64,000 nt of DNA, taken from the IMG/VR virus record IMGVR_UViG_3300031753_000005, positions 1 through 64,000 of that record; one strand, written 5' to 3'. This document shows, piece after piece, positions 1 to 64,000 of this stretch. The first letter of the stretch is position 1. Every line of letters starts with the position of its first letter. This stretch comes from a virus. The notes under the pieces were generated by a model, which saw nothing but the letters and a program-made list of their open reading frames with translations, made no database searches and was not told the DNA's origin. Both the position numbers and the translations under genes were made by a program.

Positions 1-219
1 TGTTCGCCGGCGTCGAGAAGCGAGAAGAGAAGGATGCGCTCGATCGCGATCTCGCCTGCGAGGATCTGTTTTTCCTCCTCGTCTACGTTCTCGGCCGCAA
101 AGACATCAATGCCGATTGGATAACTCAAGCTCCGGGCCTGCCGCGGATCAAGCGGAATCCGGATTGGCTCTTCGATCGGTGTCGGGAAATCGAGGCAGCG
201 CCAAACGGCTACCTCGATC
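1..219. repeat. Left copy of 219-bp terminal overlap
   Basis: Bases 1-219 recur at 63782-64000. I see one mismatch, A at 127 against C at 63908, which changes a terminase codon from CAA (Gln) to CCA (Pro). The simplest reading is a circular or circularly permuted genome of about 63,781 bp whose assembly overlaps itself. A true short direct terminal repeat, or population variation at this base, would also fit. Confidence 0.95.
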
Positions 220-1526
220 TGTGGGCCCGCGAGCACTACAAATCGACGCTGATCACCTTCGGCCTCACGATAAGGGACATATTGCGTGACCCTGAAATTA
301 CCGTGGGGATATTTTCTTACTCTCGGCCGATTGCGAAAGCATTTCTGCGGCAGATCAAGCTTGAGTTCGAGGGAAATATCCGGCTCAAAGAGCTGTTTCC
401 CGATATCTTATGGGAGGAACCTCATCGAGACGCTCCGAAATGGAGTGAGGATGATGGTATTACGGTCCGCCGCAAAGGGAACCCTAAAGAGGCGACGATA
501 GAGGCCTGGGGACTCGTCGAGGCGCAGCCGACCTCGAAGCACTACAGATTGATGGTTTACGACGACGTGGTGACGGAAGGCAGCGTCACCAATCCGGACA
601 TGATCGCGAAGGTCACGCGCTCCTGGGAGGTCAGCCTCAATCTCACAGCGCAAGGCGGTGCGGTGCGGTACATCGGCACCCGCTGGCACTACGCGGACAC
701 CTATCGCGACATTCTGGAGCGGGGCACGGCGATCGAGCGTCGGCACGCCATCACGCTCGACGGCACGGCGAACGGGGAGCCGGCTTTCTGGACGCGGGAG
801 CAGGTCGCCAAGAAGCGCCAGGATCTGGGCCGCGCGGTGTTCGCCGCGCAGATGCTGCTCGATCCCGCGGCCGAGGGCGCCCGCGATTTCGAGGAAGAGT
901 GGCTACGCTATTACGAAGAGAGCGGCAGCTATGGGGAGATGAATAAATATGTTCTCGTCGACCCAGCAAGTAGCAAAAAGAAACAATCCGACTATACTGC
1001 CATGGCTGTTATTGGCCTGGGCTCTGACAATAATTATTACCTCCTTGATGCCATCCGTGATCGGTTATCTCTTACTGAACGTGGTGATGCTTTGTTTGCT
1101 CTGCATCGCCGATGGCGGCCGCTCTATGTAGGCTATGAGAGCTACGGCATGCAGGCCGATGTCGAGTATTTTTACGAGAAGATGCGCGAGGACAATTACC
1201 GTTTCGAGATCACCAAGCTCGGCGGCACGCTGGCCAAGGTCGACCGGATCCGCCGCATGGTCCCGGTTTTCGAGGCCGGGCGCTTCTGGTTGCCCGATCA
1301 TCTCGAAAAAATGGATTATAACGGTCATATGATCGATCTGACGCGCGCTTTTGTCGATCAGGAATACAAAGCGTTTCCGGTGGCGCTCCACGACGATCTG
1401 TTCGATACGATCTCGCGGATCGAGGATCCGGAGATAACCCTGGTGTGGCCCTTGCCCGCGCAGGAAGAAGACCGCTATGCGCGAAAGCGGGACAGGCGTC
1501 GGCGAGCGACGTGGATGGCGGCATGA
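1..1526 (+). CDS. terL: Terminase large subunit, C-terminal ~507 residues (gene crosses the window junction)
   Basis: Packaging motor ATPase and nuclease that cuts concatemers and drives DNA through the portal. The frame is open from base 3; its start lies at 63742 on the other side of the terminal overlap, giving a 521-residue protein, a normal TerL length. A deviant Walker A (ARExxxKST) is at 225-248, about residues 89-96. A hydrophobic strand ending in acidic residues (MVYDDVV, about 553-573) fits Walker B. The C-terminal part begins with a VDPAS segment near 957-972, as expected for the RNase H-like nuclease. The TTG at 282 is only an internal codon. Its TGA overlaps the ATG of the next gene. 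Confidence 0.95.
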   Translation, partial: FAGVEKREEKDALDRDLACEDLFFLLVYVLGRKDINADWITQAPGLPRIKRNPDWLFDRCREIEAAPNGYLDLWAREHYKSTLITFGLTIRDILRDPEITVGIFSYSRPIAKAFLRQIKLEFEGNIRLKELFPDILWEEPHRDAPKWSEDDGITVRRKGNPKEATIEAWGLVEAQPTSKHYRLMVYDDVVTEGSVTNPDMIAKVTRSWEVSLNLTAQGGAVRYIGTRWHYADTYRDILERGTAIERRHAITLDGTANGEPAFWTREQVAKKRQDLGRAVFAAQMLLDPAAEGARDFEEEWLRYYEESGSYGEMNKYVLVDPASSKKKQSDYTAMAVIGLGSDNNYYLLDAIRDRLSLTERGDALFALHRRWRPLYVGYESYGMQADVEYFYEKMREDNYRFEITKLGGTLAKVDRIRRMVPVFEAGRFWLPDHLEKMDYNGHMIDLTRAFVDQEYKAFPVALHDDLFDTISRIEDPEITLVWPLPAQEEDRYARKRDRRRRATWMAA

Positions 1527-1705
1527 CTCCGGAGGAGTTGATCCTCGAGGCTGAGAGGCGCGCCATTAAAGGGGGCCGCAGCGTCGACCTCCTAACGGCC
1601 ATTTGGGCAATTGTTGTAGCAGCAGAAGGCGGTTTAGAAAAGAAAGCTCCGACCGATTGGCATAATTGCCCAATCTGTGGCCTGCATCACCAAGCACTTG
1701 ATTAG
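1523..1705 (+). CDS. Small protein with C-terminal CxxC-HH motif
   Basis: A 60-residue protein whose ATG overlaps the terminase stop (ATGA), implying translational coupling. It is acidic and helical at the N-terminus and ends in CPICGLHH, a possible metal-binding knuckle. I do not recognise a family. Position right after TerL suggests a late-expressed accessory protein, but no function can be assigned. Confidence 0.75.
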   Translation: MTPEELILEAERRAIKGGRSVDLLTAIWAIVVAAEGGLEKKAPTDWHNCPICGLHHQALD

Positions 1706-1714
1706 GTCCTGACC

Positions 1715-1966
1715 ATGCCAGCAGCCGATGATGCCGCCGAGATCTGGCCGCGCCTGATGCGGCTGCGGCGGATCTGTTTTCACAAGCTCGAGTTGCCCGT
1801 CCAACAGTGCTGGTGCTGGAAGGCTGGCCCTGACGGGCAGCATATCCCGTGCTGCGAGGCCAACGATCCCACGGGCTTTGACCTTTTGGGCAAACCGGGC
1901 GCCGCGACACCGAAACTTACGGAGCGTTGGTACACGTTCAACCTCCCTGCGACAGAAGAAGACTGA
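1715..1966 (+). CDS. Hypothetical Cys-containing protein
   Basis: An 83-residue protein nine bases downstream of the previous gene. It has Cys residues in CWCW and CC contexts (about residues 32-47) that could bind metal, and a charged C-terminus. No recognisable domain. It sits in a run of short genes between TerL and the Gly-rich virion proteins. Confidence 0.65.
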   Translation: MPAADDAAEIWPRLMRLRRICFHKLELPVQQCWCWKAGPDGQHIPCCEANDPTGFDLLGKPGAATPKLTERWYTFNLPATEED

Positions 1967-1969
1967 CCG

Positions 1970-2167
1970 ATGAAACTGGAATCATGGCAAAGCAGCGAAG
2001 ACAAGCATCGCTGGAAGATCGTGCGCCGCGACAACTTCGTCGACGTGCCGGGCGAAATCGTCAGCGCTGACGACGCGACCGGCGAATGCAGCATGCAGAA
2101 CAACGGCGAGACCAAGACGCTCAGCTTCGGGCCGAACGGCATCCGCATCGTCGGGCGCGCGCGCTAG
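1970..2167 (+). CDS. Hypothetical small beta-rich protein
   Basis: A 65-residue protein starting three bases after the previous stop. Alternating hydrophobic and polar residues suggest a small beta-barrel (SH3-like fold is a guess). No family recognised. Its stop overlaps the stop of the convergent minus-strand gene at 2164. Confidence 0.7.
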   Translation: MKLESWQSSEDKHRWKIVRRDNFVDVPGEIVSADDATGECSMQNNGETKTLSFGPNGIRIVGRAR

Positions 2168-2907
2168 CCTATTCGCTCCTCCAGATACCCCGCGACGTGG
2201 TAACGCTCACGCAGGCGCTGAAGGGCTCTATGGCTTCGCCACCGAGGCAGCACATCTTCCAGGCTGATGATACGGGCGAATTCCGCTCGGTAGCCTAATT
2301 CGTGCTCGACGACCTCGCCCCATAACGCCACTGCTCCCCAAGCGCTGCGGTTCGTTTCAAGCGCTTTGTGAAGCGCTCGGGAGCGCTCTTTGAATGCCCA
2401 GACGCCTGCGGCGCCGTAATCGGTAGGATTGCCGCTCATCGGCTCATTCGGAGCCCATGTGCGGTCGACGCTGAAACTCTTTAGGTATCCGCCGTCGATC
2501 CGCCAGATGCGCCAGCCGACGATTTCGCCGACGCTTATGCCGGCGTTTTGTAGAGGCTCTTTAGGATGGTGGGTAACGGGGACGGCGCCGAGGGCTCCAG
2601 CAATGCCCCCGAGACAGCCGCCGCCGCCGCCGCCTCCGGCGCCATAAGCATAAGCCTGGGCAAGCAGGGCTTGCTGCTGCATTTGAGCCGCTTGGGCTCC
2701 GAGTCCGAGATTTCCTCCTCCAAGGGAATTACCGAGTGCCTGCGGAAAGGGTGGCCAATTTCCATTTCCAAGACCTCCATAGCTAAAAGTTGCGCACCGG
2801 AGTGGGGCATCATACCCAGGAAGATGGCGCGTTCCGCACCATTGACACTGGGGTAATCCTGCGATTGAGGGCGCTGGTGGCGGTGGTGGTGGCGGCACGC
2901 GAAACAT
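2164..2907 (-). CDS. Conserved hypothetical protein with Pro-rich and Gly-rich N-terminal half
   Basis: A 247-residue protein on the strand opposite to the late genes. The N-terminal half is low-complexity: a proline run, a CQWC pair, then Ala/Gln- and Gly-rich sequence. The C-terminal ~130 residues are compact, with a GWRIWRI strand, an AFK segment, a WGEVVEHELGYRAEFA segment and an Arg-rich tail. The latter half resembles hypothetical proteins found on phages and actinobacterial elements, but has no assigned function. As a lone antisense gene in the late operon it behaves like a moron. The start is uncertain because low-complexity sequence could be non-coding. Confidence 0.7.
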   Translation of the reverse strand: MFRVPPPPPPPAPSIAGLPQCQWCGTRHLPGYDAPLRCATFSYGGLGNGNWPPFPQALGNSLGGGNLGLGAQAAQMQQQALLAQAYAYGAGGGGGGGCLGGIAGALGAVPVTHHPKEPLQNAGISVGEIVGWRIWRIDGGYLKSFSVDRTWAPNEPMSGNPTDYGAAGVWAFKERSRALHKALETNRSAWGAVALWGEVVEHELGYRAEFARIISLEDVLPRWRSHRALQRLRERYHVAGYLEERIG

Positions 2908-2927
2908 TTCGAAGGAGATTATACCCG

Positions 2928-3437
2928 ATGGCCTTTTTCAGCGCTATGCCCGGTGCGATGACGCAGCCGATGGGCGGTCCGTCGCTTGGCGGCAGCGCCG
3001 GCGGCAGCCCGAGCGCGTTCACCTCCCCCGGGATGGATCCGATGATGCTCGCCCAGCTTTTGCGTATGCAAGGCGGCGGGGCGGGTCAATCTGGCGGCCC
3101 TGGTTTGCCCCCGCCCCCGCAAATGCCGCAGCCGCCTTCACCGATGGGCGGCGGCGGGCCAGGCGGTGGTCCGGGCGCTCTTGCAGCTATGATGGGTGCG
3201 GGTGCGGGCGGTCAAGGCGGCCCAGGTGGCGGCCAAAACCCACTCATGCAAATGCTGCAACAACTGGGCGTAGGGCAAGGCGGGCAGATGGGCGCGATGG
3301 GCGGCGGGCCGGGCGGCCAGCAAGGGGGCTTGCTGCAACTATTGCAGCAGCTCGGGATTGGTGCCGGCGGAGGCGGAGGCCTCGCCAACAATGTCCCCTT
3401 CGCAAATATGATGAATAACGCGCCCAATACGCCATAG
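2928..3437 (+). CDS. Gly/Met/Pro/Gln-rich protein
   Basis: A 169-residue low-complexity protein starting at ATG 2928 behind a good GAAGGAG site. It is dominated by Gly with Met, Pro and Gln. Such proteins often lie beside internal virion protein genes in podophages, so a minor virion component is plausible. A longer frame from 2790 lacks a ribosome site and overlaps the minus-strand gene. The stop (TAG) abuts the GTG of the next gene. Confidence 0.75.
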   Translation: MAFFSAMPGAMTQPMGGPSLGGSAGGSPSAFTSPGMDPMMLAQLLRMQGGGAGQSGGPGLPPPPQMPQPPSPMGGGGPGGGPGALAAMMGAGAGGQGGPGGGQNPLMQMLQQLGVGQGGQMGAMGGGPGGQQGGLLQLLQQLGIGAGGGGGLANNVPFANMMNNAPNTP

Positions 3438-3853
3438 TGCCGCGCTGCTGCGACGTTCCGATCGACCATATTCCCTACGTCTGGCCGAAGATAGAGCCGT
3501 TCCTCGCCAAATCGCTCAAATTCGACGACTGCGCGCGGTATCAGGCGGTCGACGTCTTCGAGCTGCTCCTCCAGGGCGGATCACGGCGCCTCTGGATAGC
3601 CTTTGACACAGAACGCCAGGAATTCGACGGCGCAGCCGTAACGGAGATCATTCAGTCGCCGCGGTGCCGGGAATGCCGCGCGTGGCTCGTTGGCGGCAAG
3701 AATCTACGGCTCTGGCAGGACGAGATGCGCGCGATGATCGAAGCATATGCTCAAGCCGAAGGCTGCCAATTTGTCACCGGATCTGGCCGCAGAGGCTGGA
3801 CGCGCATGCCCGGTTATGAAAGCGCAGGGATTTTGTTTCAGAAGGCGCTCTAA
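3437..3853 (+). CDS. GNAT-like protein, T7 gp13-like internal virion protein
   Basis: A 138-residue protein starting at a GTG that overlaps the previous stop. Sequence pattern and length resemble the acetyltransferase-fold proteins found in the virion gene block of T7-like and other podophages (T7 gp13, internal virion protein A, is also about 138 residues). The central RLWIAFD strand, an AWLVGGKN segment and a long helix ending in a GSGRRGW turn fit a GNAT core. Whether it acetylates anything is unknown; gp13 acts in virion assembly. Confidence 0.75.
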   Translation: MPRCCDVPIDHIPYVWPKIEPFLAKSLKFDDCARYQAVDVFELLLQGGSRRLWIAFDTERQEFDGAAVTEIIQSPRCRECRAWLVGGKNLRLWQDEMRAMIEAYAQAEGCQFVTGSGRRGWTRMPGYESAGILFQKAL

Positions 3854-4083
3854 GTTCGCAATTTCGCGCAAAACGCATAGAAGTCTTCTGCGTCGTCTGG
3901 GATTTCGACTTTAACTCCGATGTGATCTAGCCATTGAGCGAAAGTCTGAACGCCAGTTTGCCATGACATGCACGGATCGCCGTTAGTGTAACGGTTCTGC
4001 GCGCAGTTATAGGCATGAAGAATACCTTCGCCGGCGCACATGGCGTCGGCTAGTTCTTCAAAGCTTTCGTAAATCTTCTTCAT
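3850..4083 (-). CDS. Hypothetical protein, antisense moron-like gene
   Basis: A 77-residue acidic protein on the minus strand. I place the start at ATG 4083 (MKKIYESF), preceded by AGAGG at good spacing, rather than the GTG six bases upstream. The protein is mostly helical by appearance. It overlaps the 3' end of the convergent GNAT-like gene by four bases. No family recognised. Confidence 0.75.
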   Translation of the reverse strand: MKKIYESFEELADAMCAGEGILHAYNCAQNRYTNGDPCMSWQTGVQTFAQWLDHIGVKVEIPDDAEDFYAFCAKLRT

Positions 4084-4203
4084 AAGCACCTCTTAGCATA
4101 GGGACGCATATTTCGGCAAGGCTGACGGGCCACGCGCGCCGCCACGTTGAATCGTGGCGACATTTGGTACTGCCTCAGCCTGTTACACGAGAGGAATTAC
4201 AGG

Positions 4204-4425
4204 ATGAGTTCTAATGAGATTCCAGGGGCATTATCCGCTTGGCAAACGATAAAGAGGATTGCCGATCGGCTTGAATCGCCGCACGCCGATAAGATCTTCG
4301 TGGGCAAGGATTATACTAAGGCCGACTTGCGTCGCGATCTCTTAGCGACGATTCCGGATTCTGTTAAGTCGCACACGAATTATACTGAGACCGCTCTGCG
4401 GCGCTTTTTGGAAGCGACAGAGTAA
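4204..4425 (+). CDS. Small protein with SPHADKI/KADL motif
   Basis: A 73-residue helical protein. ATG 4204 with GAGAGGAA upstream is preferred over the TTG at 4147. Residues about 24-43 carry SPHADKIFVGK followed by TKADLRRDL. A nearly identical block occurs at the C-terminus of the protein at 16371-16634, so the two share a module. Function unknown. Its TAA overlaps the ATG of the next gene (TAATG). Confidence 0.8.
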   Translation: MSSNEIPGALSAWQTIKRIADRLESPHADKIFVGKDYTKADLRRDLLATIPDSVKSHTNYTETALRRFLEATE

Positions 4426-4946
4426 TGGGCGGCAAAGCTCCCGGCGGCGGTTATAGCGGCGGGATGTCAGGCGGCTATGGCGGCGGCGGAATGGCCGGAG
4501 GCGGCGGCCAGGGAGCTGCCCCATGGGCAGGCCAAACACCCGGCGGCAGCCAGTTCCAGACATCATTTCAGCCAGGCGCGCAAAGTCCCGCGAGCTATTG
4601 GACGCCGCAGCGAATGGCCGGCGCCTCACCTGATGCTGGCGGGATGATGCAGCCGCCTCCGGCAACGATGCCCGGCCCTGGCGCAATGCCGCCCGGACTC
4701 GCCGGAATGCAGGCAGCCAATGCCGCAGACCCCAACGCCTACCATAACCTATTAGCCGGGATTTTGACGCCGCAGAACACCGGAACATTCGATCAAATGG
4801 TGCAAATGCACGCTCAAAACCCGAACGCGTACCATAATTATTTCAACGCATTGCTGGGCGGCGGTCTCGGAGGCGGCGGCGGTATGTACGGCGGCCTCGG
4901 GGGCGGTATGTATGGCGGCGCCAGAGGCGGTCCCATCGGAGCATAG
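4425..4946 (+). CDS. Gly-rich protein with PNAYHN repeat
   Basis: A 173-residue protein that is Gly-, Met- and Ala-rich. Two copies of PNAYHN (about residues 105 and 125) flank a short helical stretch, an internal duplication. The C-terminal MYGG repeats are low complexity. Coupled to the previous gene by TAATG. Probably a minor virion or assembly component by location; no family recognised. Confidence 0.75.
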   Translation: MGGKAPGGGYSGGMSGGYGGGGMAGGGGQGAAPWAGQTPGGSQFQTSFQPGAQSPASYWTPQRMAGASPDAGGMMQPPPATMPGPGAMPPGLAGMQAANAADPNAYHNLLAGILTPQNTGTFDQMVQMHAQNPNAYHNYFNALLGGGLGGGGGMYGGLGGGMYGGARGGPIGA

Positions 4947-4950
4947 ATGC

Positions 4951-5175
4951 TCAACTAAGCGCCTTGGGTCTTTCTCCGCAGCTGGGGCAAGGGTTTTGAT
5001 ACCTGTCATGCGGGCAATGTAAGCCCCACCATTTGGCGCCGCACATTTGGCAGCGCCGATAATAATGCCAAGCAGTTTCTGGCATGTTCTCATCGGGACT
5101 TTCCGGATCTGCCTGAAATTCGCAATTGCATTCGGCGCCAGGGATGATCGTGTCGTCGATCGGAATGACAGTCAT
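4951..5175 (-). CDS. Zinc-ribbon-like hypothetical protein
   Basis: A 74-residue minus-strand protein. It has CQMC, HCPHD and CPSC clusters, enough ligands for one or two zinc sites, on a Trp/Tyr-rich background. The start is placed at ATG 5175 (MTVIPI) behind AGAAAGCGG; a longer TTG-initiated form from 5217 would overlap the next plus-strand gene. It is another isolated antisense gene in the late operon. DNA or RNA binding is possible but not shown. Confidence 0.75.
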   Translation of the reverse strand: MTVIPIDDTIIPGAECNCEFQADPESPDENMPETAWHYYRRCQMCGAKWWGLHCPHDRYQNPCPSCGERPKALS

Positions 5176-5207
5176 AGCCGCTTTCTGTAGCACATTTTGG
5201 TGGGATT

Positions 5208-7304
5208 TTGGGCTCAAAAAACACGCCGGCAGGAAATACTACAACCACCACCAATTCAGCCCCGTGGGCAGCACAACAGCCTTATTTGCAGGACATCTTC
5301 GGATCGGCGCAATATCTCGCGAAGAATCAGCCGCCCCAGTATTATCCGGGCACTACCTACGCGCCGCAGACGGATCTGCAGTCGCAGGGCCTCGCGGATA
5401 TGGCGAATTGGGGCTCCGCTCTCACGAATTACAATCCGGCGAATTATTTCAGCAACAAGCTGCTAGAAGGCACATATCTCAATTCCAATCCGGCGTTATC
5501 GGGTCTGGGAAATCTGGGTGCAAGCAATCAAGGAGTGGGCGGTCAAGGCTATGGCATTCTCAATGGTCTGCAAGGAGGCCAGTCGTATCTGAACCAGCAG
5601 ATTCCCTACAATTCGCTTCAGGCTTACGGAAATCAGAACGCCGGATATAACAATCCGGCCTTGGGGTCGCTCTCCAATACGGCGGGCGGCAATATCCCTG
5701 GCCTCGGTTACGCGATGGGGCAGCTTCCCGGAGACATCTCCGGCATCAACAACCAGATCGAGGGCGGCACATTAGGATATGCCCAAGGACAGCTGCCCGG
5801 CGATATCTCGGGCATCAACAGCCAGACCGAGAGCATATTAGGCACTGCGTCGGACCCACTTCATAGCTTGGCCGGCGGCGGCGCTACGCCGACCGGAGCC
5901 CTCTCTCAGCTGTCGCAATATGGCGGCGGCGCATTCGGCACCGGCATCAGTGGCGCTCAGAAGCAATTGGGCAATATCGCGAACGCTGGCGTGCCCTTGG
6001 GTTATGGTGCCCTGCAAACATTGGGACAGTTTGCGGGGGGACCAAACATAGCGGGGACCGGACAGAGTGCCCAGACGCTGCGCAACTTTGCCTCCGGCGC
6101 GATGTCCGGTAATCCTGAAACCGGGGCTCTGGCGCAAAGTGTGCTTTCAAGCGTCCTGCCGAGCATTCAGAAACAGTTTATCGAAGGTGGCGGCCTCTCT
6201 TCCCCTGGTGCGGCTTATGCCTCCTCTCAGGGTGCGACGGCCGCTCTGGCACCGACGCTGTATCAGCAATGGCAGCAAGAACAGGCAAACCAACTGGCCG
6301 GCGCGCAATCGCTGGAAAGCGCCCGATTGCAAGGCAGGGGCCTTCAACAGCAGGCAGCGCAAGCGCAGGGTCAGCAAGCCGTTTCGTCTGCAAACGCCCG
6401 CACGCAAGCCGCAAATGCCGCTGGCAATCTTGGCATCGGCAAAGCCGGACTCATGTCGCAAGCGGCCCAAGCCGGTGGTCAACTCGGCCTCAGTGCTGGC
6501 CAGTTAGAGCAACAGGCGGCACAGGGTCTAGGTAATCTTGGCCTCAGCGCAACGGACCAGATCAGTCGGAATACGCTCGGCGGACTCGGCTTGATCGGCA
6601 ACCTGGGACTCGGGCAAGCGGACCAGATCAGTCGGAATACGCTCGGTGGATTGGGCTTGCTGGGCAATCTGGGGCTGGGCCAAGCCGGCGCACAAACACA
6701 GGCCGGGTCGACACTAGGGTCGCAGATCCTGCAAGGACAAGGATTGACTCAAAACGCCGCGCAAGCCGCCTTGCAGGGTGCCCAGGGAAATGCTGACCAA
6801 GAGCTGAAAGCCGCGCTGGGCCTTCAGCAAGGGCAGCTCGGCGGCCTCGGTCTGCAACAGCAGGCGCTAGGCTCTCTCGGCAACATTTACGGCCAAGGAA
6901 TGCAGAACATGCTGCAAGGCTTAGCGGTAGCTCCGCAGACTATGCAGTCGACCTTGCTCGGCCCGCAAGCAGAGTATCAAGCGGGACAGCAGCAACAGGG
7001 GCTGCAGCAGCAATCGATCAATGATGCAGTGCAGCGCTGGAATTATTGGCAGAGCTTGCCTTATCAGCAGCTGAATCAATATCTCGGCCAAGTCACCGGC
7101 AATTACGGCGGAACGACCAGCCTGAATCAGCCATTCTACCAGAATACCGGAGCGAACATCGGTGCCGGAATATTAGGGGGTCTCGGCGCGGCAAATACGA
7201 TCGGCGGCTCAAGCGGGATCTTTCCGGGTGCAATAGCATCATTGTTCGGCGGCGGTGGCGGGGGACTCCTTAGTTGGGCTGACGCCATACCTTTCATTAT
7301 ATAA
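5208..7304 (+). CDS. Large Gly/Gln/Leu-rich putative internal virion protein
   Basis: A 698-residue protein that starts at TTG 5208, four bases after GGTGGGA. The N-terminal ~80 residues (APWAAQQPYLQDIFGSAQ, then PQYYPGTTYAP) resemble the start of large structural proteins next to ejection proteins in many podophages. The rest is repetitive: two QLPGDISGIN units near 5720-5830, and two near-identical DQISRNTLGGLGL units at about 6556-6660. A long Gln/Ala-rich stretch (6280-7100) suggests extended helices. The C-terminus is Gly-rich and hydrophobic. It is followed by two small genes and two more ejection-protein candidates, so a DNA-ejection role is inferred, not shown. Confidence 0.8.
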   Translation: MGSKNTPAGNTTTTTNSAPWAAQQPYLQDIFGSAQYLAKNQPPQYYPGTTYAPQTDLQSQGLADMANWGSALTNYNPANYFSNKLLEGTYLNSNPALSGLGNLGASNQGVGGQGYGILNGLQGGQSYLNQQIPYNSLQAYGNQNAGYNNPALGSLSNTAGGNIPGLGYAMGQLPGDISGINNQIEGGTLGYAQGQLPGDISGINSQTESILGTASDPLHSLAGGGATPTGALSQLSQYGGGAFGTGISGAQKQLGNIANAGVPLGYGALQTLGQFAGGPNIAGTGQSAQTLRNFASGAMSGNPETGALAQSVLSSVLPSIQKQFIEGGGLSSPGAAYASSQGATAALAPTLYQQWQQEQANQLAGAQSLESARLQGRGLQQQAAQAQGQQAVSSANARTQAANAAGNLGIGKAGLMSQAAQAGGQLGLSAGQLEQQAAQGLGNLGLSATDQISRNTLGGLGLIGNLGLGQADQISRNTLGGLGLLGNLGLGQAGAQTQAGSTLGSQILQGQGLTQNAAQAALQGAQGNADQELKAALGLQQGQLGGLGLQQQALGSLGNIYGQGMQNMLQGLAVAPQTMQSTLLGPQAEYQAGQQQQGLQQQSINDAVQRWNYWQSLPYQQLNQYLGQVTGNYGGTTSLNQPFYQNTGANIGAGILGGLGAANTIGGSSGIFPGAIASLFGGGGGGLLSWADAIPFII

Positions 7305-7319
7305 AAGGCTCCCTTTAAT

Positions 7320-7541
7320 ATGCGACAGCTGCCCTCAGTAGGCTCTCGCATGGAGACTGGTGCCGTGCGATTTGGCGACGATTGGCCTGGAATCTTTATC
7401 CGCGGCGATAGCGCGCTTGGGAACGCGAGCATTCTCAGGACACTCGTCGAACGCGTCGACTATAAGCCCGCCAAGATCTTTCTCACCGAATTGGCTGAAC
7501 TTTTCGAATCTTGCCAGATCCCGCGATCAGGGGGCCGCTAA
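7320..7541 (+). CDS. Hypothetical protein
   Basis: Up to 73 residues from ATG 7320; an internal ATG at 7350 (METGAVRF) may be the true start because neither has a strong ribosome site. The core RFGDDWPGIFIRGD reads like a beta-hairpin, followed by a helix. I do not recognise it. The TAA overlaps the next ATG (TAATG). Confidence 0.65.
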   Translation: MRQLPSVGSRMETGAVRFGDDWPGIFIRGDSALGNASILRTLVERVDYKPAKIFLTELAELFESCQIPRSGGR

Positions 7542-7744
7542 TGTTATATGTGAGTTACTATTATAAATCGCCTGGCAGAAGCGGCTTTGCTTGTCTTGTT
7601 TCAGAGGAGAAAGAGCCGAGAAGTGGTGACAATGTCAGACGATTGCGCGACATCGCGATAAAAGACGCTTTTGGTTGGCCTCCTCCTCCAGAAAGCTCTG
7701 CCTGCGTGCTTTGGTGGAAAGATTTGAATGGCAGGCATGTTTGA
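7541..7744 (+). CDS. Hypothetical protein
   Basis: A 67-residue protein coupled by TAATG to the preceding gene. It begins with aromatic strand sequence (MLYVSYYYK) and ends in LWWKDLNGRHV. No family recognised. Its 3' end overlaps the start of the next large gene by 17 bases. Confidence 0.65.
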   Translation: MLYVSYYYKSPGRSGFACLVSEEKEPRSGDNVRRLRDIAIKDAFGWPPPPESSACVLWWKDLNGRHV

Positions 7745-10139
7745 CTCCAGCGCGGGGCTTGACCCGCTCTCGATGCTGCTGCTCGGCGGTGCCGCCGGTC
7801 TCGGCCAGGCGGGTGCCACATCGCGGCTGCCGATCTCCGGTGCGCAGGCCTGGGGCGGGTTGGGGGCCGGCTTGATGGCCGGGAACCAGGCGGCGAATCT
7901 AGCCCAATTACAGCAACAGCAGGCGAGTAGCGAAGCGCTTAAGAACGCGCTCGGGCTCGAGGCGGTAAGGCAGCAGCAGGCCGTAATGGGCCAGCCGATT
8001 CCGACAATGCAGGATATCCGCAGCGGGAAATATCAGGGCTTGGCTCCGCTCTTCGCCAAGATGTATGCCGACCAGCAACAGCGTCTGGCGGCGCCGACGA
8101 TACCTACGCCCACCGCGCAACAGAATACGCCGAGTCCCACTCCGGATGCGCAGCCTGCAGATTTCTTGCCTCCGGTTTACGCGCCTGGCTCCGTTGCGGC
8201 AAAGAATATAGCGAACAACAATCCGGGGAACCTGAAGACCGCGGACGGTGGCTGGATGTCTTTTCCAGACATGCCCTCGGGGATCGAAGGCATCGGAAAT
8301 TGGCTCGATAGAGCTCAGAACGTGCATGGGCTCACCACGGTCCGACAACTCATCGACGACCCTGTGCACGGATACGCGCCGAGCGCCGATCCTGGGAACA
8401 AAGGCAAAATGCTCCCCGAGGTGGCGGCCAATCGGATCGGAGTAGGGCCGGATGACACGGTCAATCTTTCCGATCCCATGATGCGCGAGAAAATGACTCG
8501 CGCGCTCCTGCAGCAAGAGCAGGGCGGCAACGCGCTTTCAAAAGGGCGGGGGATACAGCTTGCGCAAAATGTGCCACAGGGCCAGCAATCCCAGCCGCTA
8601 GGCACCAGCCAGCAGCCGCAACCCGATACTTCCACGCCTTTTGATCGCCTGCAGGCGGTAATGTTTGAGCGCGCGCAGCGATCCGTCGCTGGATTGCCCC
8701 TCACGCCGACCGAGCAAATGCTGATGGCGGCGAAGCTCTATCCACAGGGGAGCTCCGAAAACAAGATTCTGATGGGGCAGGCGCTCAAGAATTCCGGCAT
8801 CGAGCCCTTCAAGGGCGGCGAGCGCCCAAATGCGCCGCTGATGGAATACGATCCTCAAGGGGCAATGAACGGGCAACCATATCGTGTCGTGCAGCCGCCC
8901 GGCTATACTCAAGCCGTTAAAGAACGGGCCGAAGCAGATGCCAGGGGGCGGGCGACGGTGGAGTCGCAAACGGTCGTCGACCCGGACACCGGCACCCCGT
9001 TTGCGACGAGTCGTGCGAATGCCTTTGCGCCAGGAGCGCCCCCGATTCAGACGGGGCTCTCGCCGGGTGCTCATGCGTATGCTGAGGCAGGCGGCAAGGC
9101 TTTCTTCGAACCGCCAGTCGAGACATTTGGACCCGGAGGCGTCCCGCGGCAGGTGCCGCGACAAAATCTGCCCGGTGCGTTCGGCCCGATGGCAACCGGC
9201 TTGCCGGCTCAAGGATCGTCGGCTCCTATCACGCCTCCGGCTGCCACTACACAGCCAGCACAAGCCCCCGAAGCTGCGGCACCGGCATTCCAGATGAATA
9301 CGCCTGCCGGTCCTAAGCCCGTAGGACAAGTCCACGTCAACGATATGTTCCCCAATGGGACCGGGATTCCGCAAGAGCCGCAACCGCCACCCGGAACAGG
9401 CTTCGGGCCACCTACGGAATATCAAAAAGACGTTCAAAAAGACGACGCTACACGTGTCGAGCAATATAATAAGGAACAGTCTGCGGCGCAGAAGCAATAC
9501 CAGGATTTATTGCATTTGCGCGAAGTGCTGAATAATGGTTTCAATACGAGCCGTGCGGCGCGGATCGGCGCTGATTTCGCAAACCTCGCGCATGCCTTTG
9601 GTGCCGATTGGGCGTATCCGCGGGGATGGGCGCCGGCAAGCGCGGCAGAGTTTGATAAGGCGTCAACCGATCTTGTCTTTGCGGCTCTCAAGGCTCTTCC
9701 GGGGCAGCCTCGCGTGTCTGAAATCACCGGATTGCAGAAGGCCAATCCGAGCCTAGCGATCCCGCGTGAAACAAACTTCAATATGATGAACGATATTCTT
9801 GCGTCGAATAAGTGGCAAGACGAGCGCGCGCGATTGGCGACGGAATTCAAGGTCGCCAATCCAGGAACGCCGTTATCGGTATTTGATTCGGCTTATAACC
9901 GGATGGCACCTCTTGTCGACGTCACGAACGAATACAAAGGAGTTATGCGCCAGCACGGCGCGGTCTTTCCTGAAGAGACACCAGCCGGCGGCGCTGTAGC
10001 GCCGGCACCGACTAACCGCGCCGCACTTCCAAAGACAGCGACGGGCCCGAATGGCCATAAGCTCTATTTGCCGCCCGGTGGCAGTCAGTGGATTGATACG
10101 GTGACCGGGAAACCCTATGTAGCGCCACCGTCACGCTAA
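7728..10139 (+). CDS. Virion protein with peptidoglycan-hydrolase-like domain
   Basis: An 803-residue protein. After a hydrophobic Gly/Ala-rich N-terminus and a Gln-rich helix, residues about 165-275 form the only compact domain. It begins NNNPGNLK, has a GIGNWLDRAQ helix and a RIGVGPDD segment, and matches the pattern of virion-associated murein hydrolases annotated as structural lysozyme or PRD1 P5-type proteins. A Pro-rich linker region follows (about 420-560), then a helical C-terminus (about 570-760). It probably is an ejected protein that opens peptidoglycan during DNA entry. The TAA overlaps the next ATG. Confidence 0.8.
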   Translation: MAGMFDSSAGLDPLSMLLLGGAAGLGQAGATSRLPISGAQAWGGLGAGLMAGNQAANLAQLQQQQASSEALKNALGLEAVRQQQAVMGQPIPTMQDIRSGKYQGLAPLFAKMYADQQQRLAAPTIPTPTAQQNTPSPTPDAQPADFLPPVYAPGSVAAKNIANNNPGNLKTADGGWMSFPDMPSGIEGIGNWLDRAQNVHGLTTVRQLIDDPVHGYAPSADPGNKGKMLPEVAANRIGVGPDDTVNLSDPMMREKMTRALLQQEQGGNALSKGRGIQLAQNVPQGQQSQPLGTSQQPQPDTSTPFDRLQAVMFERAQRSVAGLPLTPTEQMLMAAKLYPQGSSENKILMGQALKNSGIEPFKGGERPNAPLMEYDPQGAMNGQPYRVVQPPGYTQAVKERAEADARGRATVESQTVVDPDTGTPFATSRANAFAPGAPPIQTGLSPGAHAYAEAGGKAFFEPPVETFGPGGVPRQVPRQNLPGAFGPMATGLPAQGSSAPITPPAATTQPAQAPEAAAPAFQMNTPAGPKPVGQVHVNDMFPNGTGIPQEPQPPPGTGFGPPTEYQKDVQKDDATRVEQYNKEQSAAQKQYQDLLHLREVLNNGFNTSRAARIGADFANLAHAFGADWAYPRGWAPASAAEFDKASTDLVFAALKALPGQPRVSEITGLQKANPSLAIPRETNFNMMNDILASNKWQDERARLATEFKVANPGTPLSVFDSAYNRMAPLVDVTNEYKGVMRQHGAVFPEETPAGGAVAPAPTNRAALPKTATGPNGHKLYLPPGGSQWIDTVTGKPYVAPPSR

Positions 10140-11791
10140 TGGCTGACGCGCCCGATCTCCCGCAGGGATACACACTCGATCAAAGCGGCGAGGTGCCTGT
10201 TGCGCTACCGCCTGGTTACGCGCTCGATACGGGTCCAAAAGGTACATTGCAAAGCGGTCCAGCCCTGGTTGGGACCGGAGTATACCAAGGGCTGCTCCGC
10301 GATCCGCTAAATTCCGGCGCCGTTTTGCTGGCCAAGGGACTGAGCGCCCTCGCCCCGCAAGGATCTTCGCTCGAAAAATGGGCGAACGATCAACTCTCGT
10401 CGATAGAGCAGGCAAACGCCACAAACGAGTCGGCTTATTCAAAACTCGTGGGATCTAATCCCGGCGCAACGGCGGGGCGCACGGTTGGCAACATCGGCGC
10501 AACCCTTCCTTTTGCGGCAGTAATGCCGGGAGGCGCTGCGACGTCGCTGACCGGGCGGCTATTGCAGGGTGCGGGCCTCGGTGCCGCCACAGGGGCGCTG
10601 CAGCCCACACAACCTGATGGTAATTATTGGGGAGAAGTGGGCCGGAATATCTTGATGGGCGGCGCTGCAGGCGCTGGCGCTCCGGCCGTAATGTCTTCGG
10701 CCGCTTCGGCGATCGCCCCTTCCGCTTCCTCGCGATTGGCACCGCTTTTGAAGGCCGGCATAACCCCGACGATCGGGCAGGCAGCTGGCGGCGCGATCAA
10801 CAGGCTCGAGCAAGCGGCGACCAGCATTCCGCTTCTAGGAGACTTCGTCAAATCCGCCCGCGCCCGGGTCGGCGATCAATTCTATCGGGCCGCGGTCAAT
10901 GAGGGATTGTTGCCTATCGGGCAGCAGCTTGACAATGCCACCGCGTCAGGACGCGATGCGTTCACCGAGATGCGCGGCAAGATTCAAAATAATTACAACA
11001 CGCTGCTGCCAAACGTCACGGCGACGATCGACCCCACTTTCGCGGCAAACATCCAGAAGCTGGTCGGGCTCAGTAAATTTCTGCCGGGCGGCAGGCCAGC
11101 CCAGTTTCAAAATTTTCTTAGTAACGAGGTGCTGAACAAATTCAACGCCCAAACAGGCAACATGACCGGCGAAACATTTAAGGACGTCGAAAGCGTACTC
11201 GGTCAGGAAGCAAACGATTATATCCGGGCACCTCATCCTGATGACCGGAAATATGGCCGCGCCGTTCTGCAGTTGCAGGCAGAGATGCGCGACATGCTGG
11301 CGCGGAACAACCCGGATCAAGCCGCAGCGCTGTCGGCGAACAACGATGCCTGGAGTCGCATGCTGAGGGTACAGCGTGCCTCATCCTATACAGGTGCCGA
11401 CGAAGGGGTATTCTCGCCGGCCCAGCTTCAGCGCGCGGTGCGGGCGATGACGCCAGAAAGCGTTTACGCGCAAGGCAAAGGCGTTATGCAGCCGCTTGCC
11501 GATACGGGCAAGAGCGTCCTCGGCAGCACGGTGCCGGATAGCGGCACACCATTCCGCAGCTTGGCGACAATCCTCGGGGGAGCCGCCCTTGGGCATGGCA
11601 TGAGCCCGGAGATAGCGGCTGGAGCGGCCGCAGGTGGTATTGGTGCGGCGGGCATCTATTCGCCGCTCGGCCAGTGGTTGCTGACGCACGGACTCGTATC
11701 GCGGCCGCCAGGATCGCAATCAGTCGCCGCGATGCTTAGAGGCCTATCACCTTATGCCTCAGTAGGTGCGGCGTCTACGACCGCCCCTTGA
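10139..11791 (+). CDS. Putative internal virion (DNA ejection) protein
   Basis: A 550-residue Ala/Gly-rich protein coupled by TAATG to the muralytic virion protein. Hydrophobic Gly/Ala-rich stretches around residues 110-200 and 470-540 flank a helical middle (about 205-440). This is a typical composition for ejection proteins that insert into the host envelope. No catalytic motif is visible. Together with the 5208 and 7728 genes it makes a three-protein set comparable in number to the T7 gp14-16 or P22 gp7, gp16 and gp20 groups. Confidence 0.75.
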   Translation: MADAPDLPQGYTLDQSGEVPVALPPGYALDTGPKGTLQSGPALVGTGVYQGLLRDPLNSGAVLLAKGLSALAPQGSSLEKWANDQLSSIEQANATNESAYSKLVGSNPGATAGRTVGNIGATLPFAAVMPGGAATSLTGRLLQGAGLGAATGALQPTQPDGNYWGEVGRNILMGGAAGAGAPAVMSSAASAIAPSASSRLAPLLKAGITPTIGQAAGGAINRLEQAATSIPLLGDFVKSARARVGDQFYRAAVNEGLLPIGQQLDNATASGRDAFTEMRGKIQNNYNTLLPNVTATIDPTFAANIQKLVGLSKFLPGGRPAQFQNFLSNEVLNKFNAQTGNMTGETFKDVESVLGQEANDYIRAPHPDDRKYGRAVLQLQAEMRDMLARNNPDQAAALSANNDAWSRMLRVQRASSYTGADEGVFSPAQLQRAVRAMTPESVYAQGKGVMQPLADTGKSVLGSTVPDSGTPFRSLATILGGAALGHGMSPEIAAGAAAGGIGAAGIYSPLGQWLLTHGLVSRPPGSQSVAAMLRGLSPYASVGAASTTAP

Positions 11792-11971
11792 TCCCGACGA
11801 GAGAAAATGCAGCAAGCGTAAGAAGATCCAAAAAGGGATAAAAAACTGCCACGTTGCGTCTCCGTAGAACGCGAGGACATCCGGCAGAACAGCGAATCCC
11901 TTACCCGCCATTGCCCATAGCAAGAGCGGAATGGCGGCCAAAAACAAGATAATCTTTTCGCACCAGATCAT
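11759..11971 (-). CDS. Small two-helix membrane protein, antisense
   Basis: A 70-residue protein read from ATG 11971. Two hydrophobic segments (IILFLAAIPLLLWAMAG and a FFIPFWIFLRLLHFL stretch) and an Arg-rich C-terminus indicate a small inner-membrane protein, N-terminus most likely outside if both helices span. The frame is open to 12115, but an upstream start would overlap the following gene. The ribosome site is weak. It overlaps the end of the ejection-protein gene by 33 bases. Another antisense moron candidate. Confidence 0.55.
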   Translation of the reverse strand: MIWCEKIILFLAAIPLLLWAMAGKGFAVLPDVLAFYGDATWQFFIPFWIFLRLLHFLSSGSRGGRRRRTY

Positions 11972-12023
11972 TTCAGAGAAATGTCCATGCCGCGTCAAAA
12001 TGCAAGGCAACAGATAGCGAACA

Positions 12024-12911
12024 ATGGCTGATATTTCGGACTCCTCTTGGTCGGAAGTCGACGGCAGCAACACGGGGGCGCCCCCAACGGGCTGGCCCCC
12101 GAACATGCCGGCCAATCAGGTTGAGCCGACCTCCCGCGCCATGATGGGCGCAATCAAGCGGTTTTGGGATCGAAACAATGCCACGATAACCACGACCGGA
12201 GCCTCCGGAATCTATGTGTGGACGCCGACGAGCGTCGCCTTCCCGACTGTGCTGGTGCAGGGCGAGGGCTACGCATTTCGGGCACATCAAGCGTCAGTCG
12301 GAGCAGACGTCTTCAATCCTAACGGTCTTGGGCCGAAACCGCTTTATAAGCCCGGCGCTGTCGGCCCTGTGCCGATTGCGGCAAATGACTTCCAGACGGG
12401 AGGCATGTACGTCGCATTTTATGACGGCACGATTGGCGGAACCGGTGCTTTTCAGACCATATCCGGGGCTCTGCCGACCAACGTTCGCGGCCGGATATCG
12501 GGGATCGCGCCAGCCGCCGGGTTCGTTGGCGAATATAAGAGCAGCATCGTTCTGGTTGGAAGCGCAGCAGTCGCCAATTCCAATACAAATACCGACATAA
12601 CTACCCTTTCTCTTACGGCCGGCGATTGGGATGTCTGGGGTGAGATATGGGTTTCGCCTACTAACGCGGCAACAAAGGTCGTTGGCTGGATCAATACCGC
12701 GTCGGTCACAAATCCTGCCACCCCCGGAGATGGCACGTCGCACGCGGGGCCATTCACTGACTTGGATTTTACTGGCAATACGCAATTCGCGCTCGCCCCC
12801 TGCCAGGCGTTGCTTAGCGCGACGACGACCTATTACCTCGGAGCAAACGCCATATTGACGGCGGGAACCGCCAATCTCTATGGCAAGCTGTGCGCGAGGC
12901 GGCGCGATTAG
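12024..12911 (+). CDS. Tail fibre-like protein
   Basis: A 295-residue protein. The N-terminal ~55 residues (SGSN-like start, GWPPNMPANQ, then AMMGAIKRFWDR) match a virion-attachment pattern seen at the start of many podophage fibres and tail proteins. The remainder is Thr/Gly/Ala-rich beta sequence with aromatic strands (GDWDVWGEIWV), as in receptor-binding tips. Host receptor unknown. Confidence 0.75.
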   Translation: MADISDSSWSEVDGSNTGAPPTGWPPNMPANQVEPTSRAMMGAIKRFWDRNNATITTTGASGIYVWTPTSVAFPTVLVQGEGYAFRAHQASVGADVFNPNGLGPKPLYKPGAVGPVPIAANDFQTGGMYVAFYDGTIGGTGAFQTISGALPTNVRGRISGIAPAAGFVGEYKSSIVLVGSAAVANSNTNTDITTLSLTAGDWDVWGEIWVSPTNAATKVVGWINTASVTNPATPGDGTSHAGPFTDLDFTGNTQFALAPCQALLSATTTYYLGANAILTAGTANLYGKLCARRRD

Positions 12912-12925
12912 TGGAGCGTGATCCA

Positions 12926-13090
12926 ATGAACCTAACCCGATTTCGCGATCTAAGCGCAACCCAAAAGATCGAGATTGTCGAGCGAGTGCAGGAAGGTCAG
13001 CCCCGCGGACTAATATGCGGCGATTTGAATTTGACAGAAGAGACAGTGCGACAGGTTCTGAGAGAAGCTAATGCTCTTCGCCGGCCATGA
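12926..13090 (+). CDS. Small HTH-like protein
   Basis: A 54-residue protein starting at ATG 12926 behind TGGAG. It has the pattern of a short helix-turn-helix: ATQKIEIVERVQEG, a Gly turn, then NLTEETVRQVLRE. This resembles the small HTH units of resolvase-type or RNA polymerase sigma-like regulators, but the size is minimal. The next gene starts within its last 20 bases. Confidence 0.65.
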   Translation: MNLTRFRDLSATQKIEIVERVQEGQPRGLICGDLNLTEETVRQVLREANALRRP

Positions 13091-13421
13091 CAACCCCACA
13101 ATCCGCCACGCGATTATCAAGAAGCTCGATGTCGAGAGAGGTGTGGAAATCAATGACATACAGATCCATACGCACAAAGATTGCGTGCGCGTGGGGGTCC
13201 TGGCGATCCTCGACGGCATGGACTCGCTGATCGTCGACAGCCGGTTTGAATTACCGCTGCAATTCGAGCTGCGCCACCTTCATAACGAGCTCGACCAGAT
13301 CGCCGAGCAGTACAAGGCGGCGCGACGCGACTTTTGGGCGAACGGGCGCACGATGGCCGGTTCGATCGAGCGGCGGCTTAACGGCACGGGATTGAGAGGG
13401 CTCTGGAGACACGATGGCTGA
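13071..13421 (+). CDS. Hypothetical protein
   Basis: A 116-residue protein whose ATG follows GAGAAG. The first half looks alpha/beta and the second half (about 65-115) is a charged helix. No family recognised. It overlaps both neighbours by a few bases, as part of a tightly packed run upstream of the portal. Confidence 0.7.
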   Translation: MLFAGHDNPTIRHAIIKKLDVERGVEINDIQIHTHKDCVRVGVLAILDGMDSLIVDSRFELPLQFELRHLHNELDQIAEQYKAARRDFWANGRTMAGSIERRLNGTGLRGLWRHDG

Positions 13422-13539
13422 ATTGAGTATCTGGAATGACTTGGTGCCCGCAGGGTTGATGGTCTGCTTGGCCCTTTGGGTCGCCTATGCGCTGGGCTGG
13501 AAACACGCGATGCGACGGGCCGGACTATGGCCAAAATGA
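13414..13539 (+). CDS. 41-residue single-pass membrane protein
   Basis: ATG 13414 to TGA 13539. One hydrophobic helix (LMVCLALWVAYALGW) sits between an acidic N-terminus and a basic C-terminus, so it likely spans the inner membrane with the C-terminus in the cytoplasm. It overlaps the preceding gene by eight bases and the next by four. Confidence 0.6.
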   Translation: MAELSIWNDLVPAGLMVCLALWVAYALGWKHAMRRAGLWPK

Positions 13540-13667
13540 GAATTACATTTCTGAGCCATGGTCTGCGGGGGGTTAGTCCAAGCGAGGCGATGGATCGCGT
13601 CCGAGAATGGATGGACGAAGACCAGCGGCAACGTCTAGCGCTGTTACGGCAGGAGCACCATGGCTGA
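13536..13667 (+). CDS. 43-residue hypothetical protein
   Basis: ATGA overlap with the previous stop sets the start at 13536; an in-frame ATG at 13527 is the alternative. The sequence is a short strand followed by a charged helix (EAMDRVREWMDEDQRQR). No family recognised. Its stop lies inside the start of the next gene. Confidence 0.6.
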   Translation: MRITFLSHGLRGVSPSEAMDRVREWMDEDQRQRLALLRQEHHG

Positions 13668-13890
13668 CATTTCCCCAATGCCGAATGGCATGTACGTCGC
13701 GATTATAAGCCCGTCGCAAGCGCGCGACATTCAGGAATATCCGTCTTACGAGGAGGTTGTTGCGTGGGCTGTTGAAGATGGCGAGATGCCACCGAGCCGC
13801 GCAGAATATGAAGCAGACAAAGAAGCCTCCGCAAAATTGCTTGGGAAACTGGGCACCTATCGCGGAGTAAGCATTATCAAAGATGGCTGA
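13660..13890 (+). CDS. Hypothetical acidic protein
   Basis: A 76-residue protein with an ATG preceded by GGAGCACC. It appears alpha/beta with an acidic helix (residues about 25-60). It overlaps the portal start by eight bases, so it is probably translated with the portal. Function unknown. Confidence 0.7.
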
Positions 13891-16210
13891 CGAGACCGAA
13901 AGTCTGCAGCCAGTTGATACCGATCGCGATATCGTCCCTGCGCAATTTCAGAGCGGCGTCGAAGACGATGACGACCCCCAATTGTTCGAGACGCTCAAGC
14001 AGTGGTATCGCCAGGATCGCGACCATTCGCATGAATGGCGCCAGGAAGCGCGCGAGGCCTTTGATTTCGTCGCTGGCAACCAATGGTCGGACGAAGACAA
14101 GGCCACGCTCAAGGAGATGCTGCGCCCGCTCGTCACGTTCAATCGCGTGGCGCCGATGGTCAAGATCGTTTCCGGCCTTGAGGTCGCCAATCGTCAGGAA
14201 GTCAGATTTATCCCGCGCCAGATGGGTGCAGCAGCAGCCGACGAGGTGCTTACCGAAGCCGGCAAATGGATCCGCGACGAATGCGACGCCGAGGACGAGG
14301 AGAGCGACGCTTTTCTTGATTGTGTCATCACTGGTATGGGGTGCACCGAGACTAAGCTCGAATATGACCAGGATCCCGATGGTCAATTGGAAATTCTGCG
14401 CGTCGACCCGATGGAAATGTACTGGGACGCCTCGGCGAGCCGGAAAAACCTAGGGGATGCGCGTCACATCTTCCGAGTGCGCGATGTACCGCAGTCCGAA
14501 GCAGAGGAGATGTTCCCCGATGTCGAGATCGGGGATTTGCACGCGGACTGGGCCGAGGATGTCTCGGCCAACGCGCATGAGCCGCATAACGCGCAACAAG
14601 CGCCGTTTTATCGTCAGGACCAGTCCGGCAAGATCGACAAGCAGCGGGTGCTGATCCGGCTCGTCGAGGGGCAATGGTGGCAGCACGAGACAAGCTGGCG
14701 CACGCTCGATCCATTCACGGGCCAGGAAATCTCGCTCGATGGTGCCAGCTATGGGCTGCTGCAACGGCGCCTGACGGCGATGGGGCACGGCACTCTGCAA
14801 GCCGTGAAGCAGCGGACACGGCGCTATCGGCGTGCCTTTCTTGGCCGGCGCGTCCTCGAGAAATGGGATGGGCCAAAAAAAGGAGGATACACCTATAAGT
14901 TTATCACCGCCGACCGTGACCGCAACAAAGGCGTGTGGTACGGCATCGTCCGGTTGATGATCGACCCCCAGAAATGGGCCAACAAATGGATGTCGCAGAC
15001 AATGCACATCCTGAATACCGGCGCCAAGGGCGGGATCATCGCGGAGAAGGACGCCTTTGCCGATCATCGGGCAGCACAGGAGGATTGGGCGCAGCCAGAT
15101 TCGATCATCTTCGCCAACCCAGGCGCACTCTCACAGGGGAAGATCATCCCGCGGCCGCAAAACCCGATGCCGCAGGGTCTCTCCGATCTCTTGCAGCTCG
15201 CGATGTCCTCGATCCGCGATTGCACCGGCATCAATCTCGAATTGCTGGGGATGGTCGAGAAAGAGCAGCCGGGCATCCTCGAGCACATGCGCAAGCAGGC
15301 CGGCATGACCGTGCTCGCCGGCATCTTCAACGCGCTGCGCCGCTACCGCAAAGAGCAGGGACGGCTGATGGTTTGGTATATCGTCAGCTTTTTGAGCGAT
15401 GGTCGTTTGGTGAAAATCGTAGGACAAGAAGGCGCGCAGTATGTGCCGCTGATCCGCCAGCCCGACTTTCTGGAATACGATGTGGTGGTCGACGATACGC
15501 CGACTTCGCCGAACATGAAGGAGCGGGTATGGGCGACCCTTGTGCAGATGATGCCGCTGTTGCGAGATATGCCGGTGCCTCCGCAGATGTACCTGGAGTT
15601 GCTGAAGTATTCGCCGCTCCCCGAAACCGTTGTCACCAAGCTCGAGCAGATCGCGCAGCGGGCCGGACAACAGCAGCAACCCGATCCGCGGGCCCAGGCC
15701 GAGCAGGCGAGGGCCAAGTCCATGGAGGTGCGAGCACAAGCCGACGTCGCTCGCTCTCAGGCCGATATCCAGATCGCCCAGATCGACCAGCAAACCGCCC
15801 AGGCGAAAGCGCATTCCGAAAATGTGCGTTCGCAGGCCGACGCGCAGAAGGTCATGCTCGACATCGAGGTCGAGCGCGCCAAGATCGAGAATCTGCGCGC
15901 CGCGGCGGTCGCCAGCCTCGCGAAAGCCGGCATTTCCCAGCAAGGGCAGAATACTAACGATATGCTTGCGATGCTCGAAACGCTCGATAAGATAATGGGC
16001 TGGCAGCAGGCGCAGCGGCAGCAGGCGCACGCCGAGACGATGGGGATGGCGGAGCATCAGCTCGCGGCGCAGGGGCAAGCGCAGGATCACTCCTTGGCGG
16101 CGCAGGGCCAGGCGCAGGCCGCCACGCAGGCGCAGCAACAGCACTCGCTCGCGACGCGGCAGCAACGGTTTACCGAGCAACAGCCACGGCAACCGAGGGC
16201 AGCAGCATGA
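13883..16210 (+). CDS. Portal protein, P22-type
   Basis: A 775-residue protein forming the dodecameric channel at the capsid vertex through which TerL packages DNA. Length and sequence follow the P22 gp1-like portal group: an N-terminal helix ([14 protein letters not shown]), a [11 protein letters not shown] segment, then [18 protein letters not shown] (about residues 80-105). A conserved LLGM segment follows near 470. The region from about 590 to the end is Gln/Ala-rich coiled coil, compatible with the barrel domain of large portals. It overlaps both flanking genes (ATGA at its stop). Confidence 0.93.
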
Positions 16211-16374
16211 GATGGCTTCGGCTTTGGTGGTGGCGACTCTTCAGCCCCTCAATGTCCGATGCTCGCATCGCTGAACTGCGACAAGCGATCATGAGTGCCG
16301 ATCCTGGCGGAATTATATATCTGACGGAAGCGGAATTGCGCGATTATCACCGATGGCGGGAGCTACAGCCATGA
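16207..16374 (+). CDS. 55-residue hypothetical protein
   Basis: Starts at an ATGA overlap with the portal stop. It has an Arg/Trp-rich N-terminus ([12 protein letters not shown]) that could be membrane-associated, followed by a small alpha/beta segment. No family recognised. Its own stop overlaps the next start by the same ATGA arrangement. Confidence 0.65.
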
Positions 16375-16634
16375 GCGGGGCGCAGACAGCGTGGAACACG
16401 AAGGAATGGTACGAACACGACGAATTGGTAGTTAACCGGCAGCCACAGACTACGCGGACCGTATCGCCCGAAAAGGCGGCCCTATGGAGTGCTGCGGCAG
16501 CGGAAGTCGAGAAGAGAAAAAAGATCGAAGCTCTCATCGCGCGCTTAAAGTCGCCACATGCGGACAAAATCTATGTTGGCAAAGAATTTACAAAAGCCGA
16601 TCTAATCCGTGAATTGGAACTTTTGCTCAAATGA
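16371..16634 (+). CDS. Small protein with SPHADKI/KADL motif (paralogous module)
   Basis: An 87-residue protein with an ATGA-coupled start. The C-terminal 30 residues (SPHADKIYVGKEFTKADL, then IRELELLL) nearly repeat the block in the 4204-4425 protein. The N-terminal halves are unrelated. The conserved piece reads as a short helix, a strand and a second helix and may be an interaction module. Function unknown. Confidence 0.8.
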   Translation: MSGAQTAWNTKEWYEHDELVVNRQPQTTRTVSPEKAALWSAAAAEVEKRKKIEALIARLKSPHADKIYVGKEFTKADLIRELELLLK

Positions 16635-16723
16635 TCGACTTTCTGAGCTGGATTTGCGATCTCCTCTTCGGTGCCGTCGCGTGGTTCTTCCCGGGCGCCG
16701 ATAGCGGGTGGTTCGGGGGATGA
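16631..16723 (+). CDS. 30-residue membrane peptide
   Basis: ATGA overlap at both ends ties it to its neighbours. The sequence is almost entirely hydrophobic with many Phe and Trp and ends in a Gly-rich tail, consistent with a membrane-bound microprotein. No charged residues apart from two Asp. Role unknown. Confidence 0.55.
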   Translation: MIDFLSWICDLLFGAVAWFFPGADSGWFGG

Positions 16724-16896
16724 TTTACGGTGTAACCATAACCTTCGACGGAACGCAGTGGCAGGCGTCGACAAAAGATGGACAGTATCGTGTCCGGGGC
16801 AGCAGTATTGAGGACGTACTGATCGAATTGCAAGCTACATTGGAAGCTCTCTTGCCTAATGCAGACGGCTCCCCCGCAGTGATTGCCCTCGGATGA
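16720..16896 (+). CDS. Hypothetical small protein
   Basis: A 58-residue protein coupled by ATGA on both sides. The pattern YGVTITFDGTQW, then GQYRVRGSS, then a helix (EDVLIELQATLEALL) suggests a compact beta-beta-beta-alpha fold. Precedes the tailspike gene directly. No family recognised. Confidence 0.7.
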   Translation: MIYGVTITFDGTQWQASTKDGQYRVRGSSIEDVLIELQATLEALLPNADGSPAVIALG

Positions 16897-17828
16897 TCGT
16901 GGATGTGAAGAAGGATTTTGGCTGCGTCGGCGACGGCGTTGCGCTTGATGGGGCAAATTTCCAGCGTGCCATCAGTGCGGTGATGGTGAGTCCATATGGC
17001 GGTGGCCGCGTGTTCGTTCCGGCCGGTCGCTATAACCTGGCGGGCGGCATTATAGTTCCGAGCAACGTCTGGCTCGAAGGCGAACAGCGTAATTGCTCGA
17101 TCCTACAGTCGCTCGACCACGACGGCGTTGTCGTGACCGTCGGGGGCGGTAGCCCCAAGCTGACAGACCTCACGATCCTCGGCAGGGGGGCCGATGGCAT
17201 GGCGCTGGCCACCCGGCATGCGCTGGTCGTGAACTCGGTCGAGGGGATCTTCCGCGATATCCTGATCGCTGGCGGCGCGTCCGCCATCTACGCCGCCGGC
17301 GTCGATAACACCTTCGAGAACATCAAGGCCACGCAGGGCACCGGTCGCGCGCTAGTGACCAGCGTCGGCGCCGACTGGTACGTCAGATGCAAGTTCGACG
17401 CGGCACCGGGTTGGCAGCAGCAGGTCGCCGGCATCTCGTTCCTTGACGGCGCCGGCGAGAACCACCTGACGCAGATCGACTTGTCGGGAAGCTTCGTCAA
17501 CAGCATCGAGTTCGACGCGGGACCGCGCGCCGACACTCCTCCTATCGTGGTAATTGGCGACAGCATCATGTCGGCCGGCGTCACGCTCATCCGTGGCGAG
17601 TGGTTCTGCATGCACCACTGCGAGCTCGGCGGCGGCGACGTCGCCGTCAACCCGTCCTACGCTGGAGGCGTCACGATCGACGGGAACCGCGCCTTATCAC
17701 CGGTCCGGATACTGATCGGGTCGAGCCTCTGTCGCGGCGTCATCGCCAATAATGATCTGCCGGGATCACTAATCCGCCAGCAAGCGCTGAACACCAGCCT
17801 GGTCATGGGCGGCCAGAACCTTATTTGA
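16893..17828 (+). CDS. Tailspike-like protein, pectate lyase superfamily fold
   Basis: A 311-residue protein. The start (VKKDFGCVGDGVALDG, then NFQRAI) is the signature of the pectate lyase 3 family, with a right-handed parallel beta-helix. Later repeats of short strands with stacked Val/Ile, Gly and Asn turns fit the helix. Such proteins bind or cleave host surface polysaccharide. No attachment domain precedes the fold, so it may attach through another protein. ATGA-coupled to the upstream gene. Confidence 0.85.
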   Translation: MIVDVKKDFGCVGDGVALDGANFQRAISAVMVSPYGGGRVFVPAGRYNLAGGIIVPSNVWLEGEQRNCSILQSLDHDGVVVTVGGGSPKLTDLTILGRGADGMALATRHALVVNSVEGIFRDILIAGGASAIYAAGVDNTFENIKATQGTGRALVTSVGADWYVRCKFDAAPGWQQQVAGISFLDGAGENHLTQIDLSGSFVNSIEFDAGPRADTPPIVVIGDSIMSAGVTLIRGEWFCMHHCELGGGDVAVNPSYAGGVTIDGNRALSPVRILIGSSLCRGVIANNDLPGSLIRQQALNTSLVMGGQNLI

Positions 17829-17835
17829 TAGTGAG

Positions 17836-18849
17836 ATGAACAGAGTAGCTGTGATTCTTGGGCGCCGCATGAAAGAAGACTTCGGTGTTTTCCTCTCCTT
17901 GCTTATATTGCTTGGGTTAGCGTACTTTGCTGCGGTATTCCTCAGTTATAGCTGGGGATCGGCGTACGGACAGAGCGTCCCGGTTTGGCTACCGAACCTA
18001 CAGTTCAAGATAGGCTCGATCGGCGAGTTCCTGGTGCAGAGCCGCTGTCCGGACGGCTCGCCGCCGAACAACTGCGACCAGCCGTATCAGATGACCGACG
18101 CGATGTCACTCACCTGGCACAAGCGCGATTGGCCCGGCCCCTACGACGGCCTGTTTAGCGACAGCGTGTGGACGGCCTCGGGAGGAGTGCTGTCGACCTT
18201 CAGCGTCGAGCCGGATCACCCATGGGTGCCGCCAAACGACGGCGGGGACATCTACGGCATCGACACCAGCGTCGACCCCGTGAGGGTGCTCGTGCTGAAG
18301 ACGCAGACGGGGGACATTCCTCACCCCTACTACTTCATCGGTGCGAATTGCGGGGGAACCGGATGGGTGCTGTTCGACGCGGCGCTTCCGGTGCTCCCGG
18401 CTTATTACTATGGCGGAAATGCCAAGTGGCGGTCCGTCACGGCGCAGATCGGCCAGGCCGATTCGCCGAGCGGGTGCGCACCGCTCTCGCCAGCGTTTAC
18501 GCAGTATCACATGGAGCTTGTCGACGTCCCGTTCATCATATTCGGCACGCACACCACGCTGCGGATTCCGACGATCATCAGCGAGCATTACGACGGTCCC
18601 TCGCCGAGCCAATCCGTGAACCTTGAGCGCTTTTGGTTCGCGCTGGGCTGGGGAAAGATCCGCTGGGATTTCTATTCGGCAGACCGGCCGTCGCGAGGCG
18701 ACATTTCGGGTGCTTGCCCTCGCATGCCACCGTGGGATTATGTGCCCCCGTTCCCGGGCGCGCAGCTCACCGATTGCCGCGTCTGGACCAACATTACAGC
18801 TGCGGACGGCAGTTTTAAGCTCAACCAATATGGCTGGGGATGGCCATGA
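17836..18849 (+). CDS. Membrane-anchored or exported hypothetical protein
   Basis: A 337-residue protein with a hydrophobic segment at residues about 18-36 (VFLSLLILLGLAYFAAVFL) preceded by basic residues, thus a signal anchor or uncleaved signal. The remainder is rich in Pro, Trp, Cys and aromatic residues, typical of an extracellular domain; at least six Cys could form disulphides. No catalytic motif recognised. An adhesin or envelope-modifying role is possible. Confidence 0.7.
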   Translation: MNRVAVILGRRMKEDFGVFLSLLILLGLAYFAAVFLSYSWGSAYGQSVPVWLPNLQFKIGSIGEFLVQSRCPDGSPPNNCDQPYQMTDAMSLTWHKRDWPGPYDGLFSDSVWTASGGVLSTFSVEPDHPWVPPNDGGDIYGIDTSVDPVRVLVLKTQTGDIPHPYYFIGANCGGTGWVLFDAALPVLPAYYYGGNAKWRSVTAQIGQADSPSGCAPLSPAFTQYHMELVDVPFIIFGTHTTLRIPTIISEHYDGPSPSQSVNLERFWFALGWGKIRWDFYSADRPSRGDISGACPRMPPWDYVPPFPGAQLTDCRVWTNITAADGSFKLNQYGWGWP

Positions 18850-19076
18850 GAAGGCGCGGCATGGGATTTCATGGAGCTGGCCGCGGCGGCACGGCGCTCG
18901 GCGGCGCTCATGGAACGCCGGGGCGCGCCGCCCTGCGCTTGTGGGGGACGCCGACGGCAGGCTCGCCAGGCTTCACAGCCGCAGCCCCGGCGCCGAAAAT
19001 CCCTGCGAGCATCGGCCCGCCGACGCCTCCGGGTTCGCATCAGCCCACACTTCCTGGCATCGCGAGACGGCGATGA
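18846..19076 (+). CDS. Gly/Pro/Arg-rich small protein
   Basis: A 76-residue basic low-complexity protein starting at the ATGA overlap with the previous stop. Composition (Gly, Ala, Pro, Arg) resembles other small basic proteins around this genome's structural genes. Alternative frames are open here, but the overlaps at both ends favour this one. Confidence 0.55.
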   Translation: MRRRGMGFHGAGRGGTALGGAHGTPGRAALRLWGTPTAGSPGFTAAAPAPKIPASIGPPTPPGSHQPTLPGIARRR

Positions 19077-19252
19077 CGAAAGCCTCACCGACGAGAATTG
19101 CCAAGCAAGCTAGGCGCTTATGCCTGCTTTGTTCGCAATGGATCGAAGAGGATGATCCTCATTCTCAGCCTTGCACGGCATTGGGGGCTATGTTGGACGA
19201 GGCTATCGCGCGAATAGAAGCCGGCGCGCAGGGCATCATTGTCATCACCTAA
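19073..19252 (+). CDS. Small protein with CLLC motif
   Basis: A 59-residue protein beginning at an ATGA overlap. Residues about 17-34 contain CLLC, then HSQPC, a candidate metal site, followed by a C-terminal helix. No family recognised. Confidence 0.6.
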   Translation: MTKASPTRIAKQARRLCLLCSQWIEEDDPHSQPCTALGAMLDEAIARIEAGAQGIIVIT

Positions 19253-19262
19253 GTTCGCTCGC

Positions 19263-19532
19263 ATGGCCCTTTGGTATCACTGGACCACACCAGAAAATGC
19301 GGAGGCTATCGCGCGGGAAGGCTTCCGCGCCGGAACCTGTTTCGCGACATCGCCGACAGCCGCAAACCATCCGCTGTCTCGCAAAGATGGGGGCGGGGTA
19401 TTGCTGACAATCGACTATCCCTATGAGCCGACGAAATATCAGTGGCATTGGGGAATGACGCCTCATATTCCGCCTGAATATATCGTTCGCACCGACCAAA
19501 GCGCTAGGAAGGGCTCGGCCGAGTCCAGCTAG
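19263..19532 (+). CDS. Hypothetical protein, possible ADP-ribosyltransferase-like fold
   Basis: An 89-residue protein from ATG 19263 (a TTG at 19239 is also in frame). The start, WYHWTTPENAEAIAREGF, resembles the H-T-T/S pattern with a following helix seen in small ART-fold proteins and phage-borne relatives. That is a weak pattern match only: the C-terminal catalytic Glu region is not clear. Could equally be a structural protein. Confidence 0.65.
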   Translation: MALWYHWTTPENAEAIAREGFRAGTCFATSPTAANHPLSRKDGGGVLLTIDYPYEPTKYQWHWGMTPHIPPEYIVRTDQSARKGSAESS

Positions 19533-19748
19533 CGCGGCAGGAACGTAATTTCCTATCGTGTCGATGTTGAAGAGCGCTGGGGCAGCCTTTTAGGAGGTCT
19601 CAGACTTGGTTGTCCATCGGCGGACTCTTTAGGGAGTTTCTGCCGGTCCTCGGGCATGACCTAATTAAACTGCCCCGAAATCCGCCCTCCGCTAGCGCAT
19701 AGCGGCCACAGCGCCCGGCTGATTCCGGGCTTCATCCACGGGAATGCA
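19533..19748 (+). other. Intergenic leader of scaffold gene with two perfect hairpins
   Basis: No gene seen. Two short perfect stems stand out: CCGCTA/TAGCGG at 19689-19705 and GCCCGG/CCGGGC at 19713-19730, immediately upstream of the scaffold start. No T-run follows, so they are not obvious terminators. A late promoter may lie here, but I could not pick convincing -35 and -10 boxes. Confidence 0.45.
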
Positions 19749-20726
19749 ATGCTCTCGACGCAACTTAGCGCCGACGATCAGGCTTTGCTTGATCAGATGC
19801 GCGACGACGACGCTGGCTCGCCCGGCGTCGACCAGCCCGAAACTGAGTCAGAAACGACTCAGCCGCGAGTCGAGTCCGAGTCGGAAACGACTCAGGCGCC
19901 GCCGGCGAAACCGCCGCGGCAAACGATGGTCCCTCACCAGGCCTTGCACGAGGAGCGTGAGGTCCGCAAAGCGAGCGAACGGAAGATCGCCGAGCTCAGC
20001 GAGCGCTACGCTCGCCTCGAGGAACGCACCAACCTGCTCCTACAGCGAGCCGCTCAGCCCGAGCCCGCGGCCGAGGCGCCGATTCCAGAGCTCGCAACCG
20101 ATCCGGTCGGGCATTTCGCCGGGCGCCTGAATCAGACCGATCAGCGGCTCCAGGCCGCGACGCAACAAACCGGGCAGCAACAGCAACAGATCACGCAGAT
20201 CCTGCAACAGCAGGCCATCCATCAAGCGGTTACACAACGCGCGCAAAGTCTGGAACGGGAATTCGAAACCGAGCATCCCGACTATGGCGATGCGGTCAAG
20301 TTCGTGTCGAATAAGCGGTTTGAACAAATGGCGGCGATCGGCGTTCCGGCTGAGCAGCGCGCCCAGCAACTTCAGCAAGAGGGGTTTGCTCTAGCGGTTC
20401 ACGCGATGCAGAACGGCCGCAATCCCGCCGACCTAATCTATTCGCTCGCCCAAACTTATGGCTATGCGCCCGTTGACAATTCGCGCGGCAATTCTGGAAC
20501 TGTTGACTCGGCATCGCAGCAACACCCCGGACCCCAGCCGCCGGCTCCGGCGCAGCGCCTGCAGAACATTGCGGCTGGCCAGCAGCAAGGGCGTTCGCTG
20601 AGCCAGGCTCGCGGCACCGGACCCGTACCGATGACGGCCCAGCGGCTCCTGGAGATGACGACAAAAGAGTTCGACGCGTTTCAGACGGAGCACGCGGGCG
20701 AGTTTCGCGACATAATGGGGAGATGA
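19749..20726 (+). CDS. Capsid scaffolding protein
   Basis: A 325-residue acidic, Gln/Glu-rich protein directly upstream of the major capsid gene. An N-terminal disordered region carries a duplicated SETTQ acidic stretch (residues about 30-55). A charged coiled coil follows at about 70-100, then a Gln-rich helix at about 130-160, and a C-terminal helical segment (TTKEFDAFQTEHAGEF). This is the usual composition and position of podovirus scaffold proteins that template the procapsid and then leave. Confidence 0.85.
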   Translation: MLSTQLSADDQALLDQMRDDDAGSPGVDQPETESETTQPRVESESETTQAPPAKPPRQTMVPHQALHEEREVRKASERKIAELSERYARLEERTNLLLQRAAQPEPAAEAPIPELATDPVGHFAGRLNQTDQRLQAATQQTGQQQQQITQILQQQAIHQAVTQRAQSLEREFETEHPDYGDAVKFVSNKRFEQMAAIGVPAEQRAQQLQQEGFALAVHAMQNGRNPADLIYSLAQTYGYAPVDNSRGNSGTVDSASQQHPGPQPPAPAQRLQNIAAGQQQGRSLSQARGTGPVPMTAQRLLEMTTKEFDAFQTEHAGEFRDIMGR

Positions 20727-21035
20727 TGTTTCGTTGCGTAAGGCCGGAGAATTGTGTTGCCCGGACAGTATCCACCGGCAAGACAATATGTCTCCGCCAC
20801 GGATGCCAGTCGATCCAGGGTCGTATTCGAACCCTCGATGGCGCGGACGGAGAACCCGAAGCCGCGCAGAGGCGCGATTGAGCCCGCAAGGGAAAGACGC
20901 GCCTCACTTTTGACGCTTCGGCGTCTTCGGCCCAACCCGGCCGCAACGGGTCTTCGCCAGTCCTGCCTGCGTAAAGGCGGGTTTCGTGTCTCGGCGCACC
21001 GAGGCATCGGATCCACTTTTTCATAGGCAACGGAA
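20727..21035 (+). other. Structured leader upstream of major capsid gene
   Basis: A 309-base gap. I see a string of hairpins: 20804-20842 (imperfect, AGGGT/ACCCT core), 20870-20904 (AGGCGCG/CGCGCCT), 20912-20925 (GACGC-TTCG-GCGTC), 20936-20950 (CCCG/CGGG), 20962-20981 and 20990-21003 (CTCGG/CCGAG). None is followed by a T-run. The capsid start has only AGG eleven bases upstream as a ribosome site. A 90-codon frame at 20754-21026 is not convincing. Likely an RNA leader that affects stability, processing or translation of the capsid message. Confidence 0.55.
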
Positions 21036-21424
21036 ATGGCTGCCACCTCATATGGCACAAACGATCCGCTGGCGGTCAAATTATGGTCGCGGCGGCTTAT
21101 CGTCGAAGTTCTGAAAAATACCTGGTGCTCCCGATTCATGGGGGAGTCCTCGGGCTCGGTCATCCAAATCAAGGATGAGACGTCCAAAGGCCCCGGCGAC
21201 AAGATCACCTACGGGCTGCGCATGCAGCTCACGGGCGCAGGCGTCATCGGCGACGGGACGTTGGAGGGTCAGGAAGAGGCTCTCACCACATACAACGACT
21301 CGCTCTTCATCAACCAGCTTCGGCATTCGGTCCGGTCCGCCGGCCGCATGACGCAGCAGCGGGTGCCGTTCAACATCCGTGACGAGGCTCTCAGTGGCTT
21401 GAGGGACTGGTGGTCCGACAGGCT
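21036..21424 (+). CDS. Major capsid protein, N4-gp56 family, exon 1
   Basis: Encodes the first 129 residues plus two bases of the next codon. The start (YGTNDPLAVKLWSRRL), the GDKITYGLRMQL stretch and the QQRVPFNIRDEA / WWSDRL block follow the N4-gp56 major capsid family. Unspliced, the frame runs 25 more bases into a TAA at 21447-21449, giving a truncated 137-residue product. The exon ends at U21424, pairing with the intron guide as a U-G wobble. Joined to 22272-22959 it gives 358 residues, normal for the family. Confidence 0.92.
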
Positions 21425-22271
21425 TGAAGTCAGGCCCCTCGCGGCGTAAGTCGCGAGTGACAACGAGGTGAATTGCTGGAAACCCCTAACGTAAAGTCGA
21501 GGGCAATCAGCAGCCAAGCCTTGAATTGATATGGGATTTCTGGTAATTTGATCGAATGAGAAACGATCAGTTACCAGATGGTATGAGATACGTTTTCGCT
21601 GACGGTTCGCCAGCGAGACGATGCAAAAAATGCGGAGATTGGAAGCCGCTTTCTGAGTTCCAGATGTACGATGTGTCCCGCGGGTGGCGTCGCCACGCAT
21701 GCAGAACATGCAACACGGCTCGCATCGAGGAATGGCATCGGGAACACGCAGAAGAACGGAAAGCTAAAAATAGGGCTAAGTATGCGGCCGATCCGATCGC
21801 ATACTGGTCGCCTCAACGCCGGAAAAGAGCCAATGAATTGGCCAAAAAACGAGCCACGGTGCTTCGCGAGCTAGTCTTGGTCGCTTATGGGCGCCAATGC
21901 ATTTGCTGCGGAGAGGCCGAGCCGAGGTTTCTGACGATCGATCACATCGAAAACGATGGGGTCATTCAGCGGAAATCACATGGCGTTGGCGCTCATTTCT
22001 GGCGCTGGCTTATCAAGCGCGGCTTCCCCGATGGTTTCCAAGTCCTTTGCATGAACTGCAATTTTGGCAAGGCCATGAACGGTGGCATTTGCCCCCATGT
22101 CGCCAAGGAAGGTTCAACGACTATCCCGTAAGGGAGTACGGCCAAGCGGCCGGAAGTGCCTCGGACCCTACCAGCCTAGCTGGAGGGCCGTGATATAGTC
22201 TGCTCTCACGGGAAACCGTGAGCAGTCCGAACGGGCGGTCGGAAAGTAGCGATCTCCGGCGAACATCAAGG
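21425..22271 (+). mobile_element. Group I intron in the major capsid gene
   Basis: An 847-base self-splicing intron candidate. P1: exon GGCU pairs with GGCC (21433-21436) with a U-G pair at the splice site. P10: GAAGUC (21426-21431) pairs with GAUUUC in exon 2. Core elements: P3 CGAGG (21464-21468) with CCUCG (22159-22163); P4 UUGCUG (21473-21478) with CAGCAG (21508-21513); P5 CCCU/AGGG; P6 GCCUU (21518-21522) with AAGGU (22109-22113); P7 GACUAU (22119-22124) with AUAGUC (22195-22200); P8 at 22166-22187; a P9 hairpin at 22202-22224. Extra stems between P7 and P3' (about 22125-22153) resemble subgroup IA. The terminal G is 22271. The HNH gene fills the P6 loop. Confidence 0.93.
21556..22131 (+). 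CDS. HNH homing endonuclease inside the intron
   Basis: A 191-residue protein. Four Cys in CKKC and CRTC (residues about 24-52) suggest an N-terminal zinc finger, followed by a basic helical region. The HNH core is at about 110-180: CICCG, then FLTIDHI with the catalytic His, and LCMNCNFGK with the second Cys pair and Asn. It would cut intronless capsid alleles and promote intron spread. The last codons lie in P6' and the 5' strand of P7, so translation and folding of the intron compete for the same bases. Confidence 0.92.
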   Translation: MRNDQLPDGMRYVFADGSPARRCKKCGDWKPLSEFQMYDVSRGWRRHACRTCNTARIEEWHREHAEERKAKNRAKYAADPIAYWSPQRRKRANELAKKRATVLRELVLVAYGRQCICCGEAEPRFLTIDHIENDGVIQRKSHGVGAHFWRWLIKRGFPDGFQVLCMNCNFGKAMNGGICPHVAKEGSTTIP

Positions 22272-22959
22272 CGATTTCAGTTTTCTGAATCAAGTCTGCG
22301 GGAACACCGCCCAGGTCGATACGCGGTTCACCGGGCTACAGGCGACGCTGATCCCGTCCGACACGAGCCATCAGGTTTTTGTCGGGAGCACGGGCAATGC
22401 CGGCACTGACCAGTCCATCTCGACAACCGAGACGTTTACCTTGACGGTAATCGACAAGGCGGTCGAGCGGGCGCGATCAATCTCGCCGGCTATTCGGCCT
22501 GTGATGATCGGCGGGCGGGCGTTCTACGTGGCGTTCCTGCATCCCTATCAGATCACCGATCTGCGCACCAACACCAATACCGGCCAGTTCATCGACATTC
22601 AGAAAGCGGCGATGACCGGCGGCGAAGTCGAAGACAATCCGATCTTCGACGGCAGTTTGGGTATGTACAACGGCGTGATCTTGCACGGCGATTATCGGGT
22701 CAGTCTCGGTGTCAATTCATCAACGACAACCCTCGCAGTGGCAAGCACCCGGCGAGCGGTGTTCGCTGGTGCCCAGGCTGCGGTCTGCGCTTTCGGGCGC
22801 GACAACGGGCCGGAGCGGTTTACGTGGGTCGAGGAACTCTTCGACTACGAGAACCAGCTCGGTGTCGCGGCGGGTCTGATCTTTGGTCTCAAAAAGGCAG
22901 TGTTCAATAGTGCTGACTTCGCGGTCATCACGATGGACACCTACGCCGCAGCCCACTGA
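22272..22959 (+). CDS. Major capsid protein, N4-gp56 family, exon 2
   Basis: Encodes the C-terminal 229 residues. The first base completes the Leu codon of exon 1, giving ...DRL-DFSFLNQVCGN, which matches the family's expected spacing between the WWxDR and FNQ elements. The body contains AFYVAFLHPYQITDLR and a C-terminal FDYENQLGVAAGLIFGLKK segment typical of the fold. Without splicing only a fragment from an internal codon near 22441 could be made. GAGGAGG precedes the next gene 12 bases downstream. Confidence 0.92.
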
Positions 22960-22971
22960 GGAGGTATTGCA

Positions 22972-23484
22972 ATGGCTGTTCAGACTTACACCTGCACGAT
23001 TGCCAAGAACCAGGTGCCGAAAGCCTACCAGGTGGGCGATCAGTCGGTGTCCGGCTACATCATGGAGTCGGGCGGCACCAATGCCGGCATTTCCACAGTG
23101 GGCGATATCCTGATCCTGTGCAAGATTCCGCACGGGGCGAGGATCGTCGACTTCTGGGAATATCACAGCACGGGCGCCACGGCGCAGGGCCTGCAATTCG
23201 GGCTCAGCAAGGGCGTGGCGGCGAGCGGTGGTGCTGGGCTTTCATGCCTCCTGGCCTCAAGTGCGCAAGCGACCATGAACCGGTTCAACGTCACGAACTG
23301 GAAAGCGGTTGCGGGCGCCATCGGGCCGCCGGTCGTGTCAATCTCGGATGCTGATACGACCAGATTTGCGCTGTTGCAGGCGCAGATCGTCAGCGGCACG
23401 ACGACGACTTCGCTCAAGGTGTGGTTCAACATCATCTATCGGATGGATGGGCCATACGAGACGCCGTCAGGCGCCGGCACGTAA
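22972..23484 (+). CDS. Putative capsid decoration or minor head protein
   Basis: A 170-residue protein with a strong GAGGAGG site, right after the capsid gene. Mostly beta-like sequence with Gly and Thr, e.g. ILILCKIPHGARIVDFWEY, and a C-terminal LKVWFNIIYRMD strand. Position and strong translation signal suggest an abundant virion protein such as a decoration protein. I cannot name a family. Confidence 0.75.
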   Translation: MAVQTYTCTIAKNQVPKAYQVGDQSVSGYIMESGGTNAGISTVGDILILCKIPHGARIVDFWEYHSTGATAQGLQFGLSKGVAASGGAGLSCLLASSAQATMNRFNVTNWKAVAGAIGPPVVSISDADTTRFALLQAQIVSGTTTTSLKVWFNIIYRMDGPYETPSGAGT

Positions 23485-23563
23485 TCGACAGCGGCGTCGG
23501 CTCATCAGGATCTGAGACGCTCTCCTATGGGCCGGCGCCGCAACGTCGTGATGAGGTAGGTAG

Positions 23564-23800
23564 ATGAGCATAAATCGCGATGGCTCCATAACGATAGACC
23601 ACCCAATTCCAGACCCAGCTGATCTCGCTGAGTGGTACAAACGACAAATCGCCAGCGCAGAAGCGGATCTTAGAAATATTATGCATATCTGCCACCCTGA
23701 CGGAGATGACAGGATAGACGCAATCGCGAGACTGCGGGCGGCATGGCTTTTTGCGTCTAAAATACTGGATGAGTTCGGCGGCATCACCGGGGAGTCTTAA
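23564..23800 (+). CDS. Hypothetical small protein
   Basis: A 78-residue protein with GAGGTAGGT before its ATG. Acidic N-terminus, then a long helix (WYKRQIASAEADLRNIM) and a second helix near the C-terminus. No family recognised. Converges with the following minus-strand gene, overlapping it by four bases. Confidence 0.7.
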   Translation: MSINRDGSITIDHPIPDPADLAEWYKRQIASAEADLRNIMHICHPDGDDRIDAIARLRAAWLFASKILDEFGGITGES

Positions 23801-24021
23801 TATGCGTGCTCATGAACCCATGGGTCATAATTTATTTTAGTTATACCAGGAAGGCGCTTTTCTGAGAGAACTGCAAAAATTCCCAAGATACTATTCGTTG
23901 ATTGATACCACTGGAGCCACACCGTTATCAGTTTTCCTTTCTCATCAAAGCCCACTCGCGTTGGCGTAAGCGCAAACACCCAGTGCCATTTTCGTGATTT
24001 ATCTTTCTCTACAAAGATCAT
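23797..24021 (-). CDS. Hypothetical protein, antisense moron-like gene
   Basis: A 74-residue protein. ATG 24021 has AGAGAGG five bases upstream; the frame is open further but has no better start. Sequence alternates strands with many Trp (KWHWVFALTPTRVGF, VWLQWYQST). It is AT-richer than its neighbours. Function unknown. Confidence 0.7.
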   Translation of the reverse strand: MIFVEKDKSRKWHWVFALTPTRVGFDEKGKLITVWLQWYQSTNSILGIFAVLSEKRLPGITKINYDPWVHEHAY

Positions 24022-24095
24022 TCTAGCCTCTCTACCCAATCCTATAGGAACGCCTTGATACACCCCATTCGCGCAACTCACAAGGAGATGACTCA

Positions 24096-24368
24096 ATGTC
24101 CGCATCCCGCCGCCGCCCAGCGAGCGACGAACCCAAAGAGATTGCCTCAGCCGAAGAGCCGATACCTGAGCCGGTGATCGTGCCACACCCGACGCATGGC
24201 TTTGTCGGCGGCAAGGGACCACTGCGCCCCTGGCAGCCCGTGCGTCTCGGCCCTGTCGTGGTGGAGGCGCCAAAGGAGGAAGGCGCGGGCGGCGTGGCCA
24301 ATCTTTCGGAATCCGCCCAGACGGAAATCCGCCAGGCGCATGAGGCCGAGCGAAAGGACTCTGAATAA
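24096..24368 (+). CDS. Pro-rich protein with C-terminal GGVANLSE tail
   Basis: A 90-residue protein behind CAAGGAGATG. The middle is Pro/Val-rich. The last ~25 residues (GGVANLSESAQTEIRQAHEAER) are nearly the same as the end of the unrelated protein at 44971-45213. The shared tail may be a helix used for docking or assembly. TAATG links it to the next gene. Confidence 0.75.
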   Translation: MSASRRRPASDEPKEIASAEEPIPEPVIVPHPTHGFVGGKGPLRPWQPVRLGPVVVEAPKEEGAGGVANLSESAQTEIRQAHEAERKDSE

Positions 24369-24568
24369 TGACCATATATAACGGCATCAAGATCACGATG
24401 GAGTGTTTCGGGACCGGAACCAACCCGTGGACCGCAACGATCGATTTAGGGCCTAACGCTCGCGCAGGGGGCGGGATTCAAGGCCCCCAGACGGTCCTGA
24501 CGGCAACGACATTATCGGCTCTCTGCACGGCAATTCAAGTCGTTACCGTGGCATCTGGCGTTACATAA
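24368..24568 (+). CDS. Hypothetical small protein
   Basis: A 66-residue protein with TAATG coupling. Beta-hairpin-like N-terminus, Gly-rich loop, then a hydrophobic C-terminal helix. No family recognised; may be a minor structural protein. Confidence 0.65.
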   Translation: MTIYNGIKITMECFGTGTNPWTATIDLGPNARAGGGIQGPQTVLTATTLSALCTAIQVVTVASGVT

Positions 24569-24577
24569 GGATCCCGA

Positions 24578-25192
24578 ATGATGTGGAAATGGATTCGCCG
24601 GCTCGCTGTCTTATACATCATCTGGGAGGTTTTCTTATCCCCCGGCACTGGACTGATTCAGACGCATGCGCAGAGCGCTTGCACTATCGCGGGCAACCCT
24701 GGGGGGCAGCTTGGCACGCAGGGCACGTCGCTTGGCACAATGACCAATGAGCAGGTGGAGATTGAGGGCGGATGCATCGACAGCACGCCCATCGGTCAGA
24801 ATACGCCCGCTGCAGGCTCGTTTACGACCGAGACCACCACCGGCAATCAGACTGCGACCGGCGCGCTCAACACATTCGGCACCTCGACCAGCGCACCCGC
24901 GCACATCGGCAGTGCCCAAACTACCGCACCCGTGCCCACATCCTGCGGCACAGGCTCGCCATCGGTCGCCGGCAGTGATACCGCTGGCATCATCACGATG
25001 GGGACCAGCGCCACGGGCTGCATCGTCACGTTTAACAGGGCCTACACTGGCACGCCGATCTGCTCGGTTGATTGGCAAACCAATCTTGCATCGATGGTGT
25101 TTACCGTTTCGCCGTCAGCGATCACACTGACGCAGACCTCCGCCAGCGGCAATCTGGTGGATTATTTCTGTGTCGCGCCGGCCGGAGGCTGA
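24578..25192 (+). CDS. Exported hypothetical protein
   Basis: A 204-residue protein with a basic start (MMWKWIRR), a hydrophobic segment (LAVLYIIWEVFL) and a possible cleavage site near ATHAQS-type sequence (residues about 27-32). The mature part is Thr/Ser/Gly-rich with paired Cys, similar to secreted or fibre proteins. The C-terminal ~100 residues resemble beta repeats with a DYFCVAPAGG end. An adhesin-like role is a guess. Confidence 0.7.
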   Translation: MMWKWIRRLAVLYIIWEVFLSPGTGLIQTHAQSACTIAGNPGGQLGTQGTSLGTMTNEQVEIEGGCIDSTPIGQNTPAAGSFTTETTTGNQTATGALNTFGTSTSAPAHIGSAQTTAPVPTSCGTGSPSVAGSDTAGIITMGTSATGCIVTFNRAYTGTPICSVDWQTNLASMVFTVSPSAITLTQTSASGNLVDYFCVAPAGG

Positions 25193-25195
25193 TTA

Positions 25196-26605
25196 GTGGC
25201 GCGTCACAACGACCCGATCAACGAAGCGCAAGCGCTCATCGTCAAGGGCGATCCTGACAGCGCCGTTAGGATTCTGGCCGACTTTCTCAACACAGAGTTC
25301 TTTCACCCTAATGCCCTATTCCTGATTGGCTCATGCCTTCTGGGCAAGGGCCTTAACGGGTTTGCCGCAGCTCTGCTTTCCGCTGCGGTCGACGCGCGGG
25401 CGGCGAAAGATGAGACCTTCCCCGAGGCGATGATGAACCTCGGCTCGTGCTACAAATCCGAGCATCGGAACGAGGTTGCACGCCAGATCTATCTCGATGC
25501 CTTGAAGGTCGAAACCTTGCCGCGGGAACGGTCCAAAATCCTCGCGAACGTCAGCGGTCTCTACGTGAACGAGGGGCAGGCGCCGACTGCGATCGACTGG
25601 TGCGATCAGGCGCTGAGGGAGGATCCCTATAACGCCGGGGCCAAGGCAAACCGCGGCATGGCATGCCTCGAGCTCGGCCGCTGGCGCGAGGGCTGGGAGG
25701 GTTTCTACGCGACCTATGCGAGCGGCGACCGCTCGCGGCGCGTCTACGTGCCAAACGGGCATGCGAAGCCGCTTCCCGAATGGGAGGGCGAGGCTGGTCA
25801 GACGGTAATCGTGTTTGGTGACCAGGGTGTCGGCGACGAGATCTATTTCGCCAACAGCCTCCCCGACATGATCGCGCGCTGCAAGAAGGTGATCCTCGAT
25901 TGCCATCCCCGGCTCGAAAAAACCTTCGCGAAGTCGTTTCCGGAGGTCGAGGTCCATGGGACGCGGAAGGATCTCTCCGAGCTCGAATGGGTGCCCGAAT
26001 GTGGCGCGGAATTCGCGATCGGGCTCTCCGATCTGCATCGGTTTTTCCGCAACTCGGATAAGGAATGGTGCGGCGCACCATATATCTCGGCTGGGGGCAT
26101 TGTAATTAACGCCACATCGCGGCCGCCAAATTGGCCGCCACAGCGCATCGGCATCTCATGGACCGGCGGGGTGAAGCGGACGCGACAGGAGCTGCGCAGC
26201 GTCAGGCTCGCCGCGTTTCAACCGATAATCGAGTCGCTTCCCGGTGCACAATGGTTTTCGTTGCAGTACACCGATAACGCGGCCCGCGAGGTCTGCGAGT
26301 TCGAGGAAGCGACCGGGCTGCGCGTCGCGCATTTCCCGGGCAAGGTCGAGTGCTTCGATTACGACGAGACTGTCAATTTCATCGCTTCGATGGATCTCGT
26401 CATCACCGTCTGCACGACGGTTCACCATGTCGCCGGCGCGCTCGGCGTGCCGTGCTGGACGCTGGTGCCCAAGCAGGCCTCGTGGCGCTACAGCGGCATC
26501 GGCGAGCGACTTCCTTGGTATGATAGCGTTCGCTGCTTCCGGCAGACCGAGGACGGCGACTGGTGTGGACCGGTCGGCCGGATTGTTGAGGAGCTGAAGA
26601 AATAG
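25196..26605 (+). CDS. TPR-glycosyltransferase protein (GT9/GT41-like)
   Basis: A 469-residue protein starting at GTG 25196. Residues about 1-190 are TPR-like helical repeats (HPNALFLIGSCLLGKG, then NAGAKANRGMACLELG). From about 200 a GT-B fold follows: VIVFGDQGVGDEIYF, RIGISWTGG, and SMDLVITVCTTVHHVAGALG, the last matching the nucleotide-sugar binding helix of GT9/GT41-type enzymes. It may glycosylate a virion or host surface protein. The setting among structural genes favours a virion target, but this is inference. Confidence 0.85.
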   Translation: MARHNDPINEAQALIVKGDPDSAVRILADFLNTEFFHPNALFLIGSCLLGKGLNGFAAALLSAAVDARAAKDETFPEAMMNLGSCYKSEHRNEVARQIYLDALKVETLPRERSKILANVSGLYVNEGQAPTAIDWCDQALREDPYNAGAKANRGMACLELGRWREGWEGFYATYASGDRSRRVYVPNGHAKPLPEWEGEAGQTVIVFGDQGVGDEIYFANSLPDMIARCKKVILDCHPRLEKTFAKSFPEVEVHGTRKDLSELEWVPECGAEFAIGLSDLHRFFRNSDKEWCGAPYISAGGIVINATSRPPNWPPQRIGISWTGGVKRTRQELRSVRLAAFQPIIESLPGAQWFSLQYTDNAAREVCEFEEATGLRVAHFPGKVECFDYDETVNFIASMDLVITVCTTVHHVAGALGVPCWTLVPKQASWRYSGIGERLPWYDSVRCFRQTEDGDWCGPVGRIVEELKK

Positions 26606-26932
26606 ATGGCACACCCGCAACTTCTCGCGATCACGAACACGGCCGTTCTGATTTCCAAGGTGCCGTGCCGCGTCAAGGCGATTTACGCTTTCAATGCGGC
26701 GAACGCCTCCGGGTTTTTGCAGTTATTCAACACGAACGCCGCCGCGAATGTGACGCTCGGCACCACCGGGCCGGACGGCAGCTATGGAACGGCGACGCTA
26801 ACCCCGATTTATCCGGATCTCGGCGAGGGGCTCGATTTCCCCGGAGGGTTAGTCGCGGCCTGTACCACGACCTACAACGGCGCGGCTGCTCTATCGGCGA
26901 GCATGATCGTCAACTTTGTGATCGGTCCCTAA
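26606..26932 (+). CDS. Putative structural protein, tandem paralogue A
   Basis: A 108-residue beta-rich protein starting right after the previous stop. It shares pattern and length with the next gene: an N-terminal strand pair, an aromatic FN/QLFN segment, GTTGPDGS, and a C-terminal TTYNG strand. Probably a small trimeric virion or fibre-associated protein, by composition only. Confidence 0.75.
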   Translation: MAHPQLLAITNTAVLISKVPCRVKAIYAFNAANASGFLQLFNTNAAANVTLGTTGPDGSYGTATLTPIYPDLGEGLDFPGGLVAACTTTYNGAAALSASMIVNFVIGP

Positions 26933-26933
26933 A

Positions 26934-27260
26934 ATGGCACGCGTCGGAATACAAGGCGGCCTTCTCGCTACGCCAGTGCAGGTCGCTCTGCAGAAGGCCA
27001 GATTAACCCATATGTGGGTTTTCAACCCCAGCAATGCCGTCGCCTATGTGCAGATTTTCAATGCCCTGGCGGCCAAAGTGGTCGCGGGCACGACTGCGCC
27101 CGACATGAGTATCGGCCTCAATACCCTGATTTCGACGTCGGTGCCACTAGGTACGGAAGGCCCCTATTTCGGCGGGGGCATCACGGCGATAGCGACTACC
27201 ACTTACAACGGCAGCACGCCGCCAAACGTCGGCCTTCAGGTGCAGTTCGGGGTGGAATGA
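26934..27260 (+). CDS. Putative structural protein, tandem paralogue B
   Basis: A 108-residue paralogue of the preceding gene: the same length, with NPSNAVAYVQIFN, GTTAPDMS and TTYNGS at matching positions. The pair looks like an old tandem duplication. Its TGA overlaps the ATG of the methyltransferase. Confidence 0.75.
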   Translation: MARVGIQGGLLATPVQVALQKARLTHMWVFNPSNAVAYVQIFNALAAKVVAGTTAPDMSIGLNTLISTSVPLGTEGPYFGGGITAIATTTYNGSTPPNVGLQVQFGVE

Positions 27261-27772
27261 TGCTGATCAGCGAAGCGTACCGCGCGCAGCTTGCCGAAAA
27301 GCATCGCAAGTCCGCGACATTCGGCAATTCGGGTGCCGATTGGGCCGCCTTCGCCCACGATATGTGCCTCGCGAACGGTCTGCGTAGCGTTCTCGACTAC
27401 GGGTGCGGGCAAGGGACGCTGCTCCTCGCGCTCCCCGAAAAGCGCCATTACACGGTTGCGGAATATGATCCTGCCATTCCCGGCAAGGATGGGCCGCCCG
27501 AGCCGGCCGACCTCGTAGTTTGCGGCGACGTGCTCGAGCATATCGAACCGGAATGCCTTGAGGAAGTGCTCGACGATCTGCGGCGGCTCTCGCTGAGAAT
27601 GGCGCTGCTCGTCGTCGCCACAAAGCCGGCCCTGAAGCATCTGCCGGACGGGCGCAACACCCATCTGATCGTCGAGCCTGTGTGGTGGTGGCTGCCAAAG
27701 ATCGCCTGTCGGTGGGTGATCAAGCACTTTCAGGGCAGCATGGGCGGATTTGTCGTGACGTGCAAAATATGA
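27257..27772 (+). CDS. SAM-dependent methyltransferase
   Basis: A 171-residue class I methyltransferase. Motif I is VLDYGCGQGTLL (residues about 46-57). The acidic EYD loop follows near 73, and motif IV-like DLVVCGDVLEH at about 88-98 places it near small-molecule or sugar methyltransferases of the Methyltransf_11/23 type, not DNA methylases (no NPPY or PC). ATGA-coupled and flanked by glycosyltransferases, so methylation of a glycan is the best guess. Confidence 0.85.
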   Translation: MMLISEAYRAQLAEKHRKSATFGNSGADWAAFAHDMCLANGLRSVLDYGCGQGTLLLALPEKRHYTVAEYDPAIPGKDGPPEPADLVVCGDVLEHIEPECLEEVLDDLRRLSLRMALLVVATKPALKHLPDGRNTHLIVEPVWWWLPKIACRWVIKHFQGSMGGFVVTCKI

Positions 27773-27787
27773 TTCGTATGGTCATTT

Positions 27788-27982
27788 TCATCCAGCGTTC
27801 CAAAAATCGTCGGCCTTTTTCCATATCGTCACACAACAGATCCACCAGCCATCATCTTCATGTCGAATACGGAATTCCGGCTGTCCGCGTCCCGATGGCC
27901 GCTGTTTGAACGCATCCAAAATCCTTTGCCATGCCACTTCGTCTGAGAATGGACCGAACCATCCCTCTCGTGGGCGCGCCAT
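27788..27982 (-). CDS. Hypothetical protein, antisense
   Basis: A 64-residue protein starting at ATG 27982 (MARPREGWFG) with GAGGAG upstream. Rich in Trp and charged residues; a short strand (GWWICCVTIW) lies near the C-terminus. Another single minus-strand gene within the late region. No family recognised. Confidence 0.65.
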   Translation of the reverse strand: MARPREGWFGPFSDEVAWQRILDAFKQRPSGRGQPEFRIRHEDDGWWICCVTIWKKADDFWNAG

Positions 27983-28019
27983 TTGCTCATTTCTCCTCAA
28001 TTTTCGGCCATCCTATAGT

Positions 28020-28163
28020 ATGACGACCCGCGCCGTCATCGCGATTTTCATGCTGCTCGCGCTTCAGGGATGCGGGTTTGTCGGCATGACGGCGGCCGGG
28101 GCAATCGGCACCGTATTGGGTAATTTGGCTTCAGACAAAATCGAAGGTAAAGCGTGCCCATGA
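28020..28163 (+). CDS. Small lipoprotein
   Basis: A 47-residue protein with basic start, hydrophobic core and lipobox LALQGC (Cys at about residue 18), giving a mature peptide of about 30 residues. A lipid-anchored Gly/Ala-rich peptide of this type could act at the envelope, for example in exclusion, but nothing in the sequence proves it. ATGA overlap with the next gene. Confidence 0.7.
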   Translation: MTTRAVIAIFMLLALQGCGFVGMTAAGAIGTVLGNLASDKIEGKACP

Positions 28164-28468
28164 GAAAGACGTTCCGCGGTCTCTGCATTGGCGGTCCGCA
28201 TGATGGGAAGATGATCGAGGAATCTGTGCCCTTTCATCGAGCGATCGCGCGAATACCTATTCCGATATCATCTTTTCTTAACAACGATCCTGGCAGTGTC
28301 GTCGACGCGCCCTATGTCGATTACGTATTCGAGCGTTTGCGTTCTGCTCCAACAAAAGATGACCCGGGCGGTGAATTCGGGCTCTGGCGGCGCACTGATC
28401 AGAATATGACGGATATGATGGCCCAGCTAATTACGGGCTACCATCCCGCCATTGTAGATCGATCATGA
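28160..28468 (+). CDS. Hypothetical protein
   Basis: A 102-residue protein; ATGA coupling suggests ATG 28160 as start, with GTG 28154 as alternative. The beginning (GLCIGGPHDGK) resembles a small family of phage and bacterial proteins beginning with a GGPxDG strand-turn. Function unknown. Its end overlaps the glycosyltransferase start. Confidence 0.65.
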   Translation: MRKTFRGLCIGGPHDGKMIEESVPFHRAIARIPIPISSFLNNDPGSVVDAPYVDYVFERLRSAPTKDDPGGEFGLWRRTDQNMTDMMAQLITGYHPAIVDRS

Positions 28469-29259
28469 GCGAAGCGCTTTCTGTCTTCATCGGCTATGAC
28501 CAGCGCCAGGATGCGGCCTATCGGGTATGCCGGAATTCGATCCTGCGGCGCTGCTCGCGCGATGTGCATATCGTCAAGCTGGCGCAAGAGCCATTGCGCG
28601 CCGCCGGGCTCTATTCCCGAGAATGGCGCGATGTCAATGGGCAGTGGATCGACTGCACTGACGGCAAGCCGTTTTCTACCGAATTCACTTTTACGCGGTT
28701 TCTTGTCCCGCTCCTGGCACTTCGGCAAGGCTGGGCACTCTTTTGCGACTGCGACTTTCTTTTTACCGCAGATCTCGCCTGCCTATTCGATCTCGCTGAT
28801 GACCGATATGCCGTTATGGTGGTCAAGCACGAACATAAGCCGCGCGAAAAAACCAAGATGACCGGCGCAGCGCAGACGTCATATCGCCGGAAAAATTGGT
28901 CGTCGCTGGTGCTGTGGAATTGCGAGCATGCGGGCAACAGAGCGGTGACGACATGGGGAGTCAACCATCTGGCCGGGCATTTCCTGCACGCGTTTAGTTG
29001 GCTCGGCGAGGCCGAGATCGGTGCCCTTCCGGCGACATGGAACCATCTGAGCGGCGTCGGTCCGGCGTGGAAAGACGAAGATCCGCCATGCGGCATCCAT
29101 TACACCTTGGGTACGGCCGATATGCCCGGCCACGAGGCGGCGCCGTTCGCCGATCTCTGGCTCGCCGAACGCGATAGTCGCCGCGGCCTCAACGGGCCGA
29201 CCATGATGGAGCGCGCGCGGGCGCTCGATGCCAAGAAGGCAATAGCCGCGCATCCCTGA
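28465..29259 (+). CDS. Glycosyltransferase, GT-A fold, GT8-like
   Basis: A 264-residue protein. It opens with a VFIGYDQRQDAAY Rossmann start and has a hydrophobic strand ending in FCDCDFLF (residues about 92-100), the DxD metal/nucleotide-sugar site. A later NHLSG and PPCGIHYTLG region fits the C-terminal part of GT8-type transferases found in phage genomes. Coupled to the upstream gene by ATGA. Confidence 0.8.
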   Translation: MSEALSVFIGYDQRQDAAYRVCRNSILRRCSRDVHIVKLAQEPLRAAGLYSREWRDVNGQWIDCTDGKPFSTEFTFTRFLVPLLALRQGWALFCDCDFLFTADLACLFDLADDRYAVMVVKHEHKPREKTKMTGAAQTSYRRKNWSSLVLWNCEHAGNRAVTTWGVNHLAGHFLHAFSWLGEAEIGALPATWNHLSGVGPAWKDEDPPCGIHYTLGTADMPGHEAAPFADLWLAERDSRRGLNGPTMMERARALDAKKAIAAHP

Positions 29260-29277
29260 GACAGAAAGGACATTCTC

Positions 29278-29733
29278 ATGGCTCTTCCAGCATCCCGCAG
29301 AGCAAACCGCGGCACCCGCGGCGGCTTGGCGGCCGGTTACGAGGGGGGTGCCGGCGGCACGCCTGGCGGCTCCGAGCACGATTACAGCGACGATCGGATC
29401 CGGGCTCGCGGGCGCGCCCCTGGCACCGCCAATCATCAAACGATGGGCTCGCCGGCGAGTGTCGGCGCATCAAAAGGCCGCGGCCCCATCGCGGGTGCCG
29501 GCGAACAGCAATATGGTACGCACGGTGATCCGGGCCGGGCGGCGCGGGGCTATGCCGGCATGCCATCGGGCGCCTATCCCTCGCGCAAGACGCCCACTGC
29601 GGACGTCGGCAAGATCAGCGTCTACGAGTCCGGCAACCCGCCGCCACGTGGATACAGCCAGGGCGGCGGCGGAATGCGTAGCGGCGCTTCCAGCGGGCGC
29701 ATCGGGCGGACGAAGGCGAGCTCGACTTACTAA
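29278..29733 (+). CDS. Gly/Arg-rich protein
   Basis: A 151-residue basic, low-complexity protein behind AGAAAGGA. Gly, Arg, Ser and Pro dominate, with Tyr at intervals, so it is likely disordered. May be nucleic-acid binding or a virion core component. The next gene begins two bases after its stop. Confidence 0.7.
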   Translation: MALPASRRANRGTRGGLAAGYEGGAGGTPGGSEHDYSDDRIRARGRAPGTANHQTMGSPASVGASKGRGPIAGAGEQQYGTHGDPGRAARGYAGMPSGAYPSRKTPTADVGKISVYESGNPPPRGYSQGGGGMRSGASSGRIGRTKASSTY

Positions 29734-29734
29734 G

Positions 29735-29935
29735 ATGCGGCGCCGGGAGGCCTACGCGGAAGTGGCGGCGCGCGAAGCGCCGCCGACCGCGCCGATCAGG
29801 GTCATCTGGAGCGAGCCGCCGCTTGCCAAGCCTGGGCACTGCCCACGCTGCGGCCAGCATTTCGGGCGCAAGCTCCGGGAGCACGCGCTGACGTGCCCAC
29901 AGCCGCCGGGGCACATCTTCAGACCCCAGAGGTAA
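29735..29935 (+). CDS. Small zinc-finger-like protein
   Basis: A 66-residue protein. The C-terminal half has CPRCGQHF followed by HALTC, a C2HC-type pattern that would bind one zinc ion. The N-terminus is charged and Pro-rich. May bind nucleic acid. No family recognised. Confidence 0.65.
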   Translation: MRRREAYAEVAAREAPPTAPIRVIWSEPPLAKPGHCPRCGQHFGRKLREHALTCPQPPGHIFRPQR

Positions 29936-29976
29936 GATAGCGTCGACCGCCGCGATCCACCGCCGCGCGACCCGCG

Positions 29977-30177
29977 TTACTCTGACCATTCAAGGCGCAC
30001 CTTGTAACCTCCCCAGCGCTCGAGCTCTTTTAGGTCAAGCTCCAATCCAGGTCGCGGTATCGGGTTGAAGTTTTGGAACATTGCCGTCCATAGCTTTACC
30101 CCATCGCTCGCTCGGTAAATCGTTATAGTGGCCGGCTTTGCCGAGTTGGGATTTCCAAAAAACGGAATGAAATTCAC
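29977..30177 (-). CDS. Hypothetical protein, antisense
   Basis: A 66-residue protein from a GTG start with GGAGGGAA nearby. Looks all-beta with a short helix (LDLKELERWG). Single minus-strand gene between late genes. No family recognised. Confidence 0.65.
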   Translation of the reverse strand: MNFIPFFGNPNSAKPATITIYRASDGVKLWTAMFQNFNPIPRPGLELDLKELERWGGYKVRLEWSE

Positions 30178-30253
30178 TCTGGTTCCCTCCAGTGAGCTAC
30201 CCGTAATCGGGCGACCAGCGTCATCTTGGTCTTTTTAACTGAGAAAATAACCG

Positions 30254-30985
30254 ATGTCGAGATCCGAAACTTATCTCAGCATGCAATTGACGATCGCCGA
30301 CGAGCTCGGCGCGAGGACAGACTTGCTCAGTCCGCTGCCAGGCAGCAACCTGACAACGTCGCCGATCCAGAATGCAATCCAATCGGCGATCGCCAAATGG
30401 GAACGCGACTCGTTTTATTTCAATGAAATATACGATACGAATTGGTTTACGACCGTAGCCGGGCAAGAATTCTACAATATGACGAATACCCCGGTCGGGG
30501 ACGCGACTGAGATTGCGTCAATGCCCAAGATTCTGAAAGTCCATGCACTGGTAAATTCCCAGCGCTATTACCTCAATCCGAGGACATGGCAGTACCTTGA
30601 GGAGATCTCGGTAAATCCGAATGTGACGACGACAATCCCGATCGATTTTGCCTATTTCGCCTCGCAGATTCGGCTTTATCCTATCCCGGTCGGCGCTATC
30701 CCGATGACGGTCTCTGGCAATCAACGACTGGTGTCGCTGGTAAACCCCACTGATGCGAATGTGTGGACGCAGGACGCCTTTGACCTGATCTGTTGCGAGT
30801 CTATGTTGTATCTGGCGCAAAGGGTGCTTCACGATGATGCCTTGGCCAGTCGCATGAAGACCTTGATTTACGGCGATCCAAAAGCGCCATTCGTCAACCA
30901 GATGGCGTCCGGCTACTACAATGTTCTGAAATTCGAGACGGCCGATCGCACTGCCGGGCCCAGGATACGTCCGAGCTATTTTTAG
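30254..30985 (+). CDS. Head-tail adaptor-like protein
   Basis: A 243-residue protein. Start ATG 30254. The N-terminal helix (QLTIADELG, then IQNAIQSAIAKWERDSFYF) and following strands resemble tail completion proteins that bind the portal in podophages (P22 gp4-type or tail tubular A-type). Directly upstream of the gp10-like gene, separated by one small gene, which supports a connector role. Confidence 0.75.
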   Translation: MSRSETYLSMQLTIADELGARTDLLSPLPGSNLTTSPIQNAIQSAIAKWERDSFYFNEIYDTNWFTTVAGQEFYNMTNTPVGDATEIASMPKILKVHALVNSQRYYLNPRTWQYLEEISVNPNVTTTIPIDFAYFASQIRLYPIPVGAIPMTVSGNQRLVSLVNPTDANVWTQDAFDLICCESMLYLAQRVLHDDALASRMKTLIYGDPKAPFVNQMASGYYNVLKFETADRTAGPRIRPSYF

Positions 30986-30988
30986 CTA

Positions 30989-31237
30989 ATGAGTAAGATC
31001 GCATTCATTGGCGAGCATGTTTCGGTCGCGGCTCTTTTTGCTCAGATTTTGGAGAGAGAGAAGATGGAGGCGGTCGTTGCGGTCGTCCGGGTCGACGGCT
31101 GCTGGTATTCGACATGGAGCAGCGGCATCGATAACGGCGGTCTTTCAATGGCGGCAATAAAACTGATGTCGGACGTGCAGGGCCGAATGCACGATGAGCC
31201 GCTGACCTGGAGCCCGACGCAAGGGGACGCCGCCTGA
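30989..31237 (+). CDS. Hypothetical small protein
   Basis: An 82-residue protein three bases after the adaptor. Alpha/beta pattern with a VVAVVRVDGCWYSTW strand. No family recognised. Its TGA overlaps the ATG of the gp10-like gene. Confidence 0.65.
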   Translation: MSKIAFIGEHVSVAALFAQILEREKMEAVVAVVRVDGCWYSTWSSGIDNGGLSMAAIKLMSDVQGRMHDEPLTWSPTQGDAA

Positions 31238-32775
31238 TGCCGACGCCGCCGCCGATCACTCTCCCGATCGCGCCCTACGCGCCTGACCAGCCGGGGGCGC
31301 CGGCAGCCCAGGCTGCAAAAAATGTGCGCGGCGTATTTCCGCGGACCTCGACGAGCTATGGTGCTATGCCCCAGCCGACGCCGGTCTCTTCCGCGCTCGT
31401 CAATCAGTGCCAAGGCATGGGCACATTTCTGGGTTCGGCGGGGGTGGCGCATGTATTCGCCGGCGATCTGAGTCGCCTGTATCATATAGGGGGCGCCGGC
31501 ACGACCCTCTCGTTCACCGATGCGTCAGCGGCCGGCGGATATAACGTCAGCCAGAATGATTTCTGGGAATTCGTTCATTTCAACGGCCAAGTGTTGGCTA
31601 TTGAATATAACGATCCGATTCAGGCGTTCACATTAGGTGCCGGCACCCATTTCAACAATCTCGCGGCAGCCGCACCGAAAGCAAAGCATATTGCCGTCAT
31701 CAAAAATTCGTTCGTGATGGTCGGCAACACGCAAGATCCGACGAATGGCGCGAAGGAGCAGCGCGTTTGGTGGTGCGCGGCAGGTGATGCCTCGAATTGG
31801 CCAGTGCCTGGCAGCCAAGTGGCCGCTCAATTCCAGTCTGGTGCCATCGATCTGCTTGGCGATGCCGGGCCCGTGAATGCCCTACGATCAGATCTGACCT
31901 CGGCGGATGGTCTTGTTTTCCAGCAAGACTCGTTAAGGCGCATCGTCTATGTGGGGCCGCCCGCGATCTTCGATTTTCTGCCGGCGCAGAATGGGCGAGG
32001 CACCTATTCGCCCTATTCGCCTGTGGTGGTCGGGGGCAACTGTTATTTCCCGGCCTTTGATGGATTTTATTCGTGCGACGGAGCCAGCGTTTCGCCGATT
32101 GGCTCGGATAAAATAAATCGCACCTTCCTCGATGATTTGGCCAGCAATTATGCGACTGTGCAGGGCGCGAAGGATCCGATCCGGCAAGTCATATGGTGGT
32201 CCTATGCTGGGCAGGGCAGCATAAATGGCGTCCACAATAGGATCATCGGCTATTCGTGGCTTTTCGATCGCTGGTGCATTCTCGATGTCGTCGCAGAAGC
32301 TATCGGCAACGCCTTTGCTTTTGGCTACACGTTAGATCAGCTTTACACGGTGCTCGGCTATACGCTCGACAATTTGCCCGCACCTTTGGATTCCCCGCTA
32401 TGGCAGGGCGGGACGCAGGTGCTCGGGGTTTTCGATAGTTTGCATCAGCTGAATTTCTTTACCGGATCGGCGATGGCGGCGACCGTGGAGACCCAGGAGA
32501 TGGAGCTTATCCCCGGGCAACGCTCGCTAATTACGGGTGTGCGACCGTTGGTCGACGGCACAAACGTCCAAACGCCAACGGTGGCGATTCAGCATCGCGA
32601 GCTCGGCGAGACGGTGCCGGCCGTGACGCCATATTCCGCGATCAACTCTCTGGGCAAAGCTCCGGTGCGGACGTCAGGCCGCTATGTGCGGGCCTCGATC
32701 TCGATCCCGGCCGGCGGCGATTGGACGAACATTTCCGGCGCGGCGGTCGACGCGGTGCCACAGGGACAAAGATAG
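31237..32775 (+). CDS. Packaged-DNA stabilisation protein, P22 gp10-like
   Basis: A 512-residue beta-rich protein. It starts with ITLPIAPYAPDQP and continues through repeated beta-propeller-like strands (SFVMVGNTQDPTNG, CYFPAFDGFYSCDG, RIIGYSWLFDRWCIL). This follows the P22 gp10 family, a propeller that closes the portal after packaging and joins it to the tailspike. Together with the adaptor it forms the short tail. Confidence 0.8.
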   Translation: MPTPPPITLPIAPYAPDQPGAPAAQAAKNVRGVFPRTSTSYGAMPQPTPVSSALVNQCQGMGTFLGSAGVAHVFAGDLSRLYHIGGAGTTLSFTDASAAGGYNVSQNDFWEFVHFNGQVLAIEYNDPIQAFTLGAGTHFNNLAAAAPKAKHIAVIKNSFVMVGNTQDPTNGAKEQRVWWCAAGDASNWPVPGSQVAAQFQSGAIDLLGDAGPVNALRSDLTSADGLVFQQDSLRRIVYVGPPAIFDFLPAQNGRGTYSPYSPVVVGGNCYFPAFDGFYSCDGASVSPIGSDKINRTFLDDLASNYATVQGAKDPIRQVIWWSYAGQGSINGVHNRIIGYSWLFDRWCILDVVAEAIGNAFAFGYTLDQLYTVLGYTLDNLPAPLDSPLWQGGTQVLGVFDSLHQLNFFTGSAMAATVETQEMELIPGQRSLITGVRPLVDGTNVQTPTVAIQHRELGETVPAVTPYSAINSLGKAPVRTSGRYVRASISIPAGGDWTNISGAAVDAVPQGQR

Positions 32776-33300
32776 ATGCCTCCCACTAATGTCGGCGTAA
32801 TATATTCTGCCGGGCGAAAAATTCTCCGGCGCATCGTTGTTCCCGATACTGAGCCTCAGCCATTTGAATGGCAGCAACACACAGTACATCAGGAGAAAAT
32901 TACCTTAATTCCACATTCTGGTGATTGGAGCCATGCAGGGTGCATACAAGCAATCGCGCATGCTGAAAATCTCGAAAATATTCCAACAGGTCGGTGCGCT
33001 GTTGTGGATAGTGCCGGAAATGTAGTGAGTGTTATCTCGGCAGATATACATCTAGATGCCATAGATGGATATTCATTAATCGAATCTGATTTAGCCAATA
33101 TAGCTGATCACTATAATGTTGAAATCCACAATGATTTTTCACGCCGTTATGCGATAGTGAATACGGCTACTAGAATCGTCACAGCGATTTCTTACCTTGC
33201 AATCATTGGTGCTATGCCGCCGGATAGTAGTCATTTTTTAATTAATTCTAATGTATTACAAATTGGCGATGCAGTGCCAATATTGCTACATACTATCTAG
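32776..33300 (+). CDS. AT-rich hypothetical protein
   Basis: A 174-residue protein with clearly lower GC and AT-ending codons than its neighbours. Sequence is alpha/beta with no strong motif. Together with the next gene it forms an insertion between gp10-like and fibre genes that was probably acquired recently. Function unknown. Confidence 0.7.
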   Translation: MPPTNVGVIYSAGRKILRRIVVPDTEPQPFEWQQHTVHQEKITLIPHSGDWSHAGCIQAIAHAENLENIPTGRCAVVDSAGNVVSVISADIHLDAIDGYSLIESDLANIADHYNVEIHNDFSRRYAIVNTATRIVTAISYLAIIGAMPPDSSHFLINSNVLQIGDAVPILLHTI

Positions 33301-33303
33301 CCA

Positions 33304-34287
33304 ATGGCCCGCATTTTTATTCTATCCGGCACTTCCTGGCCAGTCCCTCCTGATTGGACCTCTTCTAATAGTATTGAGACAATTGGGGCTGGCGGCGGCG
33401 GCTCTGACACTGTAACCGGTGTAGCCTACGGCAATGGTGGCGGTGGTGGGGAATATCGCTTAGCTAGCAACGTCGCTGGCCTTAGTGGCTCACTGACTAT
33501 TGGCGTCGGTAGCGGTGGTTTGCATGGATCTGTTGCTGGGGGTGGGGGCGGTACTTGGTTCAACGGAGCAACACTCGGTGTATCTACTGTTGGCGCTAAT
33601 GGGGGTGGTGGTGGCACTGATGCAGGCGGTGGCGCTCCCGGTATAGGTGGGACTGGAGGTCACGGAGGAACTATTAATTGGGATGGTGGTAGCGGTGGCA
33701 CAGCGGCTCTAGCAAACGCCACAGGTGCTTCGGGCGGCGGCGGTGCTGCTGGACCATTCGGAGCTGGGCTAGCGGGCGCAGGGAACGCTGGTGCATTCCT
33801 TTCTGATACGGGCGGTGCCGGTGGGGGTGGAACTGGTGACCCAGCAAGTGGAGCGGCAGGGTCCGGGACTGCTGGAAGCATTATTCCAAGTAAGACTGTT
33901 GGTGGCACTGGCGGCAAAGGTGAGAATGGCACAGCGGGGGGGGTTGGTGGTAGCGGCGCAGGTGCCGCTGGCAGTTCTGGATCGCAGGGTTCTGGTGGCG
34001 GCGGTGGTGGAAGTTCAGGGACTACTGGGGGCGCTGGCGGCACTGGGGGCAATGGTATTGAATGGGATGCATCGCATGGGGCTGGTGGCGGTGGTGGGGC
34101 TGGCGGCGGCGGCTCTGCGTCGGATGGTGGCTTTGGCGGTGGTGGTGGCCTTTATGGAGGTGGTGGGGGTGGTGGTGGCTTTTCCGGGAGTGCAAACGTT
34201 GGTATAGGTGGCAATGGTGCAAATGGCATTATTGTCGTGACTTATACGCCTTCGGGTCTATTTCTCTACCCACAAGCCTGCATGTGA
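33304..34287 (+). CDS. Glycine-rich tail fibre or adhesin tip
   Basis: A 327-residue protein in which residues about 25-310 are a dense lattice of Gly with scattered Ala, Ser, Thr and Val, and Gly codons are heavily GGT. The N-terminal PVPPDWTSSNSIETIGAGGGG and the C-terminal GIIVVTYTP strand match the Gly-rich fibre tips in which Gly-rich loops form a polyglycine II-like sandwich (as in phage S16 gp38). It probably binds the host receptor. Codon use differs from most of the genome. Confidence 0.75.
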   Translation: MARIFILSGTSWPVPPDWTSSNSIETIGAGGGGSDTVTGVAYGNGGGGGEYRLASNVAGLSGSLTIGVGSGGLHGSVAGGGGGTWFNGATLGVSTVGANGGGGGTDAGGGAPGIGGTGGHGGTINWDGGSGGTAALANATGASGGGGAAGPFGAGLAGAGNAGAFLSDTGGAGGGGTGDPASGAAGSGTAGSIIPSKTVGGTGGKGENGTAGGVGGSGAGAAGSSGSQGSGGGGGGSSGTTGGAGGTGGNGIEWDASHGAGGGGGAGGGGSASDGGFGGGGGLYGGGGGGGGFSGSANVGIGGNGANGIIVVTYTPSGLFLYPQACM

Positions 34288-34314
34288 ACAGGCTCCGATA
34301 CAGGGACTAGCCAC

Positions 34315-34674
34315 ATGAGAAATTCCCAGCGATCCAAAGAGTCGTATCTGCTGGTAGACCACCGTGCCAGTCCTGGATTGACGCCCGAGATGGCCCGTCG
34401 AATGGGCTATATTCCCGAGCTTGTCGCCGAGGGCAAGGTATTCGAGGCGCCGACGCTCACTTGCGCGCACTGCCGAACAATCGCGATCATGAACCTGGAT
34501 CGGACGCGGGCGCGCGGTCGCTGTAACTACTGCGACAGCTATGTTTGCGACGTATGCGCGCTGGCGATGATGAGCCCGGATTACATCCATTTACCCTGGC
34601 AGAAGCGTGTCGACGACCATATGGACGCCGAGGCTCGCCCGGACCCGTTCGTGCTGGCACCGATCTTGCGATGA
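34315..34674 (+). CDS. Zinc-ribbon protein
   Basis: A 119-residue protein. Residues about 43-76 hold CAHC, then CNYC and CDVC, enough for a treble-clef or double zinc ribbon. A C-terminal charged helix follows. Overlaps the glycosyltransferase start by ATGA. Role unknown; DNA binding is possible. Confidence 0.75.
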   Translation: MRNSQRSKESYLLVDHRASPGLTPEMARRMGYIPELVAEGKVFEAPTLTCAHCRTIAIMNLDRTRARGRCNYCDSYVCDVCALAMMSPDYIHLPWQKRVDDHMDAEARPDPFVLAPILR

Positions 34675-35441
34675 CCCGTTCGCTCTTCGTCGCGACACCA
34701 ATGTACGGCGGGCAATGCTACGGCGATTTTGCGGCTTCGCGGCAAAATCTGCTGGGGCCTTTGACGCAGCGAGGCATATCGGTCAGGACGTGGGGCGTTG
34801 CTGATAGCCTCGTCACTCGCGCCAGGAATTATTGCGCAGCCGAATTCATGAACGGCGACATGACGGATATCCTATTCGCCGACGCCGATGTGTCATTCGA
34901 GCCGCAGGGCGTGCTCGACCTGATGTCGCATCCCGATAAGGATGTGGTCTGCGGCGCATATCCCAAGAAGGAGATCAATTGGGCTCTGGTGCGGGACGCG
35001 GTCAAGCTCGGATTTGCTGACGACGACCCCGCCGTATTAGAGAACTTTACCAGCACGTTTTTCTTCCATCCGGTTCATCCCGAATTGCCTCATCAGATTG
35101 CCGATCCACTTGAGGTGCGGGAGACGGGAACGGGATTCATGCTGATTAGACGGCATGTGCTGGAAGCGTTCCAACATGCTTATCCCGAGCTCTATTATTA
35201 TTCAAATCCCGACGAGAGAGTGTATCAGGGGCAAAAAATTCCCTGTTTCTTCGATACCGAAATCGTCAATCATCGATACCTCTCTGAGGATCAGAACTTC
35301 TGTCGTTTGGTGATTGCGCTCGGGATGAAGGTGTGGGTTCTGCCCCACATACAGCTCACGCATTTGGGATATTACAAGTTTATTGGGAATGTCAGCGCAA
35401 TAACGGCAGTGCAACAGGCTAAGGAGCAATCGAATGAATGA
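34671..35441 (+). CDS. Glycosyltransferase, GT-A fold
   Basis: A 256-residue protein. VATPMYGGQC starts the Rossmann-like fold, ILFADADVSF (residues about 62-71) carries the DxD-type site, and a FDTEIV...SEDQNF segment near 195-215 fits the catalytic/acceptor region. Similar GT2-like proteins are common near fibre genes of phages. ATGA overlap with the upstream zinc-ribbon gene. Confidence 0.85.
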   Translation: MTRSLFVATPMYGGQCYGDFAASRQNLLGPLTQRGISVRTWGVADSLVTRARNYCAAEFMNGDMTDILFADADVSFEPQGVLDLMSHPDKDVVCGAYPKKEINWALVRDAVKLGFADDDPAVLENFTSTFFFHPVHPELPHQIADPLEVRETGTGFMLIRRHVLEAFQHAYPELYYYSNPDERVYQGQKIPCFFDTEIVNHRYLSEDQNFCRLVIALGMKVWVLPHIQLTHLGYYKFIGNVSAITAVQQAKEQSNE

Positions 35442-35769
35442 TCATCTAGACGCAATTCGCGAGGCATTGGAAGAGTTTGTCCGCAAGCGCGATCCTGTGC
35501 CGCAACCCGCCGAAGAGGATTTTGCAAACCTCGATGCGTACCATTCCGCACTCGCGGAATGGCTTGCCAGCAGGAGCGCGCGTCGGGACGCGGCCCTCAG
35601 CGATGACCTGCGGGGCGCCTTTCGCAACGTTGAAGACCTGACTGCGTTTTTTGCCAATCCGCCAGATGTGTTGGCGAGATTGCCATTATCTCCAGAGCCG
35701 CCTTTGGTGCCTTCGGAAGCCGGCCCTGTAGTGCAACCTGAAGGCATCAGAAATGAAGGACTCGACTGA
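35434..35769 (+). CDS. Hypothetical acidic protein
   Basis: A 111-residue protein with a charged N-terminal helix and a Pro-rich C-terminus. It overlaps the previous gene by eight bases and shares TGATG with the next. Possibly a small chaperone or scaffold for virion assembly, by composition only. Confidence 0.65.
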   Translation: MNDHLDAIREALEEFVRKRDPVPQPAEEDFANLDAYHSALAEWLASRSARRDAALSDDLRGAFRNVEDLTAFFANPPDVLARLPLSPEPPLVPSEAGPVVQPEGIRNEGLD

Positions 35770-36287
35770 TGGCTAAAAGGCTATTTCAAACCAGCAACTG
35801 GACGCCAGCGTTGACGGCTGACGCCGCGACACTGGCGAATGCGTCGTACATGGCAGTAAAGGGCGGCACCACGACCCAATATCTCGATTTTCTCGAATTC
35901 TCGATCTCGGGAATGGCCGGCGCGTCGTCTCCAACTCCGCTGACCTTCGCTCGCTCCTCGACCTTGGCAGTTGGGCCGAGCGCGTTGGCGGCCCCCGCGA
36001 GCGACGGCCCAGCCAATCCGTTTACTGCAGCCCTTGGCACGGCTCCCGTTTCATTTACGGCGGTCGCAACTACGGGGGGTCAGCGATCGGGCGCGACTAC
36101 CGACGCTAAGCTGCAGCTCGGGATCAATGCGTTCGGCGGGATTCTCCGTTGGAGTGCCGCGCCTGGACAGCAGTTCAGCTCTTACGGCAACGCTGTGACG
36201 TCGCCAGCCGGCGAGTCATATCTGTCGGCTCAGAACTACGGCACGGCGGGATTGATCCAGGCGTCTATAATATACGAGCCGATGTGA
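35769..36287 (+). CDS. Putative structural protein
   Basis: A 172-residue beta-like protein rich in Ala, Thr, Ser and Gly, starting at a TGATG overlap. No charged clusters; resembles small capsid- or fibre-associated proteins in composition. C-terminal strand LIQASIIYEPM. No family recognised. Confidence 0.7.
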   Translation: MAKRLFQTSNWTPALTADAATLANASYMAVKGGTTTQYLDFLEFSISGMAGASSPTPLTFARSSTLAVGPSALAAPASDGPANPFTAALGTAPVSFTAVATTGGQRSGATTDAKLQLGINAFGGILRWSAAPGQQFSSYGNAVTSPAGESYLSAQNYGTAGLIQASIIYEPM

Positions 36288-36318
36288 GTTCCGCAACGCC
36301 GCGGGCCTGGAGTATGGA

Positions 36319-36561
36319 ATGATGAAGCACAAGTGGAATTCTGACTCCGTCTCATGGCTTGATGGTCCAGATGCTGTTCCTGCCCCAATGTGCTCTCTTC
36401 GCCTTCCATGTAAGTGCGGCGAGGTGGCTCTCTATAAAGAGGCGGTCGGGAGATTCTACGTGGACTCTGCGACTCTCAAAAAAGGCACAATCAGGGTGGG
36501 AAGCGCCGAGGAAGCGATCAGAAGGTGGCATCAAATTGAGGCGGGAAGCTCGTCGCAGTGA
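36319..36561 (+). CDS. Hypothetical small protein
   Basis: An 80-residue protein with GGAA near its ATG-ATG start. It has a CKCG pair in the middle and a helix (SAEEAIRRWHQIE) near the end. No family recognised. Its TGA overlaps the GTG of the long repeat protein. Confidence 0.65.
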   Translation: MMKHKWNSDSVSWLDGPDAVPAPMCSLRLPCKCGEVALYKEAVGRFYVDSATLKKGTIRVGSAEEAIRRWHQIEAGSSSQ

Positions 36562-39239
36562 CGTTCCGACCGCCGGTCATCGTTCCGCGATGGGAGGTCG
36601 ATCCGGCGGGCATAACCCGCAAATCGCAGGATGGCGTCCGCGCCAATCTTCTGCTGACGACGCTGCGCTCGCGCGATCGTATCTACGAAGCTCAAGGGCA
36701 GGGGATCCCGCAATATGACTGGCCAACTCCGCCCCCGGCTCGCCAACCCGAGCGGTCATGGTCGTCAGGAGCTCTTGTCCTCTCTACCCTACAAAGCCGG
36801 GATACAATCTACGGCCCTCAAGGCAAGGGGGTTCCGCAATATGACTGGCCAACTCCACCGCCGGCTCGCCAGCCAGATCGCTCGTGGTCATCTGGCAGCC
36901 TCGTGGTCTCGACCCTATACGGTCTTGATCGGGTCTATGGGCCTCCAGGCGAGGGTATTCCTCAATATGATTTCCCCACCCCGCCGCCTGCGTATCAGCC
37001 CACGAGGTCTTTCGTTGCTCCGTTCAGGCTCGGAGCGGATGCGAAGCTGCTTAACCAGAATTATGATTATCCCACGCCACCGCCTCCTCTGCCGAGAGAT
37101 AGGTTTTACGGGCAAACACTTGTTTCCCTTACTCTCAATAGTCAAGACGCAAGCACACGAGGAGCGCCGTTCTATGATTTGACGAATAGGGGTTTCGTCC
37201 AGCCGGATCGTTCTTATTCGCAGAATATACCCAAACCCCTATATGGCCAACCACCATCGCCTTTTGCTCAATACGACTGGCCGTTGCCGCGGTCGCCAAT
37301 ACAGCCCGATCGGTTCTATTTTAGCGATCTGCTGTTCGCCACCCTGCTGCATAAAGACGCACTGATTAACGGCGCGCAATTTACTGACTTGGCGAAAACG
37401 CCCGCCCCGCCTGACCGGACTTATGTTCAGCCCGGAATCAAGATCAATCCAATACCGCGCAATCAATTTGATTGGCCTGTTCCCCAGGTACCGCTCCAGC
37501 CCGATCGCGCATACTCCCAGACGCTGAACTATTTGACCCTTGCTAGCCAGGACGCCACTGGAGCCAGCGGCGGTCTATCCGGCTCCTCTGTTGGGCCAAT
37601 GGAGTTGCCACGAGCGGCGTTACAGCCAGACCGCAACTATTACACATACCCTCAGCTGTTCTCACTTGTAACTCCGCTCGTCGGGCCGATTTCTGGGGCG
37701 CCGATTTCATCTGGCCCAATCACCGGTAGCCCGCCGGGCCCGATTATCCAGATTCCGCTGCACAATGTTTCATTCGAATTGCCCCGCGTTCCGCTGCCAC
37801 CGAATCGAGGCTATTCGCAAACTCTGTCATCAAGCACATTGCTGCACAACGACAGGATGTTAGCCGGTCGCCAAACAAGCGAAATTCCCCAAACGCCTGT
37901 TCAGCCAAATCGATCGTTCATTTCATTCGTCAACCCGGCAGTCGTTGTGTTTCCGTTTTCTCAGGTGGACTGGTCGGTGCCACGGATAGCTCTGCAACCG
38001 GAGCGATCCTGGCAACAAAACCTTATCTCTAACACATTGCAGAATCGCGATACGCTTATATTCAGTAAGCAGGAAGCGGTAATGCCGCTGATCCCGGTTC
38101 GCGCAGTGCAGACGATTATGTTTCGGCCGTCGCCGGCGACGATTCCTCCAGTGCCATTTGCCCAGCTTGACTGGCCTCTTCCCAAGACAGCATTGCAGCC
38201 GGAGCGGTCGTGGTGGCAGGCTCTGGTCGCCGGCACACTCAAGAGCCAAGATGCAGCGCGAGCCGTAGGTCAAGCCGGGGAGTTACCGCGCTCGGTCATT
38301 CAGCCAGATCGCAGCTACCTGCAGAATACGGCACTTGTTAGCTATGCGGCGCAAATCCCATTTGCTCAACTCGATTGGCCTATTCCAAAGGTGCCGCTGC
38401 AACCCGACCGCTCCTGGTGGCAAGACCTTGTCTTCGCGACGCTTTACAATCAGGACGCAAGGGTGGCCGGTGCTCAGCTGATTCAGGAGCTCGCGAAAAG
38501 CCCACTCCAGCCGGATCGCTCGTTTGTACGCGTCACTCTCCTCCCCGCGATCAGCTTTCCTCCATCACCTTTTGCTCAGCGCGACTGGCCGCTGCCGACG
38601 AGAGCCGTTCAGCCTGAGAGATTTTGGTCGCAAGCTCTAATCTCGCTCACGCTGTTTGGTAAGGACGTAAGAATAATCAGCACACAATCCGCTGAATTGA
38701 CAAATATAGGGACTCTCCAGCCGGAGCGGTTCTGGCAGCAAGATCTCATCATCGATACGCTGTTCGGCCAAGATGCGATAATTACCAGAGGACAGCTGGC
38801 TGATTTGGCAAACGGAACATTTCAGCCCGATCGCTTCTATGCGCGAGGGATGGATGCTCTCATATTTCAATTGTTATTCCCATTCCAGCCTCCCGCGCCG
38901 GCGCCGGCATTAGTGGTCACAGGATATCCGGCTGTGCCGCTATGGCAGACGAGTTCGCCTCAGACGTGGTCGGCGCGAATAGGCGACATCTTGAGCAAGG
39001 TCCAGCAAGGCAAGCAGAACGTCACGCTGAAAATCACGCTGGCGGCCGGCACATCGACCGTCGTCATCGATCCCCGGATAAGCGCAACATCTGCGCTGAC
39101 TTTCACGCCGCTGACGGCCGATGCCGCCGCAATCCTAAGCAGCATCTATGTGAGCGCCCAACGGGCCGGCCGGGCCACGCTGATATATAGCAGCACGGCG
39201 AAGACGGATTGTACCTTCACCCTACTTATTCAAGGGTAA
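36558..39239 (+). CDS. 893-residue protein of QPDRSW-type repeats
   Basis: Starts at a GTG overlapping the previous stop. Residues about 15-760 contain some 19 copies of a degenerate unit built on Q-P-D/E-R-aromatic, usually followed by SQ or WQ, a short strand with TL and QDA, and often Q-Y/L-D-W-P-x-P. The first three units are spaced 126 bases apart (caatatga at 36711, 36837, 36963), i.e. 42 residues, and later ones diverge. The C-terminal ~120 residues (from about 770) form a different, compact domain with SARIGDILSKVQQGK and TLKITL strands, common at the end of podophage proteins. Probably a structural stalk; no homologous function recognised. Confidence 0.8.
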   Translation: MTFRPPVIVPRWEVDPAGITRKSQDGVRANLLLTTLRSRDRIYEAQGQGIPQYDWPTPPPARQPERSWSSGALVLSTLQSRDTIYGPQGKGVPQYDWPTPPPARQPDRSWSSGSLVVSTLYGLDRVYGPPGEGIPQYDFPTPPPAYQPTRSFVAPFRLGADAKLLNQNYDYPTPPPPLPRDRFYGQTLVSLTLNSQDASTRGAPFYDLTNRGFVQPDRSYSQNIPKPLYGQPPSPFAQYDWPLPRSPIQPDRFYFSDLLFATLLHKDALINGAQFTDLAKTPAPPDRTYVQPGIKINPIPRNQFDWPVPQVPLQPDRAYSQTLNYLTLASQDATGASGGLSGSSVGPMELPRAALQPDRNYYTYPQLFSLVTPLVGPISGAPISSGPITGSPPGPIIQIPLHNVSFELPRVPLPPNRGYSQTLSSSTLLHNDRMLAGRQTSEIPQTPVQPNRSFISFVNPAVVVFPFSQVDWSVPRIALQPERSWQQNLISNTLQNRDTLIFSKQEAVMPLIPVRAVQTIMFRPSPATIPPVPFAQLDWPLPKTALQPERSWWQALVAGTLKSQDAARAVGQAGELPRSVIQPDRSYLQNTALVSYAAQIPFAQLDWPIPKVPLQPDRSWWQDLVFATLYNQDARVAGAQLIQELAKSPLQPDRSFVRVTLLPAISFPPSPFAQRDWPLPTRAVQPERFWSQALISLTLFGKDVRIISTQSAELTNIGTLQPERFWQQDLIIDTLFGQDAIITRGQLADLANGTFQPDRFYARGMDALIFQLLFPFQPPAPAPALVVTGYPAVPLWQTSSPQTWSARIGDILSKVQQGKQNVTLKITLAAGTSTVVIDPRISATSALTFTPLTADAAAILSSIYVSAQRAGRATLIYSSTAKTDCTFTLLIQG

Positions 39240-39249
39240 TGAGCTGACA

Positions 39250-40566
39250 ATGATGCTCCTCCTCCGCGTCCTGGCGGTTGCGCTCGCATGCCTATTGCCG
39301 TTTGGGGCAGAGCAGTCGGCGCGTGCAAAGCTATACGATATGGTCGAAATGACCGTCGCGAGCGCGCCAGGGCTCGGCACAATCACACTCGGCACAGCGA
39401 TTCCCCCATATCAGTCATTATCGGCGACCGCCGTCGCACCCGGCGAAACGGTCTCCTATCATATCGCTGATATCAATAACAACTGGGAAAATGGCCGCGG
39501 TGTCGTCACTCTCAGTCCGAACATAACGATCACTCGGGGCGTGATCAGCTCGAGCAACGCGAATGCGCTAATTAACGCGAGCGCAGGAGCCATCGTCTGG
39601 ATTGTGCCGAACGCCGCCGATATGGTCATGACGCAATATCCGTCGACAATTAGTGCTGCGGTTGCGGAGACTCCCTGTGTGCTAACATCCGCCGCTACCG
39701 TGACGGTAAGCGGGGCATGCGATGTTTATACGCTCACCGTAGCTAATGATCCGGCTCTTCTCAGTAATCCCACGTCCACCTTGCTCGGACAGTGGCTTAC
39801 GTTTTTTATCACACAGGACGTGACAGGCAATAGACGAGTCCCGTTTGGCTCTAATTATATATTTTCCGGGGGATGGAATGCTGCGGTGCTCTCGACGGGA
39901 GCAGGGAAAACCGACGCCTTCGCTTGCAAGACCCTCGTCGCCAATGGCGCAATGTACTGCACCCCGCCAGTCGTAGATTTCTATGTTGGGTCACGAGAGA
40001 CATGGAGCCCCACGCAAAAGAATGCCGTATTTACTCTTAGCCCCAACAATCAGACGGCAACCGCGGGCACCGTCGCGGCCGATTCCGTCGTATTGGGTTC
40101 TGCCGGCGTATCGGCAGGAAAGATTTTTTTTGAAATAGACTATACGGGCAGCCAAGCCAATTGTTGCAACGGCGTGGGATTGGGCAATATCAATACAAGC
40201 ACGGTGACCGGCCAGTATCTTGGAATTGATAACAATGGCATTGTTTACAATAACCAGGGCAGCGTGGTGTCGAACGGGACGACCGTGGCGACAATCGCGA
40301 CCTATACAACCGGCGCCCAAATATGTGTCGCGGTCAACCTCAATACTAATCTGCTCTGGTTCCAGCCACTCGGCGCTGGGCAATGGGATAATAATGGCAC
40401 AGACAATCCCGCGACGGGGATCGGAGGCTACTCCATAGCCAACGTTGCCGCTGCGGCAGTCGTTCCCGGCGGAACCGTCAATAACACGGGAGTGGCGTTC
40501 GTGCTTAAACCGAGCTTGGCATGCGCCGGCGTGAGCGGCCTTGCTGGCTTTGGTGTAATGCCATGA
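39250..40566 (+). CDS. Exported protein with SPRY/lectin-like C-terminal domain
   Basis: A 438-residue protein. Residues 1-26 form a signal peptide (LLLRVLAVALACLLPFG, cleavage likely after ARA). Residues about 28-125 match a phage beta domain with GLGTITLGTAIPPYQS. The C-terminal part (about 245-430) has GKIFFEIDYTG and a Gly/Asn-rich strand pattern like SPRY or concanavalin-type sandwiches. A Sec-exported protein in the late operon may act on the cell surface or periplasm. Confidence 0.7.
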   Translation: MMLLLRVLAVALACLLPFGAEQSARAKLYDMVEMTVASAPGLGTITLGTAIPPYQSLSATAVAPGETVSYHIADINNNWENGRGVVTLSPNITITRGVISSSNANALINASAGAIVWIVPNAADMVMTQYPSTISAAVAETPCVLTSAATVTVSGACDVYTLTVANDPALLSNPTSTLLGQWLTFFITQDVTGNRRVPFGSNYIFSGGWNAAVLSTGAGKTDAFACKTLVANGAMYCTPPVVDFYVGSRETWSPTQKNAVFTLSPNNQTATAGTVAADSVVLGSAGVSAGKIFFEIDYTGSQANCCNGVGLGNINTSTVTGQYLGIDNNGIVYNNQGSVVSNGTTVATIATYTTGAQICVAVNLNTNLLWFQPLGAGQWDNNGTDNPATGIGGYSIANVAAAAVVPGGTVNNTGVAFVLKPSLACAGVSGLAGFGVMP

Positions 40567-41858
40567 TAGCGCGTATGGCTAAAATCTCAGCAGTCATTGG
40601 CCTGCTGGCTGTCCTCGCTATTCCGGCCGAGCCTAGCATCGCGCAATTCACGCCTCCGTTACTATTACAGAATACGATTGCCGCTAAAAAACCAAAGCCA
40701 CCACCGCGCCCGCCTGCGTTCGACGCGGTAGCATATAGTCCAAATGCGAGTAACGCAGTTATAGGATTGACGACGACGACAGCAGCATTTCCGCTGGGCT
40801 GGCAAACCTACGGAACTACGTTTTCTTATAACACCACAACGTTTCGCGATCCCGAGATACTTACCAATCAGCAAGGGGCGGCTACTAAAGTAAACGGGCA
40901 TTATTGGTTGGCCTTCACTGCGATCTCCGCTGCTAATTTCAACAACGGCAGCGAACAAGCGTCGTCTTTCGGATTGGCATATTCTGATGATCTAGCTACA
41001 TTTACCTTTTCACAGTTCGTATCGTGTTTCTCGTCAGTTCCTGCGACTCCTATCTGCTGGGCACCAAAGGGTTATATCGACAATTCTGGAGGGATGCACT
41101 TTATCGTGTGCGCTGGGACCAATCAGAATTTCGGCACCCAGGACATGCAACCAACAGAGGTGCATCCGCTCACGTCTGACCCCAACGGGGCATGGTCAGT
41201 TCCCCTGACCATTACTGGCACAGCACTCCCAGCCGGCGGTTTTGATTACCGTATCCAGCAAGATGGATCAGGGACGCGGTATATGTTTTATGTAGTCGAT
41301 GCGCCGCCCGGCGGTGGAGAATTTACGGGGTTAGTCAGCAGTGCATCTGATTTCTCAGGTTATAATACGCTGATATCTTCCAACGTGGTTGGTAATCCCA
41401 ATACGCAATCGTTTGAATCGCCGCAAGCCTTCAAGCAAGGGAACGCATGGTATCTTTTTGGTTACTGGAATGTTAACACTTCCTATGCGACATCATCAGC
41501 TATTTCTGGCCCGTATTCCGCACTGACGCAGCTTGGGCAAAATTCTCAAGTTGACATGACCGGAATCTTTGCCGGCCCGCTTGCCCCGACGTACGTCACA
41601 TTTGACACCAACCCGGTAAGCGTGCCCGATACGTCGGCGCTACACACCGCCGTCACTGGCGTCACGGTCGTCGTGCCTGGCGGGCCACCCTATCAGGGAA
41701 CGCCCACTGTGCAGTCCTGCTCGCAATCGCCGTGTCCGTTTGGGATCACGGGCTCGACGGGCAACTGGTCGCTCCAGACGATTTTGAACCCGAGCGGCGG
41801 TACTCCACCCACTCTGACGGACGTCAACAACGCAACTCTGGTGATTAATGCGCCGTAG
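40563..41858 (+). CDS. Exported five-bladed propeller protein, GH43-like
   Basis: A 431-residue protein with a signal peptide (AKISAVIGLLAVLAIP, cleavage near SIAQF). FRDPEILTNQ and a YWLAFTAI strand, followed by repeated blade-like segments (SFGLAYSDDLATF, GYIDNSGGMHFIVC, WYLFGYWN), resemble the GH43/62/68-type propeller. FRDPE supplies an Asp at the usual place, but I cannot identify the full catalytic triad. Could bind or trim polysaccharide. Overlaps both neighbours. Confidence 0.7.
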   Translation: MIARMAKISAVIGLLAVLAIPAEPSIAQFTPPLLLQNTIAAKKPKPPPRPPAFDAVAYSPNASNAVIGLTTTTAAFPLGWQTYGTTFSYNTTTFRDPEILTNQQGAATKVNGHYWLAFTAISAANFNNGSEQASSFGLAYSDDLATFTFSQFVSCFSSVPATPICWAPKGYIDNSGGMHFIVCAGTNQNFGTQDMQPTEVHPLTSDPNGAWSVPLTITGTALPAGGFDYRIQQDGSGTRYMFYVVDAPPGGGEFTGLVSSASDFSGYNTLISSNVVGNPNTQSFESPQAFKQGNAWYLFGYWNVNTSYATSSAISGPYSALTQLGQNSQVDMTGIFAGPLAPTYVTFDTNPVSVPDTSALHTAVTGVTVVVPGGPPYQGTPTVQSCSQSPCPFGITGSTGNWSLQTILNPSGGTPPTLTDVNNATLVINAP

Positions 41859-42993
41859 CATCCTCCTCGTCATCGCGACGCTCGGGCTCGCGCTCCTCTC
41901 CGTCCTGGCCCACGCCGTCACCGGCACTCTAACCTACAACATCACGTCCGGCGCCGGCACTGTCGCCTGCGATCTTGGACCCAATTACATCGGGTCCATC
42001 CCGGCCGGTGCGCAGGCCGCAGGTTTCACGCACTGCGCTGGCAACTACGATTTCACCCAATCAACGCCGTTCACGTACATGGGACAAACAGTAACGTGGT
42101 CTAACACGCCCATCTGGCTTCAATGCACAGGCCAGGTTCCAGCAAATCCTTTGTGGTATGGGTATAGCGAAAACGGCCCGACGACACCGTGCAGCGATTA
42201 CCCGATCATGATTGACAACAACGGCGATGCCGGCGCAAGCGGCGGTCAGGTGTTAGGTGTGATCTTCACCCAGGCGGACTTTAACAACAACGTTCAGGTG
42301 ACAAATCTCGCTACGGCGAACAACCAGAATTACCCGAACCCGGCAGGCACGTCGTTCCCAAATGGGGCGTATCTCGAATGGGTGGCGCGCATGACGAATG
42401 CCACTTATGCGAGCCACCAACCCAAGAACTATTTTTTCAACCTCTGGGAAAGCAGCCCGCAGGCGCAGTGGGTCGAATTTGATCAGATGGAGATATTCGG
42501 AACCGGTGTAGGCGCCGGGGCCGGCTTTGGGGAGCATGGATGTAACGGCAGCTTCGGGTGCCCAGGCTACCCGGCGCTATCCCACGTCAGCGATAGCTCG
42601 ATTACCACCTGGGATCCTACGAAATATCAAAATTACGGCTGGCGATGGACGCATGATGCGAATGCCAATTTCGGAGCCTGCGTCTACTGGAACGGCACGC
42701 AGATTCCCCCACAGCAAGGCGGCACGCGCCAGCCTTGCGATAGCGGGTCATACTTCAACGGAGTTTCCGATCCTGCATTCACGAGCCAGCGAAACCAATT
42801 GATAATCTGGTCAGGGCCGAACGAAAACTCCACTACAGCCAATTGCTCCGATGATGGAGTAAACCTTGTTATCTGTAACCCCCCCGCTGGTGGAAACGTT
42901 ACCTTAGTGCAACGGGTGACGGTCTGGGTGCCGCCCTCGTGTATATGGCAGACGCAGCCGTGCATTACCACTGTGGATGTTGGCGCCCCATGA
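41848..42993 (+). CDS. Exported GH16/lectin-like protein
   Basis: A 381-residue protein with signal peptide (SILLVIATLGLALLSVLAHA). The beta-rich body has a GAYLEWVARM strand, then QWVEFDQMEIFG and YGWRWTHDANANF, a pattern like concanavalin-type glucanases where E-x-D-x-x-E lies on a central strand; here V-E-F-D-Q-M-E supplies such acids. Several Cys pairs. It could be a polysaccharide-degrading or binding protein. Third exported protein in a row. Confidence 0.7.
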   Translation: MRRSILLVIATLGLALLSVLAHAVTGTLTYNITSGAGTVACDLGPNYIGSIPAGAQAAGFTHCAGNYDFTQSTPFTYMGQTVTWSNTPIWLQCTGQVPANPLWYGYSENGPTTPCSDYPIMIDNNGDAGASGGQVLGVIFTQADFNNNVQVTNLATANNQNYPNPAGTSFPNGAYLEWVARMTNATYASHQPKNYFFNLWESSPQAQWVEFDQMEIFGTGVGAGAGFGEHGCNGSFGCPGYPALSHVSDSSITTWDPTKYQNYGWRWTHDANANFGACVYWNGTQIPPQQGGTRQPCDSGSYFNGVSDPAFTSQRNQLIIWSGPNENSTTANCSDDGVNLVICNPPAGGNVTLVQRVTVWVPPSCIWQTQPCITTVDVGAP

Positions 42994-43712
42994 AGTGGGT
43001 CCGCGGGCCGTGGTGGGATGGGTTCTGGTTGCTTAGCGGGCTGCCGATCGGGCTTGCGCTGGTGCTGACTTCAAATGGCAGGGGCATTGGTCCGATAATC
43101 GCAATGACGATCATGGTTCTGGAAACTGCCCATGTCGTGACGCCGATTGCCCTGGCTTTTGTCCGCCGTGAACTGGGCGATATCGTGCTGAGAAAGCCGA
43201 TTAAGTGCGTCGGCGTGCCGCTCGCTCTTGTCGCCGCATCGCTTGTCGCCCCAGCGTCCTGGTTCGCCGGTCCCTATTTCGCGTGGAATATCTTTCATTT
43301 CGGGATGCAGAACTTTGGAGTGCTCTCGCTCTATGGCATCATTGGAGATCGAGTGAAGCGCGGCGCGCTGTGCCTTGGAGTAACCGCTCTCGGGATGGGG
43401 CTGCCGGCTCTGGTTCCCAATCAGTATTACCTCATGTTCGGCGTGGGATTCTTCGGGTTTAATCATTGGCTTGCCGACATCGGTCTGTCGAGCCGAGTCG
43501 TGCGTTGGCATTGGGGATTTATCGTCATGGTGTTGGCTATCGGTGTCGGATGGCTCTTGCTGCGCAATGGTCCACTCTCGGCGCAGTTGGCGCCCCAGAT
43601 AATTGCGTTCCGTTATGCCATAGGGATGGCGCATTTCATCTTGGAATCGGAGTTTTGGAAGTTCAGCAACCCGCGGGTGCGGGCGACGATCGGGAAAGAG
43701 TTATTTGCATGA
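42990..43712 (+). CDS. Multi-pass membrane protein
   Basis: A 240-residue protein starting at the ATGA overlap. At least six hydrophobic segments; the N-terminus is WWDGFWLLSGLPIGLAL. Conserved-looking polar residues lie in membrane segments (ETAHVVTPIALA, NIFHFGMQNFGV, GMAHFILESEFW), with repeated His that could bind metal or haem. This pattern is familiar from uncharacterised alphaproteobacterial membrane proteins, so the gene looks host-derived. It precedes the lysozyme. Confidence 0.75.
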   Translation: MKWVRGPWWDGFWLLSGLPIGLALVLTSNGRGIGPIIAMTIMVLETAHVVTPIALAFVRRELGDIVLRKPIKCVGVPLALVAASLVAPASWFAGPYFAWNIFHFGMQNFGVLSLYGIIGDRVKRGALCLGVTALGMGLPALVPNQYYLMFGVGFFGFNHWLADIGLSSRVVRWHWGFIVMVLAIGVGWLLLRNGPLSAQLAPQIIAFRYAIGMAHFILESEFWKFSNPRVRATIGKELFA

Positions 43713-44155
43713 GGCTGATCAACGATGCAGGCCGGGCGATCATCAAGGAAAGCGAAGGGCTGAGCCTCACCGCCTACCACGACTTCGCCAAAGGCGTGCT
43801 GACGATTGGCTGGGGCCACACCGGCCCCGATGTGTTCGAGGGAGAGACCATCACCGAGGCGGTCGCCGAGCAGCTTCTCATCCAGGATTTAGCCTACACA
43901 TGCGGCCAGGTAGCCGGCATGATGCCGTGGGCAAACGACAATCAGTTCTCAGCCTGCGTCAGCCTGGCATACAACATCGGTGTCGCGGCGTTTCAGACCA
44001 GTTCTGTGCTGAAGGCATCGCGCGCCGGTGACCGAATCGGCACCGCCAGAGCCTTCCTGCTTTGGGACAAGGCCCATGTCGACGGCCATCTCGTCGAGGT
44101 AGAGGGCCTTTTCGAGCGCCGAATCGACGAGGTTTCCCTTTATCTAGATACGTGA
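43709..44155 (+). CDS. Endolysin, GH24 (T4-type) lysozyme
   Basis: A 148-residue muramidase that cleaves peptidoglycan at lysis. The catalytic block is IKESEGLSLTAYHD, then GVLTIGWGHTG: Glu at about residue 16 with the GH24 E-(8)-D/C-(5)-T spacing (Glu, Asp, Thr). Typical length. No signal or SAR segment, so it depends on a holin. ATGA-coupled to the membrane protein upstream and followed by the rest of the lysis block. Confidence 0.92.
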   Translation: MRLINDAGRAIIKESEGLSLTAYHDFAKGVLTIGWGHTGPDVFEGETITEAVAEQLLIQDLAYTCGQVAGMMPWANDNQFSACVSLAYNIGVAAFQTSSVLKASRAGDRIGTARAFLLWDKAHVDGHLVEVEGLFERRIDEVSLYLDT

Positions 44156-44157
44156 GA

Positions 44158-44535
44158 ATGCCCCGATCTGTCATGAAAGCTTCGGCATTTGCCGTCGCAA
44201 TTCTAACCTGCGGGGGAAGCTGGGTCAAAGACGGCTACACTAACGACCCGAACATCCTCTGCATAAACGGTCATCCAGCACCAAGGCGCCCCCACGTCAC
44301 CTACGGCCACTTGCCAACCAAACCCTGCTGTGAACGCGACCACATCTGCCCACTCGGCCTCGGATGCCCAGATACGCTCGACAACTTGCAGTACCAACCT
44401 TGGCTAGAAGCGCGCGTAAAAGATGGCGACGAACGCCGCGCAGAGCACACTTATTGCAAAAACCCAAGTCCAGCTCTTCTCGATCGATTACGCTCAACAT
44501 TCACTCGAACTTACCCGTTGCAAGGAAAACAATGA
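44158..44535 (+). CDS. Small exported HNH-like protein
   Basis: A 125-residue protein with a basic start, short hydrophobic region and Cys (AFAVAILTCGG), consistent with an exported or lipid-anchored protein. The C-terminal half (CERDHICPLGLG, then DNLQYQPWLEARVKD and a later Cys) has the E-x-D-H-x-x-P-L pattern of HNH-fold proteins. Several such proteins are predicted as secreted nucleases. Activity is not certain here. Overlaps the next gene by ATGA. Confidence 0.7.
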   Translation: MPRSVMKASAFAVAILTCGGSWVKDGYTNDPNILCINGHPAPRRPHVTYGHLPTKPCCERDHICPLGLGCPDTLDNLQYQPWLEARVKDGDERRAEHTYCKNPSPALLDRLRSTFTRTYPLQGKQ

Positions 44536-44969
44536 TCGAACCGACCCTACTGATAGCGATCATCGTCGCGGTTTCCGCGATCATGCAAACCATCCTCAAT
44601 AGCTGGCAGGCGAAAAGAAGGCAAAAGGCCGATTGGCGTCGTCAGGATGGAGTCGCCGAGAAAGCGGAAGAGACCGCGAGTCTGCTGCTAAAAACCCAGA
44701 AAGAGAACATCCGCCGGACCGACGAGGTCGCCCGCGTCGCGGCCATCTCGGCGAACCAGACGCATGACCAGCTAAGCGAGATCCATGGTCTCGTCAACAG
44801 CGACATGACAAAAGTCCTGCAGGCCGACCTCGATCAGACTCGCGTCACGTTGGCGCTCCTCCGCAAGCTGGGAGATCCAGATATGGATTTGCTGCATACT
44901 ACTGAGTGTCGCATAACCGAATTGGAGCGAGTGCTCGCCACCCGTCCTAAAAGTGCGAAAGGGATTTGA
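44532..44969 (+). CDS. Putative spanin-like protein (membrane anchor plus coiled coil)
   Basis: A 145-residue protein: one N-terminal transmembrane helix (LLIAIIVAVSAIMQTIL) then a charged coiled coil for about 100 residues. This architecture, inside the lysis block, suits an inner-membrane spanin (Rz-like), although there is no obvious outer partner overlapping it; the lipoprotein at 45397 might serve. Confidence 0.65.
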   Translation: MIEPTLLIAIIVAVSAIMQTILNSWQAKRRQKADWRRQDGVAEKAEETASLLLKTQKENIRRTDEVARVAAISANQTHDQLSEIHGLVNSDMTKVLQADLDQTRVTLALLRKLGDPDMDLLHTTECRITELERVLATRPKSAKGI

Positions 44970-44970
44970 A

Positions 44971-45213
44971 ATGAACGTTTCTAAAGTCGACATGGAAGCC
45001 GCCCAAGGGGCGTGGGACGATGTTTTCGGCCATCTGCCGGGCAATCTCCCACTCGTTGTCAGATTGGCGCAGCATTTTGCGGATCATCGGTCGAAGGCGG
45101 CCCACGATGCGAAGCCTAAATCGGAAGAGCTAGGCGGCGTGGCGAACCTGTCGGAAGCCGCCCAGGAGGAAATCCACGAGGCTGAGAGAGCCGAGAAAGC
45201 GGAGAAGGCATGA
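44971..45213 (+). CDS. Small protein with GGVANLSE tail
   Basis: An 80-residue protein with the start at ATG 44971. The N-terminal half is a helix-rich domain (VVRLAQHFADH). The C-terminal ~27 residues, from LGGVANLSEAAQEEIHEAE onward, nearly match the tail of the 24096-24368 protein. ATGA overlap with the holin candidate. Function unknown. Confidence 0.7.
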   Translation: MNVSKVDMEAAQGAWDDVFGHLPGNLPLVVRLAQHFADHRSKAAHDAKPKSEELGGVANLSEAAQEEIHEAERAEKAEKA

Positions 45214-45404
45214 TATTCTTGACCTGGCTGGGGGCTCGCCTTAGCGAGTCGACCACTTGGCTCGGGATCGCCTCCGGTTTCGGCGCGCTCGGGGCAGCGC
45301 TTGCCGCAGGCGGCCTCGTCCAGACAGGTCTTATCGTGGGGGCTCTCGGAGCGGGCGCCGGTGGCGTGGGTGCGTTCATCACGAAGGAGAAGGGCAGTGC
45401 GTAG
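45210..45404 (+). CDS. Putative holin
   Basis: A 64-residue protein with two hydrophobic segments separated by a Gly-rich turn and a charged C-terminus (KEKGSA). Small size, two membrane helices and placement in the lysis block fit a class II or III holin that releases the lysozyme. No specific family matched. ATGA-coupled. Confidence 0.65.
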   Translation: MIFLTWLGARLSESTTWLGIASGFGALGAALAAGGLVQTGLIVGALGAGAGGVGAFITKEKGSA

Positions 45405-46032
45405 GCTGGCGTTCGTGGCGCTTCTGGCGCTCGCTGGCTGTGCAACTGGTCCGCAGCCTCCTCCGCCGGGCCCGACGCTGGCGGATATCGACGCGACGTG
45501 GACGCAACTCGAGACGACAGCGGTCCCTCCCGAGGCTATCCTGGCTATCGGCTCGGCGCTCGACGACGTCTCGTGCTATGGGTGGCTCGACCAGCAGATC
45601 CTCGGCTCGCAGCAATCGTCTGCCCTACAGGGGATATTAGGCGCGGGCGGCGGCATGGCCGCTATCGCCGGTGGTCCGGCCGGGATGGGAGCCGCGGCCG
45701 GCGCCGGGTTGCTCTCGTCGATACTAGGCGTCGCCCAGGCAAATTCACCGATAGGCAACGATCCGGTGGCGGCGTATGGGCTCGTCCTAAAGATGAGACA
45801 GACGTGGCAGGCCGGGGCGGGCATACCAATGACGCGCGAGGCGGCATGGGCGTTCGTCCAATCGTATCACGAGCTCTGTAGCCTTAGCGGCATACGCTTG
45901 GCGATGCATATGGCGGCGCTGACCGCGCCGGTGTCGACTGCCTCGTCGGGCACGGGTTTTGCGGCTTCAGCTATGTCCGGCCGGCAAAGGCCGCCCGTTG
46001 TCATCGTCGGGGCACCCCTGGCGCAGCGCTGA
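45397..46032 (+). CDS. Lipoprotein, possible outer-membrane lysis partner
   Basis: A 211-residue protein starting at GTG 45397, with GAAGGAGAAGG upstream. Signal with lipobox LALAGC (Cys at about residue 16). The mature part begins with a Pro-rich stretch, then helices around a Gly/Ala-rich hydrophobic middle (about 75-115). Larger than usual o-spanins. Last gene before the terminator. An outer-membrane role in lysis or exclusion is inferred. Confidence 0.7.
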   Translation: MRRLAFVALLALAGCATGPQPPPPGPTLADIDATWTQLETTAVPPEAILAIGSALDDVSCYGWLDQQILGSQQSSALQGILGAGGGMAAIAGGPAGMGAAAGAGLLSSILGVAQANSPIGNDPVAAYGLVLKMRQTWQAGAGIPMTREAAWAFVQSYHELCSLSGIRLAMHMAALTAPVSTASSGTGFAASAMSGRQRPPVVIVGAPLAQR

Positions 46033-46095
46033 CGTCTCGGCACCGGCCGGCTCGCAGTTCGAGCTTGAAAGGCGGTCCTCTAGCCGAAGGCATCT

Positions 46096-46260
46096 TTAGG
46101 GGAGTTTTTGCAGAAGCTGCAACAATTCGGGATCGTGGGAGACGTCGAAAAATCTCAGCAGGATTTGGAGCCCGCGCTCTAATGCCCTCACGCGACGCTC
46201 TAACTCATCGACTTTTTGAGAGGCGCTGAAGCCCCAATTCACTTCGGAAAAGTCGCTCAT
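46096..46260 (-). CDS. 54-residue coiled-coil protein
   Basis: Read on the minus strand from ATG 46260 to TAA 46096. The sequence has an acidic start and a clear heptad helix (KVDELERRVRALERGLQILL). A GGTGGGA element precedes the start. It lies between the lysis block and the bidirectional-looking stem-loop, the last gene of the leftward early operon. Function unknown. Confidence 0.6.
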   Translation of the reverse strand: MSDFSEVNWGFSASQKVDELERRVRALERGLQILLRFFDVSHDPELLQLLQKLP

Positions 46261-46274
46261 TCATCCCACCCGAT

Positions 46275-46316
46275 AGCCGGCCGATCTTTCCTTCGGGATG
46301 GATCGGCCGGCTTTTT
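46275..46316 (+). terminator. Rho-independent terminator of the late operon
   Basis: Perfect 12-bp stem AGCCGGCCGATC (46275-46286) with GATCGGCCGGCT (46301-46312), a 14-base loop and TTTTT on the plus strand. It would stop rightward late transcription after the lysis block. The minus strand lacks a T-run, so leftward readthrough into the 46260 gene is possible. Confidence 0.9.
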
Positions 46317-46321
46317 GCGTT

Positions 46322-46780
46322 TCAGGGGCTCGCGTACTGCTGAGTCGCCGACGCTTGCGGCTGCCTGCCTGCGGGCCGGTTGGCCCATGCATAGATCTTG
46401 CCGTCACGCTCCATAGCGAGATTGCTCTTCTTCCACCTGTTGATCGCGATGCCGAGGTGGTTTGCCCGCATGCCGGGACAGGCCTTCAGGACCGCGTCCC
46501 GGGTTATGCCCGACGCCCCGGCCGAGATGACCTGATTCAACGCCTTAGCAAATGATGTCTGTTTCGCGACCTCGCCGTTCGACTTCGCCATCGCCGTTTT
46601 CGCCGGCCGGCCGCGGCGACGCATCGGCGTTGCGGCTGACTTGCTGGGCGTCGGGCTCGGGCCACCAAATCTGGCAAAGACTTTCTCTGCCGCCTCGAGC
46701 TCGGTCAGCTCGCTCGTGAACTTCGCGATTTGTGTGGTAAGGTACATTTTCCGTTCTGTGATTTGGGCTTGGGTCGTCAT
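46322..46780 (-). CDS. DNA-binding-like protein with AT-hook and winged-helix-like part
   Basis: A 152-residue protein. Residues 1-40 are a coiled coil, about 50-62 contain RRRGRPAKTA, an AT-hook-like basic patch, and about 75-135 (FAKALNQVISAGASGITRD, then a basic helix and strand pair) look like a winged helix. Could be an H-NS-like or regulator protein of the early leftward operon. No family assigned. Confidence 0.7.
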   Translation of the reverse strand: MTTQAQITERKMYLTTQIAKFTSELTELEAAEKVFARFGGPSPTPSKSAATPMRRRGRPAKTAMAKSNGEVAKQTSFAKALNQVISAGASGITRDAVLKACPGMRANHLGIAINRWKKSNLAMERDGKIYAWANRPAGRQPQASATQQYASP

Positions 46781-46947
46781 AACCTTTCTCGCTTGATTGG
46801 TTGATCGGGGTTGATCAACGTCTGGCGCGATTTAACAGCGTGGCCGCGGGTTTGCAACTGGCGAGCGCGGTATCCGACGCCATTTGGTCAGAGCCAAGCT
46901 TCCGCTTATGAGCCGTGCGCCGGTCGCGACTCCAAGGCTCTGCGCGC

Positions 46948-47151
46948 TCATGGTTCCCTCCACGGGATTACCTCGCGTACCGTCTTGATGATGTGAATCT
47001 CGCCGTTGCCTCTGTCGTAGCCGTAGCCGAGACGGGCGAGTGCCTTTGCCTCAGCAAGTGCCGCCTCCATCGATCTTGCCGTCGTCGAACCGCCATATCC
47101 GCCGTCCCGCGGCCACCATACGGCGACCTGATAGGTCGTGCTTTTGCTCAT
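46948..47151 (-). CDS. Hypothetical small protein
   Basis: A 67-residue protein beginning at ATG 47151 behind GAAGGAG; a longer frame to 47301 is not favoured. Small beta-alpha-beta pattern (TYQVAVWWPRDGG, then MEAALAEAKALA, then IHIIKTVRE). ATGA overlap with the gene upstream. Function unknown. The 167 bases that follow to 46781 show no gene. Confidence 0.7.
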   Translation of the reverse strand: MSKSTTYQVAVWWPRDGGYGGSTTARSMEAALAEAKALARLGYGYDRGNGEIHIIKTVREVIPWREP

Positions 47152-47372
47152 CCCGGCTCCTTCAAGACTCCCGGAAATGGGCATATTGCGCTGACTGTTG
47201 GGGCATTCCCATAGAGCACGCACTCCCCGACATTCATCATGAGGTTCATCGAAATTAGGAGTCCCGCGAACAGTCCGAGCATGATGAGAAGGAGAAGCCA
47301 CAATCCGACCACATCGCCCCTTCCCGGTTTTGCAACCCCGTCAGTAACCTCTTGATATCTGGTAGAGCGCAT
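47148..47372 (-). CDS. Small membrane protein
   Basis: A 74-residue protein with one long or two short hydrophobic segments (VGLWLLLLIMLGLFAGLLISM). N-terminus is basic. Starts inside the 3' end of the preceding 45-codon gene. Function unknown. Confidence 0.65.
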   Translation of the reverse strand: MRSTRYQEVTDGVAKPGRGDVVGLWLLLLIMLGLFAGLLISMNLMMNVGECVLYGNAPTVSAICPFPGVLKEPG

Positions 47373-47478
47373 TAGAACTGTTTTGCAGAAAGCGCGGCTC
47401 TGGCGTTACGTTTCCATATGATTTGAAGTCCGCGCGAGCCACCGGACCCGGTACTCTTCCGTCGTTGTTGTAGCTCAT
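47341..47478 (-). CDS. 45-residue hypothetical protein
   Basis: ATG 47478 to TGA 47341, minus strand. The start is an ATGA overlap with the stop of the upstream gene, and the end overlaps the next start by 32 bases. Polar, Asn/Ser-rich sequence with no domain. The coupling at its start is the main support. Confidence 0.5.
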   Translation of the reverse strand: MSYNNDGRVPGPVARADFKSYGNVTPEPRFLQNSSNALYQISRGY

Positions 47479-47807
47479 GTTTTCGGCGCCGCGCGAGAAT
47501 TGTTTTGCAGTTCAACCGGCGGCGACGCCGGAGTTTTGCAAACCGTTCTGGATTCGATCGCTTGACGAATTTCGGAGGCCGTAAGCCCGACAGCCGACAA
47601 TTCCGCTTGATCCTCGATCTTCCCCGCTATCGCTGCGCACCGCTCCCGCTCCTCCTGCCGACCCTCCTCGCGGACCGTAGCGGATAGCTTTTCGCAGCCG
47701 GCTATCAGTGCCCTAAATGCCTCAGCCGAAATATAGGCCTGACCTGGCGTGGCCAACCATTCATCCAGCATTTCCCGGACCATCTCGCGCTCGGTCGGCT
47801 CGATCAT
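47475..47807 (-). CDS. Hypothetical helical protein
   Basis: A 110-residue, mostly helical, acidic protein with an EEGRQEERERCAAIAG stretch. The same EGRQE/ERC style occurs in the 47986 protein, so both may share a repeat typical of phage early proteins. ATGA coupling at both ends. No family recognised. Confidence 0.7.
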   Translation of the reverse strand: MIEPTEREMVREMLDEWLATPGQAYISAEAFRALIAGCEKLSATVREEGRQEERERCAAIAGKIEDQAELSAVGLTASEIRQAIESRTVCKTPASPPVELQNNSRAAPKT

Positions 47808-47989
47808 TTCCTCTTCCTCGCCTCCTCAGCAATCCTGTCGAGAAGGCGGATCAGAAAGTTAACCTCATACACGCCGAGAATTTGCAATTGTGCCGGGTGT
47901 AGCCTGGACTCCTCGCCCGCGCGGTTCCGAATGGTGCGTAGCGTTTCATAGTCCTTTTTGCCAATTAGATTTTGCAGCGGATCGATCAT
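47804..47989 (-). CDS. Hypothetical helical protein
   Basis: A 61-residue charged helical protein, ATGA-coupled on both sides. No motif recognised. Part of the chain of short genes downstream of the integrase. Confidence 0.65.
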   Translation of the reverse strand: MIDPLQNLIGKKDYETLRTIRNRAGEESRLHPAQLQILGVYEVNFLIRLLDRIAEEARKRK

Positions 47990-48630
47990 TTCCCCTTTCC
48001 CGTTTCGGCCCGGCTGAAGGCGTCCATCCTCGCGCCGCAGCGAGCAAGGATGTCATAGTGTACCGGGTGGAGATGTCCGTCCGGCAATCCGTGATCGTGG
48101 GCATAGATAGCAGCCCAAGGAGCGCAGAACGCGATCACGTCTCGCCGCAATTCCTTGATCTCCTCAGCGGCTTCCTGGCGGACCTCCTCGCGGGCTGCAG
48201 CAATGCGACGCAAGAGGCAATCTATGTCTTTATTCGACCAAGCGTCGGGCGTTTTCATGCGGCGATCGCGGATCAGCAGCTCGTCGCGCGCGTCGGTTTT
48301 CGGCGGCCAATCCTCGCCATAAGCGCGCGTGATCGCCTCCTCGGTCGTTCCAAGCAACTCCGCTATCTCGGCATTGCGCGGGTCGGTTTCCGCAGTCTCT
48401 GCGGGAAGGGCCCCGGAGAGCCATAGCCGATGAGCTTCGCTGGCACCTTCTTGGCGACCCCCCTCGCGGGCGGCAGCGACGGCCTGTAGGGCTCGGCGCA
48501 TATAAAGTGCCAACCGAATAGACCACCAATGCCCTGAGTCGCTTGGCAACTCGGCGTGACTGAAATCCTCCTCAGCGAGATTCTCTGCGTTGTCGATCAT
48601 CTCACGGTCGCGGTCGGTGATCTTGGTCAT
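47986..48630 (-). CDS. Hypothetical helical protein
   Basis: A 214-residue charged protein with two repeats of AAAREGGRQEGA / AAAREEVRQEAA (residues about 52 and 145), each at the end of a helix. No catalytic motif. Overlaps the integrase stop by ATGA, so it is expressed with it. Confidence 0.7.
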   Translation of the reverse strand: MTKITDRDREMIDNAENLAEEDFSHAELPSDSGHWWSIRLALYMRRALQAVAAAREGGRQEGASEAHRLWLSGALPAETAETDPRNAEIAELLGTTEEAITRAYGEDWPPKTDARDELLIRDRRMKTPDAWSNKDIDCLLRRIAAAREEVRQEAAEEIKELRRDVIAFCAPWAAIYAHDHGLPDGHLHPVHYDILARCGARMDAFSRAETGKGK

Positions 48631-49709
48631 TTCCTCTTCCTCGCTTGATCGAGCAGCACCACAGCGGCGGCGGCCCGACGCCTTCGGTCTGTCCCTCGGG
48701 AATAATGCTCTGCCATGGCCAAGGTCTTGTCTCCCAGCATCGCGGCGATGGTGCGCTGATCCACGCCCAGATCGCCTAGCCTTGACGCCGCGGTGCTTCG
48801 TAGGCCGTGGAAGGTCAGCCCCATGTCGACCCGCGCTTGGCGTTCCAGCCGCGCTATAAGCGCCCTGAAAGCTTTTGCGAGGCCGCCCTTGTATGGACGA
48901 CCATCTGTGCTGGTGACGATCGTAGTGGCAACCCGCGGTGTTTCGGCGAGGATTTCGCGGAGGTGCGCCGCGATCGGGATCACGTTCTCGAGGTCATTCT
49001 TGTGCTTCCAGGTAAGCGTCGTCCCGTCAGGCGAGATCGCTGACCAAGTGATGCGGCGCGCCATGTCGATCCGGAGTGCGGCGAACATGCCGAGCGCGAT
49101 GGCGGTCCGCAACCCGCCGGTTGCCTCGGCGAGCACGACCTCGCACTCGTATTCCGACCATGCCCGGTGAGGCGTAGCGCGAGCCAAGCTTTTGATACTG
49201 CGAGCGGGATTGAATGGCAAAAAACCGCGAGGCACGCCCCAAGAGAACAGCAGCCGCAGGACGTCGCGCACCCGATCGGCGAAGCGGCGCTTGCGCGTCT
49301 CGAATGCCTTATCCCGGATGCGCAGCACGGCCGGCGCGTCGATCTGCGACACCGGCATGCCGTTGAGCGGGGCGAGCCAATCGAAGACGGCGGCGTAATC
49401 GGAGCGGGTGCGCGGTGCTAGCGCGGCGTATTCGGGAGCCGCGCGGTAGGCGGCGATCAGCGCGCCCAGTGTGCCGGGCACATGGTGGGGAGCGGCCTTA
49501 GCCTCTTGAGCGGCGAGGCTCCGCTCCCCTGGTGTCGGGCTATCGGCCCCCGGCTTTAGCCAAGATCCAGTCTCACGTATCGCGCGCAACTCGTCAAGGA
49601 AAGCCTCGGTGCCGGGCGCGGCCTTGATGCGCGTCTTGGTCGCGCGGTCGTAGTAGTAGGTCCGCCCTTTGGCGTTGACCTTGTTGATGCCGCGAATCTT
49701 CACGTACAT
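48627..49709 (-). CDS. int: Tyrosine recombinase (integrase)
   Basis: A 360-residue phage integrase that would catalyse attP x attB recombination. N-terminal arm-binding region (about 1-60), core-binding domain (about 75-165), catalytic domain (about 180-350). Visible catalytic pattern: an Arg in the FAALRIDMARR helix, Lys on the LTWKHKND strand, HGLR with R and HR-box His (about 298), and a final HYSRG nucleophile Tyr (about 337). R-K-H-R-H/W-Y appears intact. An excisionase-like gene lies upstream. Confidence 0.92.
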   Translation of the reverse strand: MYVKIRGINKVNAKGRTYYYDRATKTRIKAAPGTEAFLDELRAIRETGSWLKPGADSPTPGERSLAAQEAKAAPHHVPGTLGALIAAYRAAPEYAALAPRTRSDYAAVFDWLAPLNGMPVSQIDAPAVLRIRDKAFETRKRRFADRVRDVLRLLFSWGVPRGFLPFNPARSIKSLARATPHRAWSEYECEVVLAEATGGLRTAIALGMFAALRIDMARRITWSAISPDGTTLTWKHKNDLENVIPIAAHLREILAETPRVATTIVTSTDGRPYKGGLAKAFRALIARLERQARVDMGLTFHGLRSTAASRLGDLGVDQRTIAAMLGDKTLAMAEHYSRGTDRRRRAAAAVVLLDQARKRK

Positions 49710-49730
49710 TCCATGAAGGCTAGCACCGAT

Positions 49731-50159
49731 CTATATGCCTGCGTATCGCCTATGCGACGCAGGCGGCTTGATGCCGAGTTTTCGATTCTCCTCAGCGATC
49801 CGATTGCGTCTCCGATTGATTTGATTTTTACGAGCGCGCGAGGCTGGCGGCGGGATCTTTGTCCTCGGGCCGTCCTCCCGCAGACTGAAGAAGGTCGGCT
49901 CAAGATAGGAGCGTGCCGCATCAGTCCCTTCCGTCTCTCCAATCGCATCAAAGTCACGCAATAACCTGATCGCATTGCGAGGCAGCCGCCAGCGGTAGCG
50001 CCATCCTTCTTTCGTGAAAGCACACCCCGCACCATCGACTAGGACATATCCGTGACCACCTAGATCGAACTGGCGATTGAGAGCGTTGGCGATAACGCAG
50101 CGGCGGCGATTGCCGCAAACAGCCTTCATAATGTCCTCTTGGCTGATTTCGAGCTTCAT
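49731..50159 (-). CDS. Hypothetical basic protein
   Basis: A 142-residue protein from ATG 50159 with GGAG upstream; the frame is open to 50285 but that start is weaker. Residues about 5-60 look like a small alpha/beta domain; the C-terminal third is Arg/Lys-rich and may bind nucleic acid. Sits between excisionase-like and integrase genes. Confidence 0.7.
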   Translation of the reverse strand: MKLEISQEDIMKAVCGNRRRCVIANALNRQFDLGGHGYVLVDGAGCAFTKEGWRYRWRLPRNAIRLLRDFDAIGETEGTDAARSYLEPTFFSLREDGPRTKIPPPASRARKNQINRRRNRIAEENRKLGIKPPASHRRYAGI

Positions 50160-50187
50160 TCGATCATCTCCATAGTGATGAAGTGCA

Positions 50188-50424
50188 TCATTCGACGCCG
50201 AGCTTCCCGATCCACTCGTCGAGCGATCGGGTATCGGATGCCGTGCCGCTGCGGCTGTCAACCCAGCGGTCGAGAGCGCTGACATCCCAGAGCTTGAGCC
50301 GGCCGATTTGTAGCGGCGGCGGGACGGAAGGGCGCACGTATTTGTCGAAAGAACATGGACTGATGCCGAGGCGGCGTGCAGCTCGCTTACGCGACAGCAG
50401 CCGCGGATCGTCGCCTCCGCTCAT
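50188..50424 (-). CDS. Excisionase-like HTH protein
   Basis: A 78-residue protein. SRKRAARRLGISPCSFDKYV is a MerR/Xis-type winged-helix recognition motif, and LKLWDVSALDRWVD is the wing-like end. Such proteins act as excisionases or AlpA-like activators, and the gene is one gene upstream of int. ATGA overlap with the ERF stop. Confidence 0.8.
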   Translation of the reverse strand: MSGGDDPRLLSRKRAARRLGISPCSFDKYVRPSVPPPLQIGRLKLWDVSALDRWVDSRSGTASDTRSLDEWIGKLGVE

Positions 50425-51524
50425 TTTTCCCCAAGCCTTTCGCGCAGTTGCCGCTCGATCTCCCCACTCTCCATGTTCCATTCTTGCCAGAGTGAACGGT
50501 TGGCGTTGCGCAAGCCGTCTATCGTGCGAGCGCTCTGCTGGCGTAATACATCGAAATCTTCAGGGCGCTCGATCTGCTTGGCGCGAGCAATCATTGCGTT
50601 TTTAGTCGCTTTCCAATCGAAGCCGCGACCGCCCGGACCCCGCTCGACGGGCGCTATGGCGAAGGAAGGTGCGGGGGCGCCTCCGCCGCTCGGCTTCGGG
50701 TCAATGACCGCTGCCGGCTTGGGATCCTGCATCTTGCGCTTCTTCGCCATCAGCGCGTTGATGGCCTTGGGATAATCGTCGACCCGAATGTCCCGGAGCG
50801 CCGCGACGTTCATAAACCGAAGAAAGGCGTCCTGATCCGCTTTGGTTTCCTGGATCAGATCCGCAAGTTTGCCGATTTGATCAAAGGTGATGAGTTCCGT
50901 CCCGCCGCGCACGCCATCGTCATCCTCGCCCTCGGCCACGATGTTAAGACCGGCGCACATGGTGTACCGCTTCCCGTAGGTTAGGCTTGATCCGTAGGCT
51001 TGCAGGTTATTTTTGCCGCCGCTCGTATCTAACGGGATCGGCATCGACGTCTGTTTTGAATGCCCAGCTTTATGGCTCAGAATATGAATGACGATCAAAC
51101 CGCCTCCATCGCCCGCCCGAGCCGAGGTATCCCAAGACTGTGAAAAACCCTCCTCCTTCAAAAGTGGGCGTATCGCCTCGTCGATATCCTCGAATTTCAG
51201 GAAGGTCGAAATCTTACGCTTCGGACCGTCCGGATTCTTGGGATCCTTCGGATATTCGAGGGTGCCGTTTTTCTTTACCCGCGGGAGGCGCGGCTGCAGC
51301 CGGGCAAAGGCTTCGTTGAAGGCTGTTTCCCGTTGGCGATTTTCGAGCCGCTCCTGCATGTCAAGGAGCGCGCCAAGTTTTTGGACATCAACCGCTGGGT
51401 CTCTCGCCATCCGCACGATGGCGGTCAGCAGGGACTCCGGATTGTCGGCGAGAACGACGTTGGTTTCGGTTTTGCTCCGATCGGGTTGCCCACTTACAAT
51501 TTTCGGGCTCGTAATTGCCGTCAT
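50421..51524 (-). CDS. ERF-family single-strand annealing protein
   Basis: A 367-residue recombinase that anneals complementary ssDNA. The ERF core is at residues about 35-200: [34 protein letters not shown] and [10 protein letters not shown]-like [18 protein letters not shown], followed by EGEDDDG. The C-terminal part is Pro/Gly-rich, then helical. Works with the YqaJ-type exonuclease upstream as a two-component system. Its first ~28 codons overlap, in another frame, a fragment of an HNH endonuclease. Confidence 0.9.
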
Positions 51525-51570
51525 TGTCGATCCTTTCGATTGTAAGGTGAGGTAATGGTTTACGACCCAT
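51388..51570 (-). pseudogene. HNH endonuclease fragment overlapping the ERF start
   Basis: A 60-codon minus-strand frame, about +1 to the ERF frame. Its first ~40 codons match the C-terminal HNH signature of phage HNH proteins: [14 protein letters not shown], then [14 protein letters not shown] and EQNRNQR. No N-terminal half lies upstream, since stops intervene. It looks like a remnant; the ERF ATG at 51524 falls inside it. Whether this frame is still translated is uncertain. Confidence 0.75.
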
Positions 51571-51591
51571 GTCGGTTCGCGGGGTTGTCGC

Positions 51592-52305
51592 TCACGGTGT
51601 CTCTCCCAAATAATCGTGCAGATCGCGGCCGAGGCTCTTGGCCTGATCGTCGGTCGAGGTCAGCAGCCGCTGGCGCTCCGCGAAAAATCCCGAGGCGCGA
51701 ACCCGCGCAAGCATCTCGTCCTTCTCATCGGCAAACCGCTCTAGCGCATCGGCCAATTTTTTGATGTAAGGCTCATCGCGTGCCGAGCGGTCGTGGATCG
51801 GCATCATCCTCGGGTGGAAAGAGTATCTGTCCACTTCCTCGAATTCGCCGACATAGCATTGTCCCTGTACCTGCGGCCGGTAATCCGCTCCGAACCCCTC
51901 GAAGTACCATTTGAGGTGTGTGAACGGCGCTGGGCACTTCACCTCAACCGCTCTGTACAGAGGTCGCCCGACAGTCACTACGCGGTCAGGGCTACACCCT
52001 ATCCGGCCGTCATCAGTCGTAATGAATCCTATTGGCTCCGTCGAGATATCTTGCTCGAATTCGTATAGCGCGACAGCCTGCGGCTCTAATTCTTTTCCTC
52101 GCTCCATATGCTCAGTGGTAAAGAGACTGTCCAGCGATTCATTTAGCAGCGTTTCGGCAATCAAACGATAAGCATACTCTCTAGCTTGTATGCTGTATTG
52201 TTCGGTCTTTGGAGTCAGAATTTTGTGAAAATTCGAGGCAGTGGGAATGCCAATTCTGGCGGCGAGCCATTCGCGGCTACCCTGCGGGAAATTATGAATT
52301 CTCAC
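51592..52305 (-). CDS. YqaJ-type phage exonuclease
   Basis: A 237-residue PD-(D/E)XK exonuclease. Start at GTG 52305, seven bases after AAGGAG; an upstream ATG (52332) lacks such a site. The N-terminus (QGSREWLAARIGIPTASNF) is the lambda-exo/YqaJ signature. GCSPDRVVTVG and AVEVKCPAPFTH carry the catalytic Asp and E-x-K, and VQGQCYVG the following Gln helix. Resects dsDNA to give substrate for the ERF protein. Confidence 0.92.
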   Translation of the reverse strand: MRIHNFPQGSREWLAARIGIPTASNFHKILTPKTEQYSIQAREYAYRLIAETLLNESLDSLFTTEHMERGKELEPQAVALYEFEQDISTEPIGFITTDDGRIGCSPDRVVTVGRPLYRAVEVKCPAPFTHLKWYFEGFGADYRPQVQGQCYVGEFEEVDRYSFHPRMMPIHDRSARDEPYIKKLADALERFADEKDEMLARVRASGFFAERQRLLTSTDDQAKSLGRDLHDYLGETP

Positions 52306-52468
52306 TCTGTTGCTCCTTTGTAAGCAGTTCATGTAAGCGAGCCAACTGCGTGAGTGACGGTCCCTCGATCGCGACAAGCTGTTTCACCAAGGCCTCAGTG
52401 CAATCGAGCCATGTCCGCGCTTGGTTGAGGGCGCGACGGATCTCGGCCAGACGTTCTTCAATGCTCAT
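52292..52468 (-). CDS. Small coiled-coil protein
   Basis: A 58-residue helical protein starting at ATG 52468 behind AAAGGAG. Heptad-like sequence (SIEERLAEIRRALNQA). It overlaps the start of the exonuclease gene by 14 bases. Function unknown. Confidence 0.65.
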   Translation of the reverse strand: MSIEERLAEIRRALNQARTWLDCTEALVKQLVAIEGPSLTQLARLHELLTKEQQSENS

Positions 52469-52775
52469 GCGTTGCTCCTTTTCGCTGGCGGGGGCGCAGA
52501 TGCACGCCTCTTCTCTCAAGGGAGTTGCATATCCCCTCGCCTATGGCGTGGATACCAATGGGACCTATAATCACAATCGCGAACAAAAGTAAGAAGAGGA
52601 ATAGCCCAATGATCATGGCCATAGGCCACGGACAAGGATTATCAGGGCCTCTGACCAATTGAAACCATTGTGCGAAATAATAATCAGGAACGAGAACTGC
52701 CGCCACGACGACTGTCCCCACGATCGTTTCCGTTATCTCACGACGAGGCTCACGGAAAATATTTGATAGCGCCAT
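52458..52775 (-). CDS. Membrane protein
   Basis: A 105-residue protein with two hydrophobic helices (IVGTVVVAAVLVP and MIIGLFLFLLLFAIVIIG). Start ATG 52775 has GAGGAG. Unknown function; an early membrane protein in a lysogen or exclusion region is possible. Confidence 0.7.
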   Translation of the reverse strand: MALSNIFREPRREITETIVGTVVVAAVLVPDYYFAQWFQLVRGPDNPCPWPMAMIIGLFLFLLLFAIVIIGPIGIHAIGEGICNSLERRGVHLRPRQRKGATHEH

Positions 52776-52835
52776 GTATTTCACTCCTCTGCTGGCAGTC
52801 ATTCCATGCCGCTTGCAGGCGGCATGGCGAGGCTG

Positions 52836-53219
52836 TCAGCGGCCGGCTAAAGGCAGCGGAATGATTGGGGAGACGCCCCTAATAGAAAGGACTTTCCCTG
52901 TATCGAGGTCGCAAAGTTCGTCGTTTGGCTGAGCCAGGGCCATGACAGAGCGGTTGTTATCGATGGCCGATTGGAGGCTTAGCAATAAAGCGTCTGCCGC
53001 CGGCGTGCCAACCGAATTGAAGAACACCCCGTAAACATGCGTGTGATCGCTGGGGAATGTCACATGATAGCAGTTTGGCCCGGTGCCTCCAAACACGGGA
53101 ACGCCCGTCGCGCAGATATATCCACTGGGACAGGCGGCATTTGCCGCGCTCGATCCGAACGCAGCGAAGGCTATGCCCGCAGCGAAGGCGCCGGTTTTGA
53201 TGATGGTTTTCACAAGCAT
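52836..53219 (-). CDS. Exported small protein
   Basis: A 127-residue protein with a signal peptide (KTGAFAAGIAFAAFG, cleavage after ANA) and four Cys in the mature part. AGGAGA precedes ATG 53219. The mature sequence carries a SGYICATGVPVFGGTGP segment. No enzyme motif. Resembles periplasmic proteins of unknown role. Confidence 0.7.
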   Translation of the reverse strand: MLVKTIIKTGAFAAGIAFAAFGSSAANAACPSGYICATGVPVFGGTGPNCYHVTFPSDHTHVYGVFFNSVGTPAADALLLSLQSAIDNNRSVMALAQPNDELCDLDTGKVLSIRGVSPIIPLPLAGR

Positions 53220-53362
53220 TGTCTCCTGAGTTTGCTCAGAAACCGCTGAGCGCGGATTTCTTCATTGCGGCCTCGCGGTGCCGCAGTTTCGGCATTTCAC
53301 CCGAATGAAACTGTTGCGCCAGCCGCAGCGGCACAGCCAATGATCAACGAAGGTGATCAGCG

Positions 53363-53545
53363 TCACGTCGGCACGACCCACGCGACGACAGCCTCGATGG
53401 CTGCGACGAGCCCTTGCGCGAGCAAGAAACCAGCCGCAAGCGCCCCAGCAACCGCGAATGCGGAAATCAGCAGGCCCTCGCCGCGGAGAATGGCCCGCGT
53501 CGGTTTCAGCGCGCCAGATAGCATCAGGCGATCAAGGCGCGACAT
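53363..53545 (-). CDS. Small membrane protein
   Basis: A 60-residue protein with two hydrophobic segments (ISAFAVAGALAAGFLLA and VAAIEAVVAWVV). Start overlaps the preceding gene by 14 bases. No strong ribosome site. Function unknown. The bases from 53220 to 53362 show no gene. Confidence 0.5.
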   Translation of the reverse strand: MSRLDRLMLSGALKPTRAILRGEGLLISAFAVAGALAAGFLLAQGLVAAIEAVVAWVVPT

Positions 53546-53750
53546 CGAACAGATCTCGCGGGATGAGACTTGCTATACAATAGATTGCCGACTCGCCCAG
53601 CAAGCCAATGGTGACGAGGATTTCATCCGCGCCACGATCCCACCTCGCGGAGCACGACATCAGCTGCTCACTGGCGCATCCGGTCGCTATGAGCAGACTC
53701 TGGTGAACGGTCCTGGCGTTCGCGAGGGCGACAACGTCACGCGGGCTCAT
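53532..53750 (-). CDS. Hypothetical protein
   Basis: A 72-residue protein with ATGA coupling to the upstream gene. Mixed charge with Cys at intervals. No family recognised. Confidence 0.5.
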   Translation of the reverse strand: MSPRDVVALANARTVHQSLLIATGCASEQLMSCSARWDRGADEILVTIGLLGESAIYCIASLIPRDLFDVAP

Positions 53751-53992
53751 TTGGTCTTCTCCCGGAATTCCATCTTTTGCAGCTTGTTGGCGAGGTTCGT
53801 GAGTATCGCCTTCGGTATCTTGTCGAGCAGTGCCGCAGACTCATTGACGAGGTGGGTGCCGAGATAGCCGGCGGTATAGCGATCCATTCCCAGCCGCATC
53901 AACGCCAACAGGGCGCCCATCTCAAATAAGGTAAGCTCCAGCGTCACCGCGATTGGATCGATCAGAACGTCGGCGTCGGGCTCGGTGGTCAT
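53747..53992 (-). CDS. Hypothetical protein
   Basis: An 81-residue, largely helical protein, acidic at the N-terminus and basic at the C-terminus. ATGA-coupled at both ends. No family recognised. Confidence 0.65.
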   Translation of the reverse strand: MTTEPDADVLIDPIAVTLELTLFEMGALLALMRLGMDRYTAGYLGTHLVNESAALLDKIPKAILTNLANKLQKMEFREKTK

Positions 53993-54219
53993 TCGATCCT
54001 CCCTACTATCTCAGCGCCCGGCATCAGCTCGGGCTCGTTGGTCGATGCCTTCAGACGGCCATCGACCCGGTACACGAAGGCCGGGCAGCGATGCACTGTG
54101 GCCAGCCGGATCGCCTCTTCGGTCGCTTGCTCTAGCGTGATGCAGCGGGCCTGTTCGTCGGCACCGACATCGAAGGCCATGCTCGCACTGAGCGCGCGGG
54201 CGAACGCGGACGGCCTCAC
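53989..54219 (-). CDS. Hypothetical protein
   Basis: A 76-residue protein; GTG 54219 overlaps the stop of the upstream microprotein (GTGA), with GGGGA nearby. An internal ATG at 54180 is an alternative. Contains TLEQATEEAIRLA helix and a FVYRVDGR hairpin. No family recognised. Confidence 0.6.
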   Translation of the reverse strand: MRPSAFARALSASMAFDVGADEQARCITLEQATEEAIRLATVHRCPAFVYRVDGRLKASTNEPELMPGAEIVGRIE

Positions 54220-54320
54220 AACATCCCCAGCGCGCCGAAGAACGCGAGCGCCGCAGTGCCGCCGGCGAGCATCACGGCGAAGACTGCGCCCCAGCTGATC
54301 TCTGATTCTGTCCTGGACAT
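54216..54320 (-). CDS. 34-residue membrane peptide
   Basis: ATG 54320 follows GGGAGGAGAGA, an excellent ribosome site. The peptide has one transmembrane helix (GAVFAVMLAGGTAALAFFG) after an acidic N-terminus. It is the first gene of the leftward operon, next to the immunity region. Its stop overlaps the following GTG. Confidence 0.65.
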   Translation of the reverse strand: MSRTESEISWGAVFAVMLAGGTAALAFFGALGML

Positions 54321-54367
54321 TGGGCTCTCTCCTCCCACCGGGTGACCGACGATGGGGAGAGTGTTAC

Positions 54368-54382
54368 ACCTAGAGAAACCTA
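54368..54382 (+). promoter_or_regulatory. Candidate repressor operator
   Basis: CACCTAGAGAAACCT; contains CTAG-A-GAAAC. The same element, as CTAGGTGAAAC and CTAGGGAAAC, occurs twice between the divergent repressor genes. Placed upstream of the leftward operon, it would let one repressor control that promoter. Confidence 0.5.
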
Positions 54383-54458
54383 TGTCAACAACAAAATTAC
54401 GCTACATGGAACCGGGGGGGGGCGGCGTGGACGATAATTTAGAATCGCGCGTCTCGAA

Positions 54459-54740
54459 TCAGGGGCGACGGTCGCGCTGATCGAGAGTTTGAAGGAGCGC
54501 GATTGAGAGGTGATCCGGGGGACCGATAAGCAACCAAGCGGGGTCGACGTTGAGGACCCTGGAGATGCCCTCTAGCATGTCCTGTGTGTATGCCTGTTGG
54601 AAACTCTCAAGCCGAGTAACTGAGGCTTTTGAGATACCTACACGTCGCGCGAGTTCCGATTTAGACAGGCCTCTATGAACGCGCCACTCGGTGATGAAGT
54701 GCCGACGTCGCGGTCCTTGGCTCTTCACCCGGATCGGCAT
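54459..54740 (-). CDS. XRE-family repressor, CI-like
   Basis: A 93-residue protein with a single HTH: KSELARRVGISKASVTRLES at residues about 27-46. No C-terminal peptidase (LexA/S24) domain, so induction would not be by RecA-stimulated self-cleavage. Divergent from a Cro-like gene, it is the likely lysogeny repressor. Confidence 0.8.
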   Translation of the reverse strand: MPIRVKSQGPRRRHFITEWRVHRGLSKSELARRVGISKASVTRLESFQQAYTQDMLEGISRVLNVDPAWLLIGPPDHLSIALLQTLDQRDRRP

Positions 54741-54796
54741 TAGGGCCGATGTTACCTAGGGCGGAACGGGCGAGTCTTGGTTAAGAAAACGAGGTC

Positions 54797-54838
54797 TCGC
54801 TAGGTGAAACGAAGGGCTTGACACCGGGTTTCCCTAGC
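54797..54838 (+). promoter_or_regulatory. Candidate operators of the switch
   Basis: GCTAGGTGAAAC at 54800-54811 and its inverted version GTTTCCCTAGC at 54828-54838 (reading GCTAGGGAAAC on the other strand) share the core CTAGG-x-GAAAC. The second lies in the spacer of the rightward promoter, so binding would block it. A weaker form, CTAGGGCGGAAC, lies near 54755. Confidence 0.55.
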
Positions 54839-54846
54839 TGTAACTC
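54818..54846 (+). promoter_or_regulatory. Rightward early promoter
   Basis: TTGACA at 54818-54823 and TAACTC at 54841-54846 with a 17-base spacer. It would drive the Cro-like gene (ATG 54856), which gives a very short leader. The spacer holds an inverted operator element. Confidence 0.55.
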
Positions 54847-54855
54847 ATACTCAAC

Positions 54856-55056
54856 ATGAGTGAGCATCCAGTCAGGCGGTACCGAGAACAGCATGGCCTC
54901 ACGTCAGAGGCCCTTGCTGGGATGGTCGGTGTCAGCAAAGCGACGATTTCTCGGATCGAGAATGGCGCGCAGACACCATCGCACGCCCTTATCCAGCGCT
55001 TTATTGATCGCCTGGGATTGAAAGCCGAGGACTTCTTTACCGGCGTGGCTGCATGA
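54856..55056 (+). CDS. XRE-family regulator, Cro-like
   Basis: A 66-residue protein that is little more than an HTH: SEALAGMVGVSKATISRIEN at residues about 17-36. First gene of the rightward early operon, divergent from the CI-like gene. ATGA overlap with the next microprotein. Confidence 0.82.
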   Translation: MSEHPVRRYREQHGLTSEALAGMVGVSKATISRIENGAQTPSHALIQRFIDRLGLKAEDFFTGVAA

Positions 55057-55139
55057 CCTGGTTCCTCCTTCACTGGCTTTTGCTGTCCGTCGAGGCCGGG
55101 CTGGTGCTCGGCGCGGCGATCGCGTGGGGCATGCGGTGA
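55053..55139 (+). CDS. 28-residue membrane peptide
   Basis: ATG 55053 overlaps the Cro-like stop. A single hydrophobic helix (LHWLLLSVEAGLVLGAAIAW) with little else. Coupling to the regulator is the main evidence. Confidence 0.5.
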   Translation: MTWFLLHWLLLSVEAGLVLGAAIAWGMR

Positions 55140-55215
55140 TGCGATTACTCCCATCCGCAGTGAAGACAATTCCAGATCAGAATCCGGGCGCGCATTTCCT
55201 TCCGGCGCGTTCGGA

Positions 55216-55269
55216 CGCCCGAGAGCAGGTTCAATCCCCGGTCCCCCAGACCCTGCCTGCTCTCGGGCG
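55216..55269. repeat. Perfect 14-bp inverted repeat, 26-base loop
   Basis: CGCCCGAGAGCAGG at 55216-55229 and its exact reverse complement at 55256-55269. The loop contains GGTTCAATCCCC-like sequence that resembles a tRNA T-arm only superficially. No T-run follows, so not a classical terminator. Confidence 0.8.
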
Positions 55270-55341
55270 ATCCATTCGGGTGCCGAGAGGCGCCCGCTCG
55301 ATCTCGCTCCTGAAGTCCACGGAGCGAATCTTGGGGGAGTG

Positions 55342-55419
55342 TCGGCGCGGGATAGATAGCTGTGCAGAGGGGAGCTCCTGGTGCTGTAGGGGAGTTCTGC
55401 TCAGCCTGACCCGCGCCGA
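55342..55419. repeat. Perfect 10-bp inverted repeat enclosing nested stems
   Basis: TCGGCGCGGG at 55342-55351 pairs with CCCGCGCCGA at 55410-55419. Inside, GCAGA (55364-55368) pairs with TCTGC (55396-55400) and CTCC with GGAG, so about 78 bases could form a long stem. Size is tRNA-like but no D- or T-arm is present. Confidence 0.7.
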
Positions 55420-55481
55420 TTTCCTCTTCTGCATCATCGTCGCGTCGTGCCATGCCTCAAGGCTCGCACGAGATCCCCTAA

Positions 55482-55838
55482 ATGGCGATAGCCAGGAAGC
55501 GCAGTAATCTTGCAATTGAACGCAACATATTTGCGCGAAATGCGGGTGCGGCTCTGGAGCTCTTGGTTAATGAGCCGCACCGCGACAAGCTCATTGCGCG
55601 CATGTTCGGCGTCAGCATTCGCATGGCCCAATATCTCAGAGCCGGCAAATGCTGGACGGTTGATCGCCTGTCGACCGCGAGCGCGGTCCTCGGGGAAGAG
55701 TTCGACCGGCTGCTCATGCAACGAATTCTTCCGCCGCCGACCGAGAAAATTCATGAGCGCATCGACCGCCTCGAGCGGACGATCGCGCGGGAGCTTGCCG
55801 AGCTCAGAAATGAGATCCGGGGGAAAAGTGACGAATGA
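55482..55838 (+). CDS. HTH-like early protein
   Basis: A 118-residue basic protein. LIARMFGVSIRMAQYLRAG (residues about 38-56) reads as a helix-turn-helix, followed by a WTVDRLSTASAVLG segment and a C-terminal coiled coil (HERIDRLERTIAREL). Could be a regulator of early genes. ATGA overlap with the next gene. Confidence 0.7.
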   Translation: MAIARKRSNLAIERNIFARNAGAALELLVNEPHRDKLIARMFGVSIRMAQYLRAGKCWTVDRLSTASAVLGEEFDRLLMQRILPPPTEKIHERIDRLERTIARELAELRNEIRGKSDE

Positions 55839-55960
55839 ATTTTATCCGACGCTGGCTTGCCACGTTGTTTCTAGCCGCCGCCCAACTGGGCGCGTGGCTC
55901 GCGCGCAAGGTCGCGCCGGCTCGTCGTGATCAGCCGCAGCGTCGTCTACGAGGCCGTTGA
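55835..55960 (+). CDS. 41-residue basic membrane-associated peptide
   Basis: ATGA-coupled start. An amphipathic hydrophobic N-terminal half (RRWLATLFLAAAQLGAWLA) and an Arg-rich tail. May associate with the membrane or nucleic acid. No family recognised. Confidence 0.5.
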   Translation: MNFIRRWLATLFLAAAQLGAWLARKVAPARRDQPQRRLRGR

Positions 55961-56135
55961 CGTCGGCCAGGAGCAAGTCGCTTGGGCTATGGCTCAAGGC
56001 TGGATTTCACCAGATCTGATCGTCGCGCCGTTTGGCGAGCATGCCCACTCGCCTGAAGAGGCGGCGCTCGTCATCGCTCGTATTTGGATGGGGTTGTCGA
56101 GGAGCCGGAAGGAGAGCCGGCAAGCCGCGAACTAG
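55926..56135 (+). CDS. Hypothetical protein
   Basis: A 69-residue protein from GTG 55926 overlapping the previous gene by 35 bases. Alpha/beta pattern (VVYEAVDVGQEQVAWAMAQG, then PEEAALVIARIW). No family recognised. Confidence 0.6.
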   Translation: MISRSVVYEAVDVGQEQVAWAMAQGWISPDLIVAPFGEHAHSPEEAALVIARIWMGLSRSRKESRQAAN

Positions 56136-56211
56136 GAAGCGGCGGCGGCCCAGGAGAAGGCGCCGCCGCCTCCCGCTCGTGGACTCAACACATCTCCGGG
56201 GGAGTGAAGAC

Positions 56212-56319
56212 ATGGAGTCATCGCCAAATAATAGCGAATTTAACGCAAATTTCAAGGGTTTGACGGTTACGGTTGTATTACGGGCCGGCTCTCGATGCTT
56301 GGGGAGGGCTTGGCGATGA
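56212..56319 (+). CDS. 35-residue hypothetical protein
   Basis: ATG 56212 after GGGGAGTGA; its TGA overlaps the ATG of the replication gene. Asn/Ser-rich start, hydrophobic middle, basic end. Could act as a leader peptide for the replication gene. Confidence 0.45.
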   Translation: MESSPNNSEFNANFKGLTVTVVLRAGSRCLGRAWR

Positions 56320-57173
56320 CCGCCTATCCTTGGCTGAAACTTTGGATCGGCACCGCCGATGACCCGAAGCTGCGCGCCGCGGCCCGGATGGCCGGGTGTC
56401 ATAAAGCTATCGCCGTGAACGCCTGGATCGCCGCGTTGGAATATGCGGGCGAGCACCAGGACAGGGGATCAGTCAAAGGCCTTCTGCCGGAAGTCCTCGC
56501 CGAGATTTGCGATACTACCCGCGAGATTGCTGTCCGCCTCTTCCAGGCGTTTCGCGAGCTCGGGATGCTGCTCGGCGAGCGCATCGCGAAGTGGACGAAG
56601 AGGCAGACCGATAAGCCCGAACGACCCCGGACGGCGAACGCCGAAGCCGTCGCCCGGTGCAGGCAAAGAAAGGCCGAGAAGGACGCCCAGGGCGCGCTCG
56701 ATTTCGCCATGCCGGCATTTCAAACCATTTCACCGGCATTTCAAAAGACCATTTCACCGGCCGCAGATACAGAAGAAGAGAGAGAGGAAGACTCCCCTTC
56801 GGGGATTTCAGAATCTAACGATTCTGAATCTATTCCTCAGCGACGCAAAAAAAGCGAAGCCGAGTTTCAGGGCTTTTGGGATCAATGCCCAAGGAAAGTC
56901 GAGAAAACGGCGGCTCGTAAGGCCTATTGGAAGGCCAGACAGAGCGGCGTTGATTGGAACAGCCTTGTCTCCGGCATGAGGCGATATGCCAGCGACTGCG
57001 CCGGGAAGGATCCTCAATACATCAAGCACCCCGCTACTTGGCTCAACAAGGGATGCTGGGCAGACGAAGAGAGCAAACCGAATGAACACGACAGAAACGT
57101 TTCCGTCCCACAAACACCAAGCCAAGCTGAACTCGATCGTAGCGAAAGGCGATTACTCGGTCTTGAGCGCTGA
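56316..57173 (+). CDS. O-like replication initiation protein
   Basis: A 285-residue protein. The N-terminal ~90 residues form a winged-helix-like domain (WLKLWIGTADDPKL, then EICDTTREIAVRLFQAFRELGML), as in phage replisome organisers. A linker follows, then a C-terminal domain (about 190-270) with FWDQCPRKVEKTAARKAYWK and KHPATWLNKGCW, a pair typical of phage replication proteins of this class. No helicase or helicase loader gene is recognised, so host DnaB and DnaC are probably used. Confidence 0.8.
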   Translation: MTAYPWLKLWIGTADDPKLRAAARMAGCHKAIAVNAWIAALEYAGEHQDRGSVKGLLPEVLAEICDTTREIAVRLFQAFRELGMLLGERIAKWTKRQTDKPERPRTANAEAVARCRQRKAEKDAQGALDFAMPAFQTISPAFQKTISPAADTEEEREEDSPSGISESNDSESIPQRRKKSEAEFQGFWDQCPRKVEKTAARKAYWKARQSGVDWNSLVSGMRRYASDCAGKDPQYIKHPATWLNKGCWADEESKPNEHDRNVSVPQTPSQAELDRSERRLLGLER

Positions 57174-57516
57174 CGACAAACTTGCGTGGCATACTTACTC
57201 GTATGCATTTTTGAGACACTACGGGCTTAAAGATGGTCCGCCAGTGACGCGCGACCCGAAAGGCGAATTTTTCAAGCCGCAGCTCGTCCAATTCGCTTTG
57301 GACGCGCTGTATCCGAAAAAGCTACGCACGCCGGAGATAATCCCCGCCGACCAATACGCCAGAAAGGGCGACTACGAGATGGCGGAACACTGCCACAAGC
57401 AAGATGCCGAGCGGGCTGCCGCAGCACACCTGTCCGACGCTGAGTATGCCGCCCTCTGCCTACGCCAGGTAAAGCACAACGTCCTGATTTTCGAAGAAAG
57501 GAGCAAACGCCGATGA
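57082..57516 (+). CDS. Hypothetical early protein
   Basis: A 144-residue polar protein (ATG 57082, GAAGAGAG upstream) overlapping the end of the replication gene by 92 bases in another frame. Contains LAWHTYSYAFLRHYG and a Gln/His-rich helix. No family recognised. ATGA coupling to the next gene. Confidence 0.7.
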   Translation: MNTTETFPSHKHQAKLNSIVAKGDYSVLSADDKLAWHTYSYAFLRHYGLKDGPPVTRDPKGEFFKPQLVQFALDALYPKKLRTPEIIPADQYARKGDYEMAEHCHKQDAERAAAAHLSDAEYAALCLRQVKHNVLIFEERSKRR

Positions 57517-57758
57517 CCGATCGCAAGCCGCGTCCGCCGATCGCCTCGCGCGATCCCGAGATCCAGGCGCTTTGGGCGCAGGGTCTGCGAAAAACAGAAA
57601 TTCTCCGACGCCTTGGTTTGAGATGCCCCACGGTCAACGTGTTCGGATTCCCCGATCGACACCAGCCGCCGGCACCAGCACTACCAGGCGAAACCCCCGA
57701 AACCCGCGCTTTCCGCCGCTTCCCGATCAACACGCACAAGCCTGGAGATATGCGATGA
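57513..57758 (+). CDS. Small HTH-like protein
   Basis: An 81-residue basic protein. ALWAQGLRKTEILRRLGLRC (residues about 19-38) looks like a minimal helix-turn-helix, followed by a Pro-rich tail. ATGA overlaps at both ends. DNA binding is plausible. Confidence 0.65.
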   Translation: MTDRKPRPPIASRDPEIQALWAQGLRKTEILRRLGLRCPTVNVFGFPDRHQPPAPALPGETPETRAFRRFPINTHKPGDMR

Positions 57759-58069
57759 CCGGTCATCCGCTGCGGCGCACCAAGGGAAACGAGGAGAAGG
57801 GCATCCGACCGAAGCCGGTGCTCCCGAGCGCTAAAGACATGGCGATACTGCGGCGCGCCGCTCAGGGATACATCTTCGCCACACAAACCGAAGACGGTCC
57901 GGAATTTCGCTACGACGACGGCGCTATGGTGTCCTTGCGCGACGGCGCAAAAGGCGGGCGCCAGTTCGCCCGGATGATCGCCGAAGGCTGGCTGATCCCC
58001 GACAAACACGACTCGTTGCTCGATAATGGCCCGCCGCAGCTTTACCGAGCCAGGAAGCCCGGAATCTGA
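57755..58069 (+). CDS. Hypothetical early protein
   Basis: A 104-residue basic protein with ATGA-coupled start. The middle part (MAILRRAAQGYIFATQTEDG, then a GRQFARMIAEGWLIP helix and strand) suggests a small wHTH or AlpA-like fold. No family recognised. Confidence 0.65.
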   Translation: MTGHPLRRTKGNEEKGIRPKPVLPSAKDMAILRRAAQGYIFATQTEDGPEFRYDDGAMVSLRDGAKGGRQFARMIAEGWLIPDKHDSLLDNGPPQLYRARKPGI

Positions 58070-58082
58070 GATTACCACCAGC

Positions 58083-58184
58083 ATGCTGAGCGTGAGATCA
58101 CTGCTGCGACGGCACGGCGCTCGGGCGGCGATCATCGCGGAGTGCGCAGTCTTGGCGCTGATCCTGCTGTTGACGGCGTATTGA
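58083..58184 (+). CDS. 33-residue membrane peptide
   Basis: ATG 58083 to TGA 58184. Basic N-terminus (SVRSLLRRHG) then a hydrophobic helix (AIIAECAVLALILLLTAY). Typical small inner-membrane protein. No clear ribosome site. Confidence 0.45.
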   Translation: MLSVRSLLRRHGARAAIIAECAVLALILLLTAY

Positions 58185-58192
58185 ATGCGAAG

Positions 58193-58516
58193 ATGTCCTA
58201 CCGCCGGCACCCAACCAATCACCGCAATGGCTCGCGCCCGCGGTTGTCGTTTGAAGATTGGAAAGCGGTAGTCGAGAGCGCCCGAGATTACCGTTGGCTG
58301 GTCGATTGGCAGAGCACGAATAATCTCAGCGATCAGGAGGCCGCCGACGAGACCGCGCTCTCGGTAGCAGCTTATCGTCGACAGAGATCCGGGCGAACGC
58401 CGGTCTCGCGCCAGACAGCGGCGCTGGCTTTAAAGTCGATGGTCGATCTCGATAGAATGCTGAAAGTAGCCAAAATGACTATCTATCTAATAGAAATGAG
58501 TACTAATCGCCGGTAA
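58193..58516 (+). CDS. Hypothetical early protein
   Basis: A 107-residue basic protein. DYRWLVDWQSTNNLSDQEAA and a following helix-turn-helix-like stretch (ADETALSVAAYRRQRSG) suggest DNA binding. The end of the gene and the next 100 bases are AT-richer than the surroundings. Confidence 0.65.
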   Translation: MSYRRHPTNHRNGSRPRLSFEDWKAVVESARDYRWLVDWQSTNNLSDQEAADETALSVAAYRRQRSGRTPVSRQTAALALKSMVDLDRMLKVAKMTIYLIEMSTNRR

Positions 58517-58635
58517 TCTCGCCATGATTTTCCATATACAAGAGATTACTTGACGGATGGATAAGAAATGTGTTAGCTCCTGAAAATATAGCTTCTACAT
58601 TTTCCGTCTATGGCCATTGTCGGCCTAGGGATCGA
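58517..58635 (+). promoter_or_regulatory. AT-rich gap with possible promoter
   Basis: Contains TTGACG at 58551-58556 followed by an imperfect -10 (TTAGCT at 58573) and an AT-rich stretch. It may transcribe the 58636 gene. No gene seen. Confidence 0.35.
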
Positions 58636-59208
58636 ATGGCCAAGCGCGGCAGGCGGAGGCGGGGCGATGTAGAACGCTATCCCAACGGCGAGATCAAATC
58701 AGAAATCGTGTTGACGCCGGAGCGGCATCAGCACGGCGGCGTCGAGTTGATAGAGCGCCCGATAGCTGACGATGCCGGCCGCCCATCCCACCCTTATCGT
58801 TGCGTCGACAATCTTGCGATAATGGAGCGCCGCGGCTCGATCACCTCCGGGATGCGGGCAGCTGGCGAGGATTTCCGGGCGTGTTTTGCGAGAGCCCGAC
58901 TTGACCCGCTCAAAGCTGCGGATTTCTCCCGACCGATAGTCAGCGGCGGCCGATCTCAAAGCGATAACGGTCTGCGGGTCGAGAACGCGCGCGATGATGT
59001 CTGGCGCGCCCTTATGGGGACCGGCGGCGCCGGCTCGCCCGCCGGCTCATGCCTGTGGCACGTCGTCGGCTGGGAGCAGTCGTTGAGGGAATGGGCGCTC
59101 GAACAGGGCTGGAGCGGTCGCCGGGTCAGCCAGGAGGCGGCTTCCGGTATCCTGATCGCGGCACTCAGAGCGCTCGAGGCCTACTACGGCGGGGCTCGGC
59201 GGCGATGA
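58636..59208 (+). CDS. DUF6456-like protein, possible regulator
   Basis: A 190-residue basic protein from ATG 58636 (MAKRGRRRRGD). Residues about 70-185 resemble DUF6456-type proteins of alphaproteobacteria: MERRGSITSGMRAAGEDF, a DVWRALMG helix, CLWHVVGWEQSLREWA and GRRVSQEAASGILIAALRAL. Such proteins are probably DNA-binding regulators. A longer frame from 58570 has no ribosome site. Coupled to the next gene by ATGA. Confidence 0.7.
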   Translation: MAKRGRRRRGDVERYPNGEIKSEIVLTPERHQHGGVELIERPIADDAGRPSHPYRCVDNLAIMERRGSITSGMRAAGEDFRACFARARLDPLKAADFSRPIVSGGRSQSDNGLRVENARDDVWRALMGTGGAGSPAGSCLWHVVGWEQSLREWALEQGWSGRRVSQEAASGILIAALRALEAYYGGARRR

Positions 59209-59297
59209 CGCTTGATCCCAAAACTATTGGCGCGCTTGGCGTCACTGTTCTCATAATCTGGATTTGGGCGTCGGCGCTGCTGGGCCTTTGGCGATGA
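59205..59297 (+). CDS. 30-residue membrane peptide
   Basis: ATGA overlaps at both ends. One hydrophobic helix (GALGVTVLIIWIWASALLG). Tight coupling supports it. Role unknown. Confidence 0.6.
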   Translation: MTLDPKTIGALGVTVLIIWIWASALLGLWR

Positions 59298-59413
59298 CCT
59301 CGACGCGACGCTCCCTCTGGGTTCGGCGAATCATTTTTCAGCCGTGGATCTATCCGCTGTGGGGTCCATTGAGCCTGCGGTTAAATCGCTTGAAGAAGCT
59401 AGGTCACTGGTAA
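59294..59413 (+). CDS. 39-residue basic protein
   Basis: ATGA-coupled start, TAA at 59413. Arg-rich with a hydrophobic middle (IIFQPWIYPLWGPLSL). May lie on the membrane. No family recognised. Confidence 0.5.
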   Translation: MTSTRRSLWVRRIIFQPWIYPLWGPLSLRLNRLKKLGHW

Positions 59414-59427
59414 TCGAAGCCGGTTCA

Positions 59428-59462
59428 CACCGTCAGAGGGTCGTATCCCTGAGTAAACGGTG
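59428..59462. promoter_or_regulatory. Dyad upstream of serine recombinase
   Basis: CACCGT (59428-59433) and ACGGTG (59457-59462) flank an inner AGGG-tcgtat-CCCT. This sits 36 bases before the recombinase start and may be an operator or a recombination site. Imperfect and short. Confidence 0.45.
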
Positions 59463-59498
59463 ACTATAGTCCCCATTGTCAGAGCGAAACCATAGGAA

Positions 59499-60230
59499 AT
59501 GCCTCAAAAACCGCCAGCGCAGCCCGCCGGCGGGCAGATAGCGGGTCGATTGTACGTGGCGTACATTCGGGTCAGCACAGATATGCAAGGCCGTAGCGGT
59601 CTCGGGCTCGAAGCCCAACAGGTAGCCGTAGCCTCCTACATCGCCTCATTTGGCGGCACGCTAATTCACGAATTCAACGAGGTAGAGACCGGAAAACGGA
59701 GCGATCGACCGCAGCTTTTGGCAGCGCTCGATCTCTGCAAATCCCGCCGCGCGACGCTTATCGTGGCGAAGATCGACAGGTTGGCGCGCAACACGGCGTT
59801 CCTTCTCTCTATCGCGGAGGGCACTGGCGAGGCAGGCGTGGTCTTTTGCGATTTGCCGATGTTGCCGCCTGGGCCGATGGGCAAGTTCTTCCTCACCCTC
59901 ATGGCGGCGGTCGCGGAGCTTGAGGCTGGGCTCATCTCGCAGCGCACCAAGGCAGCGCTCGCAGCAGCCAAGGCCCGCGGCGTCAAGCTCGGAAACCCGA
60001 ATCTGCTGGCCCACGGTGCGGGCCCCGCCCGCCGGCGGGCTGCGCGGAGGAAAGCTCGCGAAGTTGTTCCTTACATCCGCGCAGCTCGAAAAGCCGGGTG
60101 CGTCACACTCACCCAGCTGGCCGAGGCACTGACGAACCGAGGAATCAAGACGCCGGGCGGAAAGAGTGAATGGGGGGCCGAGCAGGTGCGCAGGATCCTC
60201 AAGAGGCAAAGCCAATGCCAGATGACCTAA
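59499..60230 (+). CDS. Serine recombinase (resolvase/invertase type)
   Basis: A 243-residue protein. YIRVSTDMQGRSGLGLEAQ (residues about 23-41) has the catalytic Ser; LIVAKIDRLARN and the LMAAVAELEAGLISQRTKAAL helix carry the other active-site and long E-helix residues. The C-terminal ~70 residues form an Arg-rich and HTH-like domain (TLTQLAEALTNRG). No large zinc-ribbon/coiled-coil domain, so it is a small resolvase/invertase rather than a large integrase. Second recombinase in this genome. Confidence 0.92.
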   Translation: MPQKPPAQPAGGQIAGRLYVAYIRVSTDMQGRSGLGLEAQQVAVASYIASFGGTLIHEFNEVETGKRSDRPQLLAALDLCKSRRATLIVAKIDRLARNTAFLLSIAEGTGEAGVVFCDLPMLPPGPMGKFFLTLMAAVAELEAGLISQRTKAALAAAKARGVKLGNPNLLAHGAGPARRRAARRKAREVVPYIRAARKAGCVTLTQLAEALTNRGIKTPGGKSEWGAEQVRRILKRQSQCQMT

Positions 60231-60400
60231 AAACCCACATTGATCAAATGGACTTCGCTATCGAGGAGATCACTCAGCTCGGCGCGAATCAGGATTCCGG
60301 AGAGGGGATCAGTGATACCAGCCTCATTGCCAGAAGCATCAGGGAGCTGTGGAACGGCACTTTCAAGCCATTGGTCCAGGCATGGCTGCCAGCGAAATGA
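60215..60400 (+). CDS. Small acidic protein
   Basis: A 61-residue helical acidic protein starting at ATG 60215, overlapping the recombinase end, with AAGAGG upstream. TGA overlaps the next ATG. No family recognised. Confidence 0.65.
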   Translation: MPDDLKTHIDQMDFAIEEITQLGANQDSGEGISDTSLIARSIRELWNGTFKPLVQAWLPAK

Positions 60401-60570
60401 ACGCGCTGTGCGGTCCCAAATTCTTGCGCGGTGTAAGCGCGCCTTGTGATGGATCCTGTTGTGGGCTCGGCAAGGACGGTAAGCCCGATCCCGAATTGAC
60501 CGAGAGGGTCAATAGGCGTGTCGATGCCTGGCGGCGGATCGCCGCAAATGGAGCAGGTCCACCTGGATGA
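60397..60570 (+). CDS. Small Cys-rich protein
   Basis: A 57-residue protein with Cys in a GVSAPCDGSCCGLG cluster, possibly metal-binding, and a basic helix after it. ATGA-coupled both sides. No family recognised. Confidence 0.6.
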   Translation: MNALCGPKFLRGVSAPCDGSCCGLGKDGKPDPELTERVNRRVDAWRRIAANGAGPPG

Positions 60571-60845
60571 AAGCCGAGCCGCTGACCGCCTGGGATGAAC
60601 CCGCCGGCGACGACGGCTGCGCTTATATCGTCGAGAATGGCCACATCGCTTCGTGTGGCGAACCGACATTGCCTGGATCGAGTTATTGCCTGGTTCACCA
60701 CGAGGTCTGTTATCTGCCTCGGGGAAGTAGGGCAGAGACCCGCAAGATCAGCTCGATGAATTACCTCGGTTTGGCACTCTGGGCGCCGCGCGCCGCGCCG
60801 ACCGATGAAGAGCTCGACCGGATCGAGCGAGCGGGGACGCGGTGA
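60567..60845 (+). CDS. Zinc-motif protein, GcrA-like pattern
   Basis: A 92-residue protein. CAYI...SCGE...SSYCLVHHEVCYLP (residues about 18-50) has the C-x-x, C-G, Y-C-x-x-H arrangement of the C-terminal part of GcrA, the alphaproteobacterial cell-cycle regulator that binds sigma-70. There is no HTH half. It may interfere with the host regulator, which is speculative. ATGA-coupled to the upstream gene. Confidence 0.6.
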   Translation: MKAEPLTAWDEPAGDDGCAYIVENGHIASCGEPTLPGSSYCLVHHEVCYLPRGSRAETRKISSMNYLGLALWAPRAAPTDEELDRIERAGTR

Positions 60846-60849
60846 CCGA

Positions 60850-61035
60850 ATGAAATTCCAGCAATTGACGCGACCGGACAGCTCCCCGGTCTATCTGTCG
60901 TCGGCGGGCAGCGTGATGTCGGCAAAAGACGAAGGCGGACCGCCCGGCACCAAGACCAGGGTCTTTTTCGCTGGAGAATTGCACTTCGTCCGTGAGGATG
61001 TGGCCACGGTCGTCACCATTTTGAGCGAGCTCTAG
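60850..61035 (+). CDS. Hypothetical small protein
   Basis: A 61-residue protein starting at ATG 60850. Strand-rich pattern (SPVYLSSAGSV, then TRVFFAGELHFV). No family recognised. Confidence 0.6.
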   Translation: MKFQQLTRPDSSPVYLSSAGSVMSAKDEGGPPGTKTRVFFAGELHFVREDVATVVTILSEL

Positions 61036-61053
61036 CCAGATCGAGAGAAGCTC

Positions 61054-61125
61054 GTGACACCGATAGATTTCATGGCCCTGAGTGCGGCGATTTTTCTGTT
61101 CGTGCTCGGCGTGGCCTTGTCGTAA
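61054..61125 (+). CDS. 23-residue membrane peptide (tentative)
   Basis: GTG 61054 after GAGAGAAG; ends at TAA 61125. Hydrophobic helix (MALSAAIFLFVLGVALS). Only size and composition support it. Confidence 0.35.
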   Translation: MTPIDFMALSAAIFLFVLGVALS

Positions 61126-61132
61126 ACGTGCT

Positions 61133-61330
61133 CTAAGCAGGACCCTTTTCGGAGGCACCCCCGTTGTCCATAGGACCACCAAGCAGGAAGCATCCAATTC
61201 CAGAACCGTCTCGCCCGCATCCCGCGCCGCGCCGGCGCCCGCATGCCGGGCATACATCGGCAGCACGCCTTGCAATCGCGCGCGGGTGATCCCCAACGTG
61301 GCGCTCGTCAACCTCGATGTCGTCGCTCAT
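61133..61330 (-). CDS. Hypothetical minus-strand protein (tentative)
   Basis: A 65-residue frame from ATG 61330 with GGGGAGAG just upstream. It has CPACG and other Cys, possibly a zinc site, and an acidic N-terminus. The other frames here are also open. The good ribosome site is the reason to list it. Confidence 0.4.
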   Translation of the reverse strand: MSDDIEVDERHVGDHPRAIARRAADVCPACGRRRGAGCGRDGSGIGCFLLGGPMDNGGASEKGPA

Positions 61331-61421
61331 TTACTCTCCCCAATCCCGCGGAGGTGCCCCCGTTGCAGCGGGGCCTAACCTCTGACTAGTACCGCAGCGG
61401 CCATCGGCATGGACCGGATCA

Positions 61422-61437
61422 CGTTACACGTGAAACA
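61422..61437. promoter_or_regulatory. parS-like ParB-binding site
   Basis: CGTTACACGTGAAACA matches 14 of 16 bases of the chromosomal parS consensus TGTTTCACGTGAAACA, with the right half perfect. No parA or parB gene is visible in the window, so host ParB would be the partner. Alternative: an unrelated palindrome around CACGTG. Confidence 0.55.
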
Positions 61438-61441
61438 TCCC

Positions 61442-61476
61442 TAGCGAAATAGCAAAAGTAGCAAAAATAGCAAAAG
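61442..61476 (+). repeat. 9-bp iterons, family A (TAGCAAAAG)
   Basis: Three direct repeats of TAGCAAAA-G/A at 61450-61458, 61459-61467 and 61468-61476, preceded by a variant TAGCGAAA at 61442. The variant together with its flanking C also fits the CTAG-x-GAAA operator core. Possible initiator or repressor binding sites. Confidence 0.75.
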
Positions 61477-61601
61477 CCGGCATCCGAGGTTTTCACTCGG
61501 CCTAAGGGCAGCCAGACAAGGAGCTATCTCAAGCTCAGCACTTCAGCCTCTGGGGTGCGCGAACGCTGTCCTGTTACCTGCCGCCGGCCAAGCGCCGAGG
61601 G

Positions 61602-61638
61602 TTTTGAACATTTTGAACATTTTGAACATTTTGGAACA
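61602..61638 (+). repeat. 9-bp iterons, family B (TTTTGAACA)
   Basis: Three exact tandem copies of TTTTGAACA at 61602-61628 and a fourth with one extra base, TTTTGGAACA, at 61629-61638. Direct tandem arrays of this kind bind replication or partition proteins in plasmids. Distinct from the family A repeat 126 bases upstream. Confidence 0.8.
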
Positions 61639-61686
61639 AAGTAGTAACCATTTCTGCTGATCCCGGGATGCGGAGGAAACGTGGGT

Positions 61687-61950
61687 TCATTCGTCTAGGC
61701 CACCTCCTTTACCGGCGGCGTCGGGTGTGGCGTCGTTGCGGGATGATTCTGCGGTTGCCATGGTATGCCGCTTAGTAAGCCGGCTTTCGAGCGCTTCGCA
61801 GGCGAGTTCGATAACGCGCGGGATTTGGTACAGGCCTCGCGCGCCCTCGTAGTTATTGACCGTGTCGAGGCTGAGATCGAGCGCCTCCGCCAACTGCGCC
61901 CGGGTCATCCATAGGCGTTTCCGAAAGGCGCGGAAGTCGTCGGCGGTCAT
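61687..61950 (-). CDS. XRE-family HTH protein
   Basis: An 87-residue protein with the start at ATG 61950 (ATGA overlap with the upstream gene's stop). TRAQLAEALDLSLDTVNNYE (residues about 16-35) is an HTH. A polar tail follows. It reads away from the late region and may regulate it through the palindrome at 62207. Confidence 0.75.
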   Translation of the reverse strand: MTADDFRAFRKRLWMTRAQLAEALDLSLDTVNNYEGARGLYQIPRVIELACEALESRLTKRHTMATAESSRNDATPDAAGKGGGLDE

Positions 61951-62168
61951 GCCGCATAAAACCACGCAACGAGTGACTCGCCGCGCTTGCCGGAATCATA
62001 TTCCGACAACAATGTCTCGGACCAATTGTCGAGCATTGATTTTGAAGCGTCGTCTCCGTCTTCCAGCGCATATCCGCCGTGGCTGGTGATTTGCTCCCAT
62101 GCCGAATTCAACTCGGTGAGGTCGGCTGCGTCATAACCTTGGGTATTGTCTTGGCGAAAGCGGGTCAT
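61947..62168 (-). CDS. Hypothetical protein, partner of HTH gene
   Basis: A 73-residue acidic protein with GGAGGAACC before ATG 62168. It is co-transcribed with the downstream HTH gene, which it overlaps. Toxin-antitoxin pairs have similar layout, but I see no toxin motif. Function unknown. Confidence 0.7.
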   Translation of the reverse strand: MTRFRQDNTQGYDAADLTELNSAWEQITSHGGYALEDGDDASKSMLDNWSETLLSEYDSGKRGESLVAWFYAA

Positions 62169-62206
62169 TGGTTCCTCCGTTCTGATGATCTGAATATAGA
62201 CCCCGT

Positions 62207-62221
62207 TTGTAAAATTTACAA
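62207..62221. promoter_or_regulatory. Palindromic operator candidate
   Basis: TTGTAAAATTTACAA is a perfect palindrome around a central A, in the divergent gap between the HTH pair (minus) and the TerS-like gene (plus). Likely bound by the HTH protein, so it could control the late leader. An AT-rich stretch around it may hold promoters for both directions. Confidence 0.6.
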
Positions 62222-62254
62222 GTCATATTTGCCAGATAGAAACATTTTTCCTGC

Positions 62255-62620
62255 ATGCCCAGAGGATCAGCACCAGGCGAACGCCGCGGCGGCCGTCGCA
62301 AGGGCTCAGCGAATCGCCGCACCATTCTGCGCGAGGAAGCGATCAGGCAAGCCGACATCTCCGGCGAGGGCGATGCGGTCGATTTTCTCACCCGGGTTTA
62401 TCGTAATCCGGAAATTCCGCTAACAGAGCGGATACATTGCGCGGCGATATGTGCTCCTTTCGAGCGCCCGCGGCTGACGGCGGTGATGGACCGGGAGGGC
62501 CGGGATCTGGCGCAGACGCTTCTGCCGCCGGCGCAATACCGGCTGTGGGCCCGGCAGCAGATCAGGGAGGCGTTCGGGATGCCGCCGCTGACGATCGAGC
62601 ATCAGGCCGAGGAGGAATAA
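62255..62620 (+). CDS. Putative terminase small subunit-like protein
   Basis: A 121-residue protein. Basic N-terminus (GERRGGRRKGSANRRT) is the common start of phage TerS-type or DUF5681-like proteins; a helical middle (ITERIHCAAICAPFERP) fits a DNA-binding bundle. It is the first late gene and TerL is five genes later. No firm family assignment. Confidence 0.6.
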   Translation: MPRGSAPGERRGGRRKGSANRRTILREEAIRQADISGEGDAVDFLTRVYRNPEIPLTERIHCAAICAPFERPRLTAVMDREGRDLAQTLLPPAQYRLWARQQIREAFGMPPLTIEHQAEEE

Positions 62621-62625
62621 AAGTC

Positions 62626-62865
62626 ATGGATTATCTGCCAGGATTAGGATCGTACTACACGGCGCTCGGTCTGCAAGCGCCGCTGGGTAACTATCCAGCT
62701 AATTTAGCCCATCAAGCGGCGCAAATGGCCGTGCTTGGCGCTCAAAACGCCTTGGCAAATTATGACAATCGCAAGCATCTCGCTGAATACGAGCGCCAAC
62801 GTTGGCGCGCCTCGGTCTCGCAGAACTGGCTGAACGTGATGCTCGACCAGGAAATCGGAGCATAA
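62626..62865 (+). CDS. Hypothetical small protein
   Basis: A 79-residue helical protein with AGGAGGAATAA before its ATG. Tyr/Ala/Asn-rich (NLAHQAAQMAVLGAQNALAN). Abuts the next gene. Possibly a virion or scaffold component; no family recognised. Confidence 0.65.
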   Translation: MDYLPGLGSYYTALGLQAPLGNYPANLAHQAAQMAVLGAQNALANYDNRKHLAEYERQRWRASVSQNWLNVMLDQEIGA

Positions 62866-63078
62866 ATGGCCCCACCGAACAAGGCGCGCCGCCGGGTGCT
62901 CGCGCGGGAGGGCAAGGCCGAACCCGGCGGCGGATATCCTACCGACACCCCGGGCCGCGCCGTCGCCGCGAAGGCTTATTCGACGCAGGCGGTGCGCGCC
63001 GGCCGCATGTCGAGCTCGAAGAAAGCCGAGATCGATCGGCGCGCGAACCGCGAGCTCGGGAAGAGCCGCAAGCGCTGA
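62866..63078 (+). CDS. Small basic protein
   Basis: A 70-residue Arg/Lys/Ala-rich protein that begins straight after the previous stop. Likely to bind nucleic acid. Its TGA overlaps the next ATG. Confidence 0.65.
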   Translation: MAPPNKARRRVLAREGKAEPGGGYPTDTPGRAVAAKAYSTQAVRAGRMSSSKKAEIDRRANRELGKSRKR

Positions 63079-63275
63079 TGCCCCGCCTAACGCCCTCTGG
63101 CAAGAAAACCAAGCTCGCGGATTTCGAGGACCAGCTGAAAGGCACGATGCCTGATCATGAGCTGTACGCGATTGCAAACAAGGAAGGGCTGATGCACGGC
63201 AACAAGGCGACGCGCCGGGGCGCCCGCGCTGCCACGTTCGGCGGTCGCAAATCGAGGAGCCACACCGGCAAATGA
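63078..63275 (+). CDS. Small basic protein
   Basis: A 65-residue basic protein with TGATG coupling. Helical start (KLADFEDQLKGTM) and Arg-rich tail. Resembles small DNA-associated phage proteins in composition only. Confidence 0.65.
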   Translation: MPRLTPSGKKTKLADFEDQLKGTMPDHELYAIANKEGLMHGNKATRRGARAATFGGRKSRSHTGK

Positions 63276-63745
63276 CCATGACCCGCATCGAGATCGAGCA
63301 ATATGGCCACACTTGGCGCGCCGAGGTCGAGGGCGGGACCGGCTTGCTGACGCGGAAGCGGCATGTGCAGGCCGGTGATTTTCCGGGAATGATCGCCGCG
63401 GTGGTTCAGGCCTGGGCCGAGGTCAATGATCGGGAGCCGATCGTATTTCTTCGGTCGACCGGTGAAATTCTGAGGCAGCATGAAACCGAAGCGGTGTCTC
63501 GCCGAGAGCGGCTACTCGACGAGCGAGCGGAGAACGCCAACCGGATTTATGACGACCTCGGCAACGAGGAGGCACCGCCGACGTTGCGGCAATATCCGCG
63601 GCACCCCGAAGAGCAGACGCGGGCCGAGATGGATGCCGATTTTGCGCCGCACCATAAGCCGCCGGTTCCGATCGAGCCCCTTGCCGATGAACCGCCCCGC
63701 CGCGGGGTCGGCCGGCCGCGCAAGGAAGTCGCTGCTGAGAAGTGA
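63272..63745 (+). CDS. Hypothetical protein with AT-hook-like end
   Basis: A 157-residue protein. Beta-rich start (TRIEIEQYGHTWRAEVEG), then a charged helical/polar region, and RGVGRPRK near the C-terminus, an AT-hook-like patch. ATGA-coupled upstream and overlapping the TerL start downstream, so it is likely linked to packaging. No family recognised. Confidence 0.7.
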   Translation: MTMTRIEIEQYGHTWRAEVEGGTGLLTRKRHVQAGDFPGMIAAVVQAWAEVNDREPIVFLRSTGEILRQHETEAVSRRERLLDERAENANRIYDDLGNEEAPPTLRQYPRHPEEQTRAEMDADFAPHHKPPVPIEPLADEPPRRGVGRPRKEVAAEK

Positions 63746-64000
63746 GTGCTCGGCTCGACGCGATTGCCGCCTATGACCGCCTGTTCGCCGGCGTCGAGAA
63801 GCGAGAAGAGAAGGATGCGCTCGATCGCGATCTCGCCTGCGAGGATCTGTTTTTCCTCCTCGTCTACGTTCTCGGCCGCAAAGACATCAATGCCGATTGG
63901 ATAACTCCAGCTCCGGGCCTGCCGCGGATCAAGCGGAATCCGGATTGGCTCTTCGATCGGTGTCGGGAAATCGAGGCAGCGCCAAACGGCTACCTCGATC
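63742..64000 (+). CDS. terL: Terminase large subunit, N-terminal part (continues at base 3)
   Basis: GTG 63742 overlaps the stop of the previous gene (GTGA). The reading frame continues past 64000 and, after the terminal overlap, joins the frame at base 3. This segment encodes 86 residues, ending before the Walker A. Proline at the codon covering 63908 is glutamine in the left copy. Confidence 0.9.
   Translation, partial: MSARLDAIAAYDRLFAGVEKREEKDALDRDLACEDLFFLLVYVLGRKDINADWITPAPGLPRIKRNPDWLFDRCREIEAAPNGYLD
63782..64000. repeat. Right copy of 219-bp terminal overlap
   Basis: Matches 1-219 with one mismatch at 63908. The repeat lies wholly in terL, which is unusual for a packaging-derived terminal repeat and suggests an assembly overlap of a circular map. 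Confidence 0.95.

Follow-up and report, generated by a model that had tools for sequence, protein, structure and literature searches.

The window, i.e., the whole stretch of DNA analysed here (64,000 nt of an uncultivated virus record that is 64,035 nt long), carries a major capsid gene interrupted by an 847-nt insert (Table 1). Read from 21036, the frame of exon 1 reaches a TAA stop 25 bases inside the insert, as the original prediction had stated; stops occur in all three frames of the insert, and exon 2 lies in another frame than exon 1. Removing the insert joins CT and C into the predicted leucine codon (DRL-DFSFLNQ) and yields a stop-free product of 358 residues, reading ...WWSDRLDFSFLNQVCG... 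The exons match adjoining portions of PF13252 (Phage_capsid_3), namely profile positions 3-123 for exon 1 (E 1.5e-29) and 129-375 for exon 2 (E 8e-47), as well as positions 1-129 and 152-380, respectively, of the major head protein family PHROG 334 (phrog_334). On these similarities, the predicted spliced product is a Phage_capsid_3 major capsid protein (N4 gp56-like). The comparison with intronless relatives proposed at the outset confirms the interruption: the gene is unbroken in the best 80 viral relatives, with a contiguous junction stretch in those listed, and the spliced protein is approximately 70% identical to relatives across the junction. No second copy of the PF13252 capsid family was found within the 64-kb window.

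Table 1. Features of the interrupted capsid gene (positions in the window)
Feature	Position	Strand	Basis or remark
Capsid gene, whole, including insert	21036-22959	+	coordinates exact
Major capsid gene, exon 1	21036-21424	+	residues 1-129 and the first two bases of codon 130
P1, GGCUUG-AAGU-CAGGCC, cut after GGCU	21421-21436	+	sequence; 21421-21426 with 21431-21436, U.G at 5' splice site
Predicted group I intron, T4 td-like (IA2), 847 nt, last base G	21425-22271	+	frame repair, R1, RF00028
P2 hairpin, CUCGCG/CGCGAG	21438-21457	+	sequence pairing
In-frame TAA	21447-21449	+	would end unspliced capsid at 137 aa
P3 5' strand, CGAGGU	21464-21469	+	6/6 pairs, with GCCUCG 22158-22163
P4-P5, UUGCUG/CAGCAG with P5 between	21473-21513	+	pairing; Rfam alignment
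P6 5' strand, CCUUG	21519-21523	+	sequence; with CAAGG 22104-22108, HNH ORF in loop
Predicted HNH endonuclease ORF, 191 aa, P6 loop	21556-22131	+	phrog_2255, phrog_1035, motifs
P7 5' strand, GACUAU	22119-22124	+	pairs with 22195-22200
P7 3' strand, AUAGUC	22195-22200	+	pairs with 22119-22124
P9 hairpin, CUCACGG/CCGUGAG	22205-22222	+	7 pairs
Major capsid gene, exon 2	22272-22959	+	remainder of codon 130 to stop
P10 exon 2 strand, GAUUUCA	22273-22279	+	7 pairs including one G.U, with UGAAGUC 21425-21431

The insert displays a group I core, in which P3 and P7 form a pseudoknot accompanied by P4, P6 and P9, with a U21424.G wobble in P1 at the cut and G22271 as the terminal intron base. The P1 pairing with U-G at the cut and the P3-P9 helices anticipated by the original prediction, including P7, can all be drawn, P8 with five of six pairs by the strands tested, and P7.1 and P7.2 are also present; the anticipated P10 pairing with exon 2 exists too, with seven pairs (one of them G.U) where 6 bp had been expected. 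Relatives carry compensatory changes in P7 (GACCAU/AUGGUC, GGUCAU/AUGACC, GAAUAU/AUAUUC), and most P9 pairs covary.

The covariance search recommended with the prediction gave a match that stays below the curated limit: Rfam at gathering threshold finds nothing in the window, and a local search of a 1.1-kb stretch with RF00028 gives 25 bits (E 5e-4), compared with a gathering score of 50, which is a curated sensitivity threshold and no defining trait of group I introns. The general model thus misses the window intron at that threshold because of its low score, while relatives L085, L089 and L103 exceed 50 bits. As RF00028 sees this intron weakly, a dedicated covariance model (R1) was built from the 3' halves of 25 relatives' introns, with the window excluded; in this 25-intron alignment, for 23 of the 26 predicted pairs, at least one sequence has replaced both bases and still pairs. 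R1 recognises the 3' half of the window intron with 142.1 bits (E 6.6e-40), as its sole match in the 64 kb, and has no match over 582 kb around the best 80 uninterrupted relatives. It also detects the positive controls, i.e., the T4 td (110 bits) and nrdB (109 bits) introns and the DNA polymerase intron of phAPEC7 (125 bits). Since R1 finds td and nrdB, the window intron is placed with the T4 td type, which we take to be subgroup IA2. According to a published survey, more than half of viral group I introns belong to IA2 (PMC11835236).

The ORF located in the P6 loop, whose 3' end overlaps the 5' strand of P7, is related to phrog_2255 (HNH endonuclease, 5.6e-16) and phrog_1035 (endonuclease VII, 5e-15). 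It conserves the HNH motifs C.CCG, DH..N.DG and LCMNCNFGK, and D129, H130, N133 and the paired cysteines are invariant among the HNH relatives aligned. Judging from these matches and motifs, the encoded protein is an HNH protein of the intron-endonuclease type. The lack of a Pfam HNH match for this protein, and of any relative by sequence when its profile was compared with solved structures, count against a mobile intron.

Searches by capsid similarity returned intronless loci only, because their ranking favours unbroken matches; the HNH protein was therefore used as a query, and this revealed relatives encoded within other PF13252-family capsid genes. Junctions were placed by reading frame, the U before the cut, the terminal G, profile score and P1, some being set by hand from same-site relatives. 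With four cases added to the count (L103, L185, L309 and L316), 38 introns were located in 31 non-identical PF13252 contigs, at 20 positions and with up to three per gene, nearly all with the 3' end form GAACAnnnG. Numbered by window residue, with the digit after the dot giving the phase, the insertion sites are 8.2, 31.2, 32.1, 64.0, 65.2, 83.0, 89.0, 104.0, 108.0, 110.0, 126.1, 130.2 (the window), 132.2, 134.1, 134.2, 259.0, 262.0, 319.1, 319.2 and 322.1; where the proteins are divergent, the separation of neighbouring sites hinges on the alignment, but in most cases their phases differ. One locus (L090, near 259) offers no clean junction.

Five of these capsid genes hold two introns each (L089, L115, L129, L133 and L138). 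At L138 (2224-3759), an ORF-less intron of 264 nt is followed downstream by an HNH-bearing one. The capsid gene of L087 (2697-6367), whose sequence is identical in another sample (L088), contains three group I introns, the second and third separated by an exon of 57 nt, and the third bearing a different ORF that does not match the window HNH family. Where the intron sits at codon 8 (L103, 739-1510; L185, 2311-3053; L309, 1098-1842), exon 1 is reduced to 20-23 nt; at L103 the HNH gene is found between P1 and P4 and not in the P6 loop. Three R1 matches within 2.2 kb beside a P22-type coat gene fragment (L134, 1235-3441) suggest another multi-intron capsid gene.

Sequence conservation is higher around insertion sites than around random positions (mean identity 0.81 vs 0.71, p 0.004, with sites grouped conservatively into 15 positions, L316 left aside). 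Introns occur in none of the 80 closest capsids, in a ranking that favours unbroken genes, and in one of 46 capsids selected with a stretch free of known insertion sites. The introns are therefore sporadic and intronless alleles exist, as expected of mobile introns; the rarity among close relatives nevertheless counts against this explanation.

The HNH tree requires 12 changes of site label (the minimum plus one) compared with 19.6 when labels are shuffled, none of 200 shuffles being as low, which indicates that enzymes found at the same site are mostly kin, as homing predicts, with occasional moves between sites. The window enzyme groups with those of L316 (codon 132) and L082 (codon 134) with a support of 80, which places the nearest kin of the window intron 6 and 12 nt downstream in the gene. 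As the stretch enclosed by the conserved DR and NQ has equal length in the window, L316 and L082, these are distinct insertion points at 6-nt intervals, and each intron has a P1 of its own. The introns at codons 130, 132 and 134 would fit a local movement of one lineage.

The insert is very probably a mobile group I intron of the T4 td type (IA2), spliced from the capsid mRNA and homed by its HNH enzyme. This upholds the central claim of the original prediction, that the major capsid gene is split by an HNH-bearing group I intron, through the empty sites, the frame repair, the P1, P10, P7 and P3 pairings, R1 and the type of the HNH protein. Following this mechanism, the late transcript would fold, an exogenous G bound at P7 would attack after U21424, and exon 1 would then attack after G22271, so that the joined mRNA could be translated into the 358-residue capsid protein, an unspliced message giving only the 137-residue fragment. 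Homing most likely begins when the HNH enzyme cleaves, close to the insertion site, an intron-free capsid allele carried by a co-infecting phage; repair of the cut allele would then copy the intron in. The metagenomic origin of the contigs counts against this explanation.

It could be argued that the insert is a fossil intron, whose splicing has been lost or become too weak and whose capsid allele has decayed, given that splicing itself is inferred and that the unclean junction of L090 raises the possibility that some copies are decaying. All core helices are nevertheless intact, the R1 score exceeds those of the proven T4 introns, the spliced protein is full length with its identity to relatives maintained across the junction, and no other PF13252-family copy was found in the window, making decay very unlikely. 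Another reading would have the insert retained and the capsid made in two pieces, with the 137-aa product and the downstream part working as distinct polypeptides: the exon 1 frame is indeed a complete ORF up to the TAA, and a downstream ORF can start at TTG 22441. This would leave exon 2 with a late internal TTG start only, although conserved capsid sequence lies between the junction and this start, and the P1 and P10 pairings would be purposeless; we regard it as extremely improbable. In view of the stops, the frame change and the intact core, both the two-polypeptide and the decayed-gene readings were rejected. Gene-interrupting elements with HNH domains can also be inteins, but an intein or other in-frame insertion removed at the protein level is refuted by the stops and the frame change between exons, and no intein family was matched, which brings its probability close to nil.

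The distribution of the HNH relatives extends beyond PF13252 genes. When relatives were fetched by HNH sequence alone (80 distinct proteins, best 80 loci), 68 of these best 80 lay within 2.5 kb of a major capsid gene, comprising 26 near PF13252 and 42 near P22-type coat genes, the remaining 12 being near neither. In ten loci scanned that have R1 matches and lie outside the first set, the downstream exon encodes a P22-type coat protein (PF11651 or phrog_283) in nine, and a PF13252 capsid in the tenth (L309). Scanning genomes with the HNH profile yielded six metagenome-assembled loci, among them L309 with its intron at codon 8. Several HNH relatives located by P22-type coat genes have no R1 match (L159, L166, L168 and L175), and their HNH gene may accordingly be free-standing or lie in an intron that R1 misses. 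An independent scan for a core motif found at least 119 stretches, which gave 91 non-redundant downstream exons; among the matches listed, 22 of the 91 exons belong to capsid Pfams (SU10_MCP 7, Phage_capsid_3 5, Phage_capsid_4 5, Phage_capsid_2 2, P22 coat 2, Phage_capsid 1), the largest host-gene class, while terminase Pfams count three each.

This intron/HNH lineage sits mainly in or beside major capsid genes, where it has settled at many positions. It is rather likely, with less assurance than for the window intron itself, that the HNH gene, together with the td-type intron carrying it, represents a lineage specialised on the major capsid genes of at least two families (PF13252 and P22 coat), hopping to new sites within the gene, sometimes by small steps (codons 130, 132 and 134), and able to accumulate several copies there. 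This family-level claim, and it alone, is challenged by the possibility that the concentration on capsids is a sampling effect, since most of the HNH profile was taken from introns located within or next to PF13252 capsid genes, and each scan retained the best 80 loci. The first scan, however, used the window HNH protein as its sole query, the profile includes no P22-coat member and yet 42 of the best 80 non-identical relatives lie by P22-type coat genes, and capsids are still the largest class among the matches listed from the independent motif scan. We therefore consider a sampling effect unlikely, while granting it an appreciable chance.

Production of the virus shell in such phages would depend on RNA splicing and, because each virion requires hundreds of copies of the capsid protein, the bulk of late output would hang on a ribozyme. 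If the specialisation is real, capsid genes would be a place of constant conflict, fought through intron homing, between phages infecting the same cell. Sister introns at neighbouring sites of one gene would allow a direct test of how new sites are acquired, and the panel could show whether endonucleases of introns in essential late genes are weapons that co-infecting phages use against each other, a role reported for an intron endonuclease of phage PhiPA3 (PMC11620839).

Searches of open-licence papers found no report of introns in the N4gp56 capsid family, nor of an intron/HNH lineage found predominantly at capsid genes. Some of the introns described here may be listed in a recent survey of phage group I introns, reportedly by Merk, Jones and Eddy. 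The original prediction had considered introns in capsid genes rare and had named none in this family; capsid introns are less unusual than this, as the PF13252 family holds dozens and LittleE and Tuc2009 provide other cases (PMC3706429). In mycobacteriophage LittleE, an intron of approximately 820 nt with an endonuclease gene inside interrupts the major capsid gene, and splicing was established by RT-PCR and N-terminal protein sequencing; this phage belongs to another group, its endonuclease is encoded on the opposite strand with LAGLIDADG similarity, and its intron is only most likely of group I (PMC3706429). The lactococcal phage Tuc2009, from a Gram-positive host, has a group I intron in a capsid subunit gene, as cited in PMC3706429.

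The td and nrdB introns of T4 (NC_000866) share with the window intron the ribozyme core and an endonuclease gene inside the intron (I-TevI and I-TevIII), but their host genes encode enzymes of nucleotide metabolism instead of a capsid protein, and the endonuclease is of the GIY-YIG type in td and a truncated HNH protein in nrdB (NC_000866 annotation), as against HNH in the window. The phAPEC7 intron (KF562340) likewise contains an HNH gene, but interrupts a DNA polymerase gene. In the Jug phages, with a mean of 18.5 group I introns per genome, terL, nrdD and DNA polymerase genes are split (PMC12363816). Podoviridae sp. ctDrO704 (MW202512, L110) has an intron in a gene of the same capsid family as the window, with an HNH protein 40% identical to that of the window and an R1 score of 139 bits, L110 being part of the R1 training set; its intron lies at codon 31, compared with 130 in the window. 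The annotation of this complete genome (MW202512.1, L110 3278-4963) misses the intron, starts the capsid gene inside exon 2 and names the HNH gene icea protein. As gene callers truncate or miss intron-split capsids in this way, virus taxonomy and surveys of head genes are biased. Capsid introns are already known from LittleE and Tuc2009, and the interest of the window intron comes from the family-level pattern, which makes both intron site-hopping and competition between phages at an essential late gene testable.
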